NCBI RefSeq assembly: GCF_900107485.1
Contig: NZ_FNQE01000001.1
Span: 124,001-188,000, forward strand
Origin: Proteiniborus ethanoligenes
Lineage (GTDB): Bacteria; Bacillota; Clostridia; Tissierellales; Proteiniboraceae
Direction of reading: 5' to 3'
DNA length: 64,000 nt
In this document: piece by piece, positions 1 through 64,000 of the stretch
How positions within the stretch are numbered: position 1 is the first letter of the stretch
How the letters are laid out: the number at the start of each line of letters is the position of its first letter
The notes under the pieces: model-generated
The model's input: the letters and a program-made list of their open reading frames with translations, nothing else
Databases searched by the model: none
What the model was told of the DNA's origin: nothing
Translations under genes and position numbers: made by a program

Positions 1-54
1 AAGGTAGCTATTGATTTAATGGTTACTAAAGTAAAATCTATTATTTCAAAATAG
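1..54 (+). CDS. 3' end of an unidentified gene
   Basis: The first frame is open from the window edge and stops with TAG at 52-54, leaving 17 codons of a protein C-terminus rich in Lys, Ile and Val. The reading frame is the only support. The fragment is too short to name a family. An inverted repeat that could end this transcript follows at once. Confidence 0.35.
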   Translation, partial: KVAIDLMVTKVKSIISK

Positions 55-61
55 ACATTAT

Positions 62-116
62 ACCTCCATAGCAAGTTGGGAATAATTATTCCATAGACTT
101 ATATGGAGGTTTTATT
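62..116 (+). promoter_or_regulatory. Inverted repeat masking the ribosome binding site of the transpeptidase gene
   Basis: ACCTCCATA at 62-70 is an exact inverted copy of TATGGAGGT at 102-110. The second arm contains the GGAGG ribosome binding site of the gene starting at 117. The loop holds a second palindrome, GGAATAATTATTCC. The hairpin is followed by TTTTATT, so it may terminate the upstream gene, hide the ribosome binding site, or both. The pairing is seen; the function is inferred. Confidence 0.45.
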
Positions 117-1757
117 ATGGATAAAATGAAAAAAAAGCAAATATATATGAGAACTAAAAAGATTGTCACATTGTTTGTTATTCTATTTTCTTTGCTCATA
201 TCAAGACTATTTTGGATACAAATAGTAAAGGGGGCTAGCTATAGGAATGTGGCAGATAAGCAGCATGCAAGAGAAATAAGAGTAGCACCAGCAAGAGGTA
301 ATATTTTTGATAGAAATAATGTTCAACTTACTAACAGCTTAACTCAAAAAACTCTTTTCATATTTAAGGATGTAATTCTAAATGATAGCCAATCATTAGA
401 GCTTTTAAAGGATAAATTATACCTTTCGGACGAAGAAATAGAGATAATAAGTAGGTCAAATAATAAAATCATAGAGATTCCTTTAAAAGAGCCTATATCT
501 GATGATGTATATATTAAGGGAGTTATTATTGAAGACAAGATATTAAGATACGATAATAAAAACATACTCTCACATGTAATAGGATATTTAAAAAAAAGTG
601 AAAATACTGGCGAATATGGTATAGAGAAAGAATATAATGATATTTTAAAAATGAATGAAAAATATGGAATCAAATCCGTTACAGTAGATGGTAAACAGAG
701 AATAATTCCAGGTTTAAATGACACTCTAGTTATTAGTGAAAAAAAAACTAATACAAATAGTGTAAAATTAACTGTAGACATAAACATGCAAAATATAGTT
801 GAAAAAGCTATGGATGAAAAAAATGTAAAAGGGGCCATTATAATTGTAGAAGTGGCAACAGGAGATATATTAGCCATAGCAAGTAGGCCTAATATAAATC
901 AAAATGATGTAGAGACGAACTTTGGAAGTAGTGAGATGGATTTTTACAATAAAGCATTAGAGGTGTCTTATCCTCCAGGTTCAATTTTTAAAACTGTAGT
1001 TCTAATATCAGCTCTGGAAAAGGGTTTAATTGGTTTAGATGATGTTTTTTTTTGTAAGGGGTATGAAGATTTGAGTAATTTTCAGATTAAATGTAATAAT
1101 AGTGATGGTCATGGAGAAATAACTGCATATGATGCCTTTTGTCAATCATGCAACTCTGCTTTTATTCAGATTGGTAAACTAATTGGTTCTAAAGAGATAA
1201 TTCAAACTGCTAAGAGATTAGGATTTGGAAGTAAGGTTCAAAACATATTAATTGAAGCTGAAGGCAACCTTCCTGCCCATAATGAGTTGTTAGGACCTGC
1301 TATAGGAAATATATCAATTGGTCAATCAAGTATAGAAGTCACTCCAATACAGGTTTCTAATATGATGATGATTATTGCTAATGATGGACTTAGAAAGAGT
1401 ATAAGTATAGTAGACAGTATAGTAACTGAGGAAGGAAGATTAGTTAAAAAGGTAAATAGAATAGAGGAAGAACGAGTATTTTCAAAAGCTTTGTGTAAAG
1501 ATATAAAGAAATGTTTAGAAGGAGTTGTAAACAGCGGAACTGCAAAAAATATGAATGTATCAGGCATAGGGGGAGCAGCAGGTAAAACAGGCTCTGCAGA
1601 AAATATAAAAGAGAAAACTCATGCATGGTTTTCAGGATATTTTCCAACAGATAATCCCAAATATGTAATAACGGTGTTTATAGAAGAGGGAGGTTCAGGC
1701 AGCAAAATAGCTGTGCCAATATTTGAAAAAATAGTTAAAAGTATTTCTAATATATAA
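117..1757 (+). CDS. Penicillin-binding transpeptidase (class B PBP)
   Basis: This 546-residue membrane-anchored D,D-transpeptidase would cross-link peptidoglycan outside the membrane. One N-terminal transmembrane segment (about residues 15-35) is followed by the class B dimerisation region with its RGNIFDR motif. The three active-site motifs are present: SIFK with nucleophile S289, SCN at 344-346 and KTGS at 490-493. There is no PASTA domain, unlike SpoVD or PBP2x. It lies 75 bp before sigK, so a sporulation-stage wall role is possible, but an FtsI/PbpI-type vegetative role fits as well. GGAGG at 105-109 supports the ATG at 117. Confidence 0.9.
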   Translation: MDKMKKKQIYMRTKKIVTLFVILFSLLISRLFWIQIVKGASYRNVADKQHAREIRVAPARGNIFDRNNVQLTNSLTQKTLFIFKDVILNDSQSLELLKDKLYLSDEEIEIISRSNNKIIEIPLKEPISDDVYIKGVIIEDKILRYDNKNILSHVIGYLKKSENTGEYGIEKEYNDILKMNEKYGIKSVTVDGKQRIIPGLNDTLVISEKKTNTNSVKLTVDINMQNIVEKAMDEKNVKGAIIIVEVATGDILAIASRPNINQNDVETNFGSSEMDFYNKALEVSYPPGSIFKTVVLISALEKGLIGLDDVFFCKGYEDLSNFQIKCNNSDGHGEITAYDAFCQSCNSAFIQIGKLIGSKEIIQTAKRLGFGSKVQNILIEAEGNLPAHNELLGPAIGNISIGQSSIEVTPIQVSNMMMIIANDGLRKSISIVDSIVTEEGRLVKKVNRIEEERVFSKALCKDIKKCLEGVVNSGTAKNMNVSGIGGAAGKTGSAENIKEKTHAWFSGYFPTDNPKYVITVFIEEGGSGSKIAVPIFEKIVKSISNI

Positions 1758-1832
1758 GTGTACTTGCACACAAATTAAAACATCTTCATATAATTAAATA
1801 TAATGCACATTATTATGGAGGTGTTTGCTTCA

Positions 1833-2528
1833 ATGCTGACGGCAGTATTAGCAATCCTTGGATGTTTTGTCAAGCCGATTTTGCCATTAGTGGGTTATGT
1901 TTCAAATAGTAGCTCATTTCCAAAGCCCTTATCCCAAGAAGAAGAAGAAAATTATTTAATACTGTATGAACAAGGAGATGAGGATGCTAAAAATATTCTA
2001 GTTGAGAGAAACTTAAGATTAGTTGCTCATATAGTAAAAAAATATCATAATACAGGAAGAGAAATAGATGATTTAATATCCATTGGTACAATAGGACTTA
2101 TAAAAGCAATAACTACTTTTGATAGAAGCAAAGGCACTAGGCTAGCTACTTATGCTGCCAGATGTATAGATAATGAAATATTAATGACTATCCGTGCATG
2201 TAAAAAAATAAAATCTGAAATTTCCCTACAGGATCCAATAGGTGTAGACAAAGAAGGCAATGAACTAACATTAATTGACATCTTAGGAAGCGAATCAGAT
2301 GAAATACTAGAGGAAGTAGATTTAAAAATGCAGGTTAAAAGATTATATTGCAAGATGAATAAGGTGCTTAAGGATAGAGAAAAGATCATAATAGAACTAA
2401 GATATGGACTAATAAACGGAGGATGCAAAACTCAAAGAGAGATAGCTAAGATGCTAGGTATATCTAGGTCATATGTGTCTAGGATTGAGAAGAGGGCCAT
2501 AAAGAAATTGAATAAAGCGTTGATGTAA
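1833..2528 (+). CDS. sigK: RNA polymerase sporulation sigma factor sigma-K (pro-sigma-K)
   Basis: Late mother-cell sigma factor, made as an inactive precursor. The start is placed at ATG 1833, behind TGGAGGTG at 1816-1823, giving 231 residues. Longer frames from 1803 or 1815 would swallow that binding site. The N-terminus is a hydrophobic pro-sequence of about 20 residues ending near YVSN, aligning with the B. subtilis processing site. Region 2 (NLRLVAHIVKKY, then DLISIGTIGLIKA) and region 4 (TQREIAKMLGISRSYVSRIEKRA) follow. The gene is continuous, so no skin-type prophage interrupts it. Processing by SpoIVFB, after SpoIVB signalling from the forespore, is known biology; spoIVB lies about 55 kb away in this window. 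Confidence 0.96.
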   Translation: MLTAVLAILGCFVKPILPLVGYVSNSSSFPKPLSQEEEENYLILYEQGDEDAKNILVERNLRLVAHIVKKYHNTGREIDDLISIGTIGLIKAITTFDRSKGTRLATYAARCIDNEILMTIRACKKIKSEISLQDPIGVDKEGNELTLIDILGSESDEILEEVDLKMQVKRLYCKMNKVLKDREKIIIELRYGLINGGCKTQREIAKMLGISRSYVSRIEKRAIKKLNKALM

Positions 2529-2553
2529 ACAGGTGATACTCACCTGTTTTTTT
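2529..2553 (+). terminator. Intrinsic terminator after sigK
   Basis: The 8-bp stem ACAGGTGA/TCACCTGT with a 3-nt loop, followed by a run of T, begins directly after the sigK stop codon. Confidence 0.9.
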
Positions 2554-2805
2554 ATATAATATGTTATAAATCAGAATATGAAATAATATGAACAATATCG
2601 GTGCCTATAATAGTTTTTAATAATAAAATTTAAAAAAACAGAAAAAGAAGGAAAAGATAGGACTATATAGAAGTAAATTAAGTACTTCATAAGTTAAAAA
2701 ATTTCTTTTTAAAAATATATTCGCTTTTACACAGAACATTTACTAATATAATGCATTAAGCTTAGTGTCACAAAACTTACTGTTTTGGATGAATTATCGG
2801 CAATG
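2554..2805. other. AT-rich spacer at the left edge of the accessory island
   Basis: About 250 bp with no convincing reading frame or structured RNA. A TATAAT-like box lies near 2742-2752 with a TTTACA 15 bp upstream, a weak promoter candidate for the acetyltransferase. Otherwise nothing was recognised. Confidence 0.4.
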
Positions 2806-2912
2806 TGTCGCAAAGCATAACGATTTGATAGGATTACCGACATGTATATGTCGGAAATATAATAGTTATAGGACACGACAATATCGGGGTCGTTCTTTGC
2901 GAGAATTTTTTG
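2806..2912 (+). repeat. Cassette-type repeat, copy A (short form)
   Basis: Left arm TGTCGCAAAGCATAAC (2806-2821) pairs imperfectly with right arm GTTATAGGACACGACA (2865-2880). Both outer five and inner five positions match, with an unpaired middle. Inside sits a perfect hairpin CCGACAT/ATGTCGG (2837-2843, 2848-2854). The following 30 nt (2882-2911) match the right flank of copy B, sharing CGGGG and GTTCTTTG. The reverse complement of the right arm matches the left arm of copy B at 14 of 16 positions. It precedes the acetyltransferase gene. Confidence 0.6.
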
Positions 2913-2922
2913 GGGTGAAGAT

Positions 2923-3363
2923 ATGGATAGAAAAAATTATTTGTTGAAGAAGGCAACACTAGAAGATTATGACTTTATATATGGAGTAAAAAAGAGAACA
3001 TTAAGAAGTCATATTGAAAAAATATGGGGTTGGGATGAAGAATATCAGAAAAAAGATTTTTCGGAGAACTTTATACCCAGCAGGAATAACATTATTTTAG
3101 TTAATGATATTAATATTGGAGTACTTGAAGTAGCTGAGGAAGATAAAATAATTCATATTACTGAACTAGAGATTTTACCTGAATTCCAAGGTAAGGGAAT
3201 TGGTAGTGAGGTAATAAAAGATATTTTAAAGGACGGGAAAGAAAAAGGGAAGAAAGTTAAAATTGGGTGCTTTAAGATCAATGAAGGGGCAAAATCGTTG
3301 TACTTAAGATTAGGGTTTAAAATATTAGACGAAACGGAAACGCATTTTATATTTGAGAGTTAG
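2923..3363 (+). CDS. GNAT family N-acetyltransferase
   Basis: A 146-residue acetyl-CoA-dependent acetyltransferase of unknown substrate. The acetyl-CoA pyrophosphate loop QGKGIG is at residues 89-94, preceded by the beta-4 strand pattern ITELEILPEF and followed by the C-terminal YLRLGFK motif, the order expected in GNAT enzymes. Start at ATG 2923 is supported by GGGGTGA six bases upstream. It stands alone between two copies of a structured repeat, as a gene cassette would. No neighbouring pathway hints at the substrate. Confidence 0.85.
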   Translation: MDRKNYLLKKATLEDYDFIYGVKKRTLRSHIEKIWGWDEEYQKKDFSENFIPSRNNIILVNDINIGVLEVAEEDKIIHITELEILPEFQGKGIGSEVIKDILKDGKEKGKKVKIGCFKINEGAKSLYLRLGFKILDETETHFIFES

Positions 3364-3450
3364 ATATTTTTAACTTTACAGATTGTTATGTTATTGTTTT
3401 AAGGTCTGTTTCAGAAAGTGAGCATTTATTTTATTCTGCAGCTAGGGGGG

Positions 3451-3675
3451 TGTCGCATCCTATAACAAAATATTTGCGCAAGGGTGCACGGGGTACAAGC
3501 CTAGGGCGATGTGCACCACATCCCTTCACTGGGAGCAAATCTCCACTATGGGGTCTATTTCTCGGGCCCAGCTTAGGGACGTCGCAAATACGGGAACGTT
3601 AAGCGACATGATGATAACGGGGCTGTTCTTTGGTGAGCTTGTTTGAAAAAATGCGTTAAGAAGATAGATAATATA
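3451..3675 (+). repeat. Cassette-type repeat, copy B (fullest form)
   Basis: Core 3451-3608: left arm TGTCGCATCCTATAAC (3451-3466) and right arm GTTAAGCGACA (3598-3608). The right arm holds GTTAAGC, which fits the integron R' consensus GTTRRRY. Nested inside are TATTTGCG/CGCAAATA (3471-3478, 3583-3590), GGTGCAC/GTGCACC (3483-3489, 3511-3517) and GGAG/CTCC (3532-3535, 3541-3544). The core is visibly richer in G+C than its surroundings. A conserved tail (3609-3675) follows and is shared with copy C. The rest of the 3364-3755 gap holds no gene. Confidence 0.7.
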
Positions 3676-3755
3676 TTTGAGAAGATATTTATATTATGTT
3701 TGTGGGAAACAATGGAATAATTGCAATTTGAGGATACATTTAAAGGAGTGTAACT

Positions 3756-4337
3756 ATGCTAAATATAAACATAAGGGATATTAACATGAAATTTAAAACA
3801 TCAAATGAAGTCTTTTCTCCTAAAAATGCTGACAAAGGTACCCTAGCAATGTTATCAGTTGTTGAATTTGATGGTAATGATAAGGTTTTAGATTTAGGTT
3901 GTGGTTATGGTATTGTGGGAATATTCTCTTCAAAAATAACAGGTTCAACAAATGTAGTTATGACAGACATAGATAGTAAAGCAATAGAGTTAGCAAGAGA
4001 AAATATTGTTCTAAACGATGTTCAAGGAATTAGGTTATATCAAAGTGACGGGTTTAAAAATATTGATGAAAAAGACTTTACTGTAATTCTTTCTAATCCC
4101 CCATACCACACTGATTTTTCTGTTCCAAAAGAATTTATTGAAAAAGGATTTAATAGATTATCCACTGGTGGAAAGATGTATATGGTTACTAAAAGGAAAG
4201 ATTGGTATAAAAACAAATTAATATCAATATTTGGAGGAGTAAGGATTTGGGAAATAGATGGATATTATGTTTTTATGGCAATGAAAAAGGACACTTCTTA
4301 TGCTAACATTAAACCGAAAAAAAATAAAAAGAAATAG
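3756..4337 (+). CDS. Class I SAM-dependent methyltransferase (RsmC/RlmG-like)
   Basis: A 193-residue methyltransferase. Motif I (VLDLGCGYG, residues 44-52) binds S-adenosylmethionine, an acidic residue after strand 2 (MTDID) contacts the ribose, and NPPY at 114-117 is the catalytic motif of enzymes methylating exocyclic amino groups. RsmC and RlmG, which methylate guanine N2 in rRNA, share this fold, but this protein is one domain only, so its target may differ. The C-terminus is lysine-rich (KPKKNKKK), suiting nucleic acid binding. GGAG lies 10 bases before the ATG. It stands alone between repeats B and C. Confidence 0.82.
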   Translation: MLNINIRDINMKFKTSNEVFSPKNADKGTLAMLSVVEFDGNDKVLDLGCGYGIVGIFSSKITGSTNVVMTDIDSKAIELARENIVLNDVQGIRLYQSDGFKNIDEKDFTVILSNPPYHTDFSVPKEFIEKGFNRLSTGGKMYMVTKRKDWYKNKLISIFGGVRIWEIDGYYVFMAMKKDTSYANIKPKKNKKK

Positions 4338-4392
4338 TGCTATTATTGCATAATATTTCTATTATGTGCAGGTTTATGGAGAAGGTAAAAAG

Positions 4393-4560
4393 AGTAATAA
4401 CATCCTATAATAATTTATTTGTGTAAAGGTGTACTAGGGTACAATCTTAGGGTGATGTGAACCATATCCCTTCACGGGAGCAAAGCTCCACTAGGATGAT
4501 AACGGACTGTTTTTAGGGTCTTGTTTGAAAAAAAGATGTTGAAAAGATAGATAATTACTT
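4393..4560 (+). repeat. Cassette-type repeat, copy C (right arm deleted)
   Basis: Aligns to copy B over the left half (CATCCTATAA, then TTATTTGTG, the GGTG...GATGTGAACCAT block and the GGGAGCAAAGCTCCACTA hairpin). It then jumps to the tail GATGATAACGGACTG and CTTGTTTGAAAAAA, lacking about 60 nt that hold the right arm in B. Similarity continues to AAGATAGATAATTA near 4556. It therefore looks like a decayed copy. No gene is seen in the rest of 4338-4636. Confidence 0.6.
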
Positions 4561-4636
4561 GGAAATTATTTATGAAATACTTAAATAAACATGTGTATTA
4601 AATATGGTTAAGATACTCTTTTAGGGGTGAAATTTT

Positions 4637-5434
4637 ATGGAGAAAAAAAGTATAAAATCTGAACATGGGATAATTTATTATTGGATTGGTGGAAATAAAA
4701 ATGAAGATGCGAGTTGCATTATTTTTACTCATGGAATGACTGCTGACCATACTATGTTTGATATGCAGGTGGGTTATTTTGGAGAAAAATATAAAATAAT
4801 TACTTGGGATATGCCTCTGCATGGCGAGTCACGTCCATATGATAATTTTTCCTATTATAATGTAGCCTATGAACTAAAAAATATTCTGGATGTAGAGAAA
4901 GTAGATAAAGTGATTTTAGTAGGTCAATCCATGGGTGGATATGTATGTCAAGAGTTTGCTATACAGTATCCAGAAAAGGTAAAGGCTTTCGTGGCTGTAG
5001 ATACTAACCCTTTTGGACATTACTACTATTCAAAATGGGAGAGATATATTCTAACTAAGGTTGGTATTATGTCCTCATGGCTTCCATACAGTTTGCTAGT
5101 TAAGAGCATTGCTAAAGGAGCGACAAAAACGGAGTATGCTTATGAAAATTTATATAATGCGGTTTCTAAATTGAGTAAAAAAGAAATTATATTTATTATA
5201 AATATGGGATATGGAGGATTTCTTAAGAGGAAAGAAACGATTAAATTCGATTTTCCAGTTCTTTTAGTGGTAGGTGATAGTGATAATACAGGATATGTAA
5301 AAAAATATAATTTCAAATGGTCAAAACATGAGGGATATCATTTAGAAATCATTACAAACGCTGCTCATAATTCAAATGTAGATAATCATGTAGAATTTAA
5401 CAAAGTTACAGAAAAATTTTTAAGTAAATTATGA
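4637..5434 (+). CDS. Alpha/beta hydrolase
   Basis: A 265-residue cytoplasmic hydrolase of the alpha/beta fold with unknown substrate. The oxyanion-hole motif HG is at residues 32-33, the nucleophile elbow GQSMGG has S98, the acid is probably D214 or D216 (VVGDSDNTG), and the histidine is H244 near the C-terminus, so the catalytic triad is complete. No signal peptide is seen. GGGGTGA supports the ATG at 4637. It is a solitary gene in the accessory island, behind repeat C. Confidence 0.83.
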   Translation: MEKKSIKSEHGIIYYWIGGNKNEDASCIIFTHGMTADHTMFDMQVGYFGEKYKIITWDMPLHGESRPYDNFSYYNVAYELKNILDVEKVDKVILVGQSMGGYVCQEFAIQYPEKVKAFVAVDTNPFGHYYYSKWERYILTKVGIMSSWLPYSLLVKSIAKGATKTEYAYENLYNAVSKLSKKEIIFIINMGYGGFLKRKETIKFDFPVLLVVGDSDNTGYVKKYNFKWSKHEGYHLEIITNAAHNSNVDNHVEFNKVTEKFLSKL

Positions 5435-5488
5435 GTACAATCTGTACTTTTATCTAATAATTAAATTAATCCAAAGAGAACGAATTAG

Positions 5489-5668
5489 ATAATATCTAAA
5501 ATACAATATAATAAATGTGGACTTGAAACAAGAAGTGGGCAGTATTTATGGAACCATATATTGATTAGAAAAGCCTATCCCATTGCAACCTGGGAGGAGT
5601 TTTGTGAAGACTATATATTGAGCATACTTGTAGATTTATGTTGTTCACTAGGCGTTATTTATACTTAA
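5489..5668 (+). pseudogene. C-terminal remnant of an unidentified protein
   Basis: A frame open from 5489 to TAA 5666-5668 encodes 59 residues with protein-like composition (WNHILIRKAYPIATWEEFCE, then DYILSILVDLCCSL). It has no ATG or GTG start and an in-frame TAG immediately upstream at 5486-5488. The amphipathic pattern and Trp/Cys content are unlike random AT-rich DNA. It could be a decayed cassette gene. The family was not recognised and chance is not excluded. Confidence 0.35.
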
Positions 5669-5689
5669 AAGGGGTGTGAAGTTTACATC

Positions 5690-6190
5690 ATGAGAAAATT
5701 AAGAAATTTTCTTATATTGGTCATAATTTCTTTTGTATTATGTTCATGTAATGTTAATCAAGAAGATAAAATAAAATTTAATGAATCAAATGAAAAAGTT
5801 GGGTCAGATTTTGAAGGAGTAACAGACTCAGAAGTTGTAAAAGAATATTATTTTGAGCCAAAAGTTTCAATAGTTGAAGGCACACTAATTACAAGGTTGC
5901 ATTATGGACCTCCGGGATATGGGGAAGACCCTGATAACGATGAAAAAAGGTATCCATTTATTTTACAGCTAGATGATCCAATAAAAGTTATTGCAGAAGA
6001 TACTGATGTATTTAATTCAAGTATATCTGATGTTTCAGAAATTCAACTAGTACTGAAAGGGGCTCCCTATGTGGATATGGCAAAGCAATATAAAAATAAG
6101 CGTATTAAAATCCAAGGAACTCTATTCTCTGCTTTCACAGGTTATCATTATACTGAAGTATTGATAGTCGTAGATAAAATTCTAGATTAA
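5690..6190 (+). CDS. DUF4431-like lipoprotein
   Basis: A 166-residue exported lipoprotein. The signal peptide ends in a lipobox with the acylated cysteine at about residue 20 (VLCSC). After a polar linker the C-terminal half has the pattern VEGTL, GPPGYGEDP, LQLDDPI, IQGTLFSAFTGYHYTEVLI, which fits the DUF4431 family, an OB-like extracytoplasmic domain with no assigned function. The start is supported by AAGGGGTGTGAA upstream. It is an accessory gene; no partner is obvious. Confidence 0.72.
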   Translation: MRKLRNFLILVIISFVLCSCNVNQEDKIKFNESNEKVGSDFEGVTDSEVVKEYYFEPKVSIVEGTLITRLHYGPPGYGEDPDNDEKRYPFILQLDDPIKVIAEDTDVFNSSISDVSEIQLVLKGAPYVDMAKQYKNKRIKIQGTLFSAFTGYHYTEVLIVVDKILD

Positions 6191-6213
6191 TAACTAGTAA
6201 TAGAAGCTAGAAA

Positions 6214-6417
6214 ATGATGAGGTCAACATTAAAGCCTATTCCTTCATGGGGAAATGATTTGATAAAAAATTACCGAGAATGTATATTAAGTAAGAAACTA
6301 GAGGGGTTCGTAGAAGAGAGTGATTATGAAGTTCTAAATCAGCAAACTCTGGTAATGGAAGTGCTAGTATATATTGCATATGAGATTCAGAAAGCTCGAT
6401 TAGGAAAAGACAAATAA
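6214..6417 (+). CDS. Small hypothetical protein
   Basis: A 67-residue reading frame 23 bp after the lipoprotein gene. The protein is soluble and helical in pattern (RECILSKKLEGFVEESDYE, then a hydrophobic stretch VMEVLVYIAYEI). Codon use is like its neighbours, but the ribosome binding site is poor (only TAGAAG upstream). No family was recognised. It may be translated from the lipoprotein mRNA, or be a fragment. Confidence 0.4.
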   Translation: MMRSTLKPIPSWGNDLIKNYRECILSKKLEGFVEESDYEVLNQQTLVMEVLVYIAYEIQKARLGKDK

Positions 6418-6442
6418 TTATTTTCCAACTCTTACTGATTCA

Positions 6443-6470
6443 GGTACGTCGCAAATATGGAACATTACTA
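6443..6470 (+). repeat. Cassette-type repeat, remnant E (right half only)
   Basis: ACGTCGCAAATATGGAACATTA at about 6446-6467 matches the inner and outer right-arm region of copy B (3579-3601) with few changes. No left half is present. It sits just before the zincin-like gene. Confidence 0.5.
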
Positions 6471-6497
6471 AACATTAAATATAAGAGAGGGATTCAA

Positions 6498-7604
6498 ATG
6501 ATATGGAAAATGAAAGAATTAGAAAAATTTTTAAACTCGATTGATTATAATCAATTGTGGGACAAGTTTACAAAAACAAAGTATGCAATATATAATGATA
6601 AAAATTTCTATATTAGTGATGACGTAGGAATAGATCTCAACTTAATAAAAAAAGATTCATGTTTTGTGGGAAATGTAGATGCAAGATTTATAGGGAATAC
6701 AGCTATTTCAATCAACAATAATTATGTAGCAATTTGGAACGAAGATACTATCACCAAAGATACTGATAATGCAAAACTAGCATCACTTATCATCCATGAA
6801 ATGTTTCATTGTTTTCAGCTTGCAAGTGGTGAAAAAAGGTTTCCTAATGAATTATTAGGTATTGATTATCCAATTACAATTGAGAATGTTAATCTACGAA
6901 TGCTAGAAAGACGGTATCTTTTAGGGGCAAGTATTGAAAATGATAAAGAAAAAAGGATGAAATTACTAACTTTATACTTTAATATTAGAAATAAAAGAGA
7001 AAAGCTTTTAGGAAGTATTATAGAATATGAAAAAGCCATAGAAAGCATTGAGGGAACAGCAGTATATGTAGAGTATAAAGCACGTACTCAATTAATTCCA
7101 AACAATCGTAAATCAATTTTAGAAGAATATATAAAAGGATTTACAGAAATAAATGAAAAAAATCTAAAAATAAGACAAAGTACATATAATCAAGGCCTGT
7201 TATTGGGTTTAATTGCAGACGAATACATACCAAACTGGAAGGATAAGTTTGCTAATAGTGAATTATTTTTAAGTGATTTTATTAAAAGTGAATTAGAGAT
7301 AAAAGAGGTAAATATTGATTATAAACATGAAGATTTAGCAGCAATTGAGCAGTGTGTTATTAACTGGAAAGAGCAAATAGATACAGTATTTGATGAATTT
7401 GAAAGAAGATCCAAGTTAAATAGTTTGGAGGAGGGCTTTCAAGTAACAGGTTTTGATCCTATGAATATTGTGAAACGGAATCAAGAAATCATACATAAAA
7501 ACTTTTTAAGGGTAAAGATAGGGGAATGTGAACAGATAATCAAAGGACCAGTTAAAGCATTAGTTGGAGATCATTTTTTTGATGTAAAGAGAATTGAGTG
7601 GTAA
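6498..7604 (+). CDS. Zincin-like putative metallopeptidase
   Basis: A 368-residue protein with HEMFH at residues 100-104, the HExxH zinc and catalytic motif, followed at 185-188 by EGTA, where gluzincins carry the third, glutamate ligand. No signal peptide or transmembrane segment is present, so it should act in the cytoplasm. The C-terminal third (from about 250) was not recognised and ends in a beta-rich stretch (GPVKALVGDHFFDVKRIEW). AGAGAGGGA supports ATG 6498. The family and substrate are unknown; a stress or toxin-like accessory protease is possible. It lies in the cassette-like island. Confidence 0.6.
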   Translation: MIWKMKELEKFLNSIDYNQLWDKFTKTKYAIYNDKNFYISDDVGIDLNLIKKDSCFVGNVDARFIGNTAISINNNYVAIWNEDTITKDTDNAKLASLIIHEMFHCFQLASGEKRFPNELLGIDYPITIENVNLRMLERRYLLGASIENDKEKRMKLLTLYFNIRNKREKLLGSIIEYEKAIESIEGTAVYVEYKARTQLIPNNRKSILEEYIKGFTEINEKNLKIRQSTYNQGLLLGLIADEYIPNWKDKFANSELFLSDFIKSELEIKEVNIDYKHEDLAAIEQCVINWKEQIDTVFDEFERRSKLNSLEEGFQVTGFDPMNIVKRNQEIIHKNFLRVKIGECEQIIKGPVKALVGDHFFDVKRIEW

Positions 7605-7610
7605 TAATAA

Positions 7611-7660
7611 TGTATCACAAAGTATTTGCGCAGGGACGCCACAAATATTGTAACGTTGAG
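7611..7660 (+). repeat. Cassette-type repeat, copy F (middle deleted)
   Basis: TATCACAAAGTATTTGCGCA (7613-7632) matches the left inner region of copy B with two changes. It runs directly into GGGACGCCACAAATATTGTA (7633-7652) and CGTTGAG, matching B from 3576. About 95 nt of B (3481-3575) are missing. Confidence 0.6.
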
Positions 7661-7749
7661 AAATAGATTTATGGTATTTCTTTTTGAAAAAGCAAATATA
7701 TAAGGAAAATGCAAATTAGTTACATATTGTTAAGAAAATTTTAAAACAC

Positions 7750-7779
7750 TTGTAATCCCAAGGAAAAATGGTGTATAAT
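7750..7779 (+). promoter_or_regulatory. Sigma-A promoter for the transhydrogenase operon
   Basis: TTGTAA at 7750-7755, an 18-bp spacer, and a consensus TATAAT at 7774-7779, about 125 bp before pntA. Confidence 0.6.
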
Positions 7780-7805
7780 TCAGTTGATAACGTTTGCATA
7801 TCTAA

Positions 7806-7854
7806 GTATATATTCCCAGAAAACAGCAATGTGTTTGTTGTTTTCTGGGAATAT
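7806..7854 (+). promoter_or_regulatory. Long hairpin in the pntA leader
   Basis: ATATTCCCAGAAAACA (7810-7825) pairs perfectly with 7839-7854, extendable to about 20 bp with one G-U pair around a five-base loop. It starts about 25 nt after the predicted transcription start. No U-run follows, so it is not a plain terminator; a protein operator, mRNA stabiliser or attenuator part is possible. Confidence 0.5.
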
Positions 7855-7903
7855 TAAAGGCTATAGTTTTAATCTATAATACATTATGTCAGGAGGGTAA
7901 TAT

Positions 7904-9085
7904 ATGGGAAATGCACAATTTAAAGGCTTAACTATCGGTATTCCAAAAGAAATCATGAAAGGTGAAAAAAGAGTATCTGCTACACCAGAAACAGTGGAGA
8001 AAATGGTAGAGAACGGAGCTGTTGTACTTGTAGAAAAAGGTGCTGGTTTAAACTCGCTTATGGAAGATGTGGATTATGAAAAAGCTGGTGCTAAAATTTA
8101 TGACGATGTACAGGAGATATTTAATCAAGCAGACATAATATTAAAAGTTAAAGAGCCAATATTTAATTCAAATCTAGGAAAGCATGAAGTAGATATGCTT
8201 AGAAACGGACAAATACTTATAACATTCTTACATCCTGCTGCACCTAAAAACCATGAAATGATAAAATCCTTAGCCAAAAGTGGGGCAACAAGTCTTACTC
8301 TAGATGGGATTCCAAGAATATCCAGGGCTCAAAATATGGATGCTCTAACTTCTATGAGTACGGTAGCTGGATATAAAAGTGTTCTTTTGGCTGCTAATAA
8401 ACTATCAAAATTTGTTCCGATGACAGGAACAGCAGTAGGAATGATACAACCAGCTAAAGTTGTGGTAATTGGTACAGGAGTAGCTGGACTGCAGGCTTTA
8501 TCTACAGCTAAAAGACTTGGAGCAGTGGTAACTGCAATCGATATAAGACCAGAGGCATTAGAACACGCCAAAAGCTTAGGAGGTAAAGTATTTGATACAG
8601 GGGTGCCAGCTGAAGTTGCTATTGGAGAAGGTGGATATGCAAAGAGCTTACCTCAAGAGTGGATTATAAAAGAACGTGAGGCCATTAGAGATCTTATTGT
8701 AGATGCTGATATAGTTATAGCTACAGCGTTAGTTCCAGGAAAACTTGCACCAATTCTTATTACAGAAGAAATGGTAAAAGCCATGAGACCAGGATCTGTA
8801 ATCATGGATGTATCCATAGATCAAGGCGGTAACTGTGAGCTTTCAGAAAGCGGAGTCATTGCAGAACATCACGGAGTAACAGTTGATGGAACTAATAATA
8901 TTCCAGGTATGGTGGCATCAAGCTCAACTTGGATGTTTTCAAAAAATATTTATAATCTAGTTGCTGCTTTTGTTAAAGATGGCCAATTCATAGTAGATAG
9001 AGAAGATGAAATTATTGCTTCAACTTTAGTAACCATGGATGGCGAACTATTACACTCAGGCGCAAGAGAGGCTATGGGTTTATAA
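7904..9085 (+). CDS. pntAA: NAD(P) transhydrogenase subunit alpha part 1 (NAD-binding)
   Basis: The 393-residue soluble dI subunit of proton-translocating transhydrogenase, which passes hydride between NADH and NADP+ using the proton gradient. The N-terminal alanine-dehydrogenase-like domain begins IGIPKEIMKGEKRVSATPE. The NAD-binding Rossmann motif VIGTGVAGLQALSTAKRLG follows near residue 190, with the acidic VTAIDIRPEA ribose site. SAGGAGGG-type ribosome binding site AGGAGGG precedes the ATG. It is first in a three-gene operon split as in Rhodospirillum rubrum, and would supply NADPH for biosynthesis. Confidence 0.93.
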   Translation: MGNAQFKGLTIGIPKEIMKGEKRVSATPETVEKMVENGAVVLVEKGAGLNSLMEDVDYEKAGAKIYDDVQEIFNQADIILKVKEPIFNSNLGKHEVDMLRNGQILITFLHPAAPKNHEMIKSLAKSGATSLTLDGIPRISRAQNMDALTSMSTVAGYKSVLLAANKLSKFVPMTGTAVGMIQPAKVVVIGTGVAGLQALSTAKRLGAVVTAIDIRPEALEHAKSLGGKVFDTGVPAEVAIGEGGYAKSLPQEWIIKEREAIRDLIVDADIVIATALVPGKLAPILITEEMVKAMRPGSVIMDVSIDQGGNCELSESGVIAEHHGVTVDGTNNIPGMVASSSTWMFSKNIYNLVAAFVKDGQFIVDREDEIIASTLVTMDGELLHSGAREAMGL

Positions 9086-9102
9086 TTAAGGGGTGAAGAT
9101 AA

Positions 9103-9378
9103 ATGGATTCATGGGCATTGATACTGATTTTTATAATAGCATCATATCTAGGCTATAAAATTATAAAGGAAATCCCTACATTACTTCATACTCCACTAAT
9201 GTCCGGTACAAATGCTATTTCTGGAGTGACAATATTAGGGTCTTTAGTTTCTACTGCAGTTGCTGTATCTAAAGGGAGCAAAATAATGGGATTTATGGCC
9301 ATAGTTTTTGCAACTATTAACCTTTTAGGAGGCTTTGTTGTTACAGATAGAATGCTAAAAATGTTTAATAAAAAATAA
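9103..9378 (+). CDS. pntAB: NAD(P) transhydrogenase subunit alpha part 2 (membrane)
   Basis: A 91-residue membrane protein with three or four hydrophobic helices and the family motif HTPLMSGTNAISG, part of the proton channel (domain II). In E. coli this segment is fused to the C-terminus of PntA; here it is a separate gene, 17 bp after pntAA with the binding site AAGGGGTGAAG. It should assemble with PntB in the membrane. Confidence 0.92.
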   Translation: MDSWALILIFIIASYLGYKIIKEIPTLLHTPLMSGTNAISGVTILGSLVSTAVAVSKGSKIMGFMAIVFATINLLGGFVVTDRMLKMFNKK

Positions 9379-9394
9379 TGGGGTGTAGCTGCAT

Positions 9395-10810
9395 ATGAAG
9401 GGGATCTATCAAGTTGTTTCTATTGTGTTATCAATATTGATTTTATGGGGGATAAGATTAATGAGCTCCCCTAAGACTGCAAGAAAAGGAAATACAATTA
9501 GTGCATCCGCTATGTTAATAGCTATAATAGCTGTAATGTACTATAATGGAATACTTACTATACCATTATTATGGGGCGGTATGGTATTGGGAGGTATTAT
9601 AGGGGGTTTATTAGCTAAAAATGTAAAGATGATTCAGATGCCGCAGATGGTAGCATTGTTAAATGGCCTTGGCGGTGGAGCCTCAGCCTTTGTAGCCTTA
9701 GTGGAAATCTCTGAAAAATATAGTGCTATGCCAGTTTTTAATAGATTTGCAGGCTTACTAGCATTAGCTATTGGAGGAGTAACCTTAAGTGGTAGCCTCA
9801 TAGCTGCTGGAAAGCTAGATAGAAAGATTTCACAAAAACCTGTTTCGATTCCAGGCGGGGGAATGATATCAACCCTAATTATAGTTGTACTTGGAGCTTT
9901 AACTATTATTGGAGCTATTCTAACAGACTCTCTAGTTTTAATTATTGCTTCTGTTAGTCTATTAATTTCTTTAGTTTATGGAGTTATATTTGCACTAAGA
10001 GTTGGTGGCGGTGATATGCCTATCACTATTTCTCTTTTAAACTCTTTTTCTGGACTGGCAGCCTCAATATCAGGACTTACCATAGGGGATCCACTATTAG
10101 TTTCAGTAGGAGCTATTGTAGGAGCCTCAGGTATAATACTTACGCAAATCATGTGTAGGGCTATGAATCGTTCTCTTATTGATGTGTTGAATGGTTCTTC
10201 AAGAAGTAAAAAAACTGTTTCCGTAGACAAAACAGAAAAAGCTTATGACGAGACTGAAGAGAAAGTAGTTGAAGAAATAAATGCTAAAGAAGCACCAAGA
10301 GAGAGAACAGTAGAAGATATAATAGAAGAATCTCAAAAAGTAATCATAATACCAGGCTATGGAATGGCAGTAGCACAGGCACAGAATCAAGTTAAAACCC
10401 TTTATGATTTATTAGAATCAAAGGGCAAAGAAGTGAGCTTTGCAATTCATCCAGTAGCAGGTCGAATGCCAGGGCATATGAATGTTCTTTTAGCAGAAGT
10501 AGACATTCCCTATGACAAGCTAAAGGAAATGGATGATGTAAATGATGAATTTAAAGAAACAGACATAGCAATAGTAATAGGCGCTTCTGACGTAGTCAAT
10601 CCTGCAGCTAATACAGCAGAGGGTACACCAATCTATGGTATGCCAGTGCTAAAGGCAGAGGAAGCAAAACATGTAATAGTATTTAATCTTGATAATAAGC
10701 CGGGGTATTCAGGAGTGGAAAACTCACTTTATAAAATGGAGCATGTTTATATGATAATGGGTAATGCTTCGGAGACTGTTAATGAGCTAAACATTAAGAT
10801 TTCTAAATAG
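9395..10810 (+). CDS. pntB: NAD(P) transhydrogenase subunit beta
   Basis: The 471-residue beta subunit, with about eight to nine transmembrane helices (residues 1-265), a charged linker (about 268-310), and the C-terminal NADP-binding dIII domain. That domain shows IIPGYGMAVAQAQ (the NADP loop), HPVAGRMPGHMNVLLAEVDIPYD and VIGASDVVNPAA, all hallmarks of the family. The linker is long and acidic compared with common PntB. It ends the operon, with a hairpin and T-rich tract following. Confidence 0.94.
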   Translation: MKGIYQVVSIVLSILILWGIRLMSSPKTARKGNTISASAMLIAIIAVMYYNGILTIPLLWGGMVLGGIIGGLLAKNVKMIQMPQMVALLNGLGGGASAFVALVEISEKYSAMPVFNRFAGLLALAIGGVTLSGSLIAAGKLDRKISQKPVSIPGGGMISTLIIVVLGALTIIGAILTDSLVLIIASVSLLISLVYGVIFALRVGGGDMPITISLLNSFSGLAASISGLTIGDPLLVSVGAIVGASGIILTQIMCRAMNRSLIDVLNGSSRSKKTVSVDKTEKAYDETEEKVVEEINAKEAPRERTVEDIIEESQKVIIIPGYGMAVAQAQNQVKTLYDLLESKGKEVSFAIHPVAGRMPGHMNVLLAEVDIPYDKLKEMDDVNDEFKETDIAIVIGASDVVNPAANTAEGTPIYGMPVLKAEEAKHVIVFNLDNKPGYSGVENSLYKMEHVYMIMGNASETVNELNIKISK

Positions 10811-10825
10811 TAGCAATACAAAAAC

Positions 10826-10888
10826 AAACACAATAGGAGATATCCAATAAGTTGTAAGCGGATGTACCTATTGTGTTTATTTATTTTC
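10826..10888 (+). terminator. Terminator after pntB
   Basis: Perfect 12-bp stem AAACACAATAGG (10826-10837) with CCTATTGTGTTT (10867-10878), followed by ATTTATTTTC. The 29-nt loop is longer than usual for an intrinsic terminator. Confidence 0.65.
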
Positions 10889-11148
10889 TTGATATTATAT
10901 ATGTTATATTAACTATACATATATGGATTTTATATTATACAAGAATTATCTAAAGAGATTTTAAAACAAGGATTAAAGTTAAAAATATGTAAATAATATA
11001 AATAAGTATTATTTTATAATATATAGTAAAAAAGCTTTTATGGTGCATTAAGAAGGTAGCTTTTTTCAAATCCATATACGGAAAGCTCAATGAATAACAG
11101 AACTTTCCTATCCATTATAAAATAGACAATTAAACTTGAGGTGATTAT
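10889..11148. other. AT-rich intergenic stretch with paired inverted repeats
   Basis: No gene is seen. The 11-mer TATATGGATTT (10920-10930) recurs inverted at 11068-11078. Just inside the right copy, AAAAAAGCT (11028-11036) pairs with AGCTTTTTT (11058-11066), a terminator-like hairpin. A possible -10 box, TATAAA, lies near 11118. The ribosome binding site GAGGTGA precedes the next gene. Confidence 0.4.
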
Positions 11149-11790
11149 ATGAGAATACCAAGTCATATAGGAATTATTCCTGATGGGAATAGAAGGTGGG
11201 CGGTTTCAAAAGGAATGACAAAAGAAAAAGGATACACAGAAGGCTTAAATCCAGGATTGGTTTTATTTAAACTTTGTCAAGGAATTGGTGTTAAAGAGAT
11301 TACTTATTATGGATTTACTACTGATAACACAAAAAGACCATCTGAACAAAGAAAAGCCTTCACTCATGCATGTATAGATGCAGTAAATATGCTATCTAAA
11401 GAAGATGCTTCCTTGCTAGTAGTGGGAAATACTAATTCATCTATGTTTCCAAAGGAACTACTGCCATATACAAACAGAAAAACCTTTGGTAACGGGAGCA
11501 TGAAAGTTAATTTTTTAGTAAATTATGGCTGGGAATGGGATTTAAACAATTTAAAATTAGCAGATAAATCTAAGAGAAACATACATAATAACATTAAATC
11601 AAATGATGTATCTAGAGTAGATTTAATAATACGCTGGGGAGGAAGGAGACGATTAAGTGGTTTTCTTCCAGTTCAATCAATATATGCTGATTTCTATGTA
11701 ATAGATGATTATTGGCCAGATTTCAAAACAGACCATTTTTTTCAGGCTTTAAAATGGTACAATGAACAAGATATTACTTTAGGTGGATAA
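11149..11790 (+). CDS. Cis-prenyltransferase (undecaprenyl diphosphate synthase family), short form
   Basis: Condenses isopentenyl diphosphate onto an allylic diphosphate with cis double bonds. The signature HIGIIPDGNRRWA carries the catalytic D12, and the C-terminal substrate motif appears as RWGGRRRLSGFLPVQSI followed by DDYWPDF. It has 213 residues, against about 240-250 for UppS, and the middle is divergent. It is also not beside cdsA or dxr. It may therefore be a second, specialised prenyl synthase making a shorter product; housekeeping UppS is not excluded. GAGGTGA precedes the ATG. Confidence 0.75.
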   Translation: MRIPSHIGIIPDGNRRWAVSKGMTKEKGYTEGLNPGLVLFKLCQGIGVKEITYYGFTTDNTKRPSEQRKAFTHACIDAVNMLSKEDASLLVVGNTNSSMFPKELLPYTNRKTFGNGSMKVNFLVNYGWEWDLNNLKLADKSKRNIHNNIKSNDVSRVDLIIRWGGRRRLSGFLPVQSIYADFYVIDDYWPDFKTDHFFQALKWYNEQDITLGG

Positions 11791-11913
11791 TAAATGATAA
11801 TCAATAATTAAATACTATAAAAGTGTCTTTAAACTAGGAATAAATATAGACTTGTAATAATAATACTTTCAATATAGACTATATTATATACAAACTTTTA
11901 CTAAGGTGATAAA

Positions 11914-12282
11914 ATGTTTTTTATAGGCATATTTGGAATTGAAACAAAAGAAAAGAAAATAAAAGATTTATCTAATTTATACTGTAAGTCATGCAAAGAT
12001 GAGCACAATGGACAATTAATAAAAACATATACATATTTTCACTTTTTTTTCATTCCTATTTTAAAGTGGAATGAAAGTTATTATATTTTATGTGATAATT
12101 GCAATGCTATCTACCAGATATCAAAGGAAAAAGGAAAAGGAGTAGAGCGTGGAGAAGAAGTGACTTATTGGGATTTAAAGGAGTTAAAAAGTCATAATAT
12201 CAAAAGGCTTTGTCCATGGTGCCATAAAGAGTCAGAGGACAATTTTTTATTTTGTCCCTATTGTGGAAGGAAACTAGAGTAA
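11914..12282 (+). CDS. Zinc-ribbon protein
   Basis: A 122-residue protein with two zinc-binding parts: CKSC (residues 24-27) paired with CDNC near 63, and a C-terminal ribbon CPWCHKES...CPYCGRKLE. A hydrophobic stretch (FHFFFIPILKW) after the first knuckle may contact the membrane. Function unknown; small zinc-ribbon proteins of this form are common in Clostridia. It lies 19 bp before yhaM and may be cotranscribed with it. Confidence 0.65.
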   Translation: MFFIGIFGIETKEKKIKDLSNLYCKSCKDEHNGQLIKTYTYFHFFFIPILKWNESYYILCDNCNAIYQISKEKGKGVERGEEVTYWDLKELKSHNIKRLCPWCHKESEDNFLFCPYCGRKLE

Positions 12283-12301
12283 ATATCTAGGAGGGATAAA
12301 A

Positions 12302-13363
12302 ATGAGTTTTATGAAAATTTCAGATTTTAATATAGACCAAAAAATAGAAGGCTTTTATTTAATTAAAGAAATAGAGGCTAAGACCACATCTAATGGTAGC
12401 AGCTATCTTGACATGAGTTTAAGTGACAATACAGGAGATATAAATGCGAAGCTTTGGGATTGTAAAGAAGAAGATATAGCTAAATATTCTAAAAATGATA
12501 TTGTTAAGATTAGAGGTATTGTAGACGAATGGCAAGGAAAAAAACAATTACGTATTATGCTAATTAGATTGTCTACAGATGAAGATAGGGTAAATATTGA
12601 AGATTATGTACAGACTGCACCGTATGAGCCAGATTTTATGTACAACCAAATGCTAAAATACATTAATAAAATAGAGAATAAAGATATTGAAAAAATAGTT
12701 CTATATATTATAGAAGAATATAAAGATAAATTATTATATTATCCTGCAGCTAAGCAAAATCATCATGCTATACGCTCAGGACTTCTTTATCACATAATGA
12801 GAATGCTTATGACTGCAGAAAAGCTTACAGAAGTATATACTAATTTAAACAGTGATCTGCTTTTTGCTGGTATTATATTACATGATATTGCTAAAATTGA
12901 TGAGATGGACGCAAATAATCTAGGTATAGTTTCGGAATATACTGTTGAAGGTCAACTACTAGGGCATATTATACAAGGCATAAAAATGGTTGATAGTGTT
13001 GCAATGAAGCTGGGAGTAGATAGGGAAACTTCAATACTGCTTCAACATATGATATTATCGCATCATTATGAGCCTGAGTTTGGTAGTCCTAAAAGACCAA
13101 TGATTCCTGAGGCAGAGCTACTACATTATATTGATATAATAGATGCAAGAATGTATGATATGGAAAAAGCATTATTAGCAGTTGAAACAAATGAGTTCAC
13201 AGATAAAATTTGGATATTGAATAATAGAAAGCTATTTAAATCGAGCTTACATAATATTAATATAGTCTCAGAAGAGGATTTAAGGGATAACATGAAAAAG
13301 CTATATTCAATAGATAAAGAGGAAATCTTTGATTCTAGTCTTCTTTTAGAGATAGAAGAATAG
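12302..13363 (+). CDS. yhaM: 3'-5' exoribonuclease YhaM family (OB fold plus HD domain)
   Basis: A 353-residue cytoplasmic nuclease. The N-terminal OB-fold (about 15-100: DNTGDINAKLWDCKEED...GIVDEWQGKKQLRI) binds nucleic acid. The HD hydrolase domain (about 155-310) has HHAIRSGLLYHIMRM, the metal site HDIAKIDEMD and the distal HHYEPEFGSPKRP. This order matches YhaM of B. subtilis, which removes 3' nucleotides from RNA and DNA. The ATG follows AGGAGGG. Confidence 0.88.
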   Translation: MSFMKISDFNIDQKIEGFYLIKEIEAKTTSNGSSYLDMSLSDNTGDINAKLWDCKEEDIAKYSKNDIVKIRGIVDEWQGKKQLRIMLIRLSTDEDRVNIEDYVQTAPYEPDFMYNQMLKYINKIENKDIEKIVLYIIEEYKDKLLYYPAAKQNHHAIRSGLLYHIMRMLMTAEKLTEVYTNLNSDLLFAGIILHDIAKIDEMDANNLGIVSEYTVEGQLLGHIIQGIKMVDSVAMKLGVDRETSILLQHMILSHHYEPEFGSPKRPMIPEAELLHYIDIIDARMYDMEKALLAVETNEFTDKIWILNNRKLFKSSLHNINIVSEEDLRDNMKKLYSIDKEEIFDSSLLLEIEE

Positions 13364-13406
13364 GGATAAGACAGATAGGAAGCATTGTTTGGAAGGGAGA
13401 TATTAG

Positions 13407-14813
13407 ATGCATATAATAATTGTAGGTGCTGGGAAGCTAGGATATTTATTAGCAGAATTTCTTTCTCAAAAGGATAATAATGTTGTAATGATAGATACTA
13501 ATGAAAGTAAACTTGAAAGAGCAAATAATCAATTTGACATTCTCACGTATAAAGCAAATGGTGCACAAATACCAGTTTTAGAAGAGTTTAATGTGAAAAA
13601 TGCAGATTTATTAATCGCTACTACAAACAACGACGATACAAATATGCTGATTTGTTCTTTAGCAAAAAAACTTGGATGCAAACGTGTTGTAGCTAGAGTT
13701 AGGAATCCAGAGTATTCAGGGCAGATAGATGAGTTGAAAAAACATATGAATATTGACTATGTGGCGAATCCTGAACTTGAAATGGCTAAAGAAATAGCAG
13801 CTCATTTATTTAAAGGACAAGCACTTAATATGGAAGACTTTGCAAAAGGTAAAGTTAGTATAATTAATATTAGGGTGCATGATTCAGAAGGTATGAAGGG
13901 CAACAAAATCAAAGATATTAACATACCTAAATCTGTATTAATAGCTGCTATTCTTAGGGATGGAGAAATTATTATTCCTAATGGAGATACTATGCTTGAA
14001 GAAAATGATACTCTTTATTTAATAGGTGAGAAAGAAGCCATCGGCAGCTTAGCAAGTAATAGTTACAATGTTGAAAAAAATATTTTAGTAAAAAATGCAA
14101 TGATACTAGGAGGAGGAAAAGCTACTTATTATTTAGCTAAAATGTTAATCCGACATGGTATATCTGTAAAAATAATTGAAAGAGATAAAGAAAGATGTGA
14201 ATACCTGGCTCAGGAATTACCAGGTGCTTTAATCATTTACGGCGATGCAACAGATCCATACCTCCTGACAGAAGAAAACATAAGTGAGGTTGATGCCTTA
14301 GTTTCGTTGACAGGCTACGATGAAGAAAATCTTTTAATGACATTACTAGCTAGAAAATATGGTGTAGGGAAAGTAATAGCCAAAGTAAGTAGAACTAATT
14401 ATATCCCTATAATAGAACAGCTAGGAGTCAATAATGCTGTAAACCCAGTTATGATAACTGCTGGAGAAATTATGAGATTTATACAAGGTGGTAGAGTTGT
14501 ATCTCTATTCTTATTATTAGGAGGTCAGGCAGAAGTCTTAGAGCTTATTGCCAAGGAAAATTCTAAAATTATTGGAAAACCATTATCAGAGCTAAATTTA
14601 CCTAAAGGAATAATTATTGGTTCCATAGTTCACAAAGGAAAAGTAATTATACCAAATGGGAACTCAATTATTAGTTCTGGAGACAGGCTTATAGTTTTCT
14701 GTTTAAAATCTGAAGTTACAGCCCTAGAAAAACTTTTTTACAAGCCAAAAGGGGGACTATTAAATGAACTACGCAATCATTATAAAGGTATTAGGAAGTC
14801 TACTTCTATTTGA
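13407..14813 (+). CDS. trkA: Trk potassium uptake regulatory subunit TrkA
   Basis: A 468-residue peripheral gating subunit of the Trk K+ channel, with two RCK repeats. Each has a Rossmann NAD(H)-binding motif (GAGKLG at 7-12 and GGGKATYY near 235) followed by a TrkA-C domain. Its last 50 bp overlap the start of trkH in another frame, which suggests translational coupling. GAAGGGAG precedes the start. Confidence 0.94.
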   Translation: MHIIIVGAGKLGYLLAEFLSQKDNNVVMIDTNESKLERANNQFDILTYKANGAQIPVLEEFNVKNADLLIATTNNDDTNMLICSLAKKLGCKRVVARVRNPEYSGQIDELKKHMNIDYVANPELEMAKEIAAHLFKGQALNMEDFAKGKVSIINIRVHDSEGMKGNKIKDINIPKSVLIAAILRDGEIIIPNGDTMLEENDTLYLIGEKEAIGSLASNSYNVEKNILVKNAMILGGGKATYYLAKMLIRHGISVKIIERDKERCEYLAQELPGALIIYGDATDPYLLTEENISEVDALVSLTGYDEENLLMTLLARKYGVGKVIAKVSRTNYIPIIEQLGVNNAVNPVMITAGEIMRFIQGGRVVSLFLLLGGQAEVLELIAKENSKIIGKPLSELNLPKGIIIGSIVHKGKVIIPNGNSIISSGDRLIVFCLKSEVTALEKLFYKPKGGLLNELRNHYKGIRKSTSI

Positions 14814-16209
14814 GGCCATAGCCCTTTTACCTCCCTTAGCAATATCCTTTTTTACTGGAGGCAATGACTTAAAAGCCTTTATATATACAATAGTTTTGCT
14901 AATAATTGTTGGTTTTCCTACAACTAAAGTCTCAATAAAACACAAAAGAGTAAAGGCTCGAGATGCATTGTTAATAGTTACATTGGGCTGGATTTTTGTT
15001 TCTTTTTTTGGTTCATTACCTTTTGTTTTTTCCAGAAGCATACCATCTCTAGTAGATGCTTTTTTTGAGACTGTTTCTGGCCTTACTACAACAGGTGCTA
15101 CACTAATCAATAATATTGAAGTATTACCAAAAGGAATAATTTTTTGGAGATCTTTTATGCATTGGATTGGAGGTATGGGGATTCTTGTCTTAACAATAGC
15201 AATTTTACCGGCTATTGGAGTAGGTGGATACCAAATATTTAAATTAGAAAGCCCGGGGCCAATAGCAGATAAGCTAGTCCCAAGAATGAAGGATACTGCA
15301 AAAATATTATATACCTTGTATATTGGACTAACTATATTACAGACTATTTTACTATGTTTTGGAGGCATGTCATTTTTTGAGTCGCTTATCCATACTTTTG
15401 GAACTGTAGGCACAGGGGGCTTTTCCTCTAAAAATAGTAGTATAGGTGCTTATAATAGTAGTTATATTACTTATGTGATTTCTATATTTATGATAATTTC
15501 AGGAGTAAATTTTCCGCTTTATTATGAAATATACAAAGGTAGATGGAAAAGTGCAATCCAAAATTCAGAGCTTAAGCTTTATTTAAGTATAATAGCAGTA
15601 AGCACTTTATTGATAACTCTAAATTTGTATGGGAAAGCATATAGTTCTATTTTTGAAACATTTAAACACGCCCTATTTCAAGTATCATCAATAATAACAA
15701 CTACTGGGTACAGTACAGTTGATTTTGATAAATGGACTGGTTTTAGTAAGAGTATATTATTCTTTTTAATGTTTGTAGGTGGAAGCGCTGGTTCAACAGG
15801 TGGGGGAATTAAAGTAGTAAGATTATTAATTATGGGTAAGCTTGTTAAAAGAGAGATTTCTAAGCTGCTACATCCAAGAGCGTTTATTCCTATAAAACTA
15901 AATGGCAAAATTGTTTCCTCAGATGTAGTTGTGAGTATTACCAGCTTCTTCTTTCTTTATATGGTAATTTTCGCTGTAGGGACCCTTCTAATATCTTTAG
16001 AAGGCATTGATTTTATAAGCTCAACAAGTGCAGTTGCTGCAACTCTTGGGAATATAGGACCAGGTTTCTCAATGGTAGGACCTACACAGAACTTTAGCTT
16101 TTTTAGCCCATTAAGTAAGATTGTGTTTTCTCTACTAATGCTTTTTGGAAGGCTAGAATTGTTTGCGGTTTTTCTTTTCTTTGTTCCTGAGTTTTGGAAA
16201 AATAACTAA
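14764..16209 (+). CDS. trkH: Trk potassium uptake membrane subunit TrkH
   Basis: A 481-residue K+ channel-like transporter with four membrane-pore-membrane repeats. Pore loops are visible as SGLTTTGATL, GTVGTGGFS, ITTTGYSTVDF and ATLGNIGPGFS, each with the conserved selectivity-filter glycine. The start ATG 14764 has GGGGGA seven bases upstream, inside trkA, so the 50-bp overlap looks real. With TrkA it would import K+ for osmotic balance. Confidence 0.94.
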   Translation: MNYAIIIKVLGSLLLFEAIALLPPLAISFFTGGNDLKAFIYTIVLLIIVGFPTTKVSIKHKRVKARDALLIVTLGWIFVSFFGSLPFVFSRSIPSLVDAFFETVSGLTTTGATLINNIEVLPKGIIFWRSFMHWIGGMGILVLTIAILPAIGVGGYQIFKLESPGPIADKLVPRMKDTAKILYTLYIGLTILQTILLCFGGMSFFESLIHTFGTVGTGGFSSKNSSIGAYNSSYITYVISIFMIISGVNFPLYYEIYKGRWKSAIQNSELKLYLSIIAVSTLLITLNLYGKAYSSIFETFKHALFQVSSIITTTGYSTVDFDKWTGFSKSILFFLMFVGGSAGSTGGGIKVVRLLIMGKLVKREISKLLHPRAFIPIKLNGKIVSSDVVVSITSFFFLYMVIFAVGTLLISLEGIDFISSTSAVAATLGNIGPGFSMVGPTQNFSFFSPLSKIVFSLLMLFGRLELFAVFLFFVPEFWKNN

Positions 16210-16212
16210 TCA

Positions 16213-16248
16213 AAAACTCTCATGTTACTTAATGAACATGAGAGTTTT
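16213..16248. terminator. Bidirectional terminator between trkH and ilvE
   Basis: Perfect 14-bp stem AAAACTCTCATGTT / AACATGAGAGTTTT with an 8-nt loop. A-tracts and T-tracts flank it, so it can end trkH on the plus strand and ilvE on the minus strand. Confidence 0.9.
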
Positions 16249-16253
16249 ATATT

Positions 16254-17279
16254 CTAATCTACTTTTACAATCCAACCTTCAGGTCCTTCTATATCTCCAA
16301 ATTGAATACCGCAGAGAGTATCATATAATTTTTGAGTTATAGGTCCAACCTCAGTTTCACTATAAAATACATGAAGCTTATTATTGTATTCTATTCCACC
16401 AATAGGAGAAATAACCGCTGCAGTTCCACAAGCACCTGCTTCTTTAAATTCATCTAATTTGTCAATAAATACATCTCTTTCTTCAACCTCTAAGCCCAAA
16501 TAATGCTTAGCAATATGCATTAATGAATACTTTGTAATACTAGGAAGTATAGAAGGTGATATTGGAGTGACAAATTTATCATCATGAGTTATACCAAAAA
16601 AATTAGCTGCTCCAACCTCTTCAATTTTAGTATGAGTTGCAGGATCTAAGTAAATACAGTCAGCAAAACCTTTAGATTTAGCTATAGAATTCGGTAATAA
16701 ACTACCTGCATAGTTACCTCCTACCTTTGCAGCACCAGTACCATAAGGAGCAGCCCTATCATACTGAGTAATAACAAAGTTTACAGGAGACATTCCACCT
16801 TTAAAATATGGACCAACAGGAGAACAAAATACGCAGAACATATATTCAGGAGCAGGTCTAACACCAAGATTATCTCCAATACCTATAACAAATGGTCTAA
16901 GATAAAGAGTGGCACCAGTACCATAAGGTGGTACATATGCCTCATTAGCCTTAATTACTTGTTTGCATGCATGGATGAATTTCTCCTCTGGGATCTCAGG
17001 CATAAGAATACGCTTACAGCTATTATTCAACCTTTTAGCATTTTGATCTGGTCTAAACAACTGAATATCACCATTTTTAGTTCTATAAGCTTTCATTCCT
17101 TCAAAGCACTGTTGTCCATAATGAAGTGCTGTTGAAGCTTCACTTATGGTAATATTGTTGTCTTCAACTAGTTTTCCTTCATCCCATTTGCCATCTTTCC
17201 ATATTGATATGTACCTAAGATCAGTTTTAATATATCCAAACCCTAGCTGTGACCAATCAATGTTTACATCTTTCTTCAT
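16254..17279 (-). CDS. ilvE: Branched-chain amino acid aminotransferase
   Basis: A 341-residue PLP enzyme interconverting Leu/Ile/Val with their 2-keto acids and glutamate. The PLP lysine is K185 in [27 protein letters not shown] (from residue 53), LYLRPFVIG and [13 protein letters not shown] match class II (YwaA/eukaryotic-like) enzymes rather than the shorter E. coli type. AAGGGAGGAG lies ahead of the ATG on the minus strand. Monocistronic, with its own promoter and terminator. Confidence 0.95.
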
Positions 17280-17326
17280 AAATTAATCTCCTCCCTTAGA
17301 TTTGTCTAAAAATTATTCATGTTTTT

Positions 17327-17355
17327 ATTATATATTATTAATTGCATTTAGTGAA
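17327..17355 (-). promoter_or_regulatory. Sigma-A promoter for ilvE
   Basis: On the minus strand TTCACT (17355-17350), a 17-bp spacer and TATAAT (17332-17327), about 48 bp upstream of the ilvE start codon. Confidence 0.6.
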
Positions 17356-17516
17356 CATATATAAAGGAAGATTAGCACATAAAAATACTCATATAAGATT
17401 CAACGATATATTTGAGCTTAAAACAGAAACTTATTTTATCTATAATTTTTCCCAAGAGCTTGTTTTTATGTTATTATATACTAAAGGAATAAAATAAATG
17501 TATTGGGGGATGACAT

Positions 17517-18653
17517 ATGCTGTATAGAAAGTTTGGCAAATTAGATTTTCAAGTATCAAATCTAGGCTTTGGCTGCATGAGGTTTCCGGTACTAGATAAT
17601 GATAATGGGAAAATAGATGAAGTGGAAGCCATAAGGATGTTAAGATATGCTATAGATAATGGGGTTAATTATGTAGACACAGCATATCCATATCATCAAG
17701 GAAATAGTGAACCACTAGTAGCTAAAGCTTTAAAAGACGGTTATCGTGAAAAAGTAAAGCTTGCAACAAAGCTTCCTGTATGGCTTTGTAGAACTTATGA
17801 AGATTTTGATAAGTATTTAAATGAGCAGCTTGAAAAACTAGAAACTGAATATGTAGATTTTTATTTATTGCATTCGCTAAGTAAAAAATCATGGACAAAT
17901 GCTAAAGACTTAGGAGTTTTGGATTTTTTAGATAGAGCCTTATGGGATGGAAGAATTAAATATGCAGGATTTTCATTTCATGATGATATAGATACATTTA
18001 AAGAAATTGTCAATTCATATGACTGGACATTCTGTCAGATACAGTTAAATTATATGGACGAAAATTATCAGGCTGGCTTAGAAGGCTTAAGGTATGCTGC
18101 TGAAAAAGAATTAGCAATAATTATTATGGAGCCTATAAAGGGTGGTAAATTAGCTAAAGAACCTGAAGGAGATTTTAAGGAATTATGGGAAAAATCCAGA
18201 GTAAAAATGACTCCTGCAGAGCTTGCGCTAAGATGGGTTTGGAATCAACCTGAGGTAGCTTTGCTACTTAGTGGTATGAGCACTATGGAACAAGTAGAGG
18301 AAAATATAAAAACTGCTTCAACTGCATTACCAAATTCTCTTAAACCTAATGAAATAAAGCTGATTAATGATATTAAAGATATATACAATAGCCGCAATAA
18401 GGTTGGGTGTACTTCATGTAGATACTGTGTGCCTTGCCCAAATAATATTGCTATTCCAAACATATTTGAGATTTATAACAATTATTTTGTTTATGATATG
18501 GTAACATGGGGCAAAAAAGCTTATGAAAACATGATAAATGCGGGCACTGACTCAACAAAGTGCATAGAATGTGGTCAATGTGAGAGTATATGCCCGCAAA
18601 ATATAGAGATAATACATCATTTAAAAGAAGCTGATTTGGTGTTAAGAAAATAA
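17517..18653 (+). CDS. Aldo/keto reductase with C-terminal 4Fe-4S ferredoxin domain
   Basis: A 378-residue fusion. The TIM-barrel reductase (about 1-285) keeps the tetrad D54, Y57 (or Y59), K85 and H119. The C-terminus has CTSCRYCVPCP and CIECGQCESICP, enough cysteines for two clusters. Clostridial members of this family are common, and their physiological substrates are mostly unknown. The ferredoxin tail suggests electrons may come from or go to iron-sulphur carriers rather than only NADPH. GGGGGATGAC precedes the ATG. Confidence 0.88.
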   Translation: MLYRKFGKLDFQVSNLGFGCMRFPVLDNDNGKIDEVEAIRMLRYAIDNGVNYVDTAYPYHQGNSEPLVAKALKDGYREKVKLATKLPVWLCRTYEDFDKYLNEQLEKLETEYVDFYLLHSLSKKSWTNAKDLGVLDFLDRALWDGRIKYAGFSFHDDIDTFKEIVNSYDWTFCQIQLNYMDENYQAGLEGLRYAAEKELAIIIMEPIKGGKLAKEPEGDFKELWEKSRVKMTPAELALRWVWNQPEVALLLSGMSTMEQVEENIKTASTALPNSLKPNEIKLINDIKDIYNSRNKVGCTSCRYCVPCPNNIAIPNIFEIYNNYFVYDMVTWGKKAYENMINAGTDSTKCIECGQCESICPQNIEIIHHLKEADLVLRK

Positions 18654-18658
18654 CCTGT

Positions 18659-18690
18659 AAATATCCGGTAAAATCCGGATATTTATTTTA
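18659..18690. terminator. Bidirectional terminator between the aldo/keto reductase and YhcN genes
   Basis: 10-bp stem AAATATCCGG / CCGGATATTT with a six-base loop and TATTTTA downstream. The last bases overlap the minus-strand stop codon. Confidence 0.8.
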
Positions 18691-19267
18691 TAGGGGTGAT
18701 TCTTCTGATGATTTCTTCAACTTCATTAGCAAATCCTGACAATGGTTTCCCAGCTCTTATATCTCTACCCATATTTTCAATTCTCTTAAAGAGGTCAGCA
18801 TTTGCAGTAACAGATACATTTGTAATATTCTTGTCAGTATCTTTAACAATTTTCTCTATTCTATTTTTTAAGTTTGTAGTCATACTACCTTCAATATTGT
18901 CATCCATATTAACACCAACTAAACAAGTGTTTCCAGAGATAACAACAGTTGCTCTGTTTATTTCTTTTAAGTCATCAACTTTGTCAGCAATTCTTGCAGC
19001 TTTGTCTGCTACAGCTTGTTCAGTATAATTAATGTTTCTATCAATCATATTGTCATTTAGATTTCTATTAGGATTTAGATTATCTTGGTTAGTTGTATTG
19101 CCACTAAAATCGGTGCTTCTTTGTATCGGGTTGTTTAGGCTATTATTGTAAGGAGTATTAGGTTTTTCAGATCTCCTTATAGTACACCCTACCATTCCAA
19201 TACTTAATACTAACACCAATATAGCAACAAGCGAAATAAGCTTAAATCCATTTTTCAAAATTATCAC
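18683..19267 (-). CDS. YhcN/YlaJ family sporulation lipoprotein
   Basis: A 194-residue lipoprotein with signal peptide and lipobox (GMVGC, cysteine about residue 28), an Asn/Arg-rich low-complexity linker (30-75), and a C-terminal domain (85-190) with the heavy-metal-associated-like pattern VVISGNTCLVGVNMD and NVSVTANADLFKRI. B. subtilis YhcN and YlaJ are spore-associated and expressed in the forespore, so a germination or spore-membrane role is expected but not shown. GGAGGTGAT precedes the start. Confidence 0.82.
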   Translation of the reverse strand: MIILKNGFKLISLVAILVLVLSIGMVGCTIRRSEKPNTPYNNSLNNPIQRSTDFSGNTTNQDNLNPNRNLNDNMIDRNINYTEQAVADKAARIADKVDDLKEINRATVVISGNTCLVGVNMDDNIEGSMTTNLKNRIEKIVKDTDKNITNVSVTANADLFKRIENMGRDIRAGKPLSGFANEVEEIIRRITPIK

Positions 19268-19638
19268 CTCCTACATATATTTTGCTACTTTAAATTATTT
19301 TTATTATTCAAAAGGCATAGATAAATATGTAGGATAAAGCATAGTTATCAAGATGTGTATTATATTAGATAATAAGAACAATTATTGGTTAAACACAAAC
19401 ACTAATATTAATTAGTTATTTGGCATACTATGAACAATAAGTTTAAAATTCATTAAAACTAGGATGAAAAAATTACAAATTTATTAAGATTTATTTTTTA
19501 TAAAGGAATATGAGCAAATTCGTCGAAAGGATTATTTATTGATTAGATTGAAGATAAATTGCTATGAAAGTAAAATAATATATTTTATACTTTTATAAGA
19601 GAAATATATTTTGGCATAATTTAGTTTTTTAAAAAGCT
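19268..19638. other. AT-rich divergent intergenic region
   Basis: About 370 bp between the YhcN gene and the ABC operon leader. No reading frame, tRNA or recognised RNA is present. It should hold the divergent promoters, but no box stands out from the AT background. Confidence 0.35.
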
Positions 19639-19675
19639 AAATATTATGTTATATGATAAACATAATATTTTTTTT
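19639..19675 (+). terminator. Terminator-like hairpin in the leader of the ABC export operon
   Basis: 12-bp stem AAATATTATGTT (19639-19650) with AACATAATATTT (19659-19670), followed by T's to 19675. It sits about 60 bp before the first gene, where it could attenuate the operon. A second small inverted repeat (TTTAG/CTAAA) lies just upstream. Confidence 0.5.
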
Positions 19676-19737
19676 GGAACTTTTTATTAGTTTACTTCGT
19701 CTAATAAATGACAATTTTTAAAAGGGGTGAGAAAGAA

Positions 19738-20445
19738 TTGGCATTAATTGAGCTAAAAAACATTACTAAATGTTATAAAATTGGACAAATACAGGTCAAT
19801 GCCTTAAATGGCGTTGATTTATCTATTGAAAATGGAGAGTTTGTTTCAATAATGGGTCCCTCAGGTTCAGGAAAGTCTACATTATTAAATGTAATTGGTT
19901 GCCTGGACCAGCCTACCACAGGTACATATAAGTTAGGCGATAATAATGTTGAAAAGGTAAGCGATTGGCAACTATCAGACATAAGAAACCAATTCATTGG
20001 CTTTGTATTTCAATCATTCCACTTACTGCCAGGCTTAACTGCATTAGAAAATGTCGAGCTACCTTTGATATATAGAGGTATATTAGGGAAAGAAAGAAAA
20101 AAAAGAGCAATTGAAGCCTTAGAATCTTTAGATCTAGGAGATAGAATGCATCACCTTCCTACTCAATTATCAGGAGGACAGCAACAAAGAGTTGCCATAG
20201 CTCGTGCAATTGTAGGAAAACCTTCAGTATTACTTGCTGATGAGCCTACAGGTGCTTTAGATTCAAAGTCTAGCGTTAATATTATGTCCGTATTTCAAAA
20301 ATTAAATCAAGAAATGGGTATTACAATAGTGCAAGTTACTCACGAAGAGACAATTGCCCAATATGGACATAAAATTTTTAGACTTTTTGATGGTAAGATA
20401 GAAAAAATAGAAGTATTAAATGAATCATTAAAGGCTATAGAATAA
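19738..20445 (+). CDS. ABC transporter ATP-binding protein (MacB/LolD type)
   Basis: A 235-residue ATPase. Walker A GPSGSGKST is at 40-48, the Q-loop is in FVFQSFHLLPG, the signature is LSGGQQQRVAIARA and Walker B is VLLADEPTGALDS. TTG 19738 is chosen as the start because AAAAGGGGTGAG (19720-19731) lies just before it; the upstream ATG at 19708 lies ahead of that site and adds ten unlikely residues. It powers the FtsX-type permease encoded two genes on. Confidence 0.92.
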   Translation: MALIELKNITKCYKIGQIQVNALNGVDLSIENGEFVSIMGPSGSGKSTLLNVIGCLDQPTTGTYKLGDNNVEKVSDWQLSDIRNQFIGFVFQSFHLLPGLTALENVELPLIYRGILGKERKKRAIEALESLDLGDRMHHLPTQLSGGQQQRVAIARAIVGKPSVLLADEPTGALDSKSSVNIMSVFQKLNQEMGITIVQVTHEETIAQYGHKIFRLFDGKIEKIEVLNESLKAIE

Positions 20446-20477
20446 AATTTATATATTTGATTTTGGAGGTGTTGGAG

Positions 20478-22175
20478 TTGACAAAAAGATTATTAATGAT
20501 TTTGATAGTAATTGCTATAGTAGCTGGTGGAGGATATTATGCGTTTAAGCAGCTTATGCCAGAAAAATCAGAAGAAGCACAGGGACCAATTTACTCAACT
20601 TTTGAAACGAAAAAAAGTGATATTTCAGCAGGTGTAGAAATATCAGGACAATTAAATGCATCTAGATCTGGAGGTATAAGAGTACCTGGCGATATGTATT
20701 CAGGGCAAACAGTTCAATATGTTATTGAAGAATTTTTAGTAGACGAAGGTGATGAAATAACTCAAGGCCAAGTAGTAGTAAGACTTCTAGCAAATGAAAT
20801 ACATAATAAACTAGATGATATAAGAGAGCAAATTGATTCTCAGAAAAAACAATTATCTCAGCTAACTGGGCTTCCAATTAGTGAGGTAGATTACATAAAT
20901 CCTTCCCAAGGTTTAAAAATAACTGCACCAATCTCTGGTAGAATTATGAACCTAGATGCAAAAGAAGGAAAAAAGATTTCTCAAGGGTATATAGTAGCAA
21001 GCATAGTTGATAATTCTAAGTTTAAAGTATCTGCTAAGCTTACTCCATCAGAATTTGGTATGGTTTCTGAGGGGCAAACTGTTGCTTTATCTTTTCCTTA
21101 TTTTGATGGAGCTATAGAGGGCACTATTACAGAATTGAATTCAAGTGCAGTACCAGATAATTCAGAAGAAGGAAAATTTGGTACAAATTTTGTATATATG
21201 GCTACAATTGAAGCTAATAACCCAGGCTTAATTCAAGCAAATATGGAAGTAAAAGTGGGATTATCACGTGGAGACAATCAATCTGTTCCTTCTATACACT
21301 ATTTTATGTATCCAGGAATAGTAGAGGGCTTTGTTAATGAAGAAAAGCTTGTAGCACCAGTAGAAGCTGTAGCCACTCAAGTTCATGTAAAAGGGATGCA
21401 AGAAGTAAAAAAAGGCGATGTTATTGTAACTATGGCTGGAGCAGATGTAAGAGATATGATTCAAGAAAAGGTAGAAAAGATTAGGGAACTAAATAATGAA
21501 ATGAGAGACTATTATTCAAAATTAGATCAGCTTGAAATTAGATCTCCTATGGATGGTATAGTTGGAGGTATTTGGAGACAGCAAGGGGAAACTGTAAGAG
21601 GTGGAGAATGGCTTGGAGATGTATATAATACTTCAGACATGAGAATTTGGGCTGAAATAGATGATATAGACGTACTGCAGGTAAAGCAAGAGGCTCCAGT
21701 TACTATAACTGTAGATGCATTACCAGGGGAAAAGTTCCAGGGTAAAGTAGTGAGAATTTCAACAATGGGAAAAGACAGAAATGGTTTAACTAGATTCCAG
21801 GTTGAGATAGAGGTAATAGGTGGCCCACAATTAAGACCGGGAATGCAGGCAAGAGCATATGTAGATGCTGGAAGTGCACAAGGAGTTTTAATTGTGCCAT
21901 TAGAAGCAATATTTGAAGAAGATGGAGTTTCAAAGGTTGAAATATTAGGTGATGACGGAATACCAAGAGTTGAAGCTATAAAGCTAGGACTTATGAATGA
22001 TAAATATGCAGAAGTTGTTGAAGGCTTAAAAGAAGGAGATAAGGTTATAACTGGAAGCACAGCAGACTTATTGCCAAGTCAGCATATTAAATCAAATGAC
22101 CCAATACTTCCATCAGGTGGAGGAGAGAACAATGATGGTAACAATGGTGACAATATAGATGGCAATAATAATTAA
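20478..22175 (+). CDS. HlyD/MacA-type periplasmic adaptor (extracytoplasmic)
   Basis: A 565-residue adaptor with one N-terminal membrane anchor (residues 5-25), a biotinyl-lipoyl-like barrel-sandwich split by a short coiled coil (DDIREQIDSQKKQLSQL), a second such half (EKVEKIRELNNEMRDYYSKLDQLEIRSP), and a beta-barrel and membrane-proximal domain. The tail is Gly/Asn/Asp low complexity. TTG 20478 follows GGAGGTG by eight bases. Monoderm bacteria lack TolC, so it probably guides substrate across the wall or senses it. Two lipoyl-like segments make it longer than E. coli MacA. Confidence 0.85.
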   Translation: MTKRLLMILIVIAIVAGGGYYAFKQLMPEKSEEAQGPIYSTFETKKSDISAGVEISGQLNASRSGGIRVPGDMYSGQTVQYVIEEFLVDEGDEITQGQVVVRLLANEIHNKLDDIREQIDSQKKQLSQLTGLPISEVDYINPSQGLKITAPISGRIMNLDAKEGKKISQGYIVASIVDNSKFKVSAKLTPSEFGMVSEGQTVALSFPYFDGAIEGTITELNSSAVPDNSEEGKFGTNFVYMATIEANNPGLIQANMEVKVGLSRGDNQSVPSIHYFMYPGIVEGFVNEEKLVAPVEAVATQVHVKGMQEVKKGDVIVTMAGADVRDMIQEKVEKIRELNNEMRDYYSKLDQLEIRSPMDGIVGGIWRQQGETVRGGEWLGDVYNTSDMRIWAEIDDIDVLQVKQEAPVTITVDALPGEKFQGKVVRISTMGKDRNGLTRFQVEIEVIGGPQLRPGMQARAYVDAGSAQGVLIVPLEAIFEEDGVSKVEILGDDGIPRVEAIKLGLMNDKYAEVVEGLKEGDKVITGSTADLLPSQHIKSNDPILPSGGGENNDGNNGDNIDGNNN

Positions 22176-22189
22176 AGGAGGATATAGCA

Positions 22190-23527
22190 ATGAAAGAAAA
22201 AAGAGGCATATTTTCCTTCTTTATTAGAATATGGTTTACAGCTAAAATGGCTGCCCATGGAATACTTTCTAACCCTTTGAGATCTTTTTTGACTATTCTA
22301 GGAGTAGCCATAGGAGTTGCTTCAGTGGTTAGTCTTATGGGTATAGGAGAAGGTGCTAGACAATCCGTAGTAGAGCAATTTGAAAGCTTAGGCTCTAATG
22401 TAATTCAAATTAAAGCACAACATTCATCAATTGAATTTGAGCCTGAATTAGCAGAGGAATTAGTTGAAAGAGTTCAAGGTCTTGATATGGCAACACCTGT
22501 AGTAAATACTAAGGCTGTTATGAAATGGCGCAGAGCAAGAGGATCTGTAGATGTTGTAGGAGTAAATAGTGATTTCCATAAAATAAGGGACAATGAACTG
22601 CTTTCTGGGAATTTCTTTACTAGTCTACATGTAAAACAACGCTCTCCAGTAGCAGTGCTTGGATATAATATGGGAGTAGGTCTAATGAAAGGAAGAAATC
22701 CTGTAGGACAGACTTTTACATTAGAAGGCCAAACCTATAGGATTGTAGGAGTCCTTGAACAAAAAGGATCCGGTAATGCAGAAGGAATAGACGATAAAGT
22801 AATTATCCCTTATACTACTGCACTGAAAATTGCAGATAAAAGAAAAGTAGATCAAATATGGGGGAAAGCTGCTTCAAAAGAAGAGGCAGATTTAGTAGTA
22901 GTTCAGCTAGGCAGGATATTTAAAAGAAGGCTAGGCTTAGATCAAACAGCTCCAGCAGGTGGCTCTAATGGAGGAGAAGAAACCATAGATGGTGGAGGAG
23001 CAGTATTTTATGGTGGAGGATTTTATTATGATGATTATTACTATGACGAACCTTCTCAACCGGAGATACCTAGTAGCGGCGAGGATTTAATAACCATAAC
23101 CAGCCTAAATCAGCTAGTTGAAGAAGCAGATAATGCAAATAGAGTTATGACATTACTTTTAGGTGGTATAGCTGCAGTATCCTTGCTAGTAGGTGGATTA
23201 GGTATTATGAATATAATGCTAGTTGCTGTTACTGAAAGAACAGAGGAAATTGGGCTTAGAAGAGCAATTGGAGCAAAACAATCAGACCTACTGTTGCAAT
23301 TTATACTAGAGGCACTATACCTTAGTGCCATAGGTGCAATAGCAGGTACAGCATTAGGTGTATGGGGACTCAATCTATTTGAAAACTATGGCTTTAGTAC
23401 GGCCATAAACTTCCAAGCCATAGAAATAGCTACTATAGTTGCACTATGTTCAGGGTTGCTTTTTGGAGTATATCCTGCTATTTCAGCATCCTCATTGCCA
23501 CCAGTAGAAGCATTAAAAAGACAATAA
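22190..23527 (+). CDS. ABC transporter permease, MacB/FtsX family
   Basis: A 445-residue permease: an N-terminal transmembrane helix (about 30-55), a large MacB periplasmic core domain (about 55-310), and three C-terminal helices with the FtsX motif ERTEEIGLRRAIGAKQSDLLLQF. A Gly/Tyr/Asp-rich insert (GGGAVFYGGGFYYDDYYYDE, near residue 270-290) in the extracellular domain is unusual. AAAGGAGG precedes the ATG. With the two preceding genes it forms a tripartite export or mechanotransmission system for an unknown peptide, lipid or antibiotic. Confidence 0.9.
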   Translation: MKEKRGIFSFFIRIWFTAKMAAHGILSNPLRSFLTILGVAIGVASVVSLMGIGEGARQSVVEQFESLGSNVIQIKAQHSSIEFEPELAEELVERVQGLDMATPVVNTKAVMKWRRARGSVDVVGVNSDFHKIRDNELLSGNFFTSLHVKQRSPVAVLGYNMGVGLMKGRNPVGQTFTLEGQTYRIVGVLEQKGSGNAEGIDDKVIIPYTTALKIADKRKVDQIWGKAASKEEADLVVVQLGRIFKRRLGLDQTAPAGGSNGGEETIDGGGAVFYGGGFYYDDYYYDEPSQPEIPSSGEDLITITSLNQLVEEADNANRVMTLLLGGIAAVSLLVGGLGIMNIMLVAVTERTEEIGLRRAIGAKQSDLLLQFILEALYLSAIGAIAGTALGVWGLNLFENYGFSTAINFQAIEIATIVALCSGLLFGVYPAISASSLPPVEALKRQ

Positions 23528-23531
23528 AAGC

Positions 23532-23569
23532 AAAAAAGTTGGAGTGTCATTTTTCTCCAACTTTTTTTA
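23532..23569 (+). terminator. Terminator after the ABC export operon
   Basis: 13-bp stem AAAAAAGTTGGAG / CTCCAACTTTTTT with a ten-base loop and a T-run. Confidence 0.9.
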
Positions 23570-23669
23570 TGCTTTTCAATATATTGTTTATAGTACTTTA
23601 GTCTGATATATTATATAATAAATACATTAATAAATTCATAAAAAATTTTTAAATACGAGGAGATGAAGG

Positions 23670-24536
23670 ATGAGTATAAATGCTGATACAAGTCTTTATT
23701 GCTTAATAGGAAACCCTATTTCAAAGAGTCTGTCCCCATTAATACATAATACTATTTTTAAAGAGTTAGATATAAACGCTAAGTATTTAGCACTTAGAGT
23801 AGAAGATTTAGAAAAAGCAGTACATGGGATTAAAGCATTAGGAATAAAAGGCTTCAATGTTACTATTCCTCATAAGATAAATATAATTAAATATCTCGAT
23901 GAAATAGATGAAAAAGCTAAAATAGTTGGTGCTGTAAACACAGTATTAAATATAGGTGGTAAGCTAAAGGGCTTTAATACGGATGGAGATGGATTTATTG
24001 AATCAATGAATAATAAAGGATATAGTATAGAAGGCAACAAAGTAGTTATGATTGGTGCTGGAGGTGCTGCTCGTTCAATAGCTGTTTCATTGGCTTATAA
24101 AGGCATAAATGAGCTGCTAATAATAAATAGAACTATTGAAAATGCATATGACTTAAAGTCCTCCGTTCAAAATAAATTTCCTCAGCTCAAAGTAAAATGC
24201 TATGACAGTGTACAGGACAATGACCTGTTTAAAAATACAGACTTATTAATTAATACTACTTCTATAGGCATGTATCCACATGTTGATAATATACCTATTT
24301 CACCTAGTTTATTTTCTAAACAAACTATTTTTTATGACATAATTTATAAGCCTGAAATGACGAGACTATTGTTAGAGGCAAAAAAGCAGGGGTATAATAT
24401 TATTAACGGAATAGACATGCTTATTAATCAAGCTATTTATTCTCAGATTATATGGAATAGTAACTTATTTGAACATAGAGTAGATTCAGAATTGTTAGTT
24501 AAAAAAATAACTAAAAAAATTCAACTGGAAATTTAG
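23670..24536 (+). CDS. aroE: Shikimate dehydrogenase
   Basis: A 288-residue NADPH-dependent reductase of the shikimate pathway. The N-terminal substrate domain has GNPISKSLSPLIHN and NVTIPHK (catalytic lysine), then VGAVNT and NTDGDGF (catalytic Asp). The NADP Rossmann motif is IGAGGAARSIAVSLAYKG. GAGGAGATGAAGG precedes the ATG. It lies directly before the pilus genes; placing aroE before pilB-type genes is seen in other Clostridia, but no functional link is implied. Confidence 0.95.
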   Translation: MSINADTSLYCLIGNPISKSLSPLIHNTIFKELDINAKYLALRVEDLEKAVHGIKALGIKGFNVTIPHKINIIKYLDEIDEKAKIVGAVNTVLNIGGKLKGFNTDGDGFIESMNNKGYSIEGNKVVMIGAGGAARSIAVSLAYKGINELLIINRTIENAYDLKSSVQNKFPQLKVKCYDSVQDNDLFKNTDLLINTTSIGMYPHVDNIPISPSLFSKQTIFYDIIYKPEMTRLLLEAKKQGYNIINGIDMLINQAIYSQIIWNSNLFEHRVDSELLVKKITKKIQLEI

Positions 24537-24661
24537 CCAAATACGTATTATTAACACTGAATATTTTTTGTAGAACTAAAGAGGAAAATACTTTTTTATG
24601 TAGAATACATAATTAAATTTACAGATTAGGTCTTAAGGCCTAAAGACAGAAGGTGAATAAT

Positions 24662-26344
24662 TTGAGAAAAAGCTTAAGATTGGGAGATTTATTATTAGAT
24701 GCTGGAAAAATCAATGAAATTCAGCTTAAAGAAGCACTAGAACAGCAGAAAATAATAAAGACAAAACGTCTAGGTGAAGTTCTTATAGACATGGGTTTTC
24801 TAAGGGAAGATGATATTTTAGAAGTATTAGAAAAACAATTAGGAACGCCAGCTATAGATTTAGGAAAATATAAAATAGATCCTAATGCAACTGCATTAAT
24901 ACCTGAAAATATTGCCAGAAGATATGATTTGATTCCTATTGGTAAAAGTGATGGGAAGCTTGTAGTTGCAATGAATGACCCCCTTAATATATTCGCAATT
25001 GATGATATAAAGCTACTTACAGGCATGGATATTAAAATAGTTATTTCATCGAAAACAGTAATACTAAAAGCAATAAACAAGTTTTATAGTCAAGAAAGCA
25101 CTAAAAAAGCTTTAGAGGAGTTTGAAGAAACATATACACCTAGTAGTATAGAAGATTTTGATGAAGAAGATTTAACCGAGGTTAATAGTGCACCAGTAGT
25201 AAAACTAGTAAATTCAATCATTAGTCAAGCTATTAAGATGAAAGCAAGTGATATACATATAGAGCCTTCTGAAAAAAACATAAGAATTAGATATAGGGTA
25301 GATGGAGATTTACAAGAAATTATGAATCTATCTAATAAGAGTCTTATGGCTATAGTTACTAGAATAAAAATTATGGGAAGAATGGACATAGCAGAGAGAA
25401 GGATACCCCAGGATGGTAGAATAGAAACTGAAATAGAAGGTAGAGATATAGATATGAGAATATCTACGCTACCTACTGTTTATGGAGAAAAAATAGTAAT
25501 AAGGCTTTTAGACAGAGAAGGTTTCAATTTTACAAAGGAAGATTTAGGTTTTTCAGACTATGATCTTAAAATCTTTAATAAAATACTAAAACAGCCTTAT
25601 GGGATTATTTTAGTAACAGGGCCTACTGGAAGTGGTAAAACTACTACCTTATATACAATACTAAAGGATTTAAATAGAGAAGAGAAAAATATTATCACTG
25701 TTGAGGACCCTGTAGAGTACAAGCTAAATGGTATTAATCAAGTTCAAGTCAATAATAAAGCAGGATTAACCTTTGCAAATGGGCTTAGATCTATACTAAG
25801 ACAAGATCCTGATATCATCATGGTTGGAGAAATAAGAGACTCAGAGACTGCTGAGATTGCCGTAAGAGCATCTATAACAGGACATTTAGTTTTATCTACT
25901 CTTCATACAAATGACACAGCTTCTACTGTAGTTAGACTTATTGATATGGGAATAGAGCCATATTTAGTTTCTACTTCAGTTATTGGTATAATCTCTCAAA
26001 GATTAGTTAAAAAATTATGTCCTGATTGCAAAATTCCTTACAAGCCTAATTCTAGAGAGAAATCTATTTTTGGATTAGACGAGGCCCAGGATTTTACTCT
26101 CTACAAGCCTTTAGGATGCAACAAATGCTTTAAAGGATATAGGGGGAGGATTCCAGTTCACGAGATAATGTACATAGACCAGGATATTAGAAAGCTTATA
26201 GATAGCAGAGGTACTACAGATGAAATCAAAGACATGGCTATTAAGAGCGGAATGACGACTTTAAATGAATCTGCATTAAACCTGGCAACTAAAGGTACTA
26301 CTTCATTAGAGGAGGTCTTTAGAATAGGATATACCTTAGATTAG
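24662..26344 (+). CDS. pilB: Type IV pilus extension ATPase PilB (GspE family)
   Basis: A 560-residue hexameric motor that drives pilin addition. The N-terminal MshEN domain (about 1-150, starting RLGDLLLDAGKI) resembles the c-di-GMP-binding module of MshE and some PilB proteins. The ATPase core has Walker A GPTGSGKTT (320-328), Walker B IIMVGEIRDSET and the zinc tetracysteine CPDCK...CNKC. TTG 24662 is the start because AGAAGGTGA lies just before it; GTG 24653 falls inside that site. Confidence 0.93.
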   Translation: MRKSLRLGDLLLDAGKINEIQLKEALEQQKIIKTKRLGEVLIDMGFLREDDILEVLEKQLGTPAIDLGKYKIDPNATALIPENIARRYDLIPIGKSDGKLVVAMNDPLNIFAIDDIKLLTGMDIKIVISSKTVILKAINKFYSQESTKKALEEFEETYTPSSIEDFDEEDLTEVNSAPVVKLVNSIISQAIKMKASDIHIEPSEKNIRIRYRVDGDLQEIMNLSNKSLMAIVTRIKIMGRMDIAERRIPQDGRIETEIEGRDIDMRISTLPTVYGEKIVIRLLDREGFNFTKEDLGFSDYDLKIFNKILKQPYGIILVTGPTGSGKTTTLYTILKDLNREEKNIITVEDPVEYKLNGINQVQVNNKAGLTFANGLRSILRQDPDIIMVGEIRDSETAEIAVRASITGHLVLSTLHTNDTASTVVRLIDMGIEPYLVSTSVIGIISQRLVKKLCPDCKIPYKPNSREKSIFGLDEAQDFTLYKPLGCNKCFKGYRGRIPVHEIMYIDQDIRKLIDSRGTTDEIKDMAIKSGMTTLNESALNLATKGTTSLEEVFRIGYTLD

Positions 26345-26357
26345 GAGGAAAAACAAA

Positions 26358-27410
26358 GTGGAATTTTTAGAGCTGATTAACGATGGCACAGAAAAAAAGG
26401 CTTCAGATATACATATTACAGTGGGCTTACCTATTATTTATAGAATCAACGGAAATCTAATAAAGGTAGGAGAAAGCATTTTAAAGCCACAGGAGACAGA
26501 AGAAATAGTAAGAAAATTATTAAATGAACGGCAAATAAATGAATTAATTGATAAAGGTGAGCTAGACACTTCATTCTCAAGTCCTGGCATTGGAAGATTT
26601 AGGATAAACATTTTCAAACAAAGAGGAAGCTATTGCTTAGCCATAAGAATCATACCTCTTGAAGTACCTACAATAGAGGAGCTAGGATTACCGGATGTAG
26701 TTAGAGATTTGTCTAGATTAAATAGAGGCCTTATACTAGTAACTGGACCAACAGGCAGTGGTAAATCAACTACATTGGCTTCAATGATAAATCTTATAAA
26801 CAGTGAAAGAAACTGCCATATACTGACATTAGAAGATCCAATTGAATATTTGCATAAGCACAATAAAAGTGTAGTAAATCAAAGAGAAATAGGTACAGAT
26901 TCCTTAAATTTTGGAAACGGGTTGAGAGCAGCTTTAAGGCAGGACCCAGATGTTATCCTTGTTGGAGAGATGAGAGATCTAGAAACCATTAGCATAGCCC
27001 TAACTGCTGCAGAAACAGGGCATCTAGTATTATCTACCTTACACACCATAGGTGCTGCTAAGACCATAGACAGAATAATAGACGTATTTCCACCTCATCA
27101 GCAGCAGCAAATAAGAGTGCAGTTTTCATCTGTAGTGCAAGGTATTATATCACAGCAGCTTTTACTTAAATCAGATGGTAAGGGCAGAGTAGGAGCCTTT
27201 GAAGTTATGATAGCTACACCTGCCATTAGAAATCTTATAAGGGAAGAAAAATCACATCAAATAGATACTGCTATTCAAACAGGGGCCAAGTTTGGAATGC
27301 AGACAATGGATAATTCATTGTTAGGTTTATACAAAAAAGGCTTGATTAGTGGAGAAACAGCTCTAAATCAATCCGTAAACCCTGAAATGATTAGTAGATA
27401 TATATTATAA
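26358..27410 (+). CDS. pilT: Type IV pilus retraction ATPase PilT
   Basis: A 350-residue hexameric ATPase that depolymerises the pilus. It has no MshEN domain. Walker A is GPTGSGKST (130-138), Walker B VILVGEMRDLETI, and the PilT-specific AIRNLIREEKSHQI is near the C-terminus. The GTG start follows TAGGAGG from the pilB stop. Its presence implies retractile pili and possible twitching or DNA uptake. Confidence 0.93.
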   Translation: MEFLELINDGTEKKASDIHITVGLPIIYRINGNLIKVGESILKPQETEEIVRKLLNERQINELIDKGELDTSFSSPGIGRFRINIFKQRGSYCLAIRIIPLEVPTIEELGLPDVVRDLSRLNRGLILVTGPTGSGKSTTLASMINLINSERNCHILTLEDPIEYLHKHNKSVVNQREIGTDSLNFGNGLRAALRQDPDVILVGEMRDLETISIALTAAETGHLVLSTLHTIGAAKTIDRIIDVFPPHQQQQIRVQFSSVVQGIISQQLLLKSDGKGRVGAFEVMIATPAIRNLIREEKSHQIDTAIQTGAKFGMQTMDNSLLGLYKKGLISGETALNQSVNPEMISRYIL

Positions 27411-27425
27411 TCAGGTGGTGAAAAC

Positions 27426-28631
27426 ATGCAATACAAATATAAAGCGGCTACAGAAAATGGACAAGTTGTAGAAGGCATACATGATGCAAATGGTGAGCAT
27501 GAAGTTTTGGCTATGCTTAAAAGCAACGATTATATTCCTATATCTATAGAGTTAAATAAAGATAGCAGCTCCAGTCCTTCAGTACTTACACCAAGGGTTA
27601 AGAAAAAAGACATAGCAGTATTCTGTAGACAATTTTACACTATGCTTAATGCTGGGGTTAGCATAGTTAAAAGCTTAGATATATTAGAAAAACAGACTGA
27701 AAATAAGCTTCTAAAAAAGGTATCAGGAATAGTGTATGGGGATGTACAAAAGGGCTTAACCTTATCAGAAGCTATGAAAAAGCACCCTAATGTGTTTCCG
27801 AGCCTATTGATTAACATGGTAGAAGCTGGAGAAGTTAGTGGTAACTTAGACACCATAATGGAAAGAATGTCTAACCATTATGAAAAGGAAAATAAAATTG
27901 AAAATAAAATAAAAGTAGCCATGGTTTATCCCATAGCTTTAGGTATAGCATCTATAGCAGTAGTAATATTTTTGCTTGTGGCAGTTATGCCTACCTTTGT
28001 AGGTATGTTTGAAAGCAGCGGGGTAGAGCTACCAGGTCCAACAAAGCTACTCTTAAATGTAAGTGACTCTCTTCAAAACCATTGGTACATACATCTTATA
28101 GTAGTATTAGCTATGGTTTTTGGCTTAAACTATTTTAGAAAAATGGATTCTGGAAGACTGTTCTTAGATGGTTTAAAGCTACGCATACCCATCATTAAAA
28201 GAGCAAATACAATGATAATAACATCAAGATTTACTAGAACACTATCTACCTTATTATCTAGCGGTATTCCTTTACTCCAAGCCATGGAGGTAGTGGCAAA
28301 AATAGTAGACAATAAGCTAGTAGGCAATAGACTTGAATATTCTAAAGAGGAAGTTAGAAAAGGAATTCCATTATCAAGAGCCATAAAGGATATTAATATA
28401 TTTCCACCAATGGTAGATTCAATGATAAAAATAGGCGAAGAATCAGGTTCATTAGATGATATATTAAACAAGAGTGCAGATTTTTATGATGAAGAGGTAG
28501 AGACATCACTTCAGAAGATGGCAGCAATGATGGAGCCATTGCTCATAGTTTTCATGGCTGTAGTAGTAGGGTTTATAGTTATTGCCATGGCGTTGCCTAT
28601 GTTTGATATGGTCAACACAGTACAGATCTAA
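27426..28631 (+). CDS. pilC: Type IV pilus platform protein PilC (GspF family)
   Basis: A 401-residue inner-membrane platform with two GspF domains (FCRQFYTMLNAGVSIVKSLDIL near 60; TRTLSTLLSSGIPLLQAMEVV near 265) and three transmembrane helices (about 165-195, 215-235, 370-395). It couples PilB and PilT rotation to the growing pilus. The ribosome binding site AGGTGGTG is in frame spacing. It ends the first pilus transcription block. Confidence 0.94.
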   Translation: MQYKYKAATENGQVVEGIHDANGEHEVLAMLKSNDYIPISIELNKDSSSSPSVLTPRVKKKDIAVFCRQFYTMLNAGVSIVKSLDILEKQTENKLLKKVSGIVYGDVQKGLTLSEAMKKHPNVFPSLLINMVEAGEVSGNLDTIMERMSNHYEKENKIENKIKVAMVYPIALGIASIAVVIFLLVAVMPTFVGMFESSGVELPGPTKLLLNVSDSLQNHWYIHLIVVLAMVFGLNYFRKMDSGRLFLDGLKLRIPIIKRANTMIITSRFTRTLSTLLSSGIPLLQAMEVVAKIVDNKLVGNRLEYSKEEVRKGIPLSRAIKDINIFPPMVDSMIKIGEESGSLDDILNKSADFYDEEVETSLQKMAAMMEPLLIVFMAVVVGFIVIAMALPMFDMVNTVQI

Positions 28632-28667
28632 TGACAATAAAAGCCTAAGATAAAAGCAAATTTTGCA

Positions 28668-28696
28668 TTGACAAGCCTTAGGAACTTAAATATTAT
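28668..28696 (+). promoter_or_regulatory. Sigma-A promoter ahead of the c-di-GMP riboswitch
   Basis: Consensus TTGACA at 28668-28673, a 17-bp spacer and TATTAT at 28691-28696. Transcription would start near 28704, just before the aptamer, so pilA and the genes after it can be transcribed apart from pilBTC. Confidence 0.75.
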
Positions 28697-28705
28697 TATG
28701 TAGGT

Positions 28706-28793
28706 ATTATTTAAATAAGGGCAAAACTACTGAAAAGTAGCGACGCAAAGCTAGAGTCTAAAGCTACACCCTGTGGGGTAGCCATGATCGTTC
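28706..28793 (+). ncRNA. Cyclic-di-GMP-I riboswitch (GEMM-I) upstream of pilA
   Basis: The conserved core reads GGGCAAAA, then the P2 stem CTACT-GAAA-AGTAG with a GNRA tetraloop, then CGACGCAAAGC (the GEMM hallmark), then GTCTAAAGC and a P3 arm closing at GGGGTAGCC. The tetraloop and the receptor side of P3 have the spacing of class I aptamers. It lies between its own promoter and a strong terminator, so it should set pilA transcription by c-di-GMP level. Whether binding switches genes on or off cannot be read with certainty; other clostridial pilus systems are induced by c-di-GMP. Confidence 0.93.
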
Positions 28794-28834
28794 AGCTGCA
28801 TAAATAATTAAATATTATTTGTGCAGCTTTTTTT
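28794..28834 (+). terminator. Riboswitch expression-platform terminator
   Basis: 15-bp stem (28794-28808 with 28814-28828, one G-U pair) followed by seven T. It begins immediately after the aptamer and 110 bp before pilA, as expected of a transcription-terminating switch. Confidence 0.88.
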
Positions 28835-28943
28835 ATCTAATAAAGAAATATTAATAAAATATTTTGAAAGGTGGTGGTTTAGGAAAGTAGAAATTAGTGT
28901 ATTTATATAAATATTTAAAAATATTAAACAAGGGGGAACAAAA

Positions 28944-29351
28944 ATGTTCGAATTTATTTTAAAACAATTAAAGAGTAAAAAAGGCTTCACATTAGTTGAG
29001 TTAGTAGTGGTAATTGCTATATTAGGTATTTTGGCGGCTATTGCGGTGCCTAGGTTAGGTGGGTTTAGCGATGGTGCTAAAAAAGCAAAGGTTGAAGCAG
29101 AACATAGACAATTAATAAGTGCTATACAAATGTGGCAAGCAAATTCTAGTGATGTGGATAGTTTTCCAAGTAATTTAGATGCTCTAAAAGATTATTTTGA
29201 TGATATTGAAAAAGTTAAAGAGACAAAACAAAAAGATGGATCAACGCTTGCTCATGCAATTGACTCAGATAAAAAGACATTAACTTCAACATGGGATCCA
29301 GACACTAATAATAAAATTGAATGGGTTTATCCGACTCCTGCTGGAGATTAA
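28944..29351 (+). CDS. pilA: Type IV major pilin PilA
   Basis: A 135-residue prepilin. The short leader ends in a Gly before FTLVELVVVIAILGILAAIAVP, so PilD cuts after G14 and methylates the new Phe1; Glu5 is present. The hydrophobic helix is followed by a small globular domain (about 35-135) with a lectin-free, Asp/Lys-rich C-terminus lacking the disulphide loop of Gram-negative pilins. AAGGGGG precedes the ATG. It lies directly behind the c-di-GMP switch and is probably the main fibre subunit. Confidence 0.92.
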   Translation: MFEFILKQLKSKKGFTLVELVVVIAILGILAAIAVPRLGGFSDGAKKAKVEAEHRQLISAIQMWQANSSDVDSFPSNLDALKDYFDDIEKVKETKQKDGSTLAHAIDSDKKTLTSTWDPDTNNKIEWVYPTPAGD

Positions 29352-29374
29352 ATAGAGACTAAGAGAATGCGGGG

Positions 29375-29420
29375 GACTAGGACAAGGTGACAGAAACCAC
29401 GTCCCAAAACATAGTTTTAA
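29375..29420 (+). other. Hairpin-forming element in the pilA-pilD spacer
   Basis: GGGAC near 29380 can pair with GTCCC near 29408, with an inner GGT/ACC around GACAGA. The stretch is G/C-rich against an AT-rich spacer. It may be a repeat relic or an mRNA-processing hairpin limiting read-through from the abundant pilA message. Confidence 0.35.
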
Positions 29421-29501
29421 ATATCACAATATAGGAATGACTCACTTTTCCTCATCCTAAACTGATACTCAGAACAACAGTATAATCATAAGGAGGCTAC
29501 C

Positions 29502-30263
29502 ATGTACATACTAATATTCATATTTGGAGCTATAATAGGCTCATTTCTAAACGTATGCATATATAGAATACCTAGAGAAGAGTCTATAGCCTACCCACCA
29601 TCTCATTGTCCTAAGTGTAGCACTTCATTAAAATGGGTAGATCTTATACCCATACTTAGTTTTTTAATACAAAAAGGCAAATGCAGATATTGTGGGGAGA
29701 AAATCTCCCCTCAATATCCAGCTATAGAGCTGTTAAATGCAATTATTTATTTAATTATTTATATTAAGTTTGGATTTACATTAGAGTTTTTCTTTTATTC
29801 AATATTTTTTTCTATACTCATTATAATAGCTAATATAGATTTACAGCATATGATTATTCCTGATATTCTAATTGCTTTAATACTAGGAACTGCAGCCATA
29901 TATAAGCTTATATCCTATTTTAAATACGGAGAATCATTAGATTTATTAAATAGCATTGGGGGACTATTATTAAGCTCCCTATTATTTATCGTAATTATAA
30001 TAATTTCTAAAGGCGGAATGGGAGGAGGAGATGTGAAATTAATAGGCTCTCTAGGGTTTATTATAGGTATCAAGAACATCTTTCTTACTATATTCCTATC
30101 CTTTATACTAGGCGCAATTATATCAATAGTATTATTAATTTTGAAAATAAAAGGGAAAAAGGACCCGATACCCTTTGGACCCTTCATTATATTGAGTTTT
30201 TTTACTATAGTTTTTCTTGGTGAACAGTTGATTAGCTGGTATATAGAAGTATTTTTAATTTGA
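29502..30263 (+). CDS. pilD: Prepilin peptidase PilD (A24 family)
   Basis: A 253-residue membrane aspartyl protease and N-methyltransferase. The N-terminal methyltransferase loop has two CxxC pairs (CPKC and CRYC) with the motif CIYRIPREES. The catalytic aspartates lie in NIDLQHMIIPD and GGMGGGDVK. About seven to eight transmembrane helices. It processes all the pilins encoded around it. AAGGAGG precedes the ATG. Confidence 0.95.
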   Translation: MYILIFIFGAIIGSFLNVCIYRIPREESIAYPPSHCPKCSTSLKWVDLIPILSFLIQKGKCRYCGEKISPQYPAIELLNAIIYLIIYIKFGFTLEFFFYSIFFSILIIIANIDLQHMIIPDILIALILGTAAIYKLISYFKYGESLDLLNSIGGLLLSSLLFIVIIIISKGGMGGGDVKLIGSLGFIIGIKNIFLTIFLSFILGAIISIVLLILKIKGKKDPIPFGPFIILSFFTIVFLGEQLISWYIEVFLI

Positions 30264-30305
30264 TGATGCAGAAACAAAAATTTATTGTATTGGATGTATG
30301 ATAAT

Positions 30306-30761
30306 ATGAAAAATTTAAACAAGTTAATAAAATCTAATGATGGAGCAGCATTAATAGTAGTAATTGTAGCTTTTTTAGTTATTATAATATTATCAGCTTC
30401 AATATTATTTTTGATGAATACTAACTTAAGACAGGCTAGACATCAAGAGCACATGATAGAAGCATATTATTTAGCATATTCAGGTATTGAGATGGGATAT
30501 GCTGCATTAATAGCTAATGGCGATGAGCTTTTAAATGATTTTATAGATGAATATAATAATAATTCTAGCTATATAAAAGAAGAGAACAGTATTATCTTTG
30601 GAGAAGGGAAAATAAATATCCTCATTAGTGGCTATGAAGAAAAGGATAATTTATGGATAAGTATTAAATCTACAGGGATATTAAATCAATCAGGGATTAG
30701 TACATCAATGTCAATGTCATTTCTAGCTGACAACAAATCAATTAGAAAATGGGAAAAATAA
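30306..30761 (+). CDS. PilX-like minor pilin assembly protein
   Basis: A 151-residue protein with an N-terminal hydrophobic helix preceded by NDGAALIVVIVAFLVIIILSA, the form of PilX/GspK N-termini, which often lack the canonical Glu5. A motif YYLAYSGIEMGYAALI follows the helix, as in the PilX_N family. ATG 30306 fits a weak GGATG site; the longer TTG 30285 start is possible. It precedes the VWA pilin and may help it enter the fibre. Confidence 0.75.
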   Translation: MKNLNKLIKSNDGAALIVVIVAFLVIIILSASILFLMNTNLRQARHQEHMIEAYYLAYSGIEMGYAALIANGDELLNDFIDEYNNNSSYIKEENSIIFGEGKINILISGYEEKDNLWISIKSTGILNQSGISTSMSMSFLADNKSIRKWEK

Positions 30762-30783
30762 ATTTATGAGAAGGCTGATTGGA

Positions 30784-32154
30784 ATGAAAAGAAGCAAAGG
30801 GTTTACATTAATAGAATTAACAATAGTTTTAGGCTTAATCGGGATAATCATTGGAATTGGATTTACCTTATTTAATTTTGGTAACAAAGCTCATAAAATG
30901 AGTGCAGAAGAATACCAAATCCAGTCAGAAATGAGGATAGCTTCTGCAAAGATAAATAACTATCTAAGATATTCTACAGCTGTATTTACATTACCTGAAC
31001 TAAATGAGGACAAGCTTACGGAAGGATGGAATTATCTGGCTTTAAGTGAAGACAATAAAGAGATTGTTGAATATATATATGATCCAAATACTAAAAGTCA
31101 TAAAACAAATGTAATAGTTTCAGCCCAAGAGAAACTATCCTATAATTTAAATTTTAAAAAAGAAAATCCTTATTATATTGACAAACTATTAAAATTTACT
31201 CTTGAAGGATTTATTGAGGGAGATAATAAGAAAATAACTATTGATTCTGAGGTAGAAGCATTAAACGCATTACAGGTAATAGATAGGGGAACTAAAACTA
31301 GTTTATCTACCGTATTAGCTTTTAGGGATGATGATAGACCACTAGCAGCAGAGGCTGCTATAGCAATGGTATTAGATAAATCAGGCAGTATGGATAAGGA
31401 TTTAAAAGGAAACACAACGTATAATGCTGATAATAAAAGAACTACATTATTAAGAAAAGAAGCAAATAGATTAATAGAAAACTTTAGTGAAATGCAAAAT
31501 ATTTACTTAAGCTTAATACCTTTTTCTACAAGTGCTAACTTCCCAGTTCCATATGATAATTCAAGAGACTTTTTTAATGTCTATGAAAAAAAGTCTGAGC
31601 TTCAAAGTAAGGTAACAGGAGAGAATAAAACTACAGATTTTTTATATCCCAATGGCGGAACAAATACTGGGGACGGAATGAGAAGGGCATATTATAAAAT
31701 TAATGAATTCAATAATGATCCTCATAAGAAAGATATAGATAAATTAAACTATATGGTTATTTTAGTTGATGGTGTTACTACTTTTGCCAGTGTTATTAGC
31801 AATACCAATAGAAGTTATTTAACAACAGATGGCAATATTAAAGAAGGATACCTTGACAGAACTGATCCTAGAGATTTAAATGGACAAGTAGTAGGCAATG
31901 GAAGCACCCTTGATACTAAAGGAACTGAATATGTTAAAAAGATTGGCAAGATGATTAAGGATGATAATATAAAGGTATATGTAGTTGGATTTTCATCAAT
32001 AAGCTCTGAATTAGATAGTGTAAATGATATAGCAGCAGCATGTGGTGCAGTAAAGGCATACAAGGCTGGAGACGAAGAAGAGCTGGCTAATATATTTGAA
32101 GAAATAAGACAGGACATTTTAAGGGATTTGTGGCATATATCAGGACCTCAGTAA
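30784..32154 (+). CDS. Modular pilin with a C-terminal von Willebrand factor A domain
   Basis: A 456-residue prepilin fusion. The N-terminus KRSKGFTLIELTIVLGLIGIIIGIG is a complete class III cleavage site with Glu5. A pilin-type domain (about 40-185) leads into a VWA domain (about 190-450) with an intact metal-ion-dependent adhesion site: DKSGSMD at 198-204, GGTNTGDGM and ILVDGVTT. VWA domains in pilins of Streptococcus sanguinis (PilB) and in PilY1 act in adhesion and surface sensing. GAGAAGG supports ATG 30784; ATG 30766 has a weaker site. Expected to sit at the pilus tip. Confidence 0.85.
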   Translation: MKRSKGFTLIELTIVLGLIGIIIGIGFTLFNFGNKAHKMSAEEYQIQSEMRIASAKINNYLRYSTAVFTLPELNEDKLTEGWNYLALSEDNKEIVEYIYDPNTKSHKTNVIVSAQEKLSYNLNFKKENPYYIDKLLKFTLEGFIEGDNKKITIDSEVEALNALQVIDRGTKTSLSTVLAFRDDDRPLAAEAAIAMVLDKSGSMDKDLKGNTTYNADNKRTTLLRKEANRLIENFSEMQNIYLSLIPFSTSANFPVPYDNSRDFFNVYEKKSELQSKVTGENKTTDFLYPNGGTNTGDGMRRAYYKINEFNNDPHKKDIDKLNYMVILVDGVTTFASVISNTNRSYLTTDGNIKEGYLDRTDPRDLNGQVVGNGSTLDTKGTEYVKKIGKMIKDDNIKVYVVGFSSISSELDSVNDIAAACGAVKAYKAGDEEELANIFEEIRQDILRDLWHISGPQ

Positions 32155-32174
32155 AGCTTGAAAGGAGGGGTTAT

Positions 32175-33584
32175 ATGAATAATAAAGGAATGACATTAAT
32201 TGAAGTTATTTTAGCTATTATGATAATAGGGGTTATAGTCATAGCTTTCTTACCTTCCATAAGCTCAGGATACAATATGTTAACAGGTACAAAGAAATTT
32301 ACAATTGACTCCTTTGAAGCTCAGAAAGAGATTGAATTATTAATGGAGAAGGCAAGGAAAAAAGAAGATATTAATGCATATCCCCAAATAGAAGAAAACA
32401 GCATAAAGGTTTTTGGAAAAGATGTAAAAGGCTACAAGGTATCAATGGATATAAGTAATCATGGTAAAATAAATGCTTTTGTTGGGGACATAAGACCACC
32501 TGAGCCTAAAGTTCCAGTGGCAGATAAGGTAAACTTAAAGGGAATGAAAAACAATAAAGAAATAAAATACATTTATGGTGCCGATAAGGATATTTATTTA
32601 GAAGGAAGCTATGAAATTACAGGAGATACAAGACAGTATCTATTAAATGTTATACAAAAATGGTATGTTTCAGAAGAAGGATTTTATCCAATAATACCAG
32701 AAGCCTATCCAGAAATTGATGCAGGCAATAAATATCCTGTATTTCCAAATAATTATGAATTAATAAACGGAGAAAGCACTAAGAAACTAACTAATTTAGA
32801 AAAATATCTTGGTAGACATATAATATATACAGTAACCCCCATATCTAAAATAGGGAAATATGGAGTAGAAGTAAATAGTAACCCTCTATATGTTATAGGA
32901 CTTCCATTCATAGATGGACTTTCATTACATCTTGATTCATCTTATATAGATTCAAATAATGGAGATTTTCAAAGCTGGACAGATTTATCAGGTACACATG
33001 ATTTAGCAAAACCAGATAAACCAAATAAAACACCAAATATTATTGATGGTGTTTTATACATGAATGGTTCAGCATTAAAAATACAAGAAAATAATTCCTT
33101 GGATTCAGAGAATTTGACCATATTTACAGTAGTTAAGAATACAGAGAGTGGAATAAATAGAATCCAAAACATTATTTCTAAGTATAATAATTCAAACGAA
33201 CAAGGGTGGCAGCTAAGATTAAATTCAGAAAATGTGGAGTTTGAGTATATGGGTTTAGAGCAATATTGGGATTGGGGTTGGCGTTATAGAAAAAAATCTA
33301 ATACGCTAGTAAGCGAAAATTATGGTGAAGATAAACATATAATAATGGCATCTTTTTCTCCTAATAACACCCTATTAGGCATAGATGGAAGTGATTTTCT
33401 AATTCAAAATAAAAATTACACTAATAGTATAAATAATGAGCCTATAATCATAGGTGGAGACTCATCATATGTTCAAATTTCAGAAATATTAATTTTTAAA
33501 AACGCCCTAAGCGAAGAAGAAAGAAAACAAGTTGAGACATATTTAAGCATTAAGCATAATTTAGGGTTGAATAACAATAATTGA
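32175..33584 (+). CDS. Modular pilin with a C-terminal LamG/concanavalin-like domain
   Basis: A 469-residue prepilin. The start ATG 32175 follows AAAGGAGGGG and gives MNNKGMTLIEVILAIMIIG, cleaved before MTLIE with Glu5 present. A middle region (about 35-250) is pilin-like with proline-rich spacers. The C-terminus (about 255-465) has the jellyroll pattern SLHLDSSYID, SLTIFTVVKN-type strands, WQLRLNSENVEFEY, ILIFKNALSEEERKQVETYLSIKHNL, typical of LamG-like lectin domains. It parallels PilC of S. sanguinis, which binds host glycans. Together with the preceding gene it would give a two-adhesin tip. Confidence 0.82.
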   Translation: MNNKGMTLIEVILAIMIIGVIVIAFLPSISSGYNMLTGTKKFTIDSFEAQKEIELLMEKARKKEDINAYPQIEENSIKVFGKDVKGYKVSMDISNHGKINAFVGDIRPPEPKVPVADKVNLKGMKNNKEIKYIYGADKDIYLEGSYEITGDTRQYLLNVIQKWYVSEEGFYPIIPEAYPEIDAGNKYPVFPNNYELINGESTKKLTNLEKYLGRHIIYTVTPISKIGKYGVEVNSNPLYVIGLPFIDGLSLHLDSSYIDSNNGDFQSWTDLSGTHDLAKPDKPNKTPNIIDGVLYMNGSALKIQENNSLDSENLTIFTVVKNTESGINRIQNIISKYNNSNEQGWQLRLNSENVEFEYMGLEQYWDWGWRYRKKSNTLVSENYGEDKHIIMASFSPNNTLLGIDGSDFLIQNKNYTNSINNEPIIIGGDSSYVQISEILIFKNALSEEERKQVETYLSIKHNLGLNNNN

Positions 33585-33655
33585 TGGGAGGAGGTTTATA
33601 GCTATTAGCTATATTGACTAACCTATAAACAAACTAATAAAAGGGAGTGAAGATT

Positions 33656-34720
33656 TTGAAGCTACCATTTTTAAGTAAAAGCATAGTCTCCATAGATATA
33701 GGCTCCTATGAAACAAAGGTAATAGAAGCAAAGAAAAACAATAATAATATACAAGTAATTAAAACTTTTTCTATTCTTACTCCTGAAGGCTCTTATAACA
33801 ATGGCTATATTAAAAATGAAAGTCTTTTAATAGAAAAAATAAAGCAAGGTCTAAAGGACAATAATATATCATCAAAGGAAGCATATTTGACAATAAAAAG
33901 TACTGCTATTATTACGAGAGAAATACTTTTTCCAGTTTTAAGTTCAAAAGAGATAGAAGGCATGTTAAAGTATCAGCTAGAAGAGTATTTACCAATGGAT
34001 ATTAGCAGATATACTGTACAGCATAGGATAATAGGAAAAACTTTTGATGCAGGTACAGAAAAAGTTATAGTTCTTGTTGTGGCTATACCAAAGGATATAG
34101 TAGAAAAGCATTATTTTTTATTGAATAACCTTAACCTAAAGCCTTTAGTTATGGATTATCAATCAAATTCTATTAGTAAAATCTTAAAGTATTCTAGTAT
34201 AGTTAATGATTCTGACCCTATTCCTAATAAAACAATTGCTGCAATAGACTTAGGACATAGCGGAACCAATGTTTCAATAATAGAAGAAGGTGTACTTCAA
34301 ACTAGTAGGGTAATTGAAATTGGTGGAGAAGATTTAGACAATAATATCTTAAACCTATTCCAATTTAGAAAAGAAGAACTATTAGAAAAAAAAGAGGAAA
34401 TAATGGATATCAGCGTATTAGATGGTAGCTATTCAGACTATAACCGACTAGTAAATGTAACCAAGACTACTATAGAGAGTATTATAGATAAAATAGAGAA
34501 GGTTATTAAATTTTATACTTCTAAGGAATTAGGCAATGAAGTGAATATAATTATATTATATGGTGGACTATCAAACATGAAGGGTATAGACAAGCTGTTT
34601 TCAAACTACTTTCGTATAAATACTATAGTTCTAGAAAGTATTGATAAAGTTAATATTCAAACTAATCTCAATAAATACATAAATTCTATAAGTTCAATCT
34701 TAAGAGATGAAGAGGTGTAA
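33656..34720 (+). CDS. pilM: Type IV pilus assembly protein PilM
   Basis: A 354-residue cytoplasmic actin-like ATPase of the FtsA fold. The phosphate 1 motif IDIGSYETKVIEA is near residue 15, phosphate 2 AAIDLGHSGTNVSII near 200, and the adenosine motif ILYGGLSNMKG near 300. It binds the N-terminus of PilN and links the cytoplasmic ring to the alignment complex. TTG 33656 is preferred because AAGGGAG lies eight bases upstream; GTG 33647 overlaps that site. Confidence 0.9.
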   Translation: MKLPFLSKSIVSIDIGSYETKVIEAKKNNNNIQVIKTFSILTPEGSYNNGYIKNESLLIEKIKQGLKDNNISSKEAYLTIKSTAIITREILFPVLSSKEIEGMLKYQLEEYLPMDISRYTVQHRIIGKTFDAGTEKVIVLVVAIPKDIVEKHYFLLNNLNLKPLVMDYQSNSISKILKYSSIVNDSDPIPNKTIAAIDLGHSGTNVSIIEEGVLQTSRVIEIGGEDLDNNILNLFQFRKEELLEKKEEIMDISVLDGSYSDYNRLVNVTKTTIESIIDKIEKVIKFYTSKELGNEVNIIILYGGLSNMKGIDKLFSNYFRINTIVLESIDKVNIQTNLNKYINSISSILRDEEV

Positions 34721-34724
34721 ACCT

Positions 34725-35285
34725 ATGAATGATTTAAATTTTTTTCAATCCTATAATTTAAAAAGAGAAAGAAAGTTTAATAAAGACTATTTATTCTATG
34801 GAATAATGGGTTTAGTTATTATTGGGATTATGTTTTATGGCCTTTTTAACATGATGAAAATTAAAAAAATATCTAAAGAGGTTGCTATTTTAAAACAGCA
34901 ATTAGAAATAAGCAAATCAAATCCTAAAATAATTGAGATATTAGAAAAGGAAGCTAAGATTGAAGAATTAACAGAGAAATTTAAGCATTTAAAGTCTATG
35001 GATGATTATATAAATTCTAATGATTTAATTAATGAATACTTACTAGACTCAATAACTGAAAGAGTACCTGAGACTATTTTTTTAAACTCAATAGATTTAA
35101 ATACTAATACGATAACAATTGATGGGATATCAAAAAACAAAAAATCTATATCCGATTTTGAACATGAATTAGGAGAAATAGAAAGCTTTGAAGAAGTATT
35201 TATTCCTTCTATTTTTCAGCAGGATAATTATTTTCAGTTCACATTAAATGTAAAGCTTAGGGAGGGAGAGGTCTATGGCAACTAA
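34725..35285 (+). CDS. pilN: Type IV pilus assembly protein PilN
   Basis: A 186-residue bitopic protein. The N-terminal motif MNDLNFFQSYNLKRE matches the PilM-binding tail of PilN (consensus INLLP replaced by LNFF). One transmembrane helix spans about 24-44, then a coiled coil (45-95) and a ferredoxin-like outer domain. ATG 34725 is chosen for AGAGGTG seven bases before; ATG 34707 overlaps pilM. It overlaps the next gene by 11 bp. Confidence 0.85.
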   Translation: MNDLNFFQSYNLKRERKFNKDYLFYGIMGLVIIGIMFYGLFNMMKIKKISKEVAILKQQLEISKSNPKIIEILEKEAKIEELTEKFKHLKSMDDYINSNDLINEYLLDSITERVPETIFLNSIDLNTNTITIDGISKNKKSISDFEHELGEIESFEEVFIPSIFQQDNYFQFTLNVKLREGEVYGN

Positions 35286-36663
35286 AATGACAACTAAAAG
35301 CTTTACTAAAAACAGTATAAATTTAAGTAGAAAAGAAAAATTTCTAATTATTTTATTAATAGTAGTAGTATTTTTCTGGCTGTTTAATAAATTTGTTTTA
35401 ACTGCTCAAAGCGCTAAATTAGATGAGCTGAAGCAAGAGAGGGTTAGCCACGAAGAGGATATAATGAAAGTCAACTCAATCCTTGGAAAAGAAAAGCATA
35501 TTAATGAACAGTGGTCTAAACTAAATCACGATGTTAATCATATTACAAATAAGTATTTTTCTGATATAGAGCAACCCAAAATACTAGAATTATTAAATGG
35601 GATAATTGATGATGGAGCTTTAGATATAAAAAGCATGCAATTTTTTGGTCCAGATTATACATCATTAGGAGAAGTAAATACTAAATATTTGGGTGTATCT
35701 ATACCATTTGAAGGAACCTATGAAGACTTGAGTAAATTTTTATCACAGCTTGGGAAAAGTCCTAAAAAGCTTTTAACTAGCAACTTATCCTTATCAAAAA
35801 TGGTAGATGGTAATTTAACAGGCCAAATGGACTTAAGCATTTACAGCTATGATAAGCTAATGGATGAATATGTAGAGAATGCATATAAGCCTGAAGTTAG
35901 AAGCGTTATAAAAGAAAATCCTTTTAAGCCTTTTGAAGGTTATACCGAAGAAACAGAAGACACATATATTGGTTCAGGCACTAATATATACATGGCTACA
36001 GAAAAAACAACTGTACTAGAGGATTTTGAAGGAGAAGAAATATTCTTTATGCCATCTAGTGATAGTGTTACAGGAAAAGTCTCAAGATTTACTAGCTCAA
36101 AGCAGGGGAAATATAGTCTTCGTATAGAATATTTTATATCTACAGAAAACAAGGAAGAAAGGGCTTATATATTATTAGATGACAAGGAAATTATATTAAA
36201 ATATCCTCCATCCTCTATTGGTATATGGGCACATTCATATGGATATTCCCCAGTAATTTTAGGATTTAGATTTCAAGATCAAGAAGGGAATAAAATTGAT
36301 TTAGAGCTTTCCAGGGGGGTTAATTGGATGGGATGGGAGTATATAGAAGCATCACCACCTCAGGACATTAAACTTTATCCACTGAAACTAGACAGAGTCT
36401 ATTTGGAATTAAGTAGCAATAAAGATGATTACGGAGTAATGCTTTTTGATAATATTGAGGCCTTCTATCCAGCAAATGAAAGGGAAGCAGAAGGTATAAA
36501 AAACTCATATTTGTTTTATGTAGTTGAGTATGGGGACACCTTTGAATCCATAAGTGAGAAATTTTATGGTTCTAAATCTAGATATAATGCTATTCTGAAA
36601 CAAAATGGACTTAACAAGAACAGTATTCTTGAAGCAGGTCAAATATTAGTTATACCAAAATAA
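35275..36663 (+). CDS. pilO: PilO-like protein with a C-terminal LysM domain
   Basis: A 462-residue bitopic protein. A transmembrane helix (about 25-45) and coiled coil (45-80) lead to a PilO ferredoxin-like domain (about 90-210) with GVSIPFEGTYEDLSKFLSQLG. A beta-rich galactose-binding-like insert (about 250-405) follows. The last 50 residues are a LysM domain (YFVVEYGD-type start, YVVEYGDTFESISEKFYGS...ILEAGQILVIPK). Usual PilO is about 200 residues without LysM. LysM binds peptidoglycan, so this protein may anchor the alignment complex to the wall, taking the role of PilP and the secretin. Confidence 0.83.
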   Translation: MATKMTTKSFTKNSINLSRKEKFLIILLIVVVFFWLFNKFVLTAQSAKLDELKQERVSHEEDIMKVNSILGKEKHINEQWSKLNHDVNHITNKYFSDIEQPKILELLNGIIDDGALDIKSMQFFGPDYTSLGEVNTKYLGVSIPFEGTYEDLSKFLSQLGKSPKKLLTSNLSLSKMVDGNLTGQMDLSIYSYDKLMDEYVENAYKPEVRSVIKENPFKPFEGYTEETEDTYIGSGTNIYMATEKTTVLEDFEGEEIFFMPSSDSVTGKVSRFTSSKQGKYSLRIEYFISTENKEERAYILLDDKEIILKYPPSSIGIWAHSYGYSPVILGFRFQDQEGNKIDLELSRGVNWMGWEYIEASPPQDIKLYPLKLDRVYLELSSNKDDYGVMLFDNIEAFYPANEREAEGIKNSYLFYVVEYGDTFESISEKFYGSKSRYNAILKQNGLNKNSILEAGQILVIPK

Positions 36664-36682
36664 TGTCTGAGGGGTGATGAAT

Positions 36683-38692
36683 TTGAAAAAATACTCTAAA
36701 AGCTTTTACGTTTTACTCATATTTTTTATTTTAATTACCTTTTTTCCTAATAACACGTCTTATTCAGCATCAACAGACGAAGGCTACAAGGACGGTTATT
36801 CTGAAGGCTGGCTAAGTGGTATAGAAAAAGCGGAAGAGGATATGGCAAAAAATAGAAGTAAAAACTATTCAAGATCTATTCCTACCAATGAAGAAATTAC
36901 CAAAATGTATAAATTAAATGATGAAAGCAGTAGATATAAAAGCTCTTTCTTAGATGGATATAAAGATGGATTTAAGGACGGCTATAATAGAACTTACAAG
37001 ACATCTGATAAGGATGATGAAGATAATAAAAATAGTGAAACATATGCTCAGAGCCTTGGTTTTGCCATGGGAGAAGCATATGGGCAAAGAGACTATTATG
37101 GTGGAAAATCAAATAGATGGTCTAGTGCAATACCTTCAAATTCAAGCATAGTAGATATTTTTGATTTAAAGAAGGAGACTAATGAATATAGAACTACTTT
37201 TTTAGACGCTTTTGGTGATAGCTTTAAAGAGGGATATGAAGAAGGCTATAGAAAAGCCAAATTTGAACCCTTTGAAGCTTCCTTTGAACAAGGCAGTAAA
37301 GATGGAGAACATTTTGGCAGCTTACTTGGAGACATATATGGGAAAAAGGACTTTTTTTCAGGGAAAAACAATGACTGGAAAAGAAATTTACCCTCGAGAA
37401 CTAGAATCATTAGCGATTTTTCTTTAAATAATGACTCGAAGGAATATTTAGATGGATTTGTATCCTCATTTAATTATTATTTTGAAGAAAAATATAATGA
37501 ATCCTATAGAAGTTCAAGCTCAAAAGTTAATGATATTACCTATGAAAATGGCTATAAACATGGAATAGAAATTGGACTTAAGAAGGGACAAGGCTATGCT
37601 CAAATGGATTTGTTTCTTAAGCAGTCCAATAATATACTAAGGCATAAGCCCTATGATCAGGAAATTATCAATGAATTTAATCTTTACTTGGAAACTGAAA
37701 AATATAGAGAAGGATTTATTAGTGGTTTTAATGAAGGTCTTACCGAAGGATATATAATTGCATTTCAAGAACATAATTATAGCAACTCTGTAAATAAGAT
37801 AGAAACCAAGATAATTCCTATTAGTGGTGGAGAAATTTCAACTCCAGATAAAAGAATTTCAGTTAATGTGCCTAAAGGTACATATTACAATGATGTTGCT
37901 TTGTCTTTAGATGGGTTTTCAAGCGTATATTTTCCTTTAAACAACAAATGGATAAAAGCTTCAGACATATACACGGTTAATGTCAGTAATCCTTCATATC
38001 AGTTTGATAACCTAAAACAAATAGAGTTAAGCTTTGAGTATTATGGTTCTCAAAGTGGTGGAATTTACAAATATGAAAATAATAATTGGATTTATCTTCC
38101 GAGCAAAATATCTGAAAACAAAATAATTACTCTTATAAGACCTAGTTCATTAAATATAAGCAGTGGCATATATGCTGTGTTTATAGATAATGAGTTTAAA
38201 ACGATTAAAGATATAAGAGGACACTGGGCTAAGGATGAAATAAGCGCTTATGTTAGAAGAGGCTTAGTAGGTCTTTATGAGGATAATACATTTAGACCTA
38301 ACACATATATATCTAGGGGACAATTATTAGTGATTTTAAACGCAGTATATAAGTGGAATTTCTATGGACTAGAAGAAAAAATAAAGGAACTAGAGAAATT
38401 AGAGGACTTTGAAAGCCTAGATGGATATAAAAGTTTAGTGGCATATGCTTTAAAGCATGGATACATGGATATACGTCCAGATAATAAATTTAGTTTATAT
38501 GGGGCAGTTTCTTATAGGGAAATGGAAAACATCATTAGAAAAATACATGGAGACAATAGGATTAACTGGAGTAGCATTTCACATTCAATGATGCTTAACA
38601 AAGATACTAGGAGCAAGAGCTTTGACTCAATGGATAATAGTATAACTCGGGCAGAAGTAATATACACTTTGTATTTATTAAAAGATAAGTAA
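36683..38692 (+). CDS. SLH-domain surface protein with four Gly/Tyr-rich repeats
   Basis: A 669-residue exported protein. After a signal peptide (about 1-30) come four tandem repeats of about 75-85 residues (about 35-365) sharing GY..G, an Arg/Lys-Trp-then-IP turn, FxL, Y...FLDG and F.DGF..GY. Then follows a ZU5-like beta domain (ISGGEISTPDKRISVNVPKGT, about 375-500) and up to three S-layer homology motifs at the C-terminus, the first being clear (DIRGHWAKDEISAYVRRGL). TTG 36683 follows GAGGGGTG. SLH motifs bind secondary wall polymers, so it may form a wall collar for the pilus. The repeat family was not recognised. Confidence 0.8.
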   Translation: MKKYSKSFYVLLIFFILITFFPNNTSYSASTDEGYKDGYSEGWLSGIEKAEEDMAKNRSKNYSRSIPTNEEITKMYKLNDESSRYKSSFLDGYKDGFKDGYNRTYKTSDKDDEDNKNSETYAQSLGFAMGEAYGQRDYYGGKSNRWSSAIPSNSSIVDIFDLKKETNEYRTTFLDAFGDSFKEGYEEGYRKAKFEPFEASFEQGSKDGEHFGSLLGDIYGKKDFFSGKNNDWKRNLPSRTRIISDFSLNNDSKEYLDGFVSSFNYYFEEKYNESYRSSSSKVNDITYENGYKHGIEIGLKKGQGYAQMDLFLKQSNNILRHKPYDQEIINEFNLYLETEKYREGFISGFNEGLTEGYIIAFQEHNYSNSVNKIETKIIPISGGEISTPDKRISVNVPKGTYYNDVALSLDGFSSVYFPLNNKWIKASDIYTVNVSNPSYQFDNLKQIELSFEYYGSQSGGIYKYENNNWIYLPSKISENKIITLIRPSSLNISSGIYAVFIDNEFKTIKDIRGHWAKDEISAYVRRGLVGLYEDNTFRPNTYISRGQLLVILNAVYKWNFYGLEEKIKELEKLEDFESLDGYKSLVAYALKHGYMDIRPDNKFSLYGAVSYREMENIIRKIHGDNRINWSSISHSMMLNKDTRSKSFDSMDNSITRAEVIYTLYLLKDK

Positions 38693-38717
38693 TATGATTC
38701 TATGAGCTTAATTAAAA

Positions 38718-38755
38718 GGCACTTCTAGTAGCTAGAAGTGTCAATTTTTGTTTGA
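38718..38755 (+). terminator. Terminator after the first pilin operon
   Basis: 11-bp stem (38718-38728 with 38732-38742, one G-U pair) with a three-base loop and AATTTTTGTTTG after it. Confidence 0.85.
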
Positions 38756-38904
38756 TATTTAAATATAGGATAATAATTTAAAAGTATTTATAAAAAAATT
38801 AGAGGATTTTCATGAAATTTAGTGAATATATTTAATGGTTATATTAGAAAAAAATGTATAGAATGGAACCCATGTTTTTAATTATAAATTCAAGGTGAGT
38901 TGCT

Positions 38905-39267
38905 ATGCTTAATAAGCTAAAAACAAATAATGGACTTACATTAATTGAGTTATTATTTACTTTAGCTATGTTTGGTGTGATAGTAATATGGGTTACAGGC
39001 TTATTAATCAATACAGCTGTAATAAATAGAAAATCAGAGCAACAATATAAAGCTACACTAATAGCTCAAAGTTATATGGAAAACATAAAAGCTTCTGATT
39101 CTATAAATATTGGAGAAACGGTTGAAACAATCGATAGCTTTAAAGTTATTGTTAGTATTAGTAAAGTGAGTAGGTATAGGGAGAGTATCTATAAGATAAA
39201 TATTGAGGTTTTAGCTGAGGATAGCATTTTAGAGAGACTAGAAGGTTATAAAATAATCACACAGTAG
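38905..39267 (+). CDS. Minor pilin, GspI/PilV-like
   Basis: A 120-residue prepilin with cleavage site NNGLTLIELLFTLAMFG, Glu5 present, and the small globular domain typical of GspI/PilV (AQSYMENIKAS, then IVSISKV). It is first of four adjacent small pilins whose types match the GspI, K, J, H priming complex of type II secretion. AAGGTGAG precedes the ATG. Confidence 0.8.
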   Translation: MLNKLKTNNGLTLIELLFTLAMFGVIVIWVTGLLINTAVINRKSEQQYKATLIAQSYMENIKASDSINIGETVETIDSFKVIVSISKVSRYRESIYKINIEVLAEDSILERLEGYKIITQ

Positions 39268-39277
39268 AGGTGGTACT

Positions 39278-39868
39278 GTGAAAAAGTCTAAAAGCAATTC
39301 TAAAGGCTCAACTCTGGTTATTTTACTAATTACGACTTCTGTTATCATATTGATTGGAACTGCTGTATTATACTTAGCTACAACAAACTATAAAATGAAA
39401 AAATTAAACAGTGATGTTAAGAGGGCTTTTTATCTTGCGGAAGCGGGCATAGATGAAGCTTATATTATAATTAAAGAGTTCATTAATGATGCCCTTAATT
39501 ATGCTGAAGAAAAAGCCACTGTTGGAGAAACCCAGGATTTAAATAGTATTTATAGCAATGAATTTAAGAATTATATCAAAGGTGAATGTAAAGAAAATAC
39601 GTCAAATAAGGGCTTGATTAATGCTCTAAATGACAATAAATCATATGAGATTTACAAAGATGGCTACCCTGAAGTTAATGCAATAATGAACGAATATAAT
39701 AATGGCTTCCTAATAGAAATACAATCAATATATGCTAAGGATAAAATAAAAAGAATAATAGTCATGAAATGTACAGTTGATGTTCCACAGAATTTTCATA
39801 GTAACTTATACAATAATGCTAGTTATGAGCATATAATAAAAATTGTTCATTGGAAAGTAGAAAGGTAG
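39278..39868 (+). CDS. Minor pilin assembly protein, PilX/GspK-like
   Basis: A 196-residue protein starting at GTG behind GAGGTGG. The N-terminus SKGSTLVILLITTSVIILIGT lacks Glu5, as is usual for GspK/PilX, which cap the pseudopilus tip. RAFYLAEAGIDEAYIII follows the helix, the PilX_N signature. The remainder (60-196) is mostly helical. It overlaps no neighbour but is tightly packed, 10 bp after the GspI-like gene. Confidence 0.78.
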   Translation: MKKSKSNSKGSTLVILLITTSVIILIGTAVLYLATTNYKMKKLNSDVKRAFYLAEAGIDEAYIIIKEFINDALNYAEEKATVGETQDLNSIYSNEFKNYIKGECKENTSNKGLINALNDNKSYEIYKDGYPEVNAIMNEYNNGFLIEIQSIYAKDKIKRIIVMKCTVDVPQNFHSNLYNNASYEHIIKIVHWKVER

Positions 39869-39876
39869 ATTCAGAT

Positions 39877-40446
39877 ATGAGACCTAATTCTATAAGGTTA
39901 AATAACGGATTTACATTAATTGAAATATTAATTACACTATCCTTAGCTGGTATAGTGATATCTATTGTTTTATCTTTGTTAATTACAAATATAAGAATGT
40001 TTCATAAGACTGATAAGGATATTGAACTACAGCAGCAAGGTCAGTTTATTATTGGCTTTTTAGAAGAAAAGATTTTAGAATCTGATAAGATAGTATATTT
40101 AGAAAATATGGATAATGAACTTAAACATGATACTAATGAAAAGCTTAACGTGAAGAAGATTATTTTTAAAAATTCTCCTAGTGCAAAAGATCAAGGATAT
40201 ATATTTTATTTAAGCAAAGATTTAAATGCTAATACGTATAATTTAAAATATGGCAAGGGACTGTCTGGCGCTGCAACTGTTGAAGTAGGCAATTACATTG
40301 AGAAGATTCAAATAGAGCCTATTCCCTTGAACAGTAAATATACTGAGGCAAAAGGTATCACTATAATTTTATATTTTAATATTGATGAGCAAAAGAAGAG
40401 CTTTACGACCCAGCTATGCTTCCGAAATTCTCAAAGGAGGTATTAA
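39877..40446 (+). CDS. Minor pilin, GspJ/PilW-like
   Basis: A 189-residue prepilin with LNNGFTLIEILITLSLAGIVISIV and Glu5. The globular part (DKDIELQQQGQFIIGFLEEKILESDKI) fits GspJ/PilW. ATG 39877 follows AAAGGTAG; the longer TTG 39850 start would overlap the previous gene and lacks such a site. Expected in the tip-priming complex with its three neighbours. Confidence 0.8.
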   Translation: MRPNSIRLNNGFTLIEILITLSLAGIVISIVLSLLITNIRMFHKTDKDIELQQQGQFIIGFLEEKILESDKIVYLENMDNELKHDTNEKLNVKKIIFKNSPSAKDQGYIFYLSKDLNANTYNLKYGKGLSGAATVEVGNYIEKIQIEPIPLNSKYTEAKGITIILYFNIDEQKKSFTTQLCFRNSQRRY

Positions 40447-40448
40447 AG

Positions 40449-40901
40449 GTGAGTAGAGGAAAATATAGCTATGGCATGACATTAATAGAGCTGCTTTTAG
40501 TTATATCAATCTTGGCTATTTCTTTATCATTAATTTTTCCTAGGGTCAAAAGAAGTGACTATCACTTGATGACCTCTAGCAGAATCCTAAGAGATGATAT
40601 AAGAAATGCTAGATATATGAATATGGTAGAAGGTAAATCCTATAAGATTATACTAGAGCCATATCAGTATAGAATAGTTGAAAATTCAAAAGAATTGAAA
40701 GTTGTAAAATTGGAAAAAAACCTTAGAATGAGCCACAACTTCACAGGAGGACAAATAGGATTTAGATATACAGGCTCACCTTCGGCAGGAGGTACTATAA
40801 AAATATTCGATAATAAATTAAATATATATACTGAAATAACTGTAGTACCTGATACAGGAAGAGTATTGCTTAAAAATGAGATATTTAAAGGACATAAGTA
40901 A
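40449..40901 (+). CDS. Minor pilin, GspH/FimT-like
   Basis: A 150-residue prepilin starting at GTG 40449, seven bases after AAAGGAGGT. The cleavage site is SYGMTLIELLLVISILAISLSLI with Glu5. GspH-type features are SSRILRDDIRNARYMNMVEGKSYKI and the C-terminal GTIKIFDNKLNIYTEITVVPDTGRV. It starts two bases after the preceding stop, so the genes are probably translationally coupled. Confidence 0.8.
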   Translation: MSRGKYSYGMTLIELLLVISILAISLSLIFPRVKRSDYHLMTSSRILRDDIRNARYMNMVEGKSYKIILEPYQYRIVENSKELKVVKLEKNLRMSHNFTGGQIGFRYTGSPSAGGTIKIFDNKLNIYTEITVVPDTGRVLLKNEIFKGHK

Positions 40902-40951
40902 AACTAGACATAATACTTAAAATAATAATTATACATGAAGGGGAGATATTT

Positions 40952-41224
40952 ATGGAGCTATATAATTACATGGAAGAGGTAGTTTATAGATATGTAGATG
41001 AAGTATTAAAGAAATTTGACAATGAGGTTTGTAAATGTGAAAAATGTAGGCTTGATATAATTGCACTTGCATTGAATAATTTGCCGCCCAGATATACTGT
41101 AACTGAAAAGGGTAAGTTGTTTACTAAGGTTAAGGAAATGGAATCTCAATATGGAGTAGATATTATTAGAGAAATAACTAAAGCAATTGAAGTGGTTTCC
41201 AAAAAACCAAGACATGATTGTTAA
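40952..41224 (+). CDS. comFB: ComFB family protein
   Basis: A 90-residue cytoplasmic protein of the late-competence ComFB family: the N-terminal MELYNYMEEVVYRYVDEVLKK, the paired cysteines CKCEKC (30s) and DIIALALNNLPPRYTVTEKGKLF. In other bacteria ComFB proteins have been reported to bind cyclic dinucleotides and influence pili or motility. Its place beside a c-di-GMP-controlled pilus locus agrees with that. GGGGAGA precedes the ATG. Confidence 0.82.
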   Translation: MELYNYMEEVVYRYVDEVLKKFDNEVCKCEKCRLDIIALALNNLPPRYTVTEKGKLFTKVKEMESQYGVDIIREITKAIEVVSKKPRHDC

Positions 41225-41263
41225 AAGTAATTAAACTATTAAATAAATGATTAGTTTTTTCTA

Positions 41264-41293
41264 TTCAAACTATTAGAATTATGTTATTATAAT
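41264..41293 (+). promoter_or_regulatory. Sigma-A promoter for efp
   Basis: TTCAAA (41264-41269), 18-bp spacer, TATAAT (41288-41293), about 170 bp upstream of efp. Confidence 0.5.
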
Positions 41294-41461
41294 AATAAGT
41301 ATAGTTGAGCCCATTATTATAAATAAAAACTATTTATTAAGTCTATATAAAATAGTTATAAAGATGAGCATCTAGTTAATAATAAGATTAGATAGCTGTA
41401 TTAGACTTTAAAAAATTATTAAGACAACAATTACTATTTACTTGATTTAGGAGGTTTGAAT

Positions 41462-42019
41462 ATGATTTCAGCAAGTGATTTTAAAAAAGGTATTACCTTT
41501 GAAATGGAAGGAGATATTTATCAAATAGTTGATTTTCAACATGTTAAGCCTGGCAAGGGTGCAGCTTTTGTAAGGACAAAGATTAAGAATATTATTACAG
41601 GTGCTCAAAAAGAAACTACATTTAACCCTAGTGATAAGTTCCCAAAGGCTCATATTGAAACTAAAGAAATGCAATATCTTTATAATGATGGCGAATTATA
41701 TTATTTCATGGATACAGAATCTTATGAGCAGGTTCCTTTTAATTATGACCAGGTTGAAGATGCAGTAAAATATATAAAAGAAAATGATACTACATTAGTA
41801 AGATTCTATAAAGGAAAGGCTTTTGATGTTCAGGCACCAAACTTTGTTGAACTATTAGTTACTCATACTGAACCAGGAGTAAAAGGAGATACTGCTACAG
41901 GAGCTACAAAGCCAGCAACAGTAGAAACTGGTGCAACAATTTTAGTACCATTGTTTATAAACATTGGTGATAAAATAAAAATAGATACAAGAACAGACGA
42001 GTATTTGTCAAGAGTTTAG
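41462..42019 (+). CDS. efp: Elongation factor P
   Basis: A 185-residue translation factor that rescues ribosomes stalled on polyproline. It has the three beta-barrel domains of the family; the tip loop [12 protein letters not shown] carries the lysine that is modified in many species, and the C-terminal signature is [24 protein letters not shown] precedes ATG 41462; the upstream TTG 41456 falls too close to it. Proline-rich pilin linkers nearby could be clients, though this is only inference. Confidence 0.95.
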
Positions 42020-42066
42020 GCAACAATATTGATAAAATAAAATTGAAAAAGGGAGGTTGATTTGTT

Positions 42067-42486
42067 ATGGATTATCTATATGAAAGAATAGCATACCTTA
42101 GAGGTTTATCAGAAGGACTTGAAATTGAAGAAGAGAGTAAAGAAGGCAAACTATTAGTACATATTATCGATGCTTTAGAAGACTTTGCTGATGCGATTTC
42201 TGATTTAAATGAGGAACAAGAAGAATTAAATGAATATGTTGATTTTATTGATGAAGATTTAGCAGATTTAGAAGAAGAGTTCTATGGTGAGTTTGATGAT
42301 GAATCTGATGAGTATGATGATGAATACGATGATGAGGATTTTGATTATGTTGAAGTAGAATGTCCTTTTTGTGAAGAAGTAGTATATTTAGACACTGACT
42401 TAATTCCAGAAGACGGTAAGGTAGAGTGTCCAAATTGTCTAAGATTAATATCTTGTGAATGTGACGACGATTGTAATTGTCATTAG
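42067..42486 (+). CDS. CD1247 N-terminal domain family zinc-ribbon protein
   Basis: A 139-residue protein. Residues 1-60 (YERIAYLRGLSEGLEIEEESKEGKLLVHIIDALEDFADAI, helical) match the CD1247 N-terminal domain of Clostridia. A strongly acidic Asp/Glu/Tyr linker (60-98) leads to a zinc ribbon (CPFCEEVV...CPNC) and a Cys-rich end (CECDDDCNCH). Function unknown. It stands between efp and spoIIIA in many clostridial genomes. Confidence 0.75.
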   Translation: MDYLYERIAYLRGLSEGLEIEEESKEGKLLVHIIDALEDFADAISDLNEEQEELNEYVDFIDEDLADLEEEFYGEFDDESDEYDDEYDDEDFDYVEVECPFCEEVVYLDTDLIPEDGKVECPNCLRLISCECDDDCNCH

Positions 42487-42493
42487 TATTATA

Positions 42494-42524
42494 AAACCTG
42501 ATGTTTTAGCATCAGGTTTTTTTA
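42494..42524 (+). terminator. Terminator before spoIIIAA
   Basis: 10-bp stem AAACCTGATG / CATCAGGTTT with a six-base loop and seven T. Confidence 0.9.
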
Positions 42525-42537
42525 TTTTTTGTTTTTA

Positions 42538-42565
42538 GCATATTATATAAAGCCTGTCATAATTA
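42538..42565 (+). promoter_or_regulatory. Sigma-E-like promoter for spoIIIAA
   Basis: GCATATT (42538-42544) and CATAATTA (42558-42565) with a 13-bp spacer resemble the sigma-E consensus -35 (KMATATT) and -10 (CATACAMT). It lies 21 bp before the gene and directly after the terminator, where the mother-cell operon promoter is expected. Confidence 0.5.
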
Positions 42566-42586
42566 TATATAAAAGGGGGACAGGTT

Positions 42587-43600
42587 ATGTCGATGCAAAT
42601 TAACAAGAATTTCATAAAATCAACAACCTATAGTAAAGCAAATGCTTATTATGAAATAATAAATTATTTAGACTCTGAGTTATGGGATGTCCTGTCTAAG
42701 CTTCCACATGCTGATGCGGAAAAAGTAGAGGAAATACGATTAAGGAATGGGAAACCACTCATGATAAGCCTTGGAGCTAGAGACTATTTTGTATCCCCAA
42801 ACTGTAGCCTATTATCTAAACCAATAGAATGTATTCATGTTTCCCATAAGCATATCTTAAAAACCTTTCAGCTTATAAGCAATTATTCTATTTATTCAAT
42901 AGAAGAAGAACTAAAAAACGGTTTTGTAACAGTAAAGGGAGGTCATAGAATTGGTATAACTGGCAAGGTAATCTATGGAAATGGAGGCTTAGAAACAATA
43001 AAGGATATATCATCTTTAAATATTAGAATAGCAAAAGAAATAATAGGTGTATCTAATAAAATAATTCAACATATAATTAAGAAACCAAACTCTATTTTCA
43101 ATACGCTACTAGTATCACCACCTCAGTGTGGCAAAACCACTTTACTACGGGATATTATAAGAAATATTAGCAATGGAATGGAGGCTTATAATTTCTATGG
43201 AATCAAGGTGGGAGTAGTAGATGAAAGATCTGAGCTAGCTGGTACTTATATGGGTTATCCTCAAAACGATATTGGTTTTAGGACAGATATTATAGATAGT
43301 TGTCAAAAACATGAAGGTATATTATTACTTTTAAGATCAATGTCTCCAAATGTAATAGCAACAGACGAAATAGGTGATGAAAAGGATATAAAGGCTATAC
43401 ATGAAGCTATTAAGGCTGGTGTCAAGATTATATCAACAGTACATGGAGACGGGATTGAGGATATATTAACCAAACCTAAACTAAGAGATGTAATAAAGGA
43501 GAAGGTTTTTGAACGATTAATAATTATTGATAATGCAAATGGTGTAGGAAATATAAAAGATGTATTAGAAGGGCAGAGCTTCAAATCAATTCTAAGATAA
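42587..43600 (+). CDS. spoIIIAA: Stage III sporulation protein AA
   Basis: A 337-residue AAA-type ATPase, distant kin of type II/III secretion motors. Walker A SPPQCGKTT is at 177-185, Walker B-like IATDEIGDEKD, and the RSELAGTYMGYPQNDIGFRTDIID block is characteristic. It powers the mother-cell side of the SpoIIIA-SpoIIQ channel across the engulfed forespore. AAAGGGGGA precedes the ATG. First of eight contiguous genes. Confidence 0.95.
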   Translation: MSMQINKNFIKSTTYSKANAYYEIINYLDSELWDVLSKLPHADAEKVEEIRLRNGKPLMISLGARDYFVSPNCSLLSKPIECIHVSHKHILKTFQLISNYSIYSIEEELKNGFVTVKGGHRIGITGKVIYGNGGLETIKDISSLNIRIAKEIIGVSNKIIQHIIKKPNSIFNTLLVSPPQCGKTTLLRDIIRNISNGMEAYNFYGIKVGVVDERSELAGTYMGYPQNDIGFRTDIIDSCQKHEGILLLLRSMSPNVIATDEIGDEKDIKAIHEAIKAGVKIISTVHGDGIEDILTKPKLRDVIKEKVFERLIIIDNANGVGNIKDVLEGQSFKSILR

Positions 43601-43620
43601 CATGACAAAGGGGAGATAAA

Positions 43621-44145
43621 ATGTCTTTTGTAAAAATTATAGGGTGTCTTATGATAATTTTTTCTTCTTCTATTTTAGGTTTTAATTATAGCAGAGTCTA
43701 TACAGAAAGAGTAGTAGGCCTTATTAATATGCAGCAATGTCTCCAAATTCTTCAAACAGAGATAATGTATGCTGCTAATCCTTTGCCGGAGGCATTGAAA
43801 GAGGTATTCAATAAAGGAAACAAAAAAGTTTCTTATGTATTTAATGAAATAGGAAAATATTTAATCTACAATAAAAATGCAAGTGTGTATGAGGGCTTTG
43901 TAGCCATAAGTACAGAATTAAAAAATAAGCTATGCTTTAAAGATGAAGATATTGAAATAATTCTTTCCTTTGGTCGAAGCTTAGGTATATCTAATAGATT
44001 GGACCAAGAAAAGTATTTTAAGATAGCATTATTACAGCTTCAGAATCAACAAAAAGAAGCAGAAGAAGAGAAAAAGAAGAACAGTAAAATGTACAAGAGC
44101 TTAGGAGTTTTAGTAGGCTTTGGCATAGTATTAGCTCTATATTAG
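43621..44145 (+). CDS. spoIIIAB: Stage III sporulation protein AB
   Basis: A 174-residue protein with a TM helix at each end (about 5-22 and 155-173). It resembles GspF-like platform proteins and carries the family motifs GFNYSRVYTERV and LQILQTEIMYAANPLPEAL. It acts with AA at the base of the feeding-tube channel. AAAGGGGAG precedes it. Confidence 0.93.
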   Translation: MSFVKIIGCLMIIFSSSILGFNYSRVYTERVVGLINMQQCLQILQTEIMYAANPLPEALKEVFNKGNKKVSYVFNEIGKYLIYNKNASVYEGFVAISTELKNKLCFKDEDIEIILSFGRSLGISNRLDQEKYFKIALLQLQNQQKEAEEEKKKNSKMYKSLGVLVGFGIVLALY

Positions 44146-44158
44146 AAAGGAGATTTTT

Positions 44159-44356
44159 ATGAATGTAGATTTAATATTTAAAATTGCAGGAATTGGAATA
44201 GTAGTAGGCATACTTCATACTGTTCTTGAGAAAGCAGGAAAAGAAGAGTATGCATATATAGTTACATTAGCTGGAGTAGTAATAGTATTTACAATGGTTA
44301 TAAATCTTATAAGCAAGCTTTTTGATAGCGTTAAGACTATTTTCCAACTATATTGA
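44159..44356 (+). CDS. spoIIIAC: Stage III sporulation protein AC
   Basis: A 65-residue membrane protein with two helices and the family core GILHTVLEKAGKEEYAYIVTLAGVVIVF. Small ring component of the SpoIIIA complex. AAAGGAGA precedes the ATG. Confidence 0.93.
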   Translation: MNVDLIFKIAGIGIVVGILHTVLEKAGKEEYAYIVTLAGVVIVFTMVINLISKLFDSVKTIFQLY

Positions 44357-44369
44357 TGAAGGTGATTTT

Positions 44370-44756
44370 ATGGAAATAATTCAAATTGTAGGTATAGGCA
44401 TAATAGCTACAATTTTGTCCGTAATATTAAAACAGCAAAAGCCTGAATTTTCTCTTCAGATAAGTATAGCAACAGGACTAATGATATTTATTTTCCTAAT
44501 GAGTAAGCTGACCTATGTAATAGATGTGTTAAACAACCTTGCAAAAAGAATAGACATGGATTTATTATATTTTTCAACCGTATTAAAAGTAATTGGTATT
44601 GCATATATAGCTGAATTCGGAGCTCAAATTTCAAGAGATGCAGGTGAAAATGCAATTGCCTCAAAGATTGAACTTGCTGGCAAAATATTGATAATGGTAT
44701 TAGCAGTACCAATATTAACTTCTTTATTAGATTTAATAATTAAAATAATACCTTAA
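44370..44756 (+). CDS. spoIIIAD: Stage III sporulation protein AD
   Basis: A 128-residue membrane protein with about four helices; motifs ILKQQKPEFSLQISIATGLMIF and YIAEFGAQISRDAGENAIASKIELAGK are diagnostic. ATG 44370 follows GAAGGTGA; a longer frame from 44322 overlaps spoIIIAC and has no such site. Part of the SpoIIIA membrane base. Confidence 0.93.
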   Translation: MEIIQIVGIGIIATILSVILKQQKPEFSLQISIATGLMIFIFLMSKLTYVIDVLNNLAKRIDMDLLYFSTVLKVIGIAYIAEFGAQISRDAGENAIASKIELAGKILIMVLAVPILTSLLDLIIKIIP

Positions 44757-44766
44757 GGTGAACATT

Positions 44767-45951
44767 ATGAAAAAAAAAATAGTAAGCTTAGTCTTGTTAA
44801 TATTAATGGTATTACTTTTACCAAATAAGGCAATTACAGAAGATGATAATAGTTTAAGTTTAGAAGGATTAATTCAAAAACAATTAGAAAGCTTAAATGT
44901 GGATCAGCTTGAAAACCTAGTAAATGATATTAGCAGCAATACAGAGGAGATGTTTTTTAAAATAGATTTTAGTAAAGTGATAACTTCTCTTATAAAGGGA
45001 GAAAAGGTCTTTGATGAAGAGAAAATTATTACTGGTATCTTCAAGCTAATATTTAGAGAAGTTGTTGCCAATTCTGAACTACTGGCCAAGCTATTGATTC
45101 TTAGCATTATATGCTCTGTACTAACTAATCTACAAAGTGCCTTTGAGAAAGATACAGTTGGAGAGATTGCATTTTATGTTTGCTACATAATTCTTATATC
45201 ATTATCAATTAAAAGCTTTGTAATAGCAATGCAGATAACTTGGAATGCAATTAACAATATGGTTATTTTAATGCAGACTCTTTTACCAATACTATTAGTA
45301 TTGCTTGTAGCAGTAGGTGGGATTACATCCTCTTCTTTATTTAAACCTATAATATTAGGAACATTAAGCATTATAAGTACGCTAATAAGAGATGGTATAC
45401 TGCCCCTTGTTTTATATTCTACTATTATTGGAATTATATGCAAAATTTCTTCGAGAATTCAGATAACTAAGATATCAAGCCTTATTAGACAAATCTCTGT
45501 AGGAATAATGGGAATATCCTTAACCATTTTTATAGGTATTATTTCAATACAAGGAGCAACAGCTTCAAAAGTAGATGGAGTAACTATAAGAACAGCTAAA
45601 TTTGCGGTAGATAAGTTTGTACCAATAGTTGGTAAATTCCTTTCGGATATTATGGAAACTGTAGTAGGTTGTTCTGTAGTGCTAAAGAATGCAGTTGGTG
45701 CTATTGGCATGATCTCTTTATTTCTAATTTGTATTATACCTATTATAAAAATACTTTCGTTAATATTGATATATAAAATTGCAGGGGCATTAATAGAGCC
45801 TATGACAAATAGTAGAATAGTTGATTGCTTAAGCGAAATAAGTAAATCCTTAGTAATGTTACTTGCGATTGTTACATCAGTAGGAGTTATGTTTTTCATT
45901 GCAGTGACTATTATTATTGGAGCTGGAAATGCAACTGCAATGCTAAGGTAG
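44767..45951 (+). CDS. spoIIIAE: Stage III sporulation protein AE
   Basis: A 394-residue polytopic membrane protein with an N-terminal signal-like segment and about seven helices; the family stretch GVTIRTAKFAVDKFVPIVGKFLSDIMETVVGCSVVLKNAVG is present. ATG 44767 follows TAAGGTGA. In B. subtilis AE is cleaved by signal peptidase and forms part of the channel. Confidence 0.94.
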   Translation: MKKKIVSLVLLILMVLLLPNKAITEDDNSLSLEGLIQKQLESLNVDQLENLVNDISSNTEEMFFKIDFSKVITSLIKGEKVFDEEKIITGIFKLIFREVVANSELLAKLLILSIICSVLTNLQSAFEKDTVGEIAFYVCYIILISLSIKSFVIAMQITWNAINNMVILMQTLLPILLVLLVAVGGITSSSLFKPIILGTLSIISTLIRDGILPLVLYSTIIGIICKISSRIQITKISSLIRQISVGIMGISLTIFIGIISIQGATASKVDGVTIRTAKFAVDKFVPIVGKFLSDIMETVVGCSVVLKNAVGAIGMISLFLICIIPIIKILSLILIYKIAGALIEPMTNSRIVDCLSEISKSLVMLLAIVTSVGVMFFIAVTIIIGAGNATAMLR

Positions 45952-45959
45952 GAGGAAAT

Positions 45960-46580
45960 ATGATTGAAATCTTAAAAAACTGGGTTATAAACATAGTGGT
46001 AATCATTTTTTTTGTTGCTTTTATAGAAATTATGCTTCCTAAAAGTAGTATGAAAAGATATGTTAATATGGTTCTTGGTCTATTAATAATAATAGTTTTG
46101 ATAAATCCAATCATAAAATTTATGGCTAATGATATAGATATAGAAAGGGAAGTTTTCTTAAATATTAGCAAACAAAATAATATGTATAGTGATAAGGATT
46201 TAAAGTATGTTGAAGCACAGAATCAGAATATTGTTGAAATGTATAAAAATAAGCTAAAAAGAGAAATTACAGATTTTATAGAGTTAGATGAAGGTTATAA
46301 AATTGTTGAAGTAAATATTTCGATTGAGGAGAATTCTAAACTCGATAACTTTGGAGAAATTACTGGAATAGAAGTATATCTAGAGCAGATTACAGGTGAA
46401 GAGCCTAAAAATATGTCTATAAAAATCAATGAAATAGAAGAGATAGTAGTAAATAAGGATAGAAAAAATTCAATAGTTATCAATAAAACTAGTTCGCCAG
46501 GATTTGAAAAAATGATTAATTCTATTTCATCCCATTATAAATTACCTAAAGAAAAAGTAGTTGTGATATTAAAAACTTAA
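45960..46580 (+). CDS. spoIIIAF: Stage III sporulation protein AF
   Basis: A 206-residue protein with two N-terminal helices (FVAFIEIMLPKSSMKRYVNMVLGLLIIIVLINPI) and a ring-building-motif-like C-terminal domain in the intermembrane space. AGGAGGA precedes ATG 45960, eight bases after spoIIIAE ends. Confidence 0.92.
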   Translation: MIEILKNWVINIVVIIFFVAFIEIMLPKSSMKRYVNMVLGLLIIIVLINPIIKFMANDIDIEREVFLNISKQNNMYSDKDLKYVEAQNQNIVEMYKNKLKREITDFIELDEGYKIVEVNISIEENSKLDNFGEITGIEVYLEQITGEEPKNMSIKINEIEEIVVNKDRKNSIVINKTSSPGFEKMINSISSHYKLPKEKVVVILKT

Positions 46581-46605
46581 TGTCCAAATAAGGGAGATGA
46601 AAAAA

Positions 46606-47193
46606 ATGCTGGAAAAATTAAAAGAACTATTTAGTGTTAAAAATCAAAAAAAGACTACATGGAATTTGATAATTTTGATTCTTGCAGGAGCGGTTATTTT
46701 GTTATTATCTAATTTTATATTATCAGATAAACAGGAACCAGATAAATTACTTTTAAATGAAAGGGGATATGAATCAAAAGTTCAAAACGAATTTAATCAA
46801 ATAGAAGATGAGGCTAGTATTTTAGAAGCAAAACTTGAGCAAATTTTGGAAAAGATAAAGGGCGTAGGACAGGTTGACGTTATGATAACCTTTGAGGAAA
46901 CCTCTGAAAAAGTGCCAGCATTTAACACTACTCAAATAGTTGAAAAAACAGATGAAAAAGATGCACAGGGAGGTATTAGAGAGATAACAAGGGAAGATTC
47001 TACAAAGCAAATTATATTAGGAAATAGCAATAGCTCATTAATGGTAATAAAAGAAACAAAGCCTAAAATTAGGGGTGTTATCGTTGTTGCTGAAGGCGCT
47101 GAGGATTTAGAGATAAAAGAAAAGTTATATTCAGCAGTAAAGACAGTACTAGGTGTTTCGGGAAATAGAGTAGAGATATATTCTAGCAATTAG
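46606..47193 (+). CDS. spoIIIAG: Stage III sporulation protein AG
   Basis: A 195-residue bitopic protein with a TM helix at about 18-37 and a ring-building-motif domain (LEQILEKIKGVGQVDVMITFEE...PKIRGVIVVAEGAEDLEIKEKLYSAVKTVLGV) that forms a 30-subunit ring in B. subtilis. AGGGAGATG supports ATG 46606; ATG 46597 is too close to that site. Confidence 0.93.
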   Translation: MLEKLKELFSVKNQKKTTWNLIILILAGAVILLLSNFILSDKQEPDKLLLNERGYESKVQNEFNQIEDEASILEAKLEQILEKIKGVGQVDVMITFEETSEKVPAFNTTQIVEKTDEKDAQGGIREITREDSTKQIILGNSNSSLMVIKETKPKIRGVIVVAEGAEDLEIKEKLYSAVKTVLGVSGNRVEIYSSN

Positions 47194-47203
47194 GAGGGGT
47201 TAT

Positions 47204-47866
47204 ATGTATATTAAGAAAAAAACAATTACGATTATTTCTCTTATATGTCTATTATTAGTAGTTGGATATTTAAATCATGAGCTGACCAAAAAATCATTGT
47301 TACCATCTTCAAATGATTATAGGCAGTATGAAGAAGAGGAAATTATGGAGCTTAGTAAAACTGTAAATGAAGATTTAAAAGAAACATCTAATGAAAATAC
47401 TGACAACAGTGACTCGATTGATATTGTAGATAGTAGAGATAATACAATAGACAACTTAAAGAAGCAAACAGACCACGATATTGAAGATGTAATAGCTGAG
47501 GAAGTAAGCACAAAAAATCGTAATTACTTTACTGAATATCGACTTTCAAGGGATAAGTTAAGAGCTACTTTAATTGATAGATTGTATGAAATAATAAATA
47601 ATGAGAACACTAATGATGAAGTAAGGACTAAAGCACAAAATGAAATAATATCAATAGGACAAGTTGCAGAACTAGAACTTAGTCTAGAAGGGCTAATAAA
47701 GGCAAAGGGATATGAAGATGTGCTTGTGTTTTTAAGCGATGATAGTGTAAGAGTAGTTGTTTCAATTAATGAATTAACTGAACAAGATGTAGCTAAAATA
47801 TTTGAGATAGTGAGAAATGAAACTAGTATAGATGCCTCCAATATTAAAATTATGAAAAAGTTTTAG
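47204..47866 (+). CDS. spoIIIAH: Stage III sporulation protein AH
   Basis: A 220-residue bitopic protein (helix at about 7-24) with a YscJ/FliF-like ring domain (about 105-220) that contacts SpoIIQ of the forespore. The middle linker (40-100) is acidic and low complexity. AGGAGGGG precedes the ATG. SpoIIQ is not in this window. Last gene of the operon. Confidence 0.93.
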   Translation: MYIKKKTITIISLICLLLVVGYLNHELTKKSLLPSSNDYRQYEEEEIMELSKTVNEDLKETSNENTDNSDSIDIVDSRDNTIDNLKKQTDHDIEDVIAEEVSTKNRNYFTEYRLSRDKLRATLIDRLYEIINNENTNDEVRTKAQNEIISIGQVAELELSLEGLIKAKGYEDVLVFLSDDSVRVVVSINELTEQDVAKIFEIVRNETSIDASNIKIMKKF

Positions 47867-47872
47867 TAGTGT

Positions 47873-47901
47873 TTGTAAATCTTATTATGTTTTGGTATAA
47901 T
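47873..47901 (+). promoter_or_regulatory. Sigma-A promoter for the Asp23 gene
   Basis: TTGTAA (47873-47878), 17-bp spacer, TATAAT (47896-47901), 40 bp before the TTG start. Confidence 0.7.
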
Positions 47902-47940
47902 AACTATGTGAAGTCTAAAGTATAGCAGGGGGTGAAATGC

Positions 47941-48324
47941 TTGTCAAACAACAAAGGAAATATTGATGAAATAGCTGACTATGGACAAATAAAGATATCC
48001 GATGAAGTAGTAGGCATCATAGCTAGCTTAGCAGCTACAGAAGTTAAAGGAGTAGCAGGCATGAGTGGTGGAATAGCTGGTGGGCTATCTGAAATATTAG
48101 GAAGAAAGAACTTCTCTAAAGGAGTTAAAGTTGAAGTAGAAAATAAAGAAGCTATCGTTAGTTTATATATAATAGTAGAGTATGGAGCAAAAATACCTGA
48201 GGTAGCTTGGAATATACAAGAGAGCGTTAAGAGTGCTATTGAAACTATGACTGGATTAAATGTAGTTGAGGTAAACATTAATATCCAAGGCGTGAATATT
48301 GAAAAGGAACAGAAGGAAGAATAA
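47941..48324 (+). CDS. Asp23/Gls24 family envelope stress protein
   Basis: A 127-residue protein with the Asp23 domain: IKISDEVVGIIASLAATEVKGVAGMSGG and YGAKIPEVAWNIQESVKSAIETMTGLNVVEVNINIQGV. It is YqhY-like; such genes sit before nusB in many Firmicutes. It is linked with membrane lipid and acetyl-CoA homeostasis in B. subtilis. TTG 47941 follows AGGGGGTGA; GTG 47932 overlaps that site. Confidence 0.88.
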   Translation: MSNNKGNIDEIADYGQIKISDEVVGIIASLAATEVKGVAGMSGGIAGGLSEILGRKNFSKGVKVEVENKEAIVSLYIIVEYGAKIPEVAWNIQESVKSAIETMTGLNVVEVNINIQGVNIEKEQKEE

Positions 48325-48348
48325 TCTTTATAGTTAATAATTAAGAAA

Positions 48349-48372
48349 AACCCTCTGAACAATCAGAGGGTT
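48349..48372 (+). terminator. Hairpin after the Asp23 gene
   Basis: Perfect 10-bp stem AACCCTCTGA / TCAGAGGGTT with loop ACAA. The following sequence has few T, so termination may be partial. Confidence 0.55.
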
Positions 48373-48422
48373 AATTTGACTAAAAGTAATAATTAAATAC
48401 AAAAGTAACTAGGAGGTCAACT

Positions 48423-48839
48423 ATGGGAAGAAGTCTGGCAAGAGAATCTGCAATGAAGATATTGTTTCAGATGGAGTTAAATAATGATTTTTCTTCTGAT
48501 GCTTTAAATATTTTTTTTGAAAACAATAGCTTTGAAGATGACGAGAAGGAGTACATATTGCAAACCGTAAATCAGTTGAATGAAAATATTAAGATTATAG
48601 ATGAAAATATTGAAAAATATGCTCAGGGCTGGAAATTAAATAGAATACCAAAGGTGGATTTATCCATATTGCGAATAGCAATAAATGAAATACTCCATAG
48701 AAAAGATATACCAGTTGAGGTTTCCATAAATGAGGCCATTAATATAAGCAAAAAGTATAGCACAAATGAATCGAGTAAATTTATTAATGGCTTATTAGGT
48801 TCATTTGTAAGAGATATGGAGCATATAAATAAGTTATAA
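48423..48839 (+). CDS. nusB: Transcription antitermination factor NusB
   Basis: A 138-residue helical factor that binds boxA RNA with NusE/S10 in rRNA antitermination. Family motifs are RESAMKILFQMELN, RIPKVDLSILRIAINEIL and VSINEAINISKKYS...KFINGLLGS. AGGAGGTC precedes the ATG. folD, often between nusB and xseA, is absent here. Confidence 0.94.
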   Translation: MGRSLARESAMKILFQMELNNDFSSDALNIFFENNSFEDDEKEYILQTVNQLNENIKIIDENIEKYAQGWKLNRIPKVDLSILRIAINEILHRKDIPVEVSINEAINISKKYSTNESSKFINGLLGSFVRDMEHINKL

Positions 48840-48923
48840 ATCTAGTAATATATCCTACATTGCCTGTTGTAAAAGCATCACAAGGACAGGCTTTTGTTAT
48901 ATATGAAATCTGGAGGATTTAAA

Positions 48924-50120
48924 ATGGAACTAAAGCCTTTTAAGGTGAGTGAAATAAATCAATATATTAAGAGAATACTATCTAGCGACCCTATATTATA
49001 TAATATAGCTGTAGAAGGAGAAATATCTAACTTCAAGGAGTACAATAATGGGAATACTTATTTTACTCTTAAAGATGATAAGAGCAAAATAAAGTGTGTT
49101 TATTTTAATGATATGAATAATAAACTGCCCTTAATTATAGAAGATGGTATGCATGTTACTATTCGTGGATATATATCTGTATATGAAAGAGATGGTGTAT
49201 ATCAAATATATGTAAGGAATATAGAGAAAAAAGGTGTAGGAGAATTATTTGAAGCTTTTGAAAAGCTTAAGAAAAAGCTTCAAATAGAAGGATTGTTTCA
49301 AAGTGAAAATAAAAAACCTCTATCATTTTTGCCCAATAAAGTTGGTGTTGTTACTTCACCTAAGGGAGCTGCAATTAGAGATATAATATCAGTAATCAAT
49401 AGAAGAATGCCTTCAGTTAGTATAATTATATATCCAGTATTAGTTCAAGGTGAGAAAGCTCCTAAGGATATTTGTGAAGCAATAAAATATTTTAATACTA
49501 GAGAGGATATAGACACAATAATAGTAGGTAGAGGTGGAGGCAGTATTGAGGAACTATGGGCTTTTAACCATGAGAGTGTTGCTAGAGAAATATATAAATC
49601 AAACATTCCAATAATTTCAGCTGTTGGACATGAAACTGATTTTACAATTGCAGATTTCGTTGCAGATATGAGAGCTCCAACACCTTCTGTTGCTGGAGAA
49701 ATTGCAGTACCTCAAATTGAGGAATTGAATTTTAGGTTAAGCTCTATTCTTAATAGCTTGATTAAGCAATATGGTATCTACATAGATACAAATAAAAGCA
49801 AACTTAAAAATGTAAATGGTAAATTCATGATGAATAATCCAATTAAGATATTAAATGATAGCAAGCAAGGATTAGATAATACATTAAAAGACCTTATAAG
49901 AATATTTGATGGAAGAAAAGATAGAGAGAGAAAAAAAATTGATTTTCTAAGTACTAAGCTAGATGCACTTAGTCCTTTGGCAATTTTAAGCAGGGGATAT
50001 TCTCTAGCAACTGATGTAACTGGAAAAATAATAAAATCAGTTGAAGAAATCTCAACTGGAGATATATTAAGCTTAATTTTTCATGACGGTGAAGTTGAAA
50101 TAAAGGTTATAAGAAAATAA
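48924..50120 (+). CDS. xseA: Exodeoxyribonuclease VII large subunit
   Basis: A 398-residue nuclease subunit. The N-terminal OB-fold is KVSEINQYIKRIL...GNTYFTLKDDKSKIKCVYF. The catalytic domain has GVVTSPKGAAIRDI, GRGGGSIEELWAFNHE, PIISAVGHETDFTIADFVADMRAPTPS, then a coiled coil and RGYSLATD. ATG 48924 follows TGGAGGA; the longer frame from 48894 lies before it. Confidence 0.95.
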   Translation: MELKPFKVSEINQYIKRILSSDPILYNIAVEGEISNFKEYNNGNTYFTLKDDKSKIKCVYFNDMNNKLPLIIEDGMHVTIRGYISVYERDGVYQIYVRNIEKKGVGELFEAFEKLKKKLQIEGLFQSENKKPLSFLPNKVGVVTSPKGAAIRDIISVINRRMPSVSIIIYPVLVQGEKAPKDICEAIKYFNTREDIDTIIVGRGGGSIEELWAFNHESVAREIYKSNIPIISAVGHETDFTIADFVADMRAPTPSVAGEIAVPQIEELNFRLSSILNSLIKQYGIYIDTNKSKLKNVNGKFMMNNPIKILNDSKQGLDNTLKDLIRIFDGRKDRERKKIDFLSTKLDALSPLAILSRGYSLATDVTGKIIKSVEEISTGDILSLIFHDGEVEIKVIRK

Positions 50121-50140
50121 ATAAGAGGGTTGGTGTTAGC

Positions 50141-50380
50141 ATGGCTAAGAAAAAACAAAAACTTTCCTATGAAGAAGCTATATTAGAATTAGAAAGCATT
50201 GTATCCTTGCTTGAAAATGGAGAACTGAGCTTAGAGGAATCATTAACTGAGTTTAAAAAAGGTGTGGAATTATATAAGCATTGCTATGATATTTTAAATA
50301 ATATAGAGGGAGAAGTTAAAATTATTTTAGATAATGGCAATGATAATATTGAAGAAATGGATTTCAATGTGAATTCATAG
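50141..50380 (+). CDS. xseB: Exodeoxyribonuclease VII small subunit
   Basis: A 79-residue helical-hairpin protein with LSYEEAILELESIVSLLENGELSLEESLTEFKKGVELYK, the family signature. Several copies bind the XseA coiled coil. It is 20 bp after xseA and 9 bp before ispA. Confidence 0.95.
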   Translation: MAKKKQKLSYEEAILELESIVSLLENGELSLEESLTEFKKGVELYKHCYDILNNIEGEVKIILDNGNDNIEEMDFNVNS

Positions 50381-50389
50381 GAGGAACTT

Positions 50390-51283
50390 ATGAATATTTT
50401 AGATGAATTAAGTAAGTACAAAAGAATAGTTGACCTAGAGCTTGAGAAGGTTATGCCTAAGGAAGATTTTCCGCAGAAACATATTTTTGAAGCCATGTGC
50501 TATAGCATATTTGCTGGAGGCAAAAGACTAAGACCTGTTCTAACATTAAAAACAAGTGAATTAATTTCTGGCAGCTATGAGGATGCTATGCAAATAGCAC
50601 TAGGAATTGAAATGATACATACATATTCATTAATACACGATGACTTGCCAGCAATGGATAATGACGACTTTAGGAGAGGGAAGCCAACAAACCACAAGGT
50701 TTTTGGTGAGGACATTGCTATATTAGCTGGAGATGGACTGTTGAATCTTGCATATGAAACCATGCTAAACACTATTCCTTTGAACTCTCGTGATTATGTG
50801 AAATATATACTAGCAATAAAAGAGGTAGGTAAAGCTGCAGGTGTATTTGGCATGATAGGAGGACAGACAGTAGATATCAAAACTAATGAAAAATCCTTTA
50901 ATGAAGAAAGGCTAATGTTTATACACAATAATAAAACATCTGCATTGATAGAGGCTTCCATAGTTTCAGGTGCTATGGTTGCTGGAGCTAATGAAGAACA
51001 GATAGAGCATCTTAGAGAATATGGACGGTCAATAGGCTTGTGCTATCAAATCAGAGATGATATTTTAGATAAAGTAGGAGATAAAAGTCTTTTAGGGAAA
51101 AACACTGGAAGCGATGAGATTAACCACAAGCTAACCTACTTAAGTTTATTTGGAATGGATAATGCAATTATTAAAATTCAAAGCCTATATAATGAAGCTA
51201 TAGAATCATTATCCATTTTTGACAAAGAAAGAGTAAGATTCTTCAAGGAGCTTGCTAGCTATCTAGTCCATAGAGAAAGCTAG
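50390..51283 (+). CDS. ispA: Polyprenyl (farnesyl/geranyl) diphosphate synthase
   Basis: A 297-residue trans-prenyltransferase. First aspartate-rich motif DDLPAMDNDD after LIH, second DDILD after YQIR, and GGKRLRP, GGQTVDI and KTSALIEASI are all present. The length and the DDxxx(x)D form fit farnesyl or geranylgeranyl synthesis. It supplies isoprenoid precursors made through Dxs, encoded shortly downstream. OLE RNA genes follow ispA in many Firmicutes, as here. Confidence 0.95.
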   Translation: MNILDELSKYKRIVDLELEKVMPKEDFPQKHIFEAMCYSIFAGGKRLRPVLTLKTSELISGSYEDAMQIALGIEMIHTYSLIHDDLPAMDNDDFRRGKPTNHKVFGEDIAILAGDGLLNLAYETMLNTIPLNSRDYVKYILAIKEVGKAAGVFGMIGGQTVDIKTNEKSFNEERLMFIHNNKTSALIEASIVSGAMVAGANEEQIEHLREYGRSIGLCYQIRDDILDKVGDKSLLGKNTGSDEINHKLTYLSLFGMDNAIIKIQSLYNEAIESLSIFDKERVRFFKELASYLVHRES

Positions 51284-51373
51284 ATAAGTTAAGCAAACAA
51301 TATATAGAGTTAATATGCAAACAATATTGTTGTATTTCTGTGAAATATGATAAAAACTCGATTTTCAAATTAT

Positions 51374-51402
51374 TTGAAATAAAATATGGGCTATGTTATA
51401 AT
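51374..51402 (+). promoter_or_regulatory. Extended -10 sigma-A promoter for OLE RNA
   Basis: TTGAAA (51374-51379), a 17-bp spacer and TATAAT (51397-51402), preceded by TGT at 51394-51396, an extended -10. The predicted start is near 51409, matching the 5' end of the OLE fold. Confidence 0.82.
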
Positions 51403-51408
51403 AATTTA

Positions 51409-51979
51409 AGTCTGAGAGTGGTGCAGTATTCTAGTCAGTACAACTAATTTTGAAGGCGGGGCTAAAAATCCGTCAAAGGGCACATCGATGAAGTTCCTGG
51501 TTTCGGCTGCTGACGCCCAGTTGGGAGTCGTTTCTGGGAGTAAGGGGGATGGGGCGATCTGCAATGGCATGCAGGCGTTGACCCTACTCTCGTGGAGACT
51601 CGTACAAACTATTAACGGGATAAACCTGCATTGTGGTGCAAGCTACTTGCAGCGTAGCCTGCCTTGAGTGAAATAGGCGGAACATGGTTGTGGCTTTAGA
51701 ATCCATGGGCCCATGGAAGAAAGGCTTTGTCATCGAAACCTATTTTGCAAAAGAGGCTAGAAATTAGTATGGCTGTAGAGGAAATCTCCTAGACTGTTCT
51801 CATGGATGAGAAGTATATTTAGGATTACAGTGCGGACTAAGTGGCAATCTAGCCCTATTTTTGGCGACGATATAGAGATGAGATTAAAGGGAAACCGCTG
51901 GACTGGCGACGGACAGTTTTCATCTGGGAAATCCTGCTAGACCTTAAGCCGTAAAATTTACTTAATATACTACCACTCA
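51409..51979 (+). ncRNA. ole: OLE RNA (ornate large extremophilic RNA)
   Basis: A G/C-richer, non-coding block of about 570 nt between ispA and the gene for the OLE-associated protein OapA, the exact context known for OLE RNA. Conserved-looking stretches include AAGGCGGGGCTAAAAATCCG, AGTTGGGAGTCG, GGGGCGATCTGC, CTTGAGTGAAATAGGCGGA and GACTGGCGACGGACAG. The ends pair: GAGTGGT (51416-51422) with ACCACTC (51972-51978), extended by AGTA/TACT. OLE forms a membrane-associated ribonucleoprotein with OapA and OapB; loss in Halalkalibacterium halodurans causes sensitivity to short-chain alcohols, cold and Mg2+. Its biochemical action is unknown. Confidence 0.94.
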
Positions 51980-52014
51980 AATGCTGATAGCTTATGGCTA
52001 TCAGCATTATTTCT
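51980..52014 (+). terminator. Hairpin closing the OLE RNA transcript
   Basis: 12-bp perfect stem AATGCTGATAGC (51980-51991) / GCTATCAGCATT (51997-52008) with loop TTATG, then ATTTCT. The T-tract is weak, so some read-through to oapA is likely. Confidence 0.65.
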
Positions 52015-52048
52015 ATACATATTTATTGTAGAAATTGGAGGTTAGGCT

Positions 52049-52675
52049 TTGTCTCACAAAAATATGAAATTAAATAAGAATAAAAGAACAAATAATAATA
52101 AAGTGAAAAAAAGCAATAGAAAATGGGTACTTATTATTACACTATGGACTTTCGTCTTAGCAATAGGTGTAAGCTTAATATCTGAGGTAATATTGAGAAA
52201 CTTTAATATTTTTTTTGCATTCATTTGCCTAATATTTGTTATCATATTTGGAGTATTTTTTGATATAATTGGAATTGCAGTAACAGCTTCTGATGAAAAA
52301 ACCTTTCATTCTATGGCAGCTAACAAAATCAAAGAGGCTAAATATGCTGTAAAACTTGTAAAAAACGCAGGACGAGTTTCTAACTTTTGTAATGACGTAA
52401 TTGGAGATATAAGTGGAATAGTTAGTGGTGCTGCAGGAACAATAATTGTTATGAAATTAGTGAGTGAATATGGACTTACTAAGGGGGCTATATTAAGTGT
52501 AATAATGAGTGGACTTATAGCGTCTCTTACAGTTGGAGGTAAAGCTATTGGTAAGGAAATAGCACTTAAAAAATCCGATAATATTATATTTTTTACTGCA
52601 AAATTTGTAATGATATTAGATATAAAACTTAGAATAAATATATTACCTGAGCAAAAAAACAATAAAAACAAATGA
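52049..52675 (+). CDS. oapA: OLE RNA-associated membrane protein OapA
   Basis: A 208-residue membrane protein. A Lys/Asn-rich N-terminus (about 1-25) suits RNA binding. Then come helices at about 27-47, 52-76, and two more around 120-165 (IVSGAAGTIIVMKLV, ILSVIMSGLIASLTVGGKAIGKEIA). The stretch GVFFDIIGIAVTASDEKTFHSMAANKIKEAKYAVKLVKNA is characteristic of OapA and the related CNNM/DUF21-like transporters. The TTG start follows GGAGGT. It holds OLE RNA at the membrane. Confidence 0.9.
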   Translation: MSHKNMKLNKNKRTNNNKVKKSNRKWVLIITLWTFVLAIGVSLISEVILRNFNIFFAFICLIFVIIFGVFFDIIGIAVTASDEKTFHSMAANKIKEAKYAVKLVKNAGRVSNFCNDVIGDISGIVSGAAGTIIVMKLVSEYGLTKGAILSVIMSGLIASLTVGGKAIGKEIALKKSDNIIFFTAKFVMILDIKLRINILPEQKNNKNK

Positions 52676-52691
52676 AAGTAGGTTGAATACA

Positions 52692-54560
52692 TTGGAGAAT
52701 ATTCTTTCGAGATATAGCGATCTTAAAGACTTGAAGGCTATGAATATGGAAGAACTAAATACTCTTGCTGAAAATATTAGAGAATTGATTATAGAAGTAG
52801 TATCTAAAAATGGAGGACATTTAGCTTCAAATCTTGGTGTAGTTGAATTAACAATTGCTCTGCATAAGGTTTTTAATGGTGATTTGGATAAAATAATTTG
52901 GGATGTTGGGCATCAGTCTTATGTACACAAGATATTGACTGGAAGAAAAGAGAGCTTTCATACTATAAGAACGCATAAGGGGATTAGTGGCTTTCCTAAG
53001 AGAAAGGAAAGCAAATATGATATATTTGAAACAGGGCATAGCTCTACATCAATTTCTGCTGCTTTAGGATATGCTTTGTCAAGAGATATTATAGGCGAAA
53101 AGCATAATGTAATCAGTGTAATAGGCGATGGTGCTATGACTGCAGGTATGGCTTTTGAAGCTTTAAATCATGCTGGAGATACAGGGACTGATTTAATAGT
53201 AGTATTAAATGACAATGAAATGTCTATTTCTCAGAATGTTGGTGGTCTATCTCAATACTTAAATAGAATAAGAACTGCTCCCACATATTTTAAAGTAAAA
53301 GAAGATGTTGAAGCGATACTTAACAGCATACCTGGTATTGGGAAACAAGTTTTTAAAACTGCAGAAAGGGCAAAGGATAGCATTAAATATTTTCTTGTTC
53401 CCGGTATGTTTTTTGAAGAACTTGGATTTAAGTATTTAGGACCTATAGATGGACATAACATTAATGATATGATTCGCGAATTAGAAAGGGCAAAAAAAGT
53501 TAAAGGTCCAGTTTTAGTTCATGTTATTACTAAGAAAGGAAAGGGATATAAACCAGCAGAGGAGCATCCTGATAAATTTCATGGTTCGTCTCCTTTCAAT
53601 ATTGACACAGGTAAGCCTATTAACATATCTATTGAACCTTCTTATTCCGATATACTAGGAGACACATTAATTAACATGGCAAATAAGGATAATAGAATAG
53701 TAGCTATTACTGCTGCAATGCCTGAAGGTACTGGCTTGAGTAAGTATAAAGAAATACACAAAGATAGATTTTTTGATGTTGGGATTGCAGAACAACATGG
53801 TGTAACTTTAGCAGCTGGATTGGCATCTAATAATCTAAAACCCTATTTTGTAGTATATTCAACATTTTTACAAAGGGGATACGATCAAGTTCTTCATGAT
53901 GTATGCATCCAAAATCTTCCTGTTGTTTTTGCCATAGATAGAGCTGGATTAGTAGGAGATGATGGAGAAACTCACCATGGAGTATTTGATTTATCTTATT
54001 TATCTCACATACCGAATATTACAATAATGGCTCCAAGAGATAAATCGGAGTTTATACAAATGTTAGAGTTTAGTAAAGACTATAATGGACCATTAGCTAT
54101 AAGGTATCCAAGAGGAAACTGCTATGATTATATTGAAGAAAATAATAGAACAGATATAGAACTTGGGAAATCAGAAGTGCTAGTAAAAGGCAAAGATATA
54201 GCTATAATTGCCATTGGTGGAATGGTTGAAAAAGCTTACAAGGTTACAGAAGAGCTAAAAAGACAAGGAAGAAGTGTTACATTAATTAATGGTAGATTTG
54301 TAAAACCTTTAGATGAAGATTTGATTAAAAAGGTTTCTAATGAACACTCTCTAATTGTTACCCTAGAGGACAATGTAAAAACTGGAGGCTTTGGAAGTTT
54401 AATAAATGATATATTAGTACAAAGCAACTATAGGGGAGAAATATTGAATATTGCTTTACCAGACATATTTATTGAGCATGGAAAAGTTAATTTATTATTT
54501 AAACAATACAATATGGATGTAGAGGGAATATTAAATAGAATATCAGAGAAAATCAAATAG
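52692..54560 (+). CDS. dxs: 1-deoxy-D-xylulose-5-phosphate synthase
   Basis: A 622-residue thiamine-diphosphate enzyme that joins pyruvate and glyceraldehyde-3-phosphate, the first step of the MEP isoprenoid route. The TPP motif GDGAMTAGMAFEALNHAGDTGTDLIVVLNDNEMSIS, catalytic Glu in DVGIAEQHGVTLAAG, and DRAGLVGDDGETHHG are present. TTG 52692 is chosen with AGTAGGT nine bases upstream; TTG 52683 is an alternative. It feeds ispA upstream. Confidence 0.95.
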   Translation: MENILSRYSDLKDLKAMNMEELNTLAENIRELIIEVVSKNGGHLASNLGVVELTIALHKVFNGDLDKIIWDVGHQSYVHKILTGRKESFHTIRTHKGISGFPKRKESKYDIFETGHSSTSISAALGYALSRDIIGEKHNVISVIGDGAMTAGMAFEALNHAGDTGTDLIVVLNDNEMSISQNVGGLSQYLNRIRTAPTYFKVKEDVEAILNSIPGIGKQVFKTAERAKDSIKYFLVPGMFFEELGFKYLGPIDGHNINDMIRELERAKKVKGPVLVHVITKKGKGYKPAEEHPDKFHGSSPFNIDTGKPINISIEPSYSDILGDTLINMANKDNRIVAITAAMPEGTGLSKYKEIHKDRFFDVGIAEQHGVTLAAGLASNNLKPYFVVYSTFLQRGYDQVLHDVCIQNLPVVFAIDRAGLVGDDGETHHGVFDLSYLSHIPNITIMAPRDKSEFIQMLEFSKDYNGPLAIRYPRGNCYDYIEENNRTDIELGKSEVLVKGKDIAIIAIGGMVEKAYKVTEELKRQGRSVTLINGRFVKPLDEDLIKKVSNEHSLIVTLEDNVKTGGFGSLINDILVQSNYRGEILNIALPDIFIEHGKVNLLFKQYNMDVEGILNRISEKIK

Positions 54561-54576
54561 GTTCAGGAGCGATTAA

Positions 54577-55383
54577 ATGAAAATTGAAAAAGAAAGAATA
54601 GATATTTTACTTGTTAATAATAATATGGTAGATAGTAGAGAAAAAGCAAAGAAATATATTTTAGCTGGCTTAGTATATATTGATGATGAAAGAGTAGATA
54701 AATCTGGAACTAAGGTACCCGTAAATAGTAATATTATTGTGAAAGGAAATCCTATTCCTTATGTTAGTAGAGGAGGCTTGAAGCTTGAAAAAGCTATAGA
54801 CAAGTTTTCCTTAGATATTAATGGTAGAATTGCACTAGATATAGGTGCTTCAACTGGAGGATTTACAGATTGTATGCTCAAAAATGGTGCAAAGAGAGTA
54901 TATGCTATTGATGTTGGATATGGACAATTAGCATGGGAGCTTCAAAAGGATGAACGGGTAATTGTAATGGATAGAACAAATATTAGACATGTAATAAATG
55001 AGGACATTGGAGAATTAGCTGACTTTGTAAGTATAGATGTATCATTTATATCCTTGAAGCTTGTTTTGCCAAAGATTAAGGAGCTTACTACAGATAATGT
55101 AGATATTATAGCCTTAATTAAACCACAATTCGAAGCTGGTAGAGAAAAGGTTGGTAAAAGGGGAGTAGTGAAGGATATTAATATACATAAAGAGGTTATT
55201 AAAGACATATATAATTTTTGTCGCTCAATAGATCTGAATTTTACTGCTTTAACATATTCTCCTGTTAAGGGGGCAGAAGGCAATAGGGAGTATTTAGCAC
55301 ACCTTGTTAAAGATAACAGGGATATTTTTGATATTGATAAGCATACTGAAATCGTAGTAAATGAATCTCATGAGGAACTATAA
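54577..55383 (+). CDS. tlyA: TlyA family rRNA methyltransferase
   Basis: A 268-residue protein: an N-terminal S4 RNA-binding domain (residues 5-65: RIDILLVNNNMVDSREKAKKYILAGLVYIDDERVDK) and an FtsJ-like methyltransferase (LDIGASTGGFTDCMLKNGAKRVYAIDVGYGQL). In mycobacteria TlyA methylates 2'-O of rRNA cytidines; here function is by family. It also keeps conserved gene order with dxs and argR. Confidence 0.92.
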   Translation: MKIEKERIDILLVNNNMVDSREKAKKYILAGLVYIDDERVDKSGTKVPVNSNIIVKGNPIPYVSRGGLKLEKAIDKFSLDINGRIALDIGASTGGFTDCMLKNGAKRVYAIDVGYGQLAWELQKDERVIVMDRTNIRHVINEDIGELADFVSIDVSFISLKLVLPKIKELTTDNVDIIALIKPQFEAGREKVGKRGVVKDINIHKEVIKDIYNFCRSIDLNFTALTYSPVKGAEGNREYLAHLVKDNRDIFDIDKHTEIVVNESHEEL

Positions 55384-55534
55384 ATACATATACAATATAT
55401 TTGATTTTTATGACAACCCATTTATTGGATTTAAGAGTATTTTTGTCTATTTTTTTGATTTTTCATTTGATATAATAGCTATAACACCTTTTATATTAGG
55501 TTTTTCAACACCATAGAAAAAGGGGGCAGATTAT

Positions 55535-55987
55535 TTGAAAAAATATGCTAGGCAATCTAAGATACTGGAATTAATTGAAAACAATGAAATAGAAACTCAA
55601 GAAGAATTAGCTGATTATTTAAAAAAACTAGGCATTGATGTTACTCAAGCTACTGTATCAAGAGACATTAGAGAATTAAGACTTATTAAGGTGCTTGCTA
55701 AAAGTGGTAAATACAAATATGCAGCAATGGGACAAAATGTAGAGAGTACAACAGACAGATTAATTAAAATATTTAAGAATTCTATAGTATCTATAAATAT
55801 TGCAGGACATTTACTAGTTATAAAAACTTTACCAGGAGCTGCTCAAATATGTGGTTCTGCTGTAGATTCTTTAGGTTTAGACGAAATAGCAGGAACTATT
55901 GCTGGTGATGATACTATATTCATTGCAGTAAGTGATATTAATAAAATTAATGATATACGAGAAACATTTCAAAAATTGCTTAATTAA
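55535..55987 (+). CDS. argR: Arginine repressor ArgR
   Basis: A 150-residue hexameric regulator. The N-terminal winged helix has QATVSRDIRELRLIKV; the C-terminal core has the arginine-binding GTIAGDDTIFIAV. TTG 55535 follows AGGGGGC. It represses arginine biosynthesis and activates catabolism in relatives. A long 150-bp gap before it suggests its own promoter, but no box is clear. Confidence 0.94.
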   Translation: MKKYARQSKILELIENNEIETQEELADYLKKLGIDVTQATVSRDIRELRLIKVLAKSGKYKYAAMGQNVESTTDRLIKIFKNSIVSINIAGHLLVIKTLPGAAQICGSAVDSLGLDEIAGTIAGDDTIFIAVSDINKINDIRETFQKLLN

Positions 55988-56001
55988 TAGGAGGTTAGAA
56001 T

Positions 56002-57702
56002 ATGCTCCTCGAAATCAATATTGAAAATTTTGCAATTATTGATAACTTGAGAGTTGATTTCACAAAAGGTTTAAATGTATTAACTGGAGAGACGGGTGCA
56101 GGAAAATCTATAGTTATAGATGCTATATCTTTAGTATTAGGTGGAAGAGCGGACAAAGATTTTGTGCCTACTGGATGTGAAAAAGCATCAATTGAAGCCT
56201 TGTTTTGTTTAGAAACTCCACACTATATATATGAGATACTAGATGTATACGGTATACAAAAAGAAGCTGATAACACTTTACTTCTTACAAGAGAAATATT
56301 TGATACTGGAAGAAGCACCTCTAGGGTAAATGGAAGGACTGTCACCTTAAGCATGTTAAACAACATAACTAGTAAGTTAATAGACATACACGGACAACAT
56401 GATCATCAATCTCTTTTAAAAAGTGATAAGCATTGTGATTTCATTGATTCATTAGGTGATGAAAAAATTATTAATATTAAAGGAAAAGTTAAAAGTGAAT
56501 ATGAAATAATACGTTCCTTAAAAAGCAAACTAAAGTCTTTATGCCAAAACGAAATGGAGAAAGAAAGAAAAATAGATTTATTAAAATTTCAAATAGAAGA
56601 AATTGATGATGCTAGTCTTAAAGATGGAGAGGATGAACTATTATTATCAGAATATAACATCTTATCAAATGCTGAAAACATTGTAAAGTCCTTAACTGAA
56701 TCTATTACAATATTAGATTCGGATTATCATGGGAACAAACCTATTTTAGATCAGCTAAACAATATTTATGTAAGCTTAAATAGATTATCTAAAATTAGTA
56801 CTGATATTTCTAATTTTTCTAATACAATTGAATCGGTTATTTATCAACTTCAAGATGTAACTAGAGATATAAGGCATTATAACGAAACAGTAGAGTACAA
56901 TCCAGAAAAAATTAAAATCATTGAAGATAGACTAGACTTAATAAATAAAATTAAACGAAAGTACGGTAATACAATAGATAAGGTTTTGAAATATCGTGAT
57001 GAAATCAGTAATGAATTAGAAGAATTATTGAACTGTGAAGAAGAAATAAGAGAAATAACAAATAAGATACAGAAACATGAAAATTATTTAAATACTTTAT
57101 GCGAAGAGCTAACCTTAGAAAGGACAAGCATATCTAGTAAGTTTGAATCAGCAATAATAAAAGAGCTTAGCGAATTAAATATGCCTAAAGTTAAATTTAA
57201 GGTTAAGCTCGAAAAGCTTGAGCAATTTACACCAAATGGTATTGATAGAATTGAGTTTATGATATCTACAAATCCAAATGAACCATTAAAGCCTTTATCT
57301 AAAATAGTTTCTGGTGGTGAAATGTCAAGGATTATGCTTGGCTTTAAGAGTATTTTAGCTGAGAGAGATGAAATCCCCACATTAATATTTGATGAAATTG
57401 ATTCTGGAATAAGTGGTAGAACAGCCCAAATAGTAGGAGAAAAAATAGCTAAAATTTCAAATACACATCAAATTATATGTATAACTCATTTACCGCAGAT
57501 TGCTGCTCTTGCGGACAGTCATTATCTAATTGACAAAAAAATTGAAAAAAATAAAGCTATCACACATATTAACAAGCTTGACTATAATGAAAGAATTGAA
57601 GAGCTTTCTAGATTGTTAGGAGGAGTCAACCTTACAGAAACTACCAAAAAACATGCTAAAGAGATGATCGAAATGTCAAAAAAAATAAAAGGAAGCATCT
57701 AA
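56002..57702 (+). CDS. recN: DNA repair protein RecN
   Basis: A 566-residue SMC-like ATPase for double-strand-break repair. Walker A GETGAGKS is at 29-36, coiled coils flank about 155-380, the signature is KIVSGGEMSRIMLGF, and Walker B is LIFDEIDSGISG. AGGAGGT precedes the ATG, 14 bp after argR. No LexA box was identified because the gene is in an operon. Confidence 0.95.
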   Translation: MLLEINIENFAIIDNLRVDFTKGLNVLTGETGAGKSIVIDAISLVLGGRADKDFVPTGCEKASIEALFCLETPHYIYEILDVYGIQKEADNTLLLTREIFDTGRSTSRVNGRTVTLSMLNNITSKLIDIHGQHDHQSLLKSDKHCDFIDSLGDEKIINIKGKVKSEYEIIRSLKSKLKSLCQNEMEKERKIDLLKFQIEEIDDASLKDGEDELLLSEYNILSNAENIVKSLTESITILDSDYHGNKPILDQLNNIYVSLNRLSKISTDISNFSNTIESVIYQLQDVTRDIRHYNETVEYNPEKIKIIEDRLDLINKIKRKYGNTIDKVLKYRDEISNELEELLNCEEEIREITNKIQKHENYLNTLCEELTLERTSISSKFESAIIKELSELNMPKVKFKVKLEKLEQFTPNGIDRIEFMISTNPNEPLKPLSKIVSGGEMSRIMLGFKSILAERDEIPTLIFDEIDSGISGRTAQIVGEKIAKISNTHQIICITHLPQIAALADSHYLIDKKIEKNKAITHINKLDYNERIEELSRLLGGVNLTETTKKHAKEMIEMSKKIKGSI

Positions 57703-57725
57703 TTTTATTAATTAGGTGCTTTTTT
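57693..57725 (+). terminator. Terminator after recN
   Basis: 11-bp stem AAGCATCTAAT / ATTAGGTGCTT (with one A-C or G-U-type irregularity) and T-run. It begins inside the last recN codons. Confidence 0.8.
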
Positions 57726-57843
57726 GTTCAGTAATCTATAATACGGAAATTGTGATTTTACTTAACAGTTTAATAAATAATTGTACCGCATAAATATTAC
57801 GTAAAAAGGCTACATTAATCTTAAAGAATCTATAATTTCATTT

Positions 57844-57877
57844 TAGTCTTCAAAATTAATGAAGACTAGTGTTTTTT
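57844..57877 (+). terminator. Hairpin with T-run in the spoIVB leader
   Basis: TAGTCTTCA (57844-57852) pairs exactly with TGAAGACTA (57860-57868), followed by GTGTTTTTT. It stands about 45 bp before the spoIVB start, downstream of the recN terminator, so it may attenuate spoIVB or end a small transcript. Confidence 0.5.
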
Positions 57878-57919
57878 GGAGGTGAAGCTAAAGACATAGG
57901 TTAATAGGAGAGTGATTTT

Positions 57920-59233
57920 TTGCGTAATATGTCTAGATATAGAAAGTTTATATTTTTTGCTTTGCTCCTAACCTTAATAGTATATTCAATTCAAATATTA
58001 AATATTGTTAGGTTTCCTTCTCAAATAGATATAATGAAAGGTGATAGTAAAGATTTAAGTTTTTTCTTCCCATTTTCTTTAGAATTAATGGAAGACTCTA
58101 TCAATATAGTAAAAATTGATAATAATAAAGAAAAATCAAATATTGCATTGAGAAACTCCTATAAGCTAGAATCAACTAATAATGGAATAGCAGACATAAA
58201 ACTAAAATTATTAGGTATTTTTCCTATAAAACATGTAAGGGTAAATGTAGTTGAAAATGTTCATATAATACCTGGCGGAGAAGCTATAGGAGTTAAACTA
58301 AACACTAAAGGAGTATTAGTAGTAGCTACATCTGAGATATCAGGCATAGATGGCAAAATATATAATCCTGCCAAAAATGCTGGCATCAGAGTTGGCGATT
58401 CTATTACTATGATAGATGGAATTAAAGTTGAAAATGCTGATCATGTAATCCATATTTTAAATAGTATCAAAGACAAAAAAATTAGTATTCAAATTGAAAG
58501 AAACAATATAGTATATCATACAGAAGTTATTCCAGTAAAAAGTAAGCAAGACAATAGCTATAGATTAGGAATATGGGTTAGAGATAAGACTGCTGGAATA
58601 GGAACATTAACTTTTCTCGAGCCAAATTCTATGAAATTTGGTGCTCTCGGTCATGCTATAACAGATATTGACACAGGAACCTTAATGAAGGTAGAAAACG
58701 GAGAAATAATGAGGGCTAAAGTATCTTCAATAGAACATGGCAAAAAAGGTAGTCCAGGTGAGCTAAGAGGTATATTTTTTGAAACAAAAGATGTTTTAGG
58801 AAAAATCGAAAATAATACCAACTTTGGAATATATGGCACAATTCATGATGAAAATTTAACGAATCAAAAAACCCCGTTACCCATAGGAACTCAAAGCGAA
58901 GTAAGGATTGGCAAAGCTCATATACTTGCAAATGTTGAAGGAGATAGGGTAGATAAATACGAGGTTGAAATAATTAAATTAGAGAGACAGAATGTTCCAC
59001 AATCAAAGAGTATGATCATTAAAATAACAGACGATAGATTAATCGAAAAAACTGGTGGAATTGTTCAAGGAATGAGTGGAAGTCCTATATTACAAAACGG
59101 AAAGATTGTTGGAGCAGTTACACATGTTTTTGTTAATGATCCAACAAAAGGCTATGGAATCTATATTGAATGGATGTTAAAAGAAGCAGGAATAATTACA
59201 AACAATAATGCTGATTTTGCAAAAACTAAATAA
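57920..59233 (+). CDS. spoIVB: SpoIVB peptidase
   Basis: A 437-residue S55-family serine protease secreted by the forespore, which triggers SpoIVFB processing of pro-sigma-K. A TM anchor (10-30), a BofA/PDZ region (PGGEAIGVKLNTKGVLVV...NAGIRVGDSITMIDGIKVENADHV) and the protease domain with likely H245 (ALGHAITD) and S388 (GMSGSPI) are present. The TTG start follows AGGAGAGTGA. Expression under sigma-G is expected. Confidence 0.95.
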   Translation: MRNMSRYRKFIFFALLLTLIVYSIQILNIVRFPSQIDIMKGDSKDLSFFFPFSLELMEDSINIVKIDNNKEKSNIALRNSYKLESTNNGIADIKLKLLGIFPIKHVRVNVVENVHIIPGGEAIGVKLNTKGVLVVATSEISGIDGKIYNPAKNAGIRVGDSITMIDGIKVENADHVIHILNSIKDKKISIQIERNNIVYHTEVIPVKSKQDNSYRLGIWVRDKTAGIGTLTFLEPNSMKFGALGHAITDIDTGTLMKVENGEIMRAKVSSIEHGKKGSPGELRGIFFETKDVLGKIENNTNFGIYGTIHDENLTNQKTPLPIGTQSEVRIGKAHILANVEGDRVDKYEVEIIKLERQNVPQSKSMIIKITDDRLIEKTGGIVQGMSGSPILQNGKIVGAVTHVFVNDPTKGYGIYIEWMLKEAGIITNNNADFAKTK

Positions 59234-59246
59234 TAGATTAAATAAC

Positions 59247-59280
59247 AAGAGATAAGGAATTATTCCATATCTCTTTTATT
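59247..59280 (+). terminator. Terminator after spoIVB
   Basis: AAGAGATA-A-GGAAT pairs with ATTCC-A-TATCTCTT (13 bp plus one A-A mismatch, one-base loop), followed by TTATTTAT. Confidence 0.85.
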
Positions 59281-59331
59281 TATGATAAAAAAAACATATA
59301 TTTGAAAAAAAAATAAAAAAATGAAAAGTGA

Positions 59332-59360
59332 GAAGGAAAATTATTACTTTTGTCGAATAA
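59332..59360 (+). promoter_or_regulatory. spo0A: Sigma-H promoter and 0A box for spo0A
   Basis: GAAGGAAAA (59332-59340) and GTCGAATAA (59352-59360) fit the sigma-H consensus RnAGGAwWW-N11/12-RnnGAATww at all defined positions, with an 11-bp spacer. The -10 overlaps TTTGTCGAA (59349-59357), a full 0A box. Spo0A could thus bind on its own promoter. Confidence 0.8.
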
Positions 59361-59414
59361 TTTATTATCTATAATTTTATAGATAGATAAATCGTTTACG
59401 GGGGGTATAACGAA

Positions 59415-60221
59415 ATGAAAAATGAAAAGATTAGTATTTTAATTGCTGATGACAACAAGGATTTTTGTAGCATTTTAGAAGAATATTTTTCAACACAGGA
59501 TGATGTAGAGGTAGTTGGAATTGCAAAGGATGGAGTAGAGGCTTTAGAATTAATAAACCAAAAAAAGCCAGATGTATTAGTGTTAGATATAATCATGCCT
59601 CATCTAGATGGATTGGGGGTACTAGAAAAGCTACACTCCACAGAATTAGAAAAGTTTCCTAAGGTAATTATACTATCAGCCGTTGGACAAGATAAAATTA
59701 CACAAAGAGCTATTAATTTAGGTGCTGATTATTATGTTGTAAAGCCTTTTAATTTTGAAATTTTTATGAAGAGAATAAGGCAAGTTACGGGTAATACGCC
59801 AGCTATTATTGAAAGAAGAAAGCAGATTGAAATTCCTACCGGGCTTATTAACACACCAAACACAAATAAAAGTCTTGAAGCTAAAATAACTAATATAATA
59901 CACGAAATAGGAGTTCCTGCACATATAAAAGGATATTTATATTTAAGAGAAGCAATAAGTATGGTGGTGGATAATATTGAACTATTAAGTGCAGTTACCA
60001 AGGAATTATATCCTAATATAGCTAAGCAGTTCAACACAACACCAAGCAGAGTTGAAAGAGCTATCAGACACGCAATAGAAGTTGCATGGAGCAGAGGGAA
60101 AGTAGATACGATAAATAATCTATTTGGATATACAGTGAACACAGACAAAGGAAAACCTACTAATTCGGAGTTTATTGCAATGGTAGCTGATAAATTAAGA
60201 CTTGAGCAAAAGATATCATAA
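59415..60221 (+). CDS. spo0A: Sporulation master regulator Spo0A
   Basis: A 268-residue response regulator that starts sporulation when phosphorylated. The receiver has acidic D12 and D13, phospho-acceptor D58 (LVLDIIMP) and K110 (VVKPF). The C-terminal DNA-binding domain keeps the recognition helix [27 protein letters not shown] lies before the ATG. It recognises 0A boxes such as the one in its own promoter. Confidence 0.97.
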
Positions 60222-60248
60222 AGTAGAATTCTTCCAATAAAAGAAATA

Positions 60249-60290
60249 AAAAATCTCTTTTTGTAATAAAACAGAAAGAGATTTTTATAT
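60249..60290 (+). terminator. Terminator after spo0A
   Basis: 12-bp stem AAAAATCTCTTT / AAAGAGATTTTT with a 14-base loop and a T-rich end. Confidence 0.85.
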
Positions 60291-60309
60291 TCCTAAGATA
60301 TCATAACAG

Positions 60310-60331
60310 ATGTTATCATAAATGATAACAT
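60310..60331. promoter_or_regulatory. Perfect palindrome, possible operator upstream of steA
   Basis: ATGTTATCAT (60310-60319) and its inverted copy (60322-60331), two bases apart, in a promoter-like position 100 bp before steA. The size and symmetry fit a dimeric repressor site. No regulator was identified. Confidence 0.4.
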
Positions 60332-60430
60332 TAAATATAAAATATTATCAAGTAGTATTCATATAGTAAAGTTGGATAAAATAAATATAAGGCATTTTAA
60401 AATGATTTCTTCATATCTTGGAGGATATCA

Positions 60431-61558
60431 ATGTATATTAAAGGAAATTTAAAAAAAGATAGAAAAACTAAAAACTTAGTAAAAAGATTAAGAGCGGGAG
60501 ACATAGCAATTATTGATCATAAAGATATTGATGAAATAGCTGCCATCTCACTAGTTGAATCTAAGGTAAAATGCGTATTAAATTTAAACAAATCAATTAG
60601 TGGGAAATATCCTAATAAAGGACCTTCAATATTAGTAGATGCAGGAATAATATTATTGGAGAGCAAAAACAAAGAGATATTTGATGTCGTATGTGAAGGA
60701 GAAGAGCTTGAAATAAATAATAACCTTATTCTTTATAAGGATAAGGTTATTGGAAATTTTGAAGAATTAGACAGTAATAAAATAAAAGAGCTATTAAGTA
60801 TTGGATATAGCAACATAGAAAAAGAATTAGATAAGTTCATTGAAAACACTTTGGAGTATGCAAAAAAAGAGAAAGAATTAGTTCTTGAAAAGGGTAATAT
60901 CCCTAAAGTTAAAACAAAGATTAATGGAAGGCATGTTTTAGTTGTTGTAAGAGGTAAAGATTATAAAAAAGATTTATTAGCTATTCAAAACTATATAAGT
61001 GAAGTTAAACCTGTCCTGATAGGAGTTGATGGGGGTGGAGATGCACTATTAGAATTTGGTCTTACTCCAGACATATTAATTGGAGATATGGATAGTGTTA
61101 GTGATAAGTGTTTAAGATTATCTAAAGAGATAATTGTTCACGCATATACAGATGGGAGAGCACCAGGACTCCAAAGAGTAAATGCTCTAGGCTTAGATGC
61201 GAAGATTTTTCCATCAGCAGGAACAAGTGAAGATATTGCTTTTTTATTAGCCTACTACAATAATGTGGATTTAATAGTAGCTGTTGGAACTCATAGTAAT
61301 ATGATAGATTTTTTAGAAAAAGGTAGAAGTGGCATGTCTAGCACATTTTTAGTTCGACTCAAAGTAGGCTCTAAGCTAGTAGATGCAAAAGGGGTTAATA
61401 TGCTTTATAGAAGTAGTCTTAAACCAAAATATGTTGTAGGATTAGGAATAGCAGCACTTATTCCTATAATAGTTTTAACCCTTATGTTTCCACCAATGAA
61501 AGAGTTAATTAAGCTTATTCAGATTAGACTTCGCATACTATTTGGCTTTAGGAGGTAA
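60431..61558 (+). CDS. steA: SteA family division-associated protein
   Basis: A 375-residue protein. The middle (about 190-320) resembles thiamine pyrophosphokinase (VDGGGDALLEFGLTPDILIGDMDSVSDKC), though TPK catalysis is unproven, and a C-terminal transmembrane helix (about 338-360) anchors it. In Corynebacterium, SteA and SteB form a membrane pair needed for cell separation. The next gene encodes the SteB partner. GGAGGA precedes the ATG. Confidence 0.85.
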   Translation: MYIKGNLKKDRKTKNLVKRLRAGDIAIIDHKDIDEIAAISLVESKVKCVLNLNKSISGKYPNKGPSILVDAGIILLESKNKEIFDVVCEGEELEINNNLILYKDKVIGNFEELDSNKIKELLSIGYSNIEKELDKFIENTLEYAKKEKELVLEKGNIPKVKTKINGRHVLVVVRGKDYKKDLLAIQNYISEVKPVLIGVDGGGDALLEFGLTPDILIGDMDSVSDKCLRLSKEIIVHAYTDGRAPGLQRVNALGLDAKIFPSAGTSEDIAFLLAYYNNVDLIVAVGTHSNMIDFLEKGRSGMSSTFLVRLKVGSKLVDAKGVNMLYRSSLKPKYVVGLGIAALIPIIVLTLMFPPMKELIKLIQIRLRILFGFRR

Positions 61559-61562
61559 ATAA

Positions 61563-62450
61563 ATGTTGGGTAACATTAAATACTATGTAGTAACTGTAGT
61601 TTCCATATTCTTAGCACTTGCCATAGGTATTTATATAGGCTTTATGTTTGATGCTCAAGATATAATGATGTCACAAAAAGAAGATATAGTTTCACAATTA
61701 GAAAACAGTTTTAATTATTTAAGAGAAGAAACAGAAACAGTAAAGAAGGAAATAATAAGAGTGACAAAAGAAAAGGAACAATTAGTGGAATTTAATAGAG
61801 CTGTTTACGGGGAGCTAATCAAGGATAGGCTTAGTGGCATAAAGATAGCTGTTATTGAAACAAGCGATGATTATATATACAATAATATTGTTCAGACAAT
61901 AGAGTTAGCGGGAGCAGAAGTAGTTTCTATAACTACTATTAAGGACAATTTTAGCCTTGATTTAGATGTACTAGATAGAATATTTAAAGAATCAAAAGGT
62001 GTTGAAAAGACAGAAAAGGATATTGTAAAGCAAGTTATTGACTTTATTACTGAAGGTATTATAAAGGGAGAAGACAATGGTTTAATAGAAATACTTGCAG
62101 CAGAAGGCCTGGTGGATTATACTTCAAATTATGCTGCACCAGTAGATTACATGGTAATAGCTGGAGGAAGAAAAGGAAAGGACTATTCAAGATTTGAAAC
62201 TATAGATAAGAGGATTATAGATATTTGTAAAAAAAATGAAGTGCCTATTATTGGGATAGAAAAAGAGGAAGTTGAAATCTCATATATTGAGAAATACAAA
62301 GATAATAGGATTTCATCAGTAGATAATATAGATAGTATTTTGGGGAAAGTAGCATTTGTTTTTGCCATTGATGGAAGACCAGGCAATTATGGAGTAAAAC
62401 CTAGTGCAGAAAGCTTAGTTCCAGAATTATCAAAAGACAATTTTTATTAA
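61563..62450 (+). CDS. steB: SteB/MctB-like membrane protein (copper transporter family name)
   Basis: A 295-residue bitopic protein: one N-terminal helix (about 6-27), a coiled coil (40-75), and an extracytoplasmic alpha/beta domain (80-290). The family is often labelled copper transporter after mycobacterial MctB, but no obvious copper-binding cysteines or methionine clusters are seen, so transport is doubtful. It starts four bases after steA and probably forms a complex with it. Confidence 0.8.
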   Translation: MLGNIKYYVVTVVSIFLALAIGIYIGFMFDAQDIMMSQKEDIVSQLENSFNYLREETETVKKEIIRVTKEKEQLVEFNRAVYGELIKDRLSGIKIAVIETSDDYIYNNIVQTIELAGAEVVSITTIKDNFSLDLDVLDRIFKESKGVEKTEKDIVKQVIDFITEGIIKGEDNGLIEILAAEGLVDYTSNYAAPVDYMVIAGGRKGKDYSRFETIDKRIIDICKKNEVPIIGIEKEEVEISYIEKYKDNRISSVDNIDSILGKVAFVFAIDGRPGNYGVKPSAESLVPELSKDNFY

Positions 62451-62465
62451 CTAGGAGCGATGTAT

Positions 62466-63149
62466 ATGCATAATTTTAAACCTAGGATTGTAGCAGTAAT
62501 ACCCGTCTATAATGAAGAAAATTCTATTATAGATACTGTAAAAAAAATAAAAGACATAAAGCTAATAGATGAGATCGTAGTTGTAAATGATGGTTCCACA
62601 GATAAAACACGAGAAAAAATAAGTAAGCTTGATGTCACTTCTATCGAATTAGAAAAAAATAGAGGTAAAGGTTACGCAATTAATACTGCAATTGAAAAGG
62701 TAAGATTTGATTATTTAGTATTGATAGATGGAGATTTAGGAAATACTAGCCATGAGATAATTAAGCTTTTAATACCAGCTTTAAATGGTGAAGCTGATGT
62801 CATAATCGCAAGATTTAAAAGCCCAAAAATAAAAGGCGGATTTGGTCTAGTAAAAAATCTAGCTAATAAAGGAGTCTATTATTATACTGGAAAAAAAATA
62901 ACTTCTACATTGTCAGGACAAAGGGTTTATAAAAGCAATGTAATAGATAGTATTGATTATATACCTAGTAGGTTTGGTATTGAAGTAGCTATGACAATTG
63001 AAGCATTAAGAAAAGGCTTTACCATTAAGGAAGTCGATGTAGATATGACACATAGAGAAACTGGAAGAAACTTAAAAGGATTTATTCATAGAGGAAGACA
63101 ATTTTTAGATGTATTAATTACTTTAATAATATTATTATTTAGAAGGTGA
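62466..63149 (+). CDS. Family 2 glycosyltransferase
   Basis: A 227-residue GT-A enzyme. IPVYNEENSI, VVNDGSTD and LIDGDLGN hold the nucleotide-sugar and metal ligands; SGQRVYKS and THRETGRNLKGFIHRGRQF close the domain. There is no C-terminal membrane pair, so it may be soluble or work with the next membrane protein. AGGAGCG supports ATG 62466; ATG 62460 is too close. Confidence 0.88.
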   Translation: MHNFKPRIVAVIPVYNEENSIIDTVKKIKDIKLIDEIVVVNDGSTDKTREKISKLDVTSIELEKNRGKGYAINTAIEKVRFDYLVLIDGDLGNTSHEIIKLLIPALNGEADVIIARFKSPKIKGGFGLVKNLANKGVYYYTGKKITSTLSGQRVYKSNVIDSIDYIPSRFGIEVAMTIEALRKGFTIKEVDVDMTHRETGRNLKGFIHRGRQFLDVLITLIILLFRR

Positions 63150-63156
63150 AAAGTAG

Positions 63157-63969
63157 TTGTTAAGTATATTATCATTTGTATCCAGTTCTGTTTTGACCTA
63201 TATCGTTATGCCTATGTTCTATGATATGCTTCTAAATAACAATTGTACCGAATTAAATTATAATAAAGAACAAATTCCTATAGGGATGGGTCTAGTTTTT
63301 GTATTTATTCAAACATTTACTATTTATATAGTTTCATTTTATATGGAATCAATGGATGTTTTTACATTAGCATATATTATTTCAATACTCTCCATTGGAA
63401 TAGTAGGTTTATTAGACGATATTATTGGTGAAAAAAAAATAAAAGGCTTTAAGGGACATTTATCATCACTTTTGAAACGTAAGCTTACTACAGGAGGATT
63501 GAAGCTAATTGCAGGAGGCATATCTGGTGTTTTAATTTCTATTCTTATATCTACAGGATTAGTTCAAATAATTATTAACACTGCGATAATAGGGTTATTT
63601 ACTAATTTAATTAACATTTTTGATTTAAGGCCTGGAAGAGCAGGTAAGGTATTTGTATTGCTTTCCTTAATTCTTTTATTTACATCAAGAGCAGGAGGAT
63701 ATAATTATATAATAATATCTTTGCTTGGAATTATTTTAGTATACTTGCCTAAAGACTTAAAAGCCAAAGTTATGATGGGAGATGTTGGCTCCAATATACT
63801 TGGCATAACCCTTGGAATATTTTGCACAATAACACAGGTTCTAGAAGCAAGAATATTATATTTAACCTTCCTAATCATGATACATATAATTTCAGAATTT
63901 TATTCCTTTACAGATATTATTGATAATAATAAAGTATTATGTTATATTGATAAATTAGGAAGAAAATAG
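63157..63969 (+). CDS. MraY/WecA-like membrane glycosyl-phosphotransferase
   Basis: A 270-residue polytopic protein, about eight helices. The catalytic acidic motif LLDDIIG (near 85), NLINIFDLRPGRAGK (near 155, the NxxNxxDG region with the final Gly changed to Leu) and GDVGSN (near 210) mark the family of UDP-sugar:polyprenyl-phosphate transferases. At 270 residues it is shorter than MraY (about 320). The TTG start follows AAGGTGA. With the glycosyltransferase before it, it may build a wall polysaccharide; the substrate is unknown. Confidence 0.78.
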   Translation: MLSILSFVSSSVLTYIVMPMFYDMLLNNNCTELNYNKEQIPIGMGLVFVFIQTFTIYIVSFYMESMDVFTLAYIISILSIGIVGLLDDIIGEKKIKGFKGHLSSLLKRKLTTGGLKLIAGGISGVLISILISTGLVQIIINTAIIGLFTNLINIFDLRPGRAGKVFVLLSLILLFTSRAGGYNYIIISLLGIILVYLPKDLKAKVMMGDVGSNILGITLGIFCTITQVLEARILYLTFLIMIHIISEFYSFTDIIDNNKVLCYIDKLGRK

Positions 63970-63981
63970 GGGGTAACTAAG

Positions 63982-64000
63982 CTGTTATCATATAAAGAAG
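63982..64000 (+). CDS. Possible start of the next gene (truncated by the window)
   Basis: AGGGGGTAA at about 63968-63976 is a strong ribosome binding site, followed by CTG 63982 and an open frame (LSYKE) to the window edge. No ATG, GTG or TTG lies within reach, so CTG would be the start. Too short to identify. Confidence 0.25.

Follow-up and report, generated by a model that had tools for sequence, protein, structure and literature searches.

Identity and setting of the OLE RNA

OLE belongs to a small group of large, highly conserved bacterial RNAs whose biochemical action is not known. A sequence-only reading placed such an RNA at 51409-51979 of the window (i.e. the whole 64,000 nt stretch of Proteiniborus ethanoligenes DNA analysed here). 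The locus raises the questions of whether it is OLE, how much of the class architecture it retains, and how the RNA and the protein gene behind it might be expressed.

When the whole window was searched against Rfam with cmscan, OLE (RF01071) was matched at 51402-51992 (+) over the complete model (positions 1-616), with 505.5 bits (E 2.5e-145) against a gathering score of 50 bits. The covariance-model check proposed in the sequence-only reading has thus been run and came out far above threshold, and the identification of this RNA as OLE is virtually certain. The window holds two Rfam matches in all, the other being a c-di-GMP-I riboswitch, and a permissive threshold gave no further Rfam match in 51300-52200. 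Covariance-model searching found one OLE copy in the 3.16 Mb genome and, run in the same way, none in any of 14 control genomes. The predicted arrangement of ispA, OLE RNA, oapA and dxs was confirmed by profile matches of the neighbouring genes, with xseA, xseB and ispA upstream of OLE and oapA, then dxs, downstream:

50390-51283, + strand: ispA, farnesyl diphosphate (FPP) synthase (NF045485, 337 bits, cut-off 275)
51402-51992, + strand: OLE RNA, extent of the Rfam hit (complete RF01071 model, 505.5 bits)
52049-52675, + strand: oapA, encoding a CNNM-type membrane protein of 208 aa; hydropathy predicts four membrane segments (PF01595, 30.4 bits, cut-off 28.4)
52683-54560, + strand: dxs (TIGR00204, 852.7 bits)

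The same association was found among relatives: OLE, whole or partial, lies just upstream of oapA in all 80 loci fetched by an OapA protein search. Among the relatives, the best scores came from Tissierellales (Sporosalibacterium, Thermohalobacter, Anaeromonas), and the two further genomes of the same genus in our sample both carry OLE. One survey counted 2,822 OLE loci (PMC11332333). The call at this locus is correct, and as an OLE locus it is ordinary; the window copy is one more representative of the class, to whose interest a conserved 3' hairpin, described below, adds somewhat.

Some of the initial expectations about this copy did not hold. Its length of about 570 nt had been placed at the short side for OLE, which is not unusual: the P1-to-P1 span is 563 nt, and the C. 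acetobutylicum OLE solved by cryo-EM has 577 nt (PMC12286853). Nor is there support for treating it as a divergent representative that would help to define an essential core, as it scores 505 bits over the entire model and keeps every landmark examined except for part of one variable arm. That arm (approximately 51597-51620) is the single clear reduction among the helices, and OLEs without P7 and P8 have already been described (PMC11332333). The description of the host as spore-forming is plausible and supported at the gene level, because the window also contains spoIIIAA, spoIIIAE, spoIIIAH, spoIVB and spo0A.

Structural landmarks within OLE

The following landmarks were located on the window sequence by alignment to the model and by comparison with published structures:

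51416-51422, + strand: P1, 5' strand GAGUGGU (pairs with 51972-51978; covariation in 130 loci)
51458-51471, + strand: end of P4, A-rich loop, a published dimer contact (sequence present; contact from PMC12265935)
51513-51521, + strand: P5.1 loop GCCCA, a published dimer contact (sequence present; contact from PMC12265935)
51560-51572, + strand: P6.1 loop, the published partner of the other subunit's P5.1 loop (sequence present; PMC12265935)
51597-51620 (approximate), + strand: P7-region arm, about 20 nt shorter than the Rfam model (model alignment)
51703-51716, + strand: end of P9.3 with the palindromic loop GGGCCC, a published kissing loop (sequence present; L9.3 GGCC palindrome from PMC12286853)
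51861-51912, + strand: P12.2/P13 region with two GGCGAC segments, the published OapB-binding region (GGCGAC at both places; region from PMC9723947)
51972-51978, + strand: P1, 3' strand ACCACUC (partner of 51416-51422)

P1, which is left unpaired in the Rfam model, is 7 bp long in the window and corresponds to the closing terminal stem that had been noticed from the sequence. Across nine contiguous positions P1 is paired in 52 of 130 loci, compared with 6% in strand-swapped controls, and its middle positions show several alternative pair types among the 130 loci. This covariation supports P1 as a real helix of OLE. The sequences of the published contact loops are present, and by homology the window RNA would be expected to dimerise.

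An anti-Shine-Dalgarno mimic, CCUCCU, has been described in P6 of Halalkalibacterium halodurans OLE as the bS21 site (PMC12054373). The exact motif is absent from P6 in the window, where CCUACUCU is found instead, and CCUCC occurs in the P6 3' strand (window approximately 51576-51595) in only eight of 65 parsed OLE loci. The mimic is therefore not class-defining, and it may lack generality across OLE RNAs.

Compared with full-length OLE RNAs (H. halodurans, Clostridium acetobutylicum, C. botulinum), the window copy shares the complete model match, the neighbouring genes, P1, the dimer-contact loops, the GGCGAC segments of P12.2/P13, the adjoining downstream oapA and the relatives of OapB and OapC. 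It differs in its short P7-region arm, in having no exact CCUCCU in P6, and in the sequence-conserved 3' hairpin between ole and oapA. The OLE variants have the OLE core in common with it, and variant 1 is likewise short in P7. Three parts that are reduced or missing in the variants are kept in the window copy, namely P8, the long P9 including its kissing loop, and the P13 region; OapB and OapC, largely absent from the variant clades, also have relatives in the genome of the window.

Protein partners encoded in the genome

The OapB relative is a 96-aa KOW protein encoded between map and infA, whose sole significant PDB match is OLE-associated protein B (7k9b, 1.5e-11). The OapC relative is an 86-aa L7Ae-type protein encoded between rpoC and rpsL, with YbxF-type proteins as its best PDB matches. 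There is one MpfA-like protein (transporter) in the genome, in agreement with the tendency of OLE species to have at most one (PMC11332333). By homology, the window OLE would associate with OapA, OapB and OapC in a membrane-bound particle. The OLE particle of H. halodurans supports growth in the cold, in alcohol, at high magnesium and when carbon sources are poor (PMC12265935). Taken as a whole the window OLE appears to be a full-length functional RNA gene; identity, context, P1 and the partner genes are the firm part of this description, and function is assigned by homology.

Predicted promoter and 3' hairpin

Two elements flank the RNA:

51374-51402, + strand: promoter-like site, TTGAAA-17-TATAAT preceded at the -10 by TG (agrees with the consensus at 11 of 12 positions)
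51980-52008, + strand: 3' hairpin AATGCTGATAGC-TTATG-GCTATCAGCATT followed by ATTTCTAT, probable terminator and OLE 3' end (fold energy, terminator scan)

Transcription from the upstream site is predicted to start at approximately 51409-51411, with which the start position of 51409 given in the sequence-only reading coincides. A promoter score of at least 10 was obtained for 68 of the 69 hairpin-bearing related loci with enough sequence, and for 44 of 61 loci without the hairpin, where positions were scattered; the score alone is weak evidence because shuffled sequence already averages a best score of approximately 8.4. The stronger part is the fixed position, i.e. in 48 of the 68 hairpin loci scoring at least 10 the -10 begins 16-18 nt upstream of the first position of the OLE profile. 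We infer that this near-consensus promoter drives OLE. In H. halodurans, ole lies inside a large operon yet also has its own promoter (PMC9723947). Six related loci (L049, L050, L053, L057, L061 and L062) show an operon-embedded layout that is the opposite of the window's: OLE is preceded by the apparent end of a coding gene with no clear promoter, and oapA follows closely behind OLE with no hairpin.

The sequence directly 3' of P1 is AATGCTGATAGCTTATGGCTATCAGCATTATTTCTAT (51980-52016). The hairpin within it, which lies outside the Rfam OLE model, folds at -18.7 kcal/mol (z -5.9) and was also picked up by a terminator scan. Its T tract in the window is weak (ATTTCTAT); across 75 hairpin copies the eight bases after the hairpin contain a mean of 5.9 T, and nearly all copies have a T-rich tail. 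Stem positions 2, 3, 4 and 8 are invariant in these 75 copies. The other stem changes preserve pairing, double changes at three pairs included, and mismatches total four, all at the loop-closing pair. Loop length ranges from 2 to 16, mostly 4 or 5. The variable spacing and the presence of G-U pairs indicate an RNA element and argue against a DNA operator. The hairpin most likely serves as a terminator and as the 3' end of OLE. Neither the hairpin nor any terminator 3' of ole is mentioned in the OLE literature examined, which consists of papers later than the founding ones. In five loci (L004, L006, L198, L268 and L270) a second, partial copy of the 5' arm is found downstream of the hairpin, past an AT-rich stretch; its pairing with the 3' arm and T tract could give a longer alternative stem.

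Distribution and conservation of the hairpin

The stem GCTGATAGC/GCTATCAGC is found behind OLE in many related loci. Its pattern has one site in the window's own genome and, in exact form, occurs in 43 of 199 genomes of the order, once per genome; we therefore rejected the idea that it is a terminator or repeat used throughout these genomes. OLE is present in 70 of the 199 genomes, among them 42 of the 43 with the exact pattern. Inspected singly, the remaining 28 OLE genomes comprised 19 with a variant of the hairpin and nine without it, so that the hairpin accompanies OLE in 61 of 70 genomes of the order (42 exact, 19 variants), compared with an exact hairpin in one of the 129 genomes that lack OLE. 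In a class sample of 391 genomes a relaxed pattern matched 13, and in nine of these the match sits exactly where OLE ends; a reversed control pattern matched two. The relaxed-pattern matches away from OLE (G487, G416, G331, G361) have no OLE on their loci and were set aside as chance or local hairpins. Outside the order the hairpin is found in some families only, e.g. relatives of Alkaliphilus and Natronincola, and most OLE lineages there are without it. An unrelated terminator-like hairpin occupies the same site in two OLE genomes of the order (L191, L200), as would follow if termination is what the different hairpins have in common, and unrelated hairpins are found at this site in several more distant loci as well. 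Two genomes (G062, G068) appeared to carry a split OLE at two distant loci (L183-L186); the pieces overlap, and those of G062 each end beside an N run, so the split was dismissed as an assembly artefact.

We compared the hairpin with the terminators of tmRNA and RNase P RNA in the same order, with which it has in common a GC-containing stem, a short loop, a T-rich tail and a place at the end of the gene for a non-coding RNA. Conservation of the OLE stem extends over many genera and families, whereas the stem of RNase P RNA is not conserved in this way and that of tmRNA only in part. A 7-nt stem word is shared by 71% of pairs of OLE hairpins, a set partly fetched by the pattern itself (the unbiased figure being the 61 of 70 OLE genomes), compared with 14% of pairs for tmRNA and 2.5% for RNase P RNA. 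Relatedness of the genomes was thus rejected as an explanation, and the stem sequence is, to judge from these comparisons, conserved beyond the need of plain termination. The tmRNA terminators (L203-L232) also show recurring stems, e.g. AACTCCTTG-ATTT-CAAGGGGTT, and some conservation of terminators is therefore not unheard of.

One genome of the order (G145, 88% complete) carries the hairpin without the RNA. At its locus (L187, G145:C19) ispA is followed by the exact hairpin (approximately L187:1961-1982) and then tlyA; ole, oapA and dxs are absent from this locus, and the genome gave no OLE match. The arrangement fits an OLE loss that spared the hairpin and, as a single case, suggests that the hairpin can serve alone as a terminator.

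Proposed expression of ole and oapA

In the window oapA starts approximately 40 nt behind the hairpin with no promoter between them. Across the hairpin-bearing loci the median distance is 43 nt, and a promoter-like site was found in three of 67 hairpin-oapA gaps. The order-wide picture is of an ole gene that looks self-contained, with a nearly fixed promoter, a nearly invariant 3' hairpin, and oapA behind it without a promoter of its own. Because ole looks self-contained and promoters in the gap are few, oapA and dxs would depend on readthrough.

These observations can be combined in a model in which a promoter inside the ispA-dxs cluster would give rise to the OLE transcript, and the RNA would fold, dimerise and join OapB and OapC in a ribonucleoprotein that OapA holds at the membrane. 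In this order the conserved hairpin would act as an intrinsic terminator that ends OLE, and oapA, then dxs, would be expressed by partial readthrough, or from transcripts that begin further upstream and continue past the hairpin. OLE would in this way remain more abundant than oapA mRNA. We consider this whole model (own promoter, functional OLE, hairpin as terminator and 3' end, oapA by readthrough) to be probable; the conservation and pairing of the hairpin are observed, and promoter activity, termination, readthrough and physiological role enter it as predictions from sequence. It amounts to a testable proposal about where OLE ends and how the ratio of OLE to OapA is set, through a 3' element that is not part of the Rfam model.

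The strength of the stem conservation raises the alternative that the hairpin is mainly a part of mature OLE, or a site for a trans-acting factor (protein or RNA), with the sequence conserved for this contact and termination secondary or regulated through it. The invariance of stem positions 2, 3, 4 and 8, the far more frequent sharing of stem words than among RNase P RNA and tmRNA terminators, and the nearly one-to-one association of hairpin and OLE would all be explained in this way. However, the loop and spacing are variable, G145 retains the exact hairpin behind ispA at a locus that has neither ole nor oapA, and recurring stem sequences are seen in tmRNA terminators of the order too. There is also no conserved complement of either hairpin arm recurring within OLE, on which ground we rejected an antiterminator as well. 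We regard this alternative as unlikely. The same low expectation applies to its more specific form, in which the hairpin is a sequence-specific regulatory element and a trans-acting factor sets readthrough from OLE into oapA in the order and some related families; if true, a factor-recognised hairpin would control the RNA-to-protein ratio of the OLE particle.

Much less probable still is a reading without a terminator, in which the inverted repeat that separates ole from oapA serves as an operator in the DNA or as a site of RNA processing. The repeat is a perfect dyad, and H. halodurans OLE is thought to be processed out of a longer transcript (PMC9723947). However, a spacer of 2-16 nt and G-U pairs speak against an operator, and nearly all copies are followed by a T-rich tail. 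The hairpin stem is also just ~12 bp. Such a stem is short for RNase III, which weighs against a processing site. That the window OLE is a decaying, non-functional relic has next to no probability: one arm is shortened (approximately 51597-51620), but the match is full-length and retains almost every conserved position, oapA is intact, the promoter and the partner genes are present, and both congeners of the sample have OLE as well. The terminator reading, with oapA expressed by readthrough, is therefore the one that we prefer.

Other RNA elements

The genome contains two tmRNA matches above the cut-off, at G000:C29:38112-38462 and G000:C3:130501-130840 (194 and 124 bits); the second could stem from a mobile element or from contamination. 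The c-di-GMP-I riboswitch of the window (28710-28803, + strand, 63.6 bits) lies upstream of genes for a prepilin peptidase and for a pilin-like protein that carries an N-terminal methylation motif, and for this reason it probably controls type IV pilus genes.
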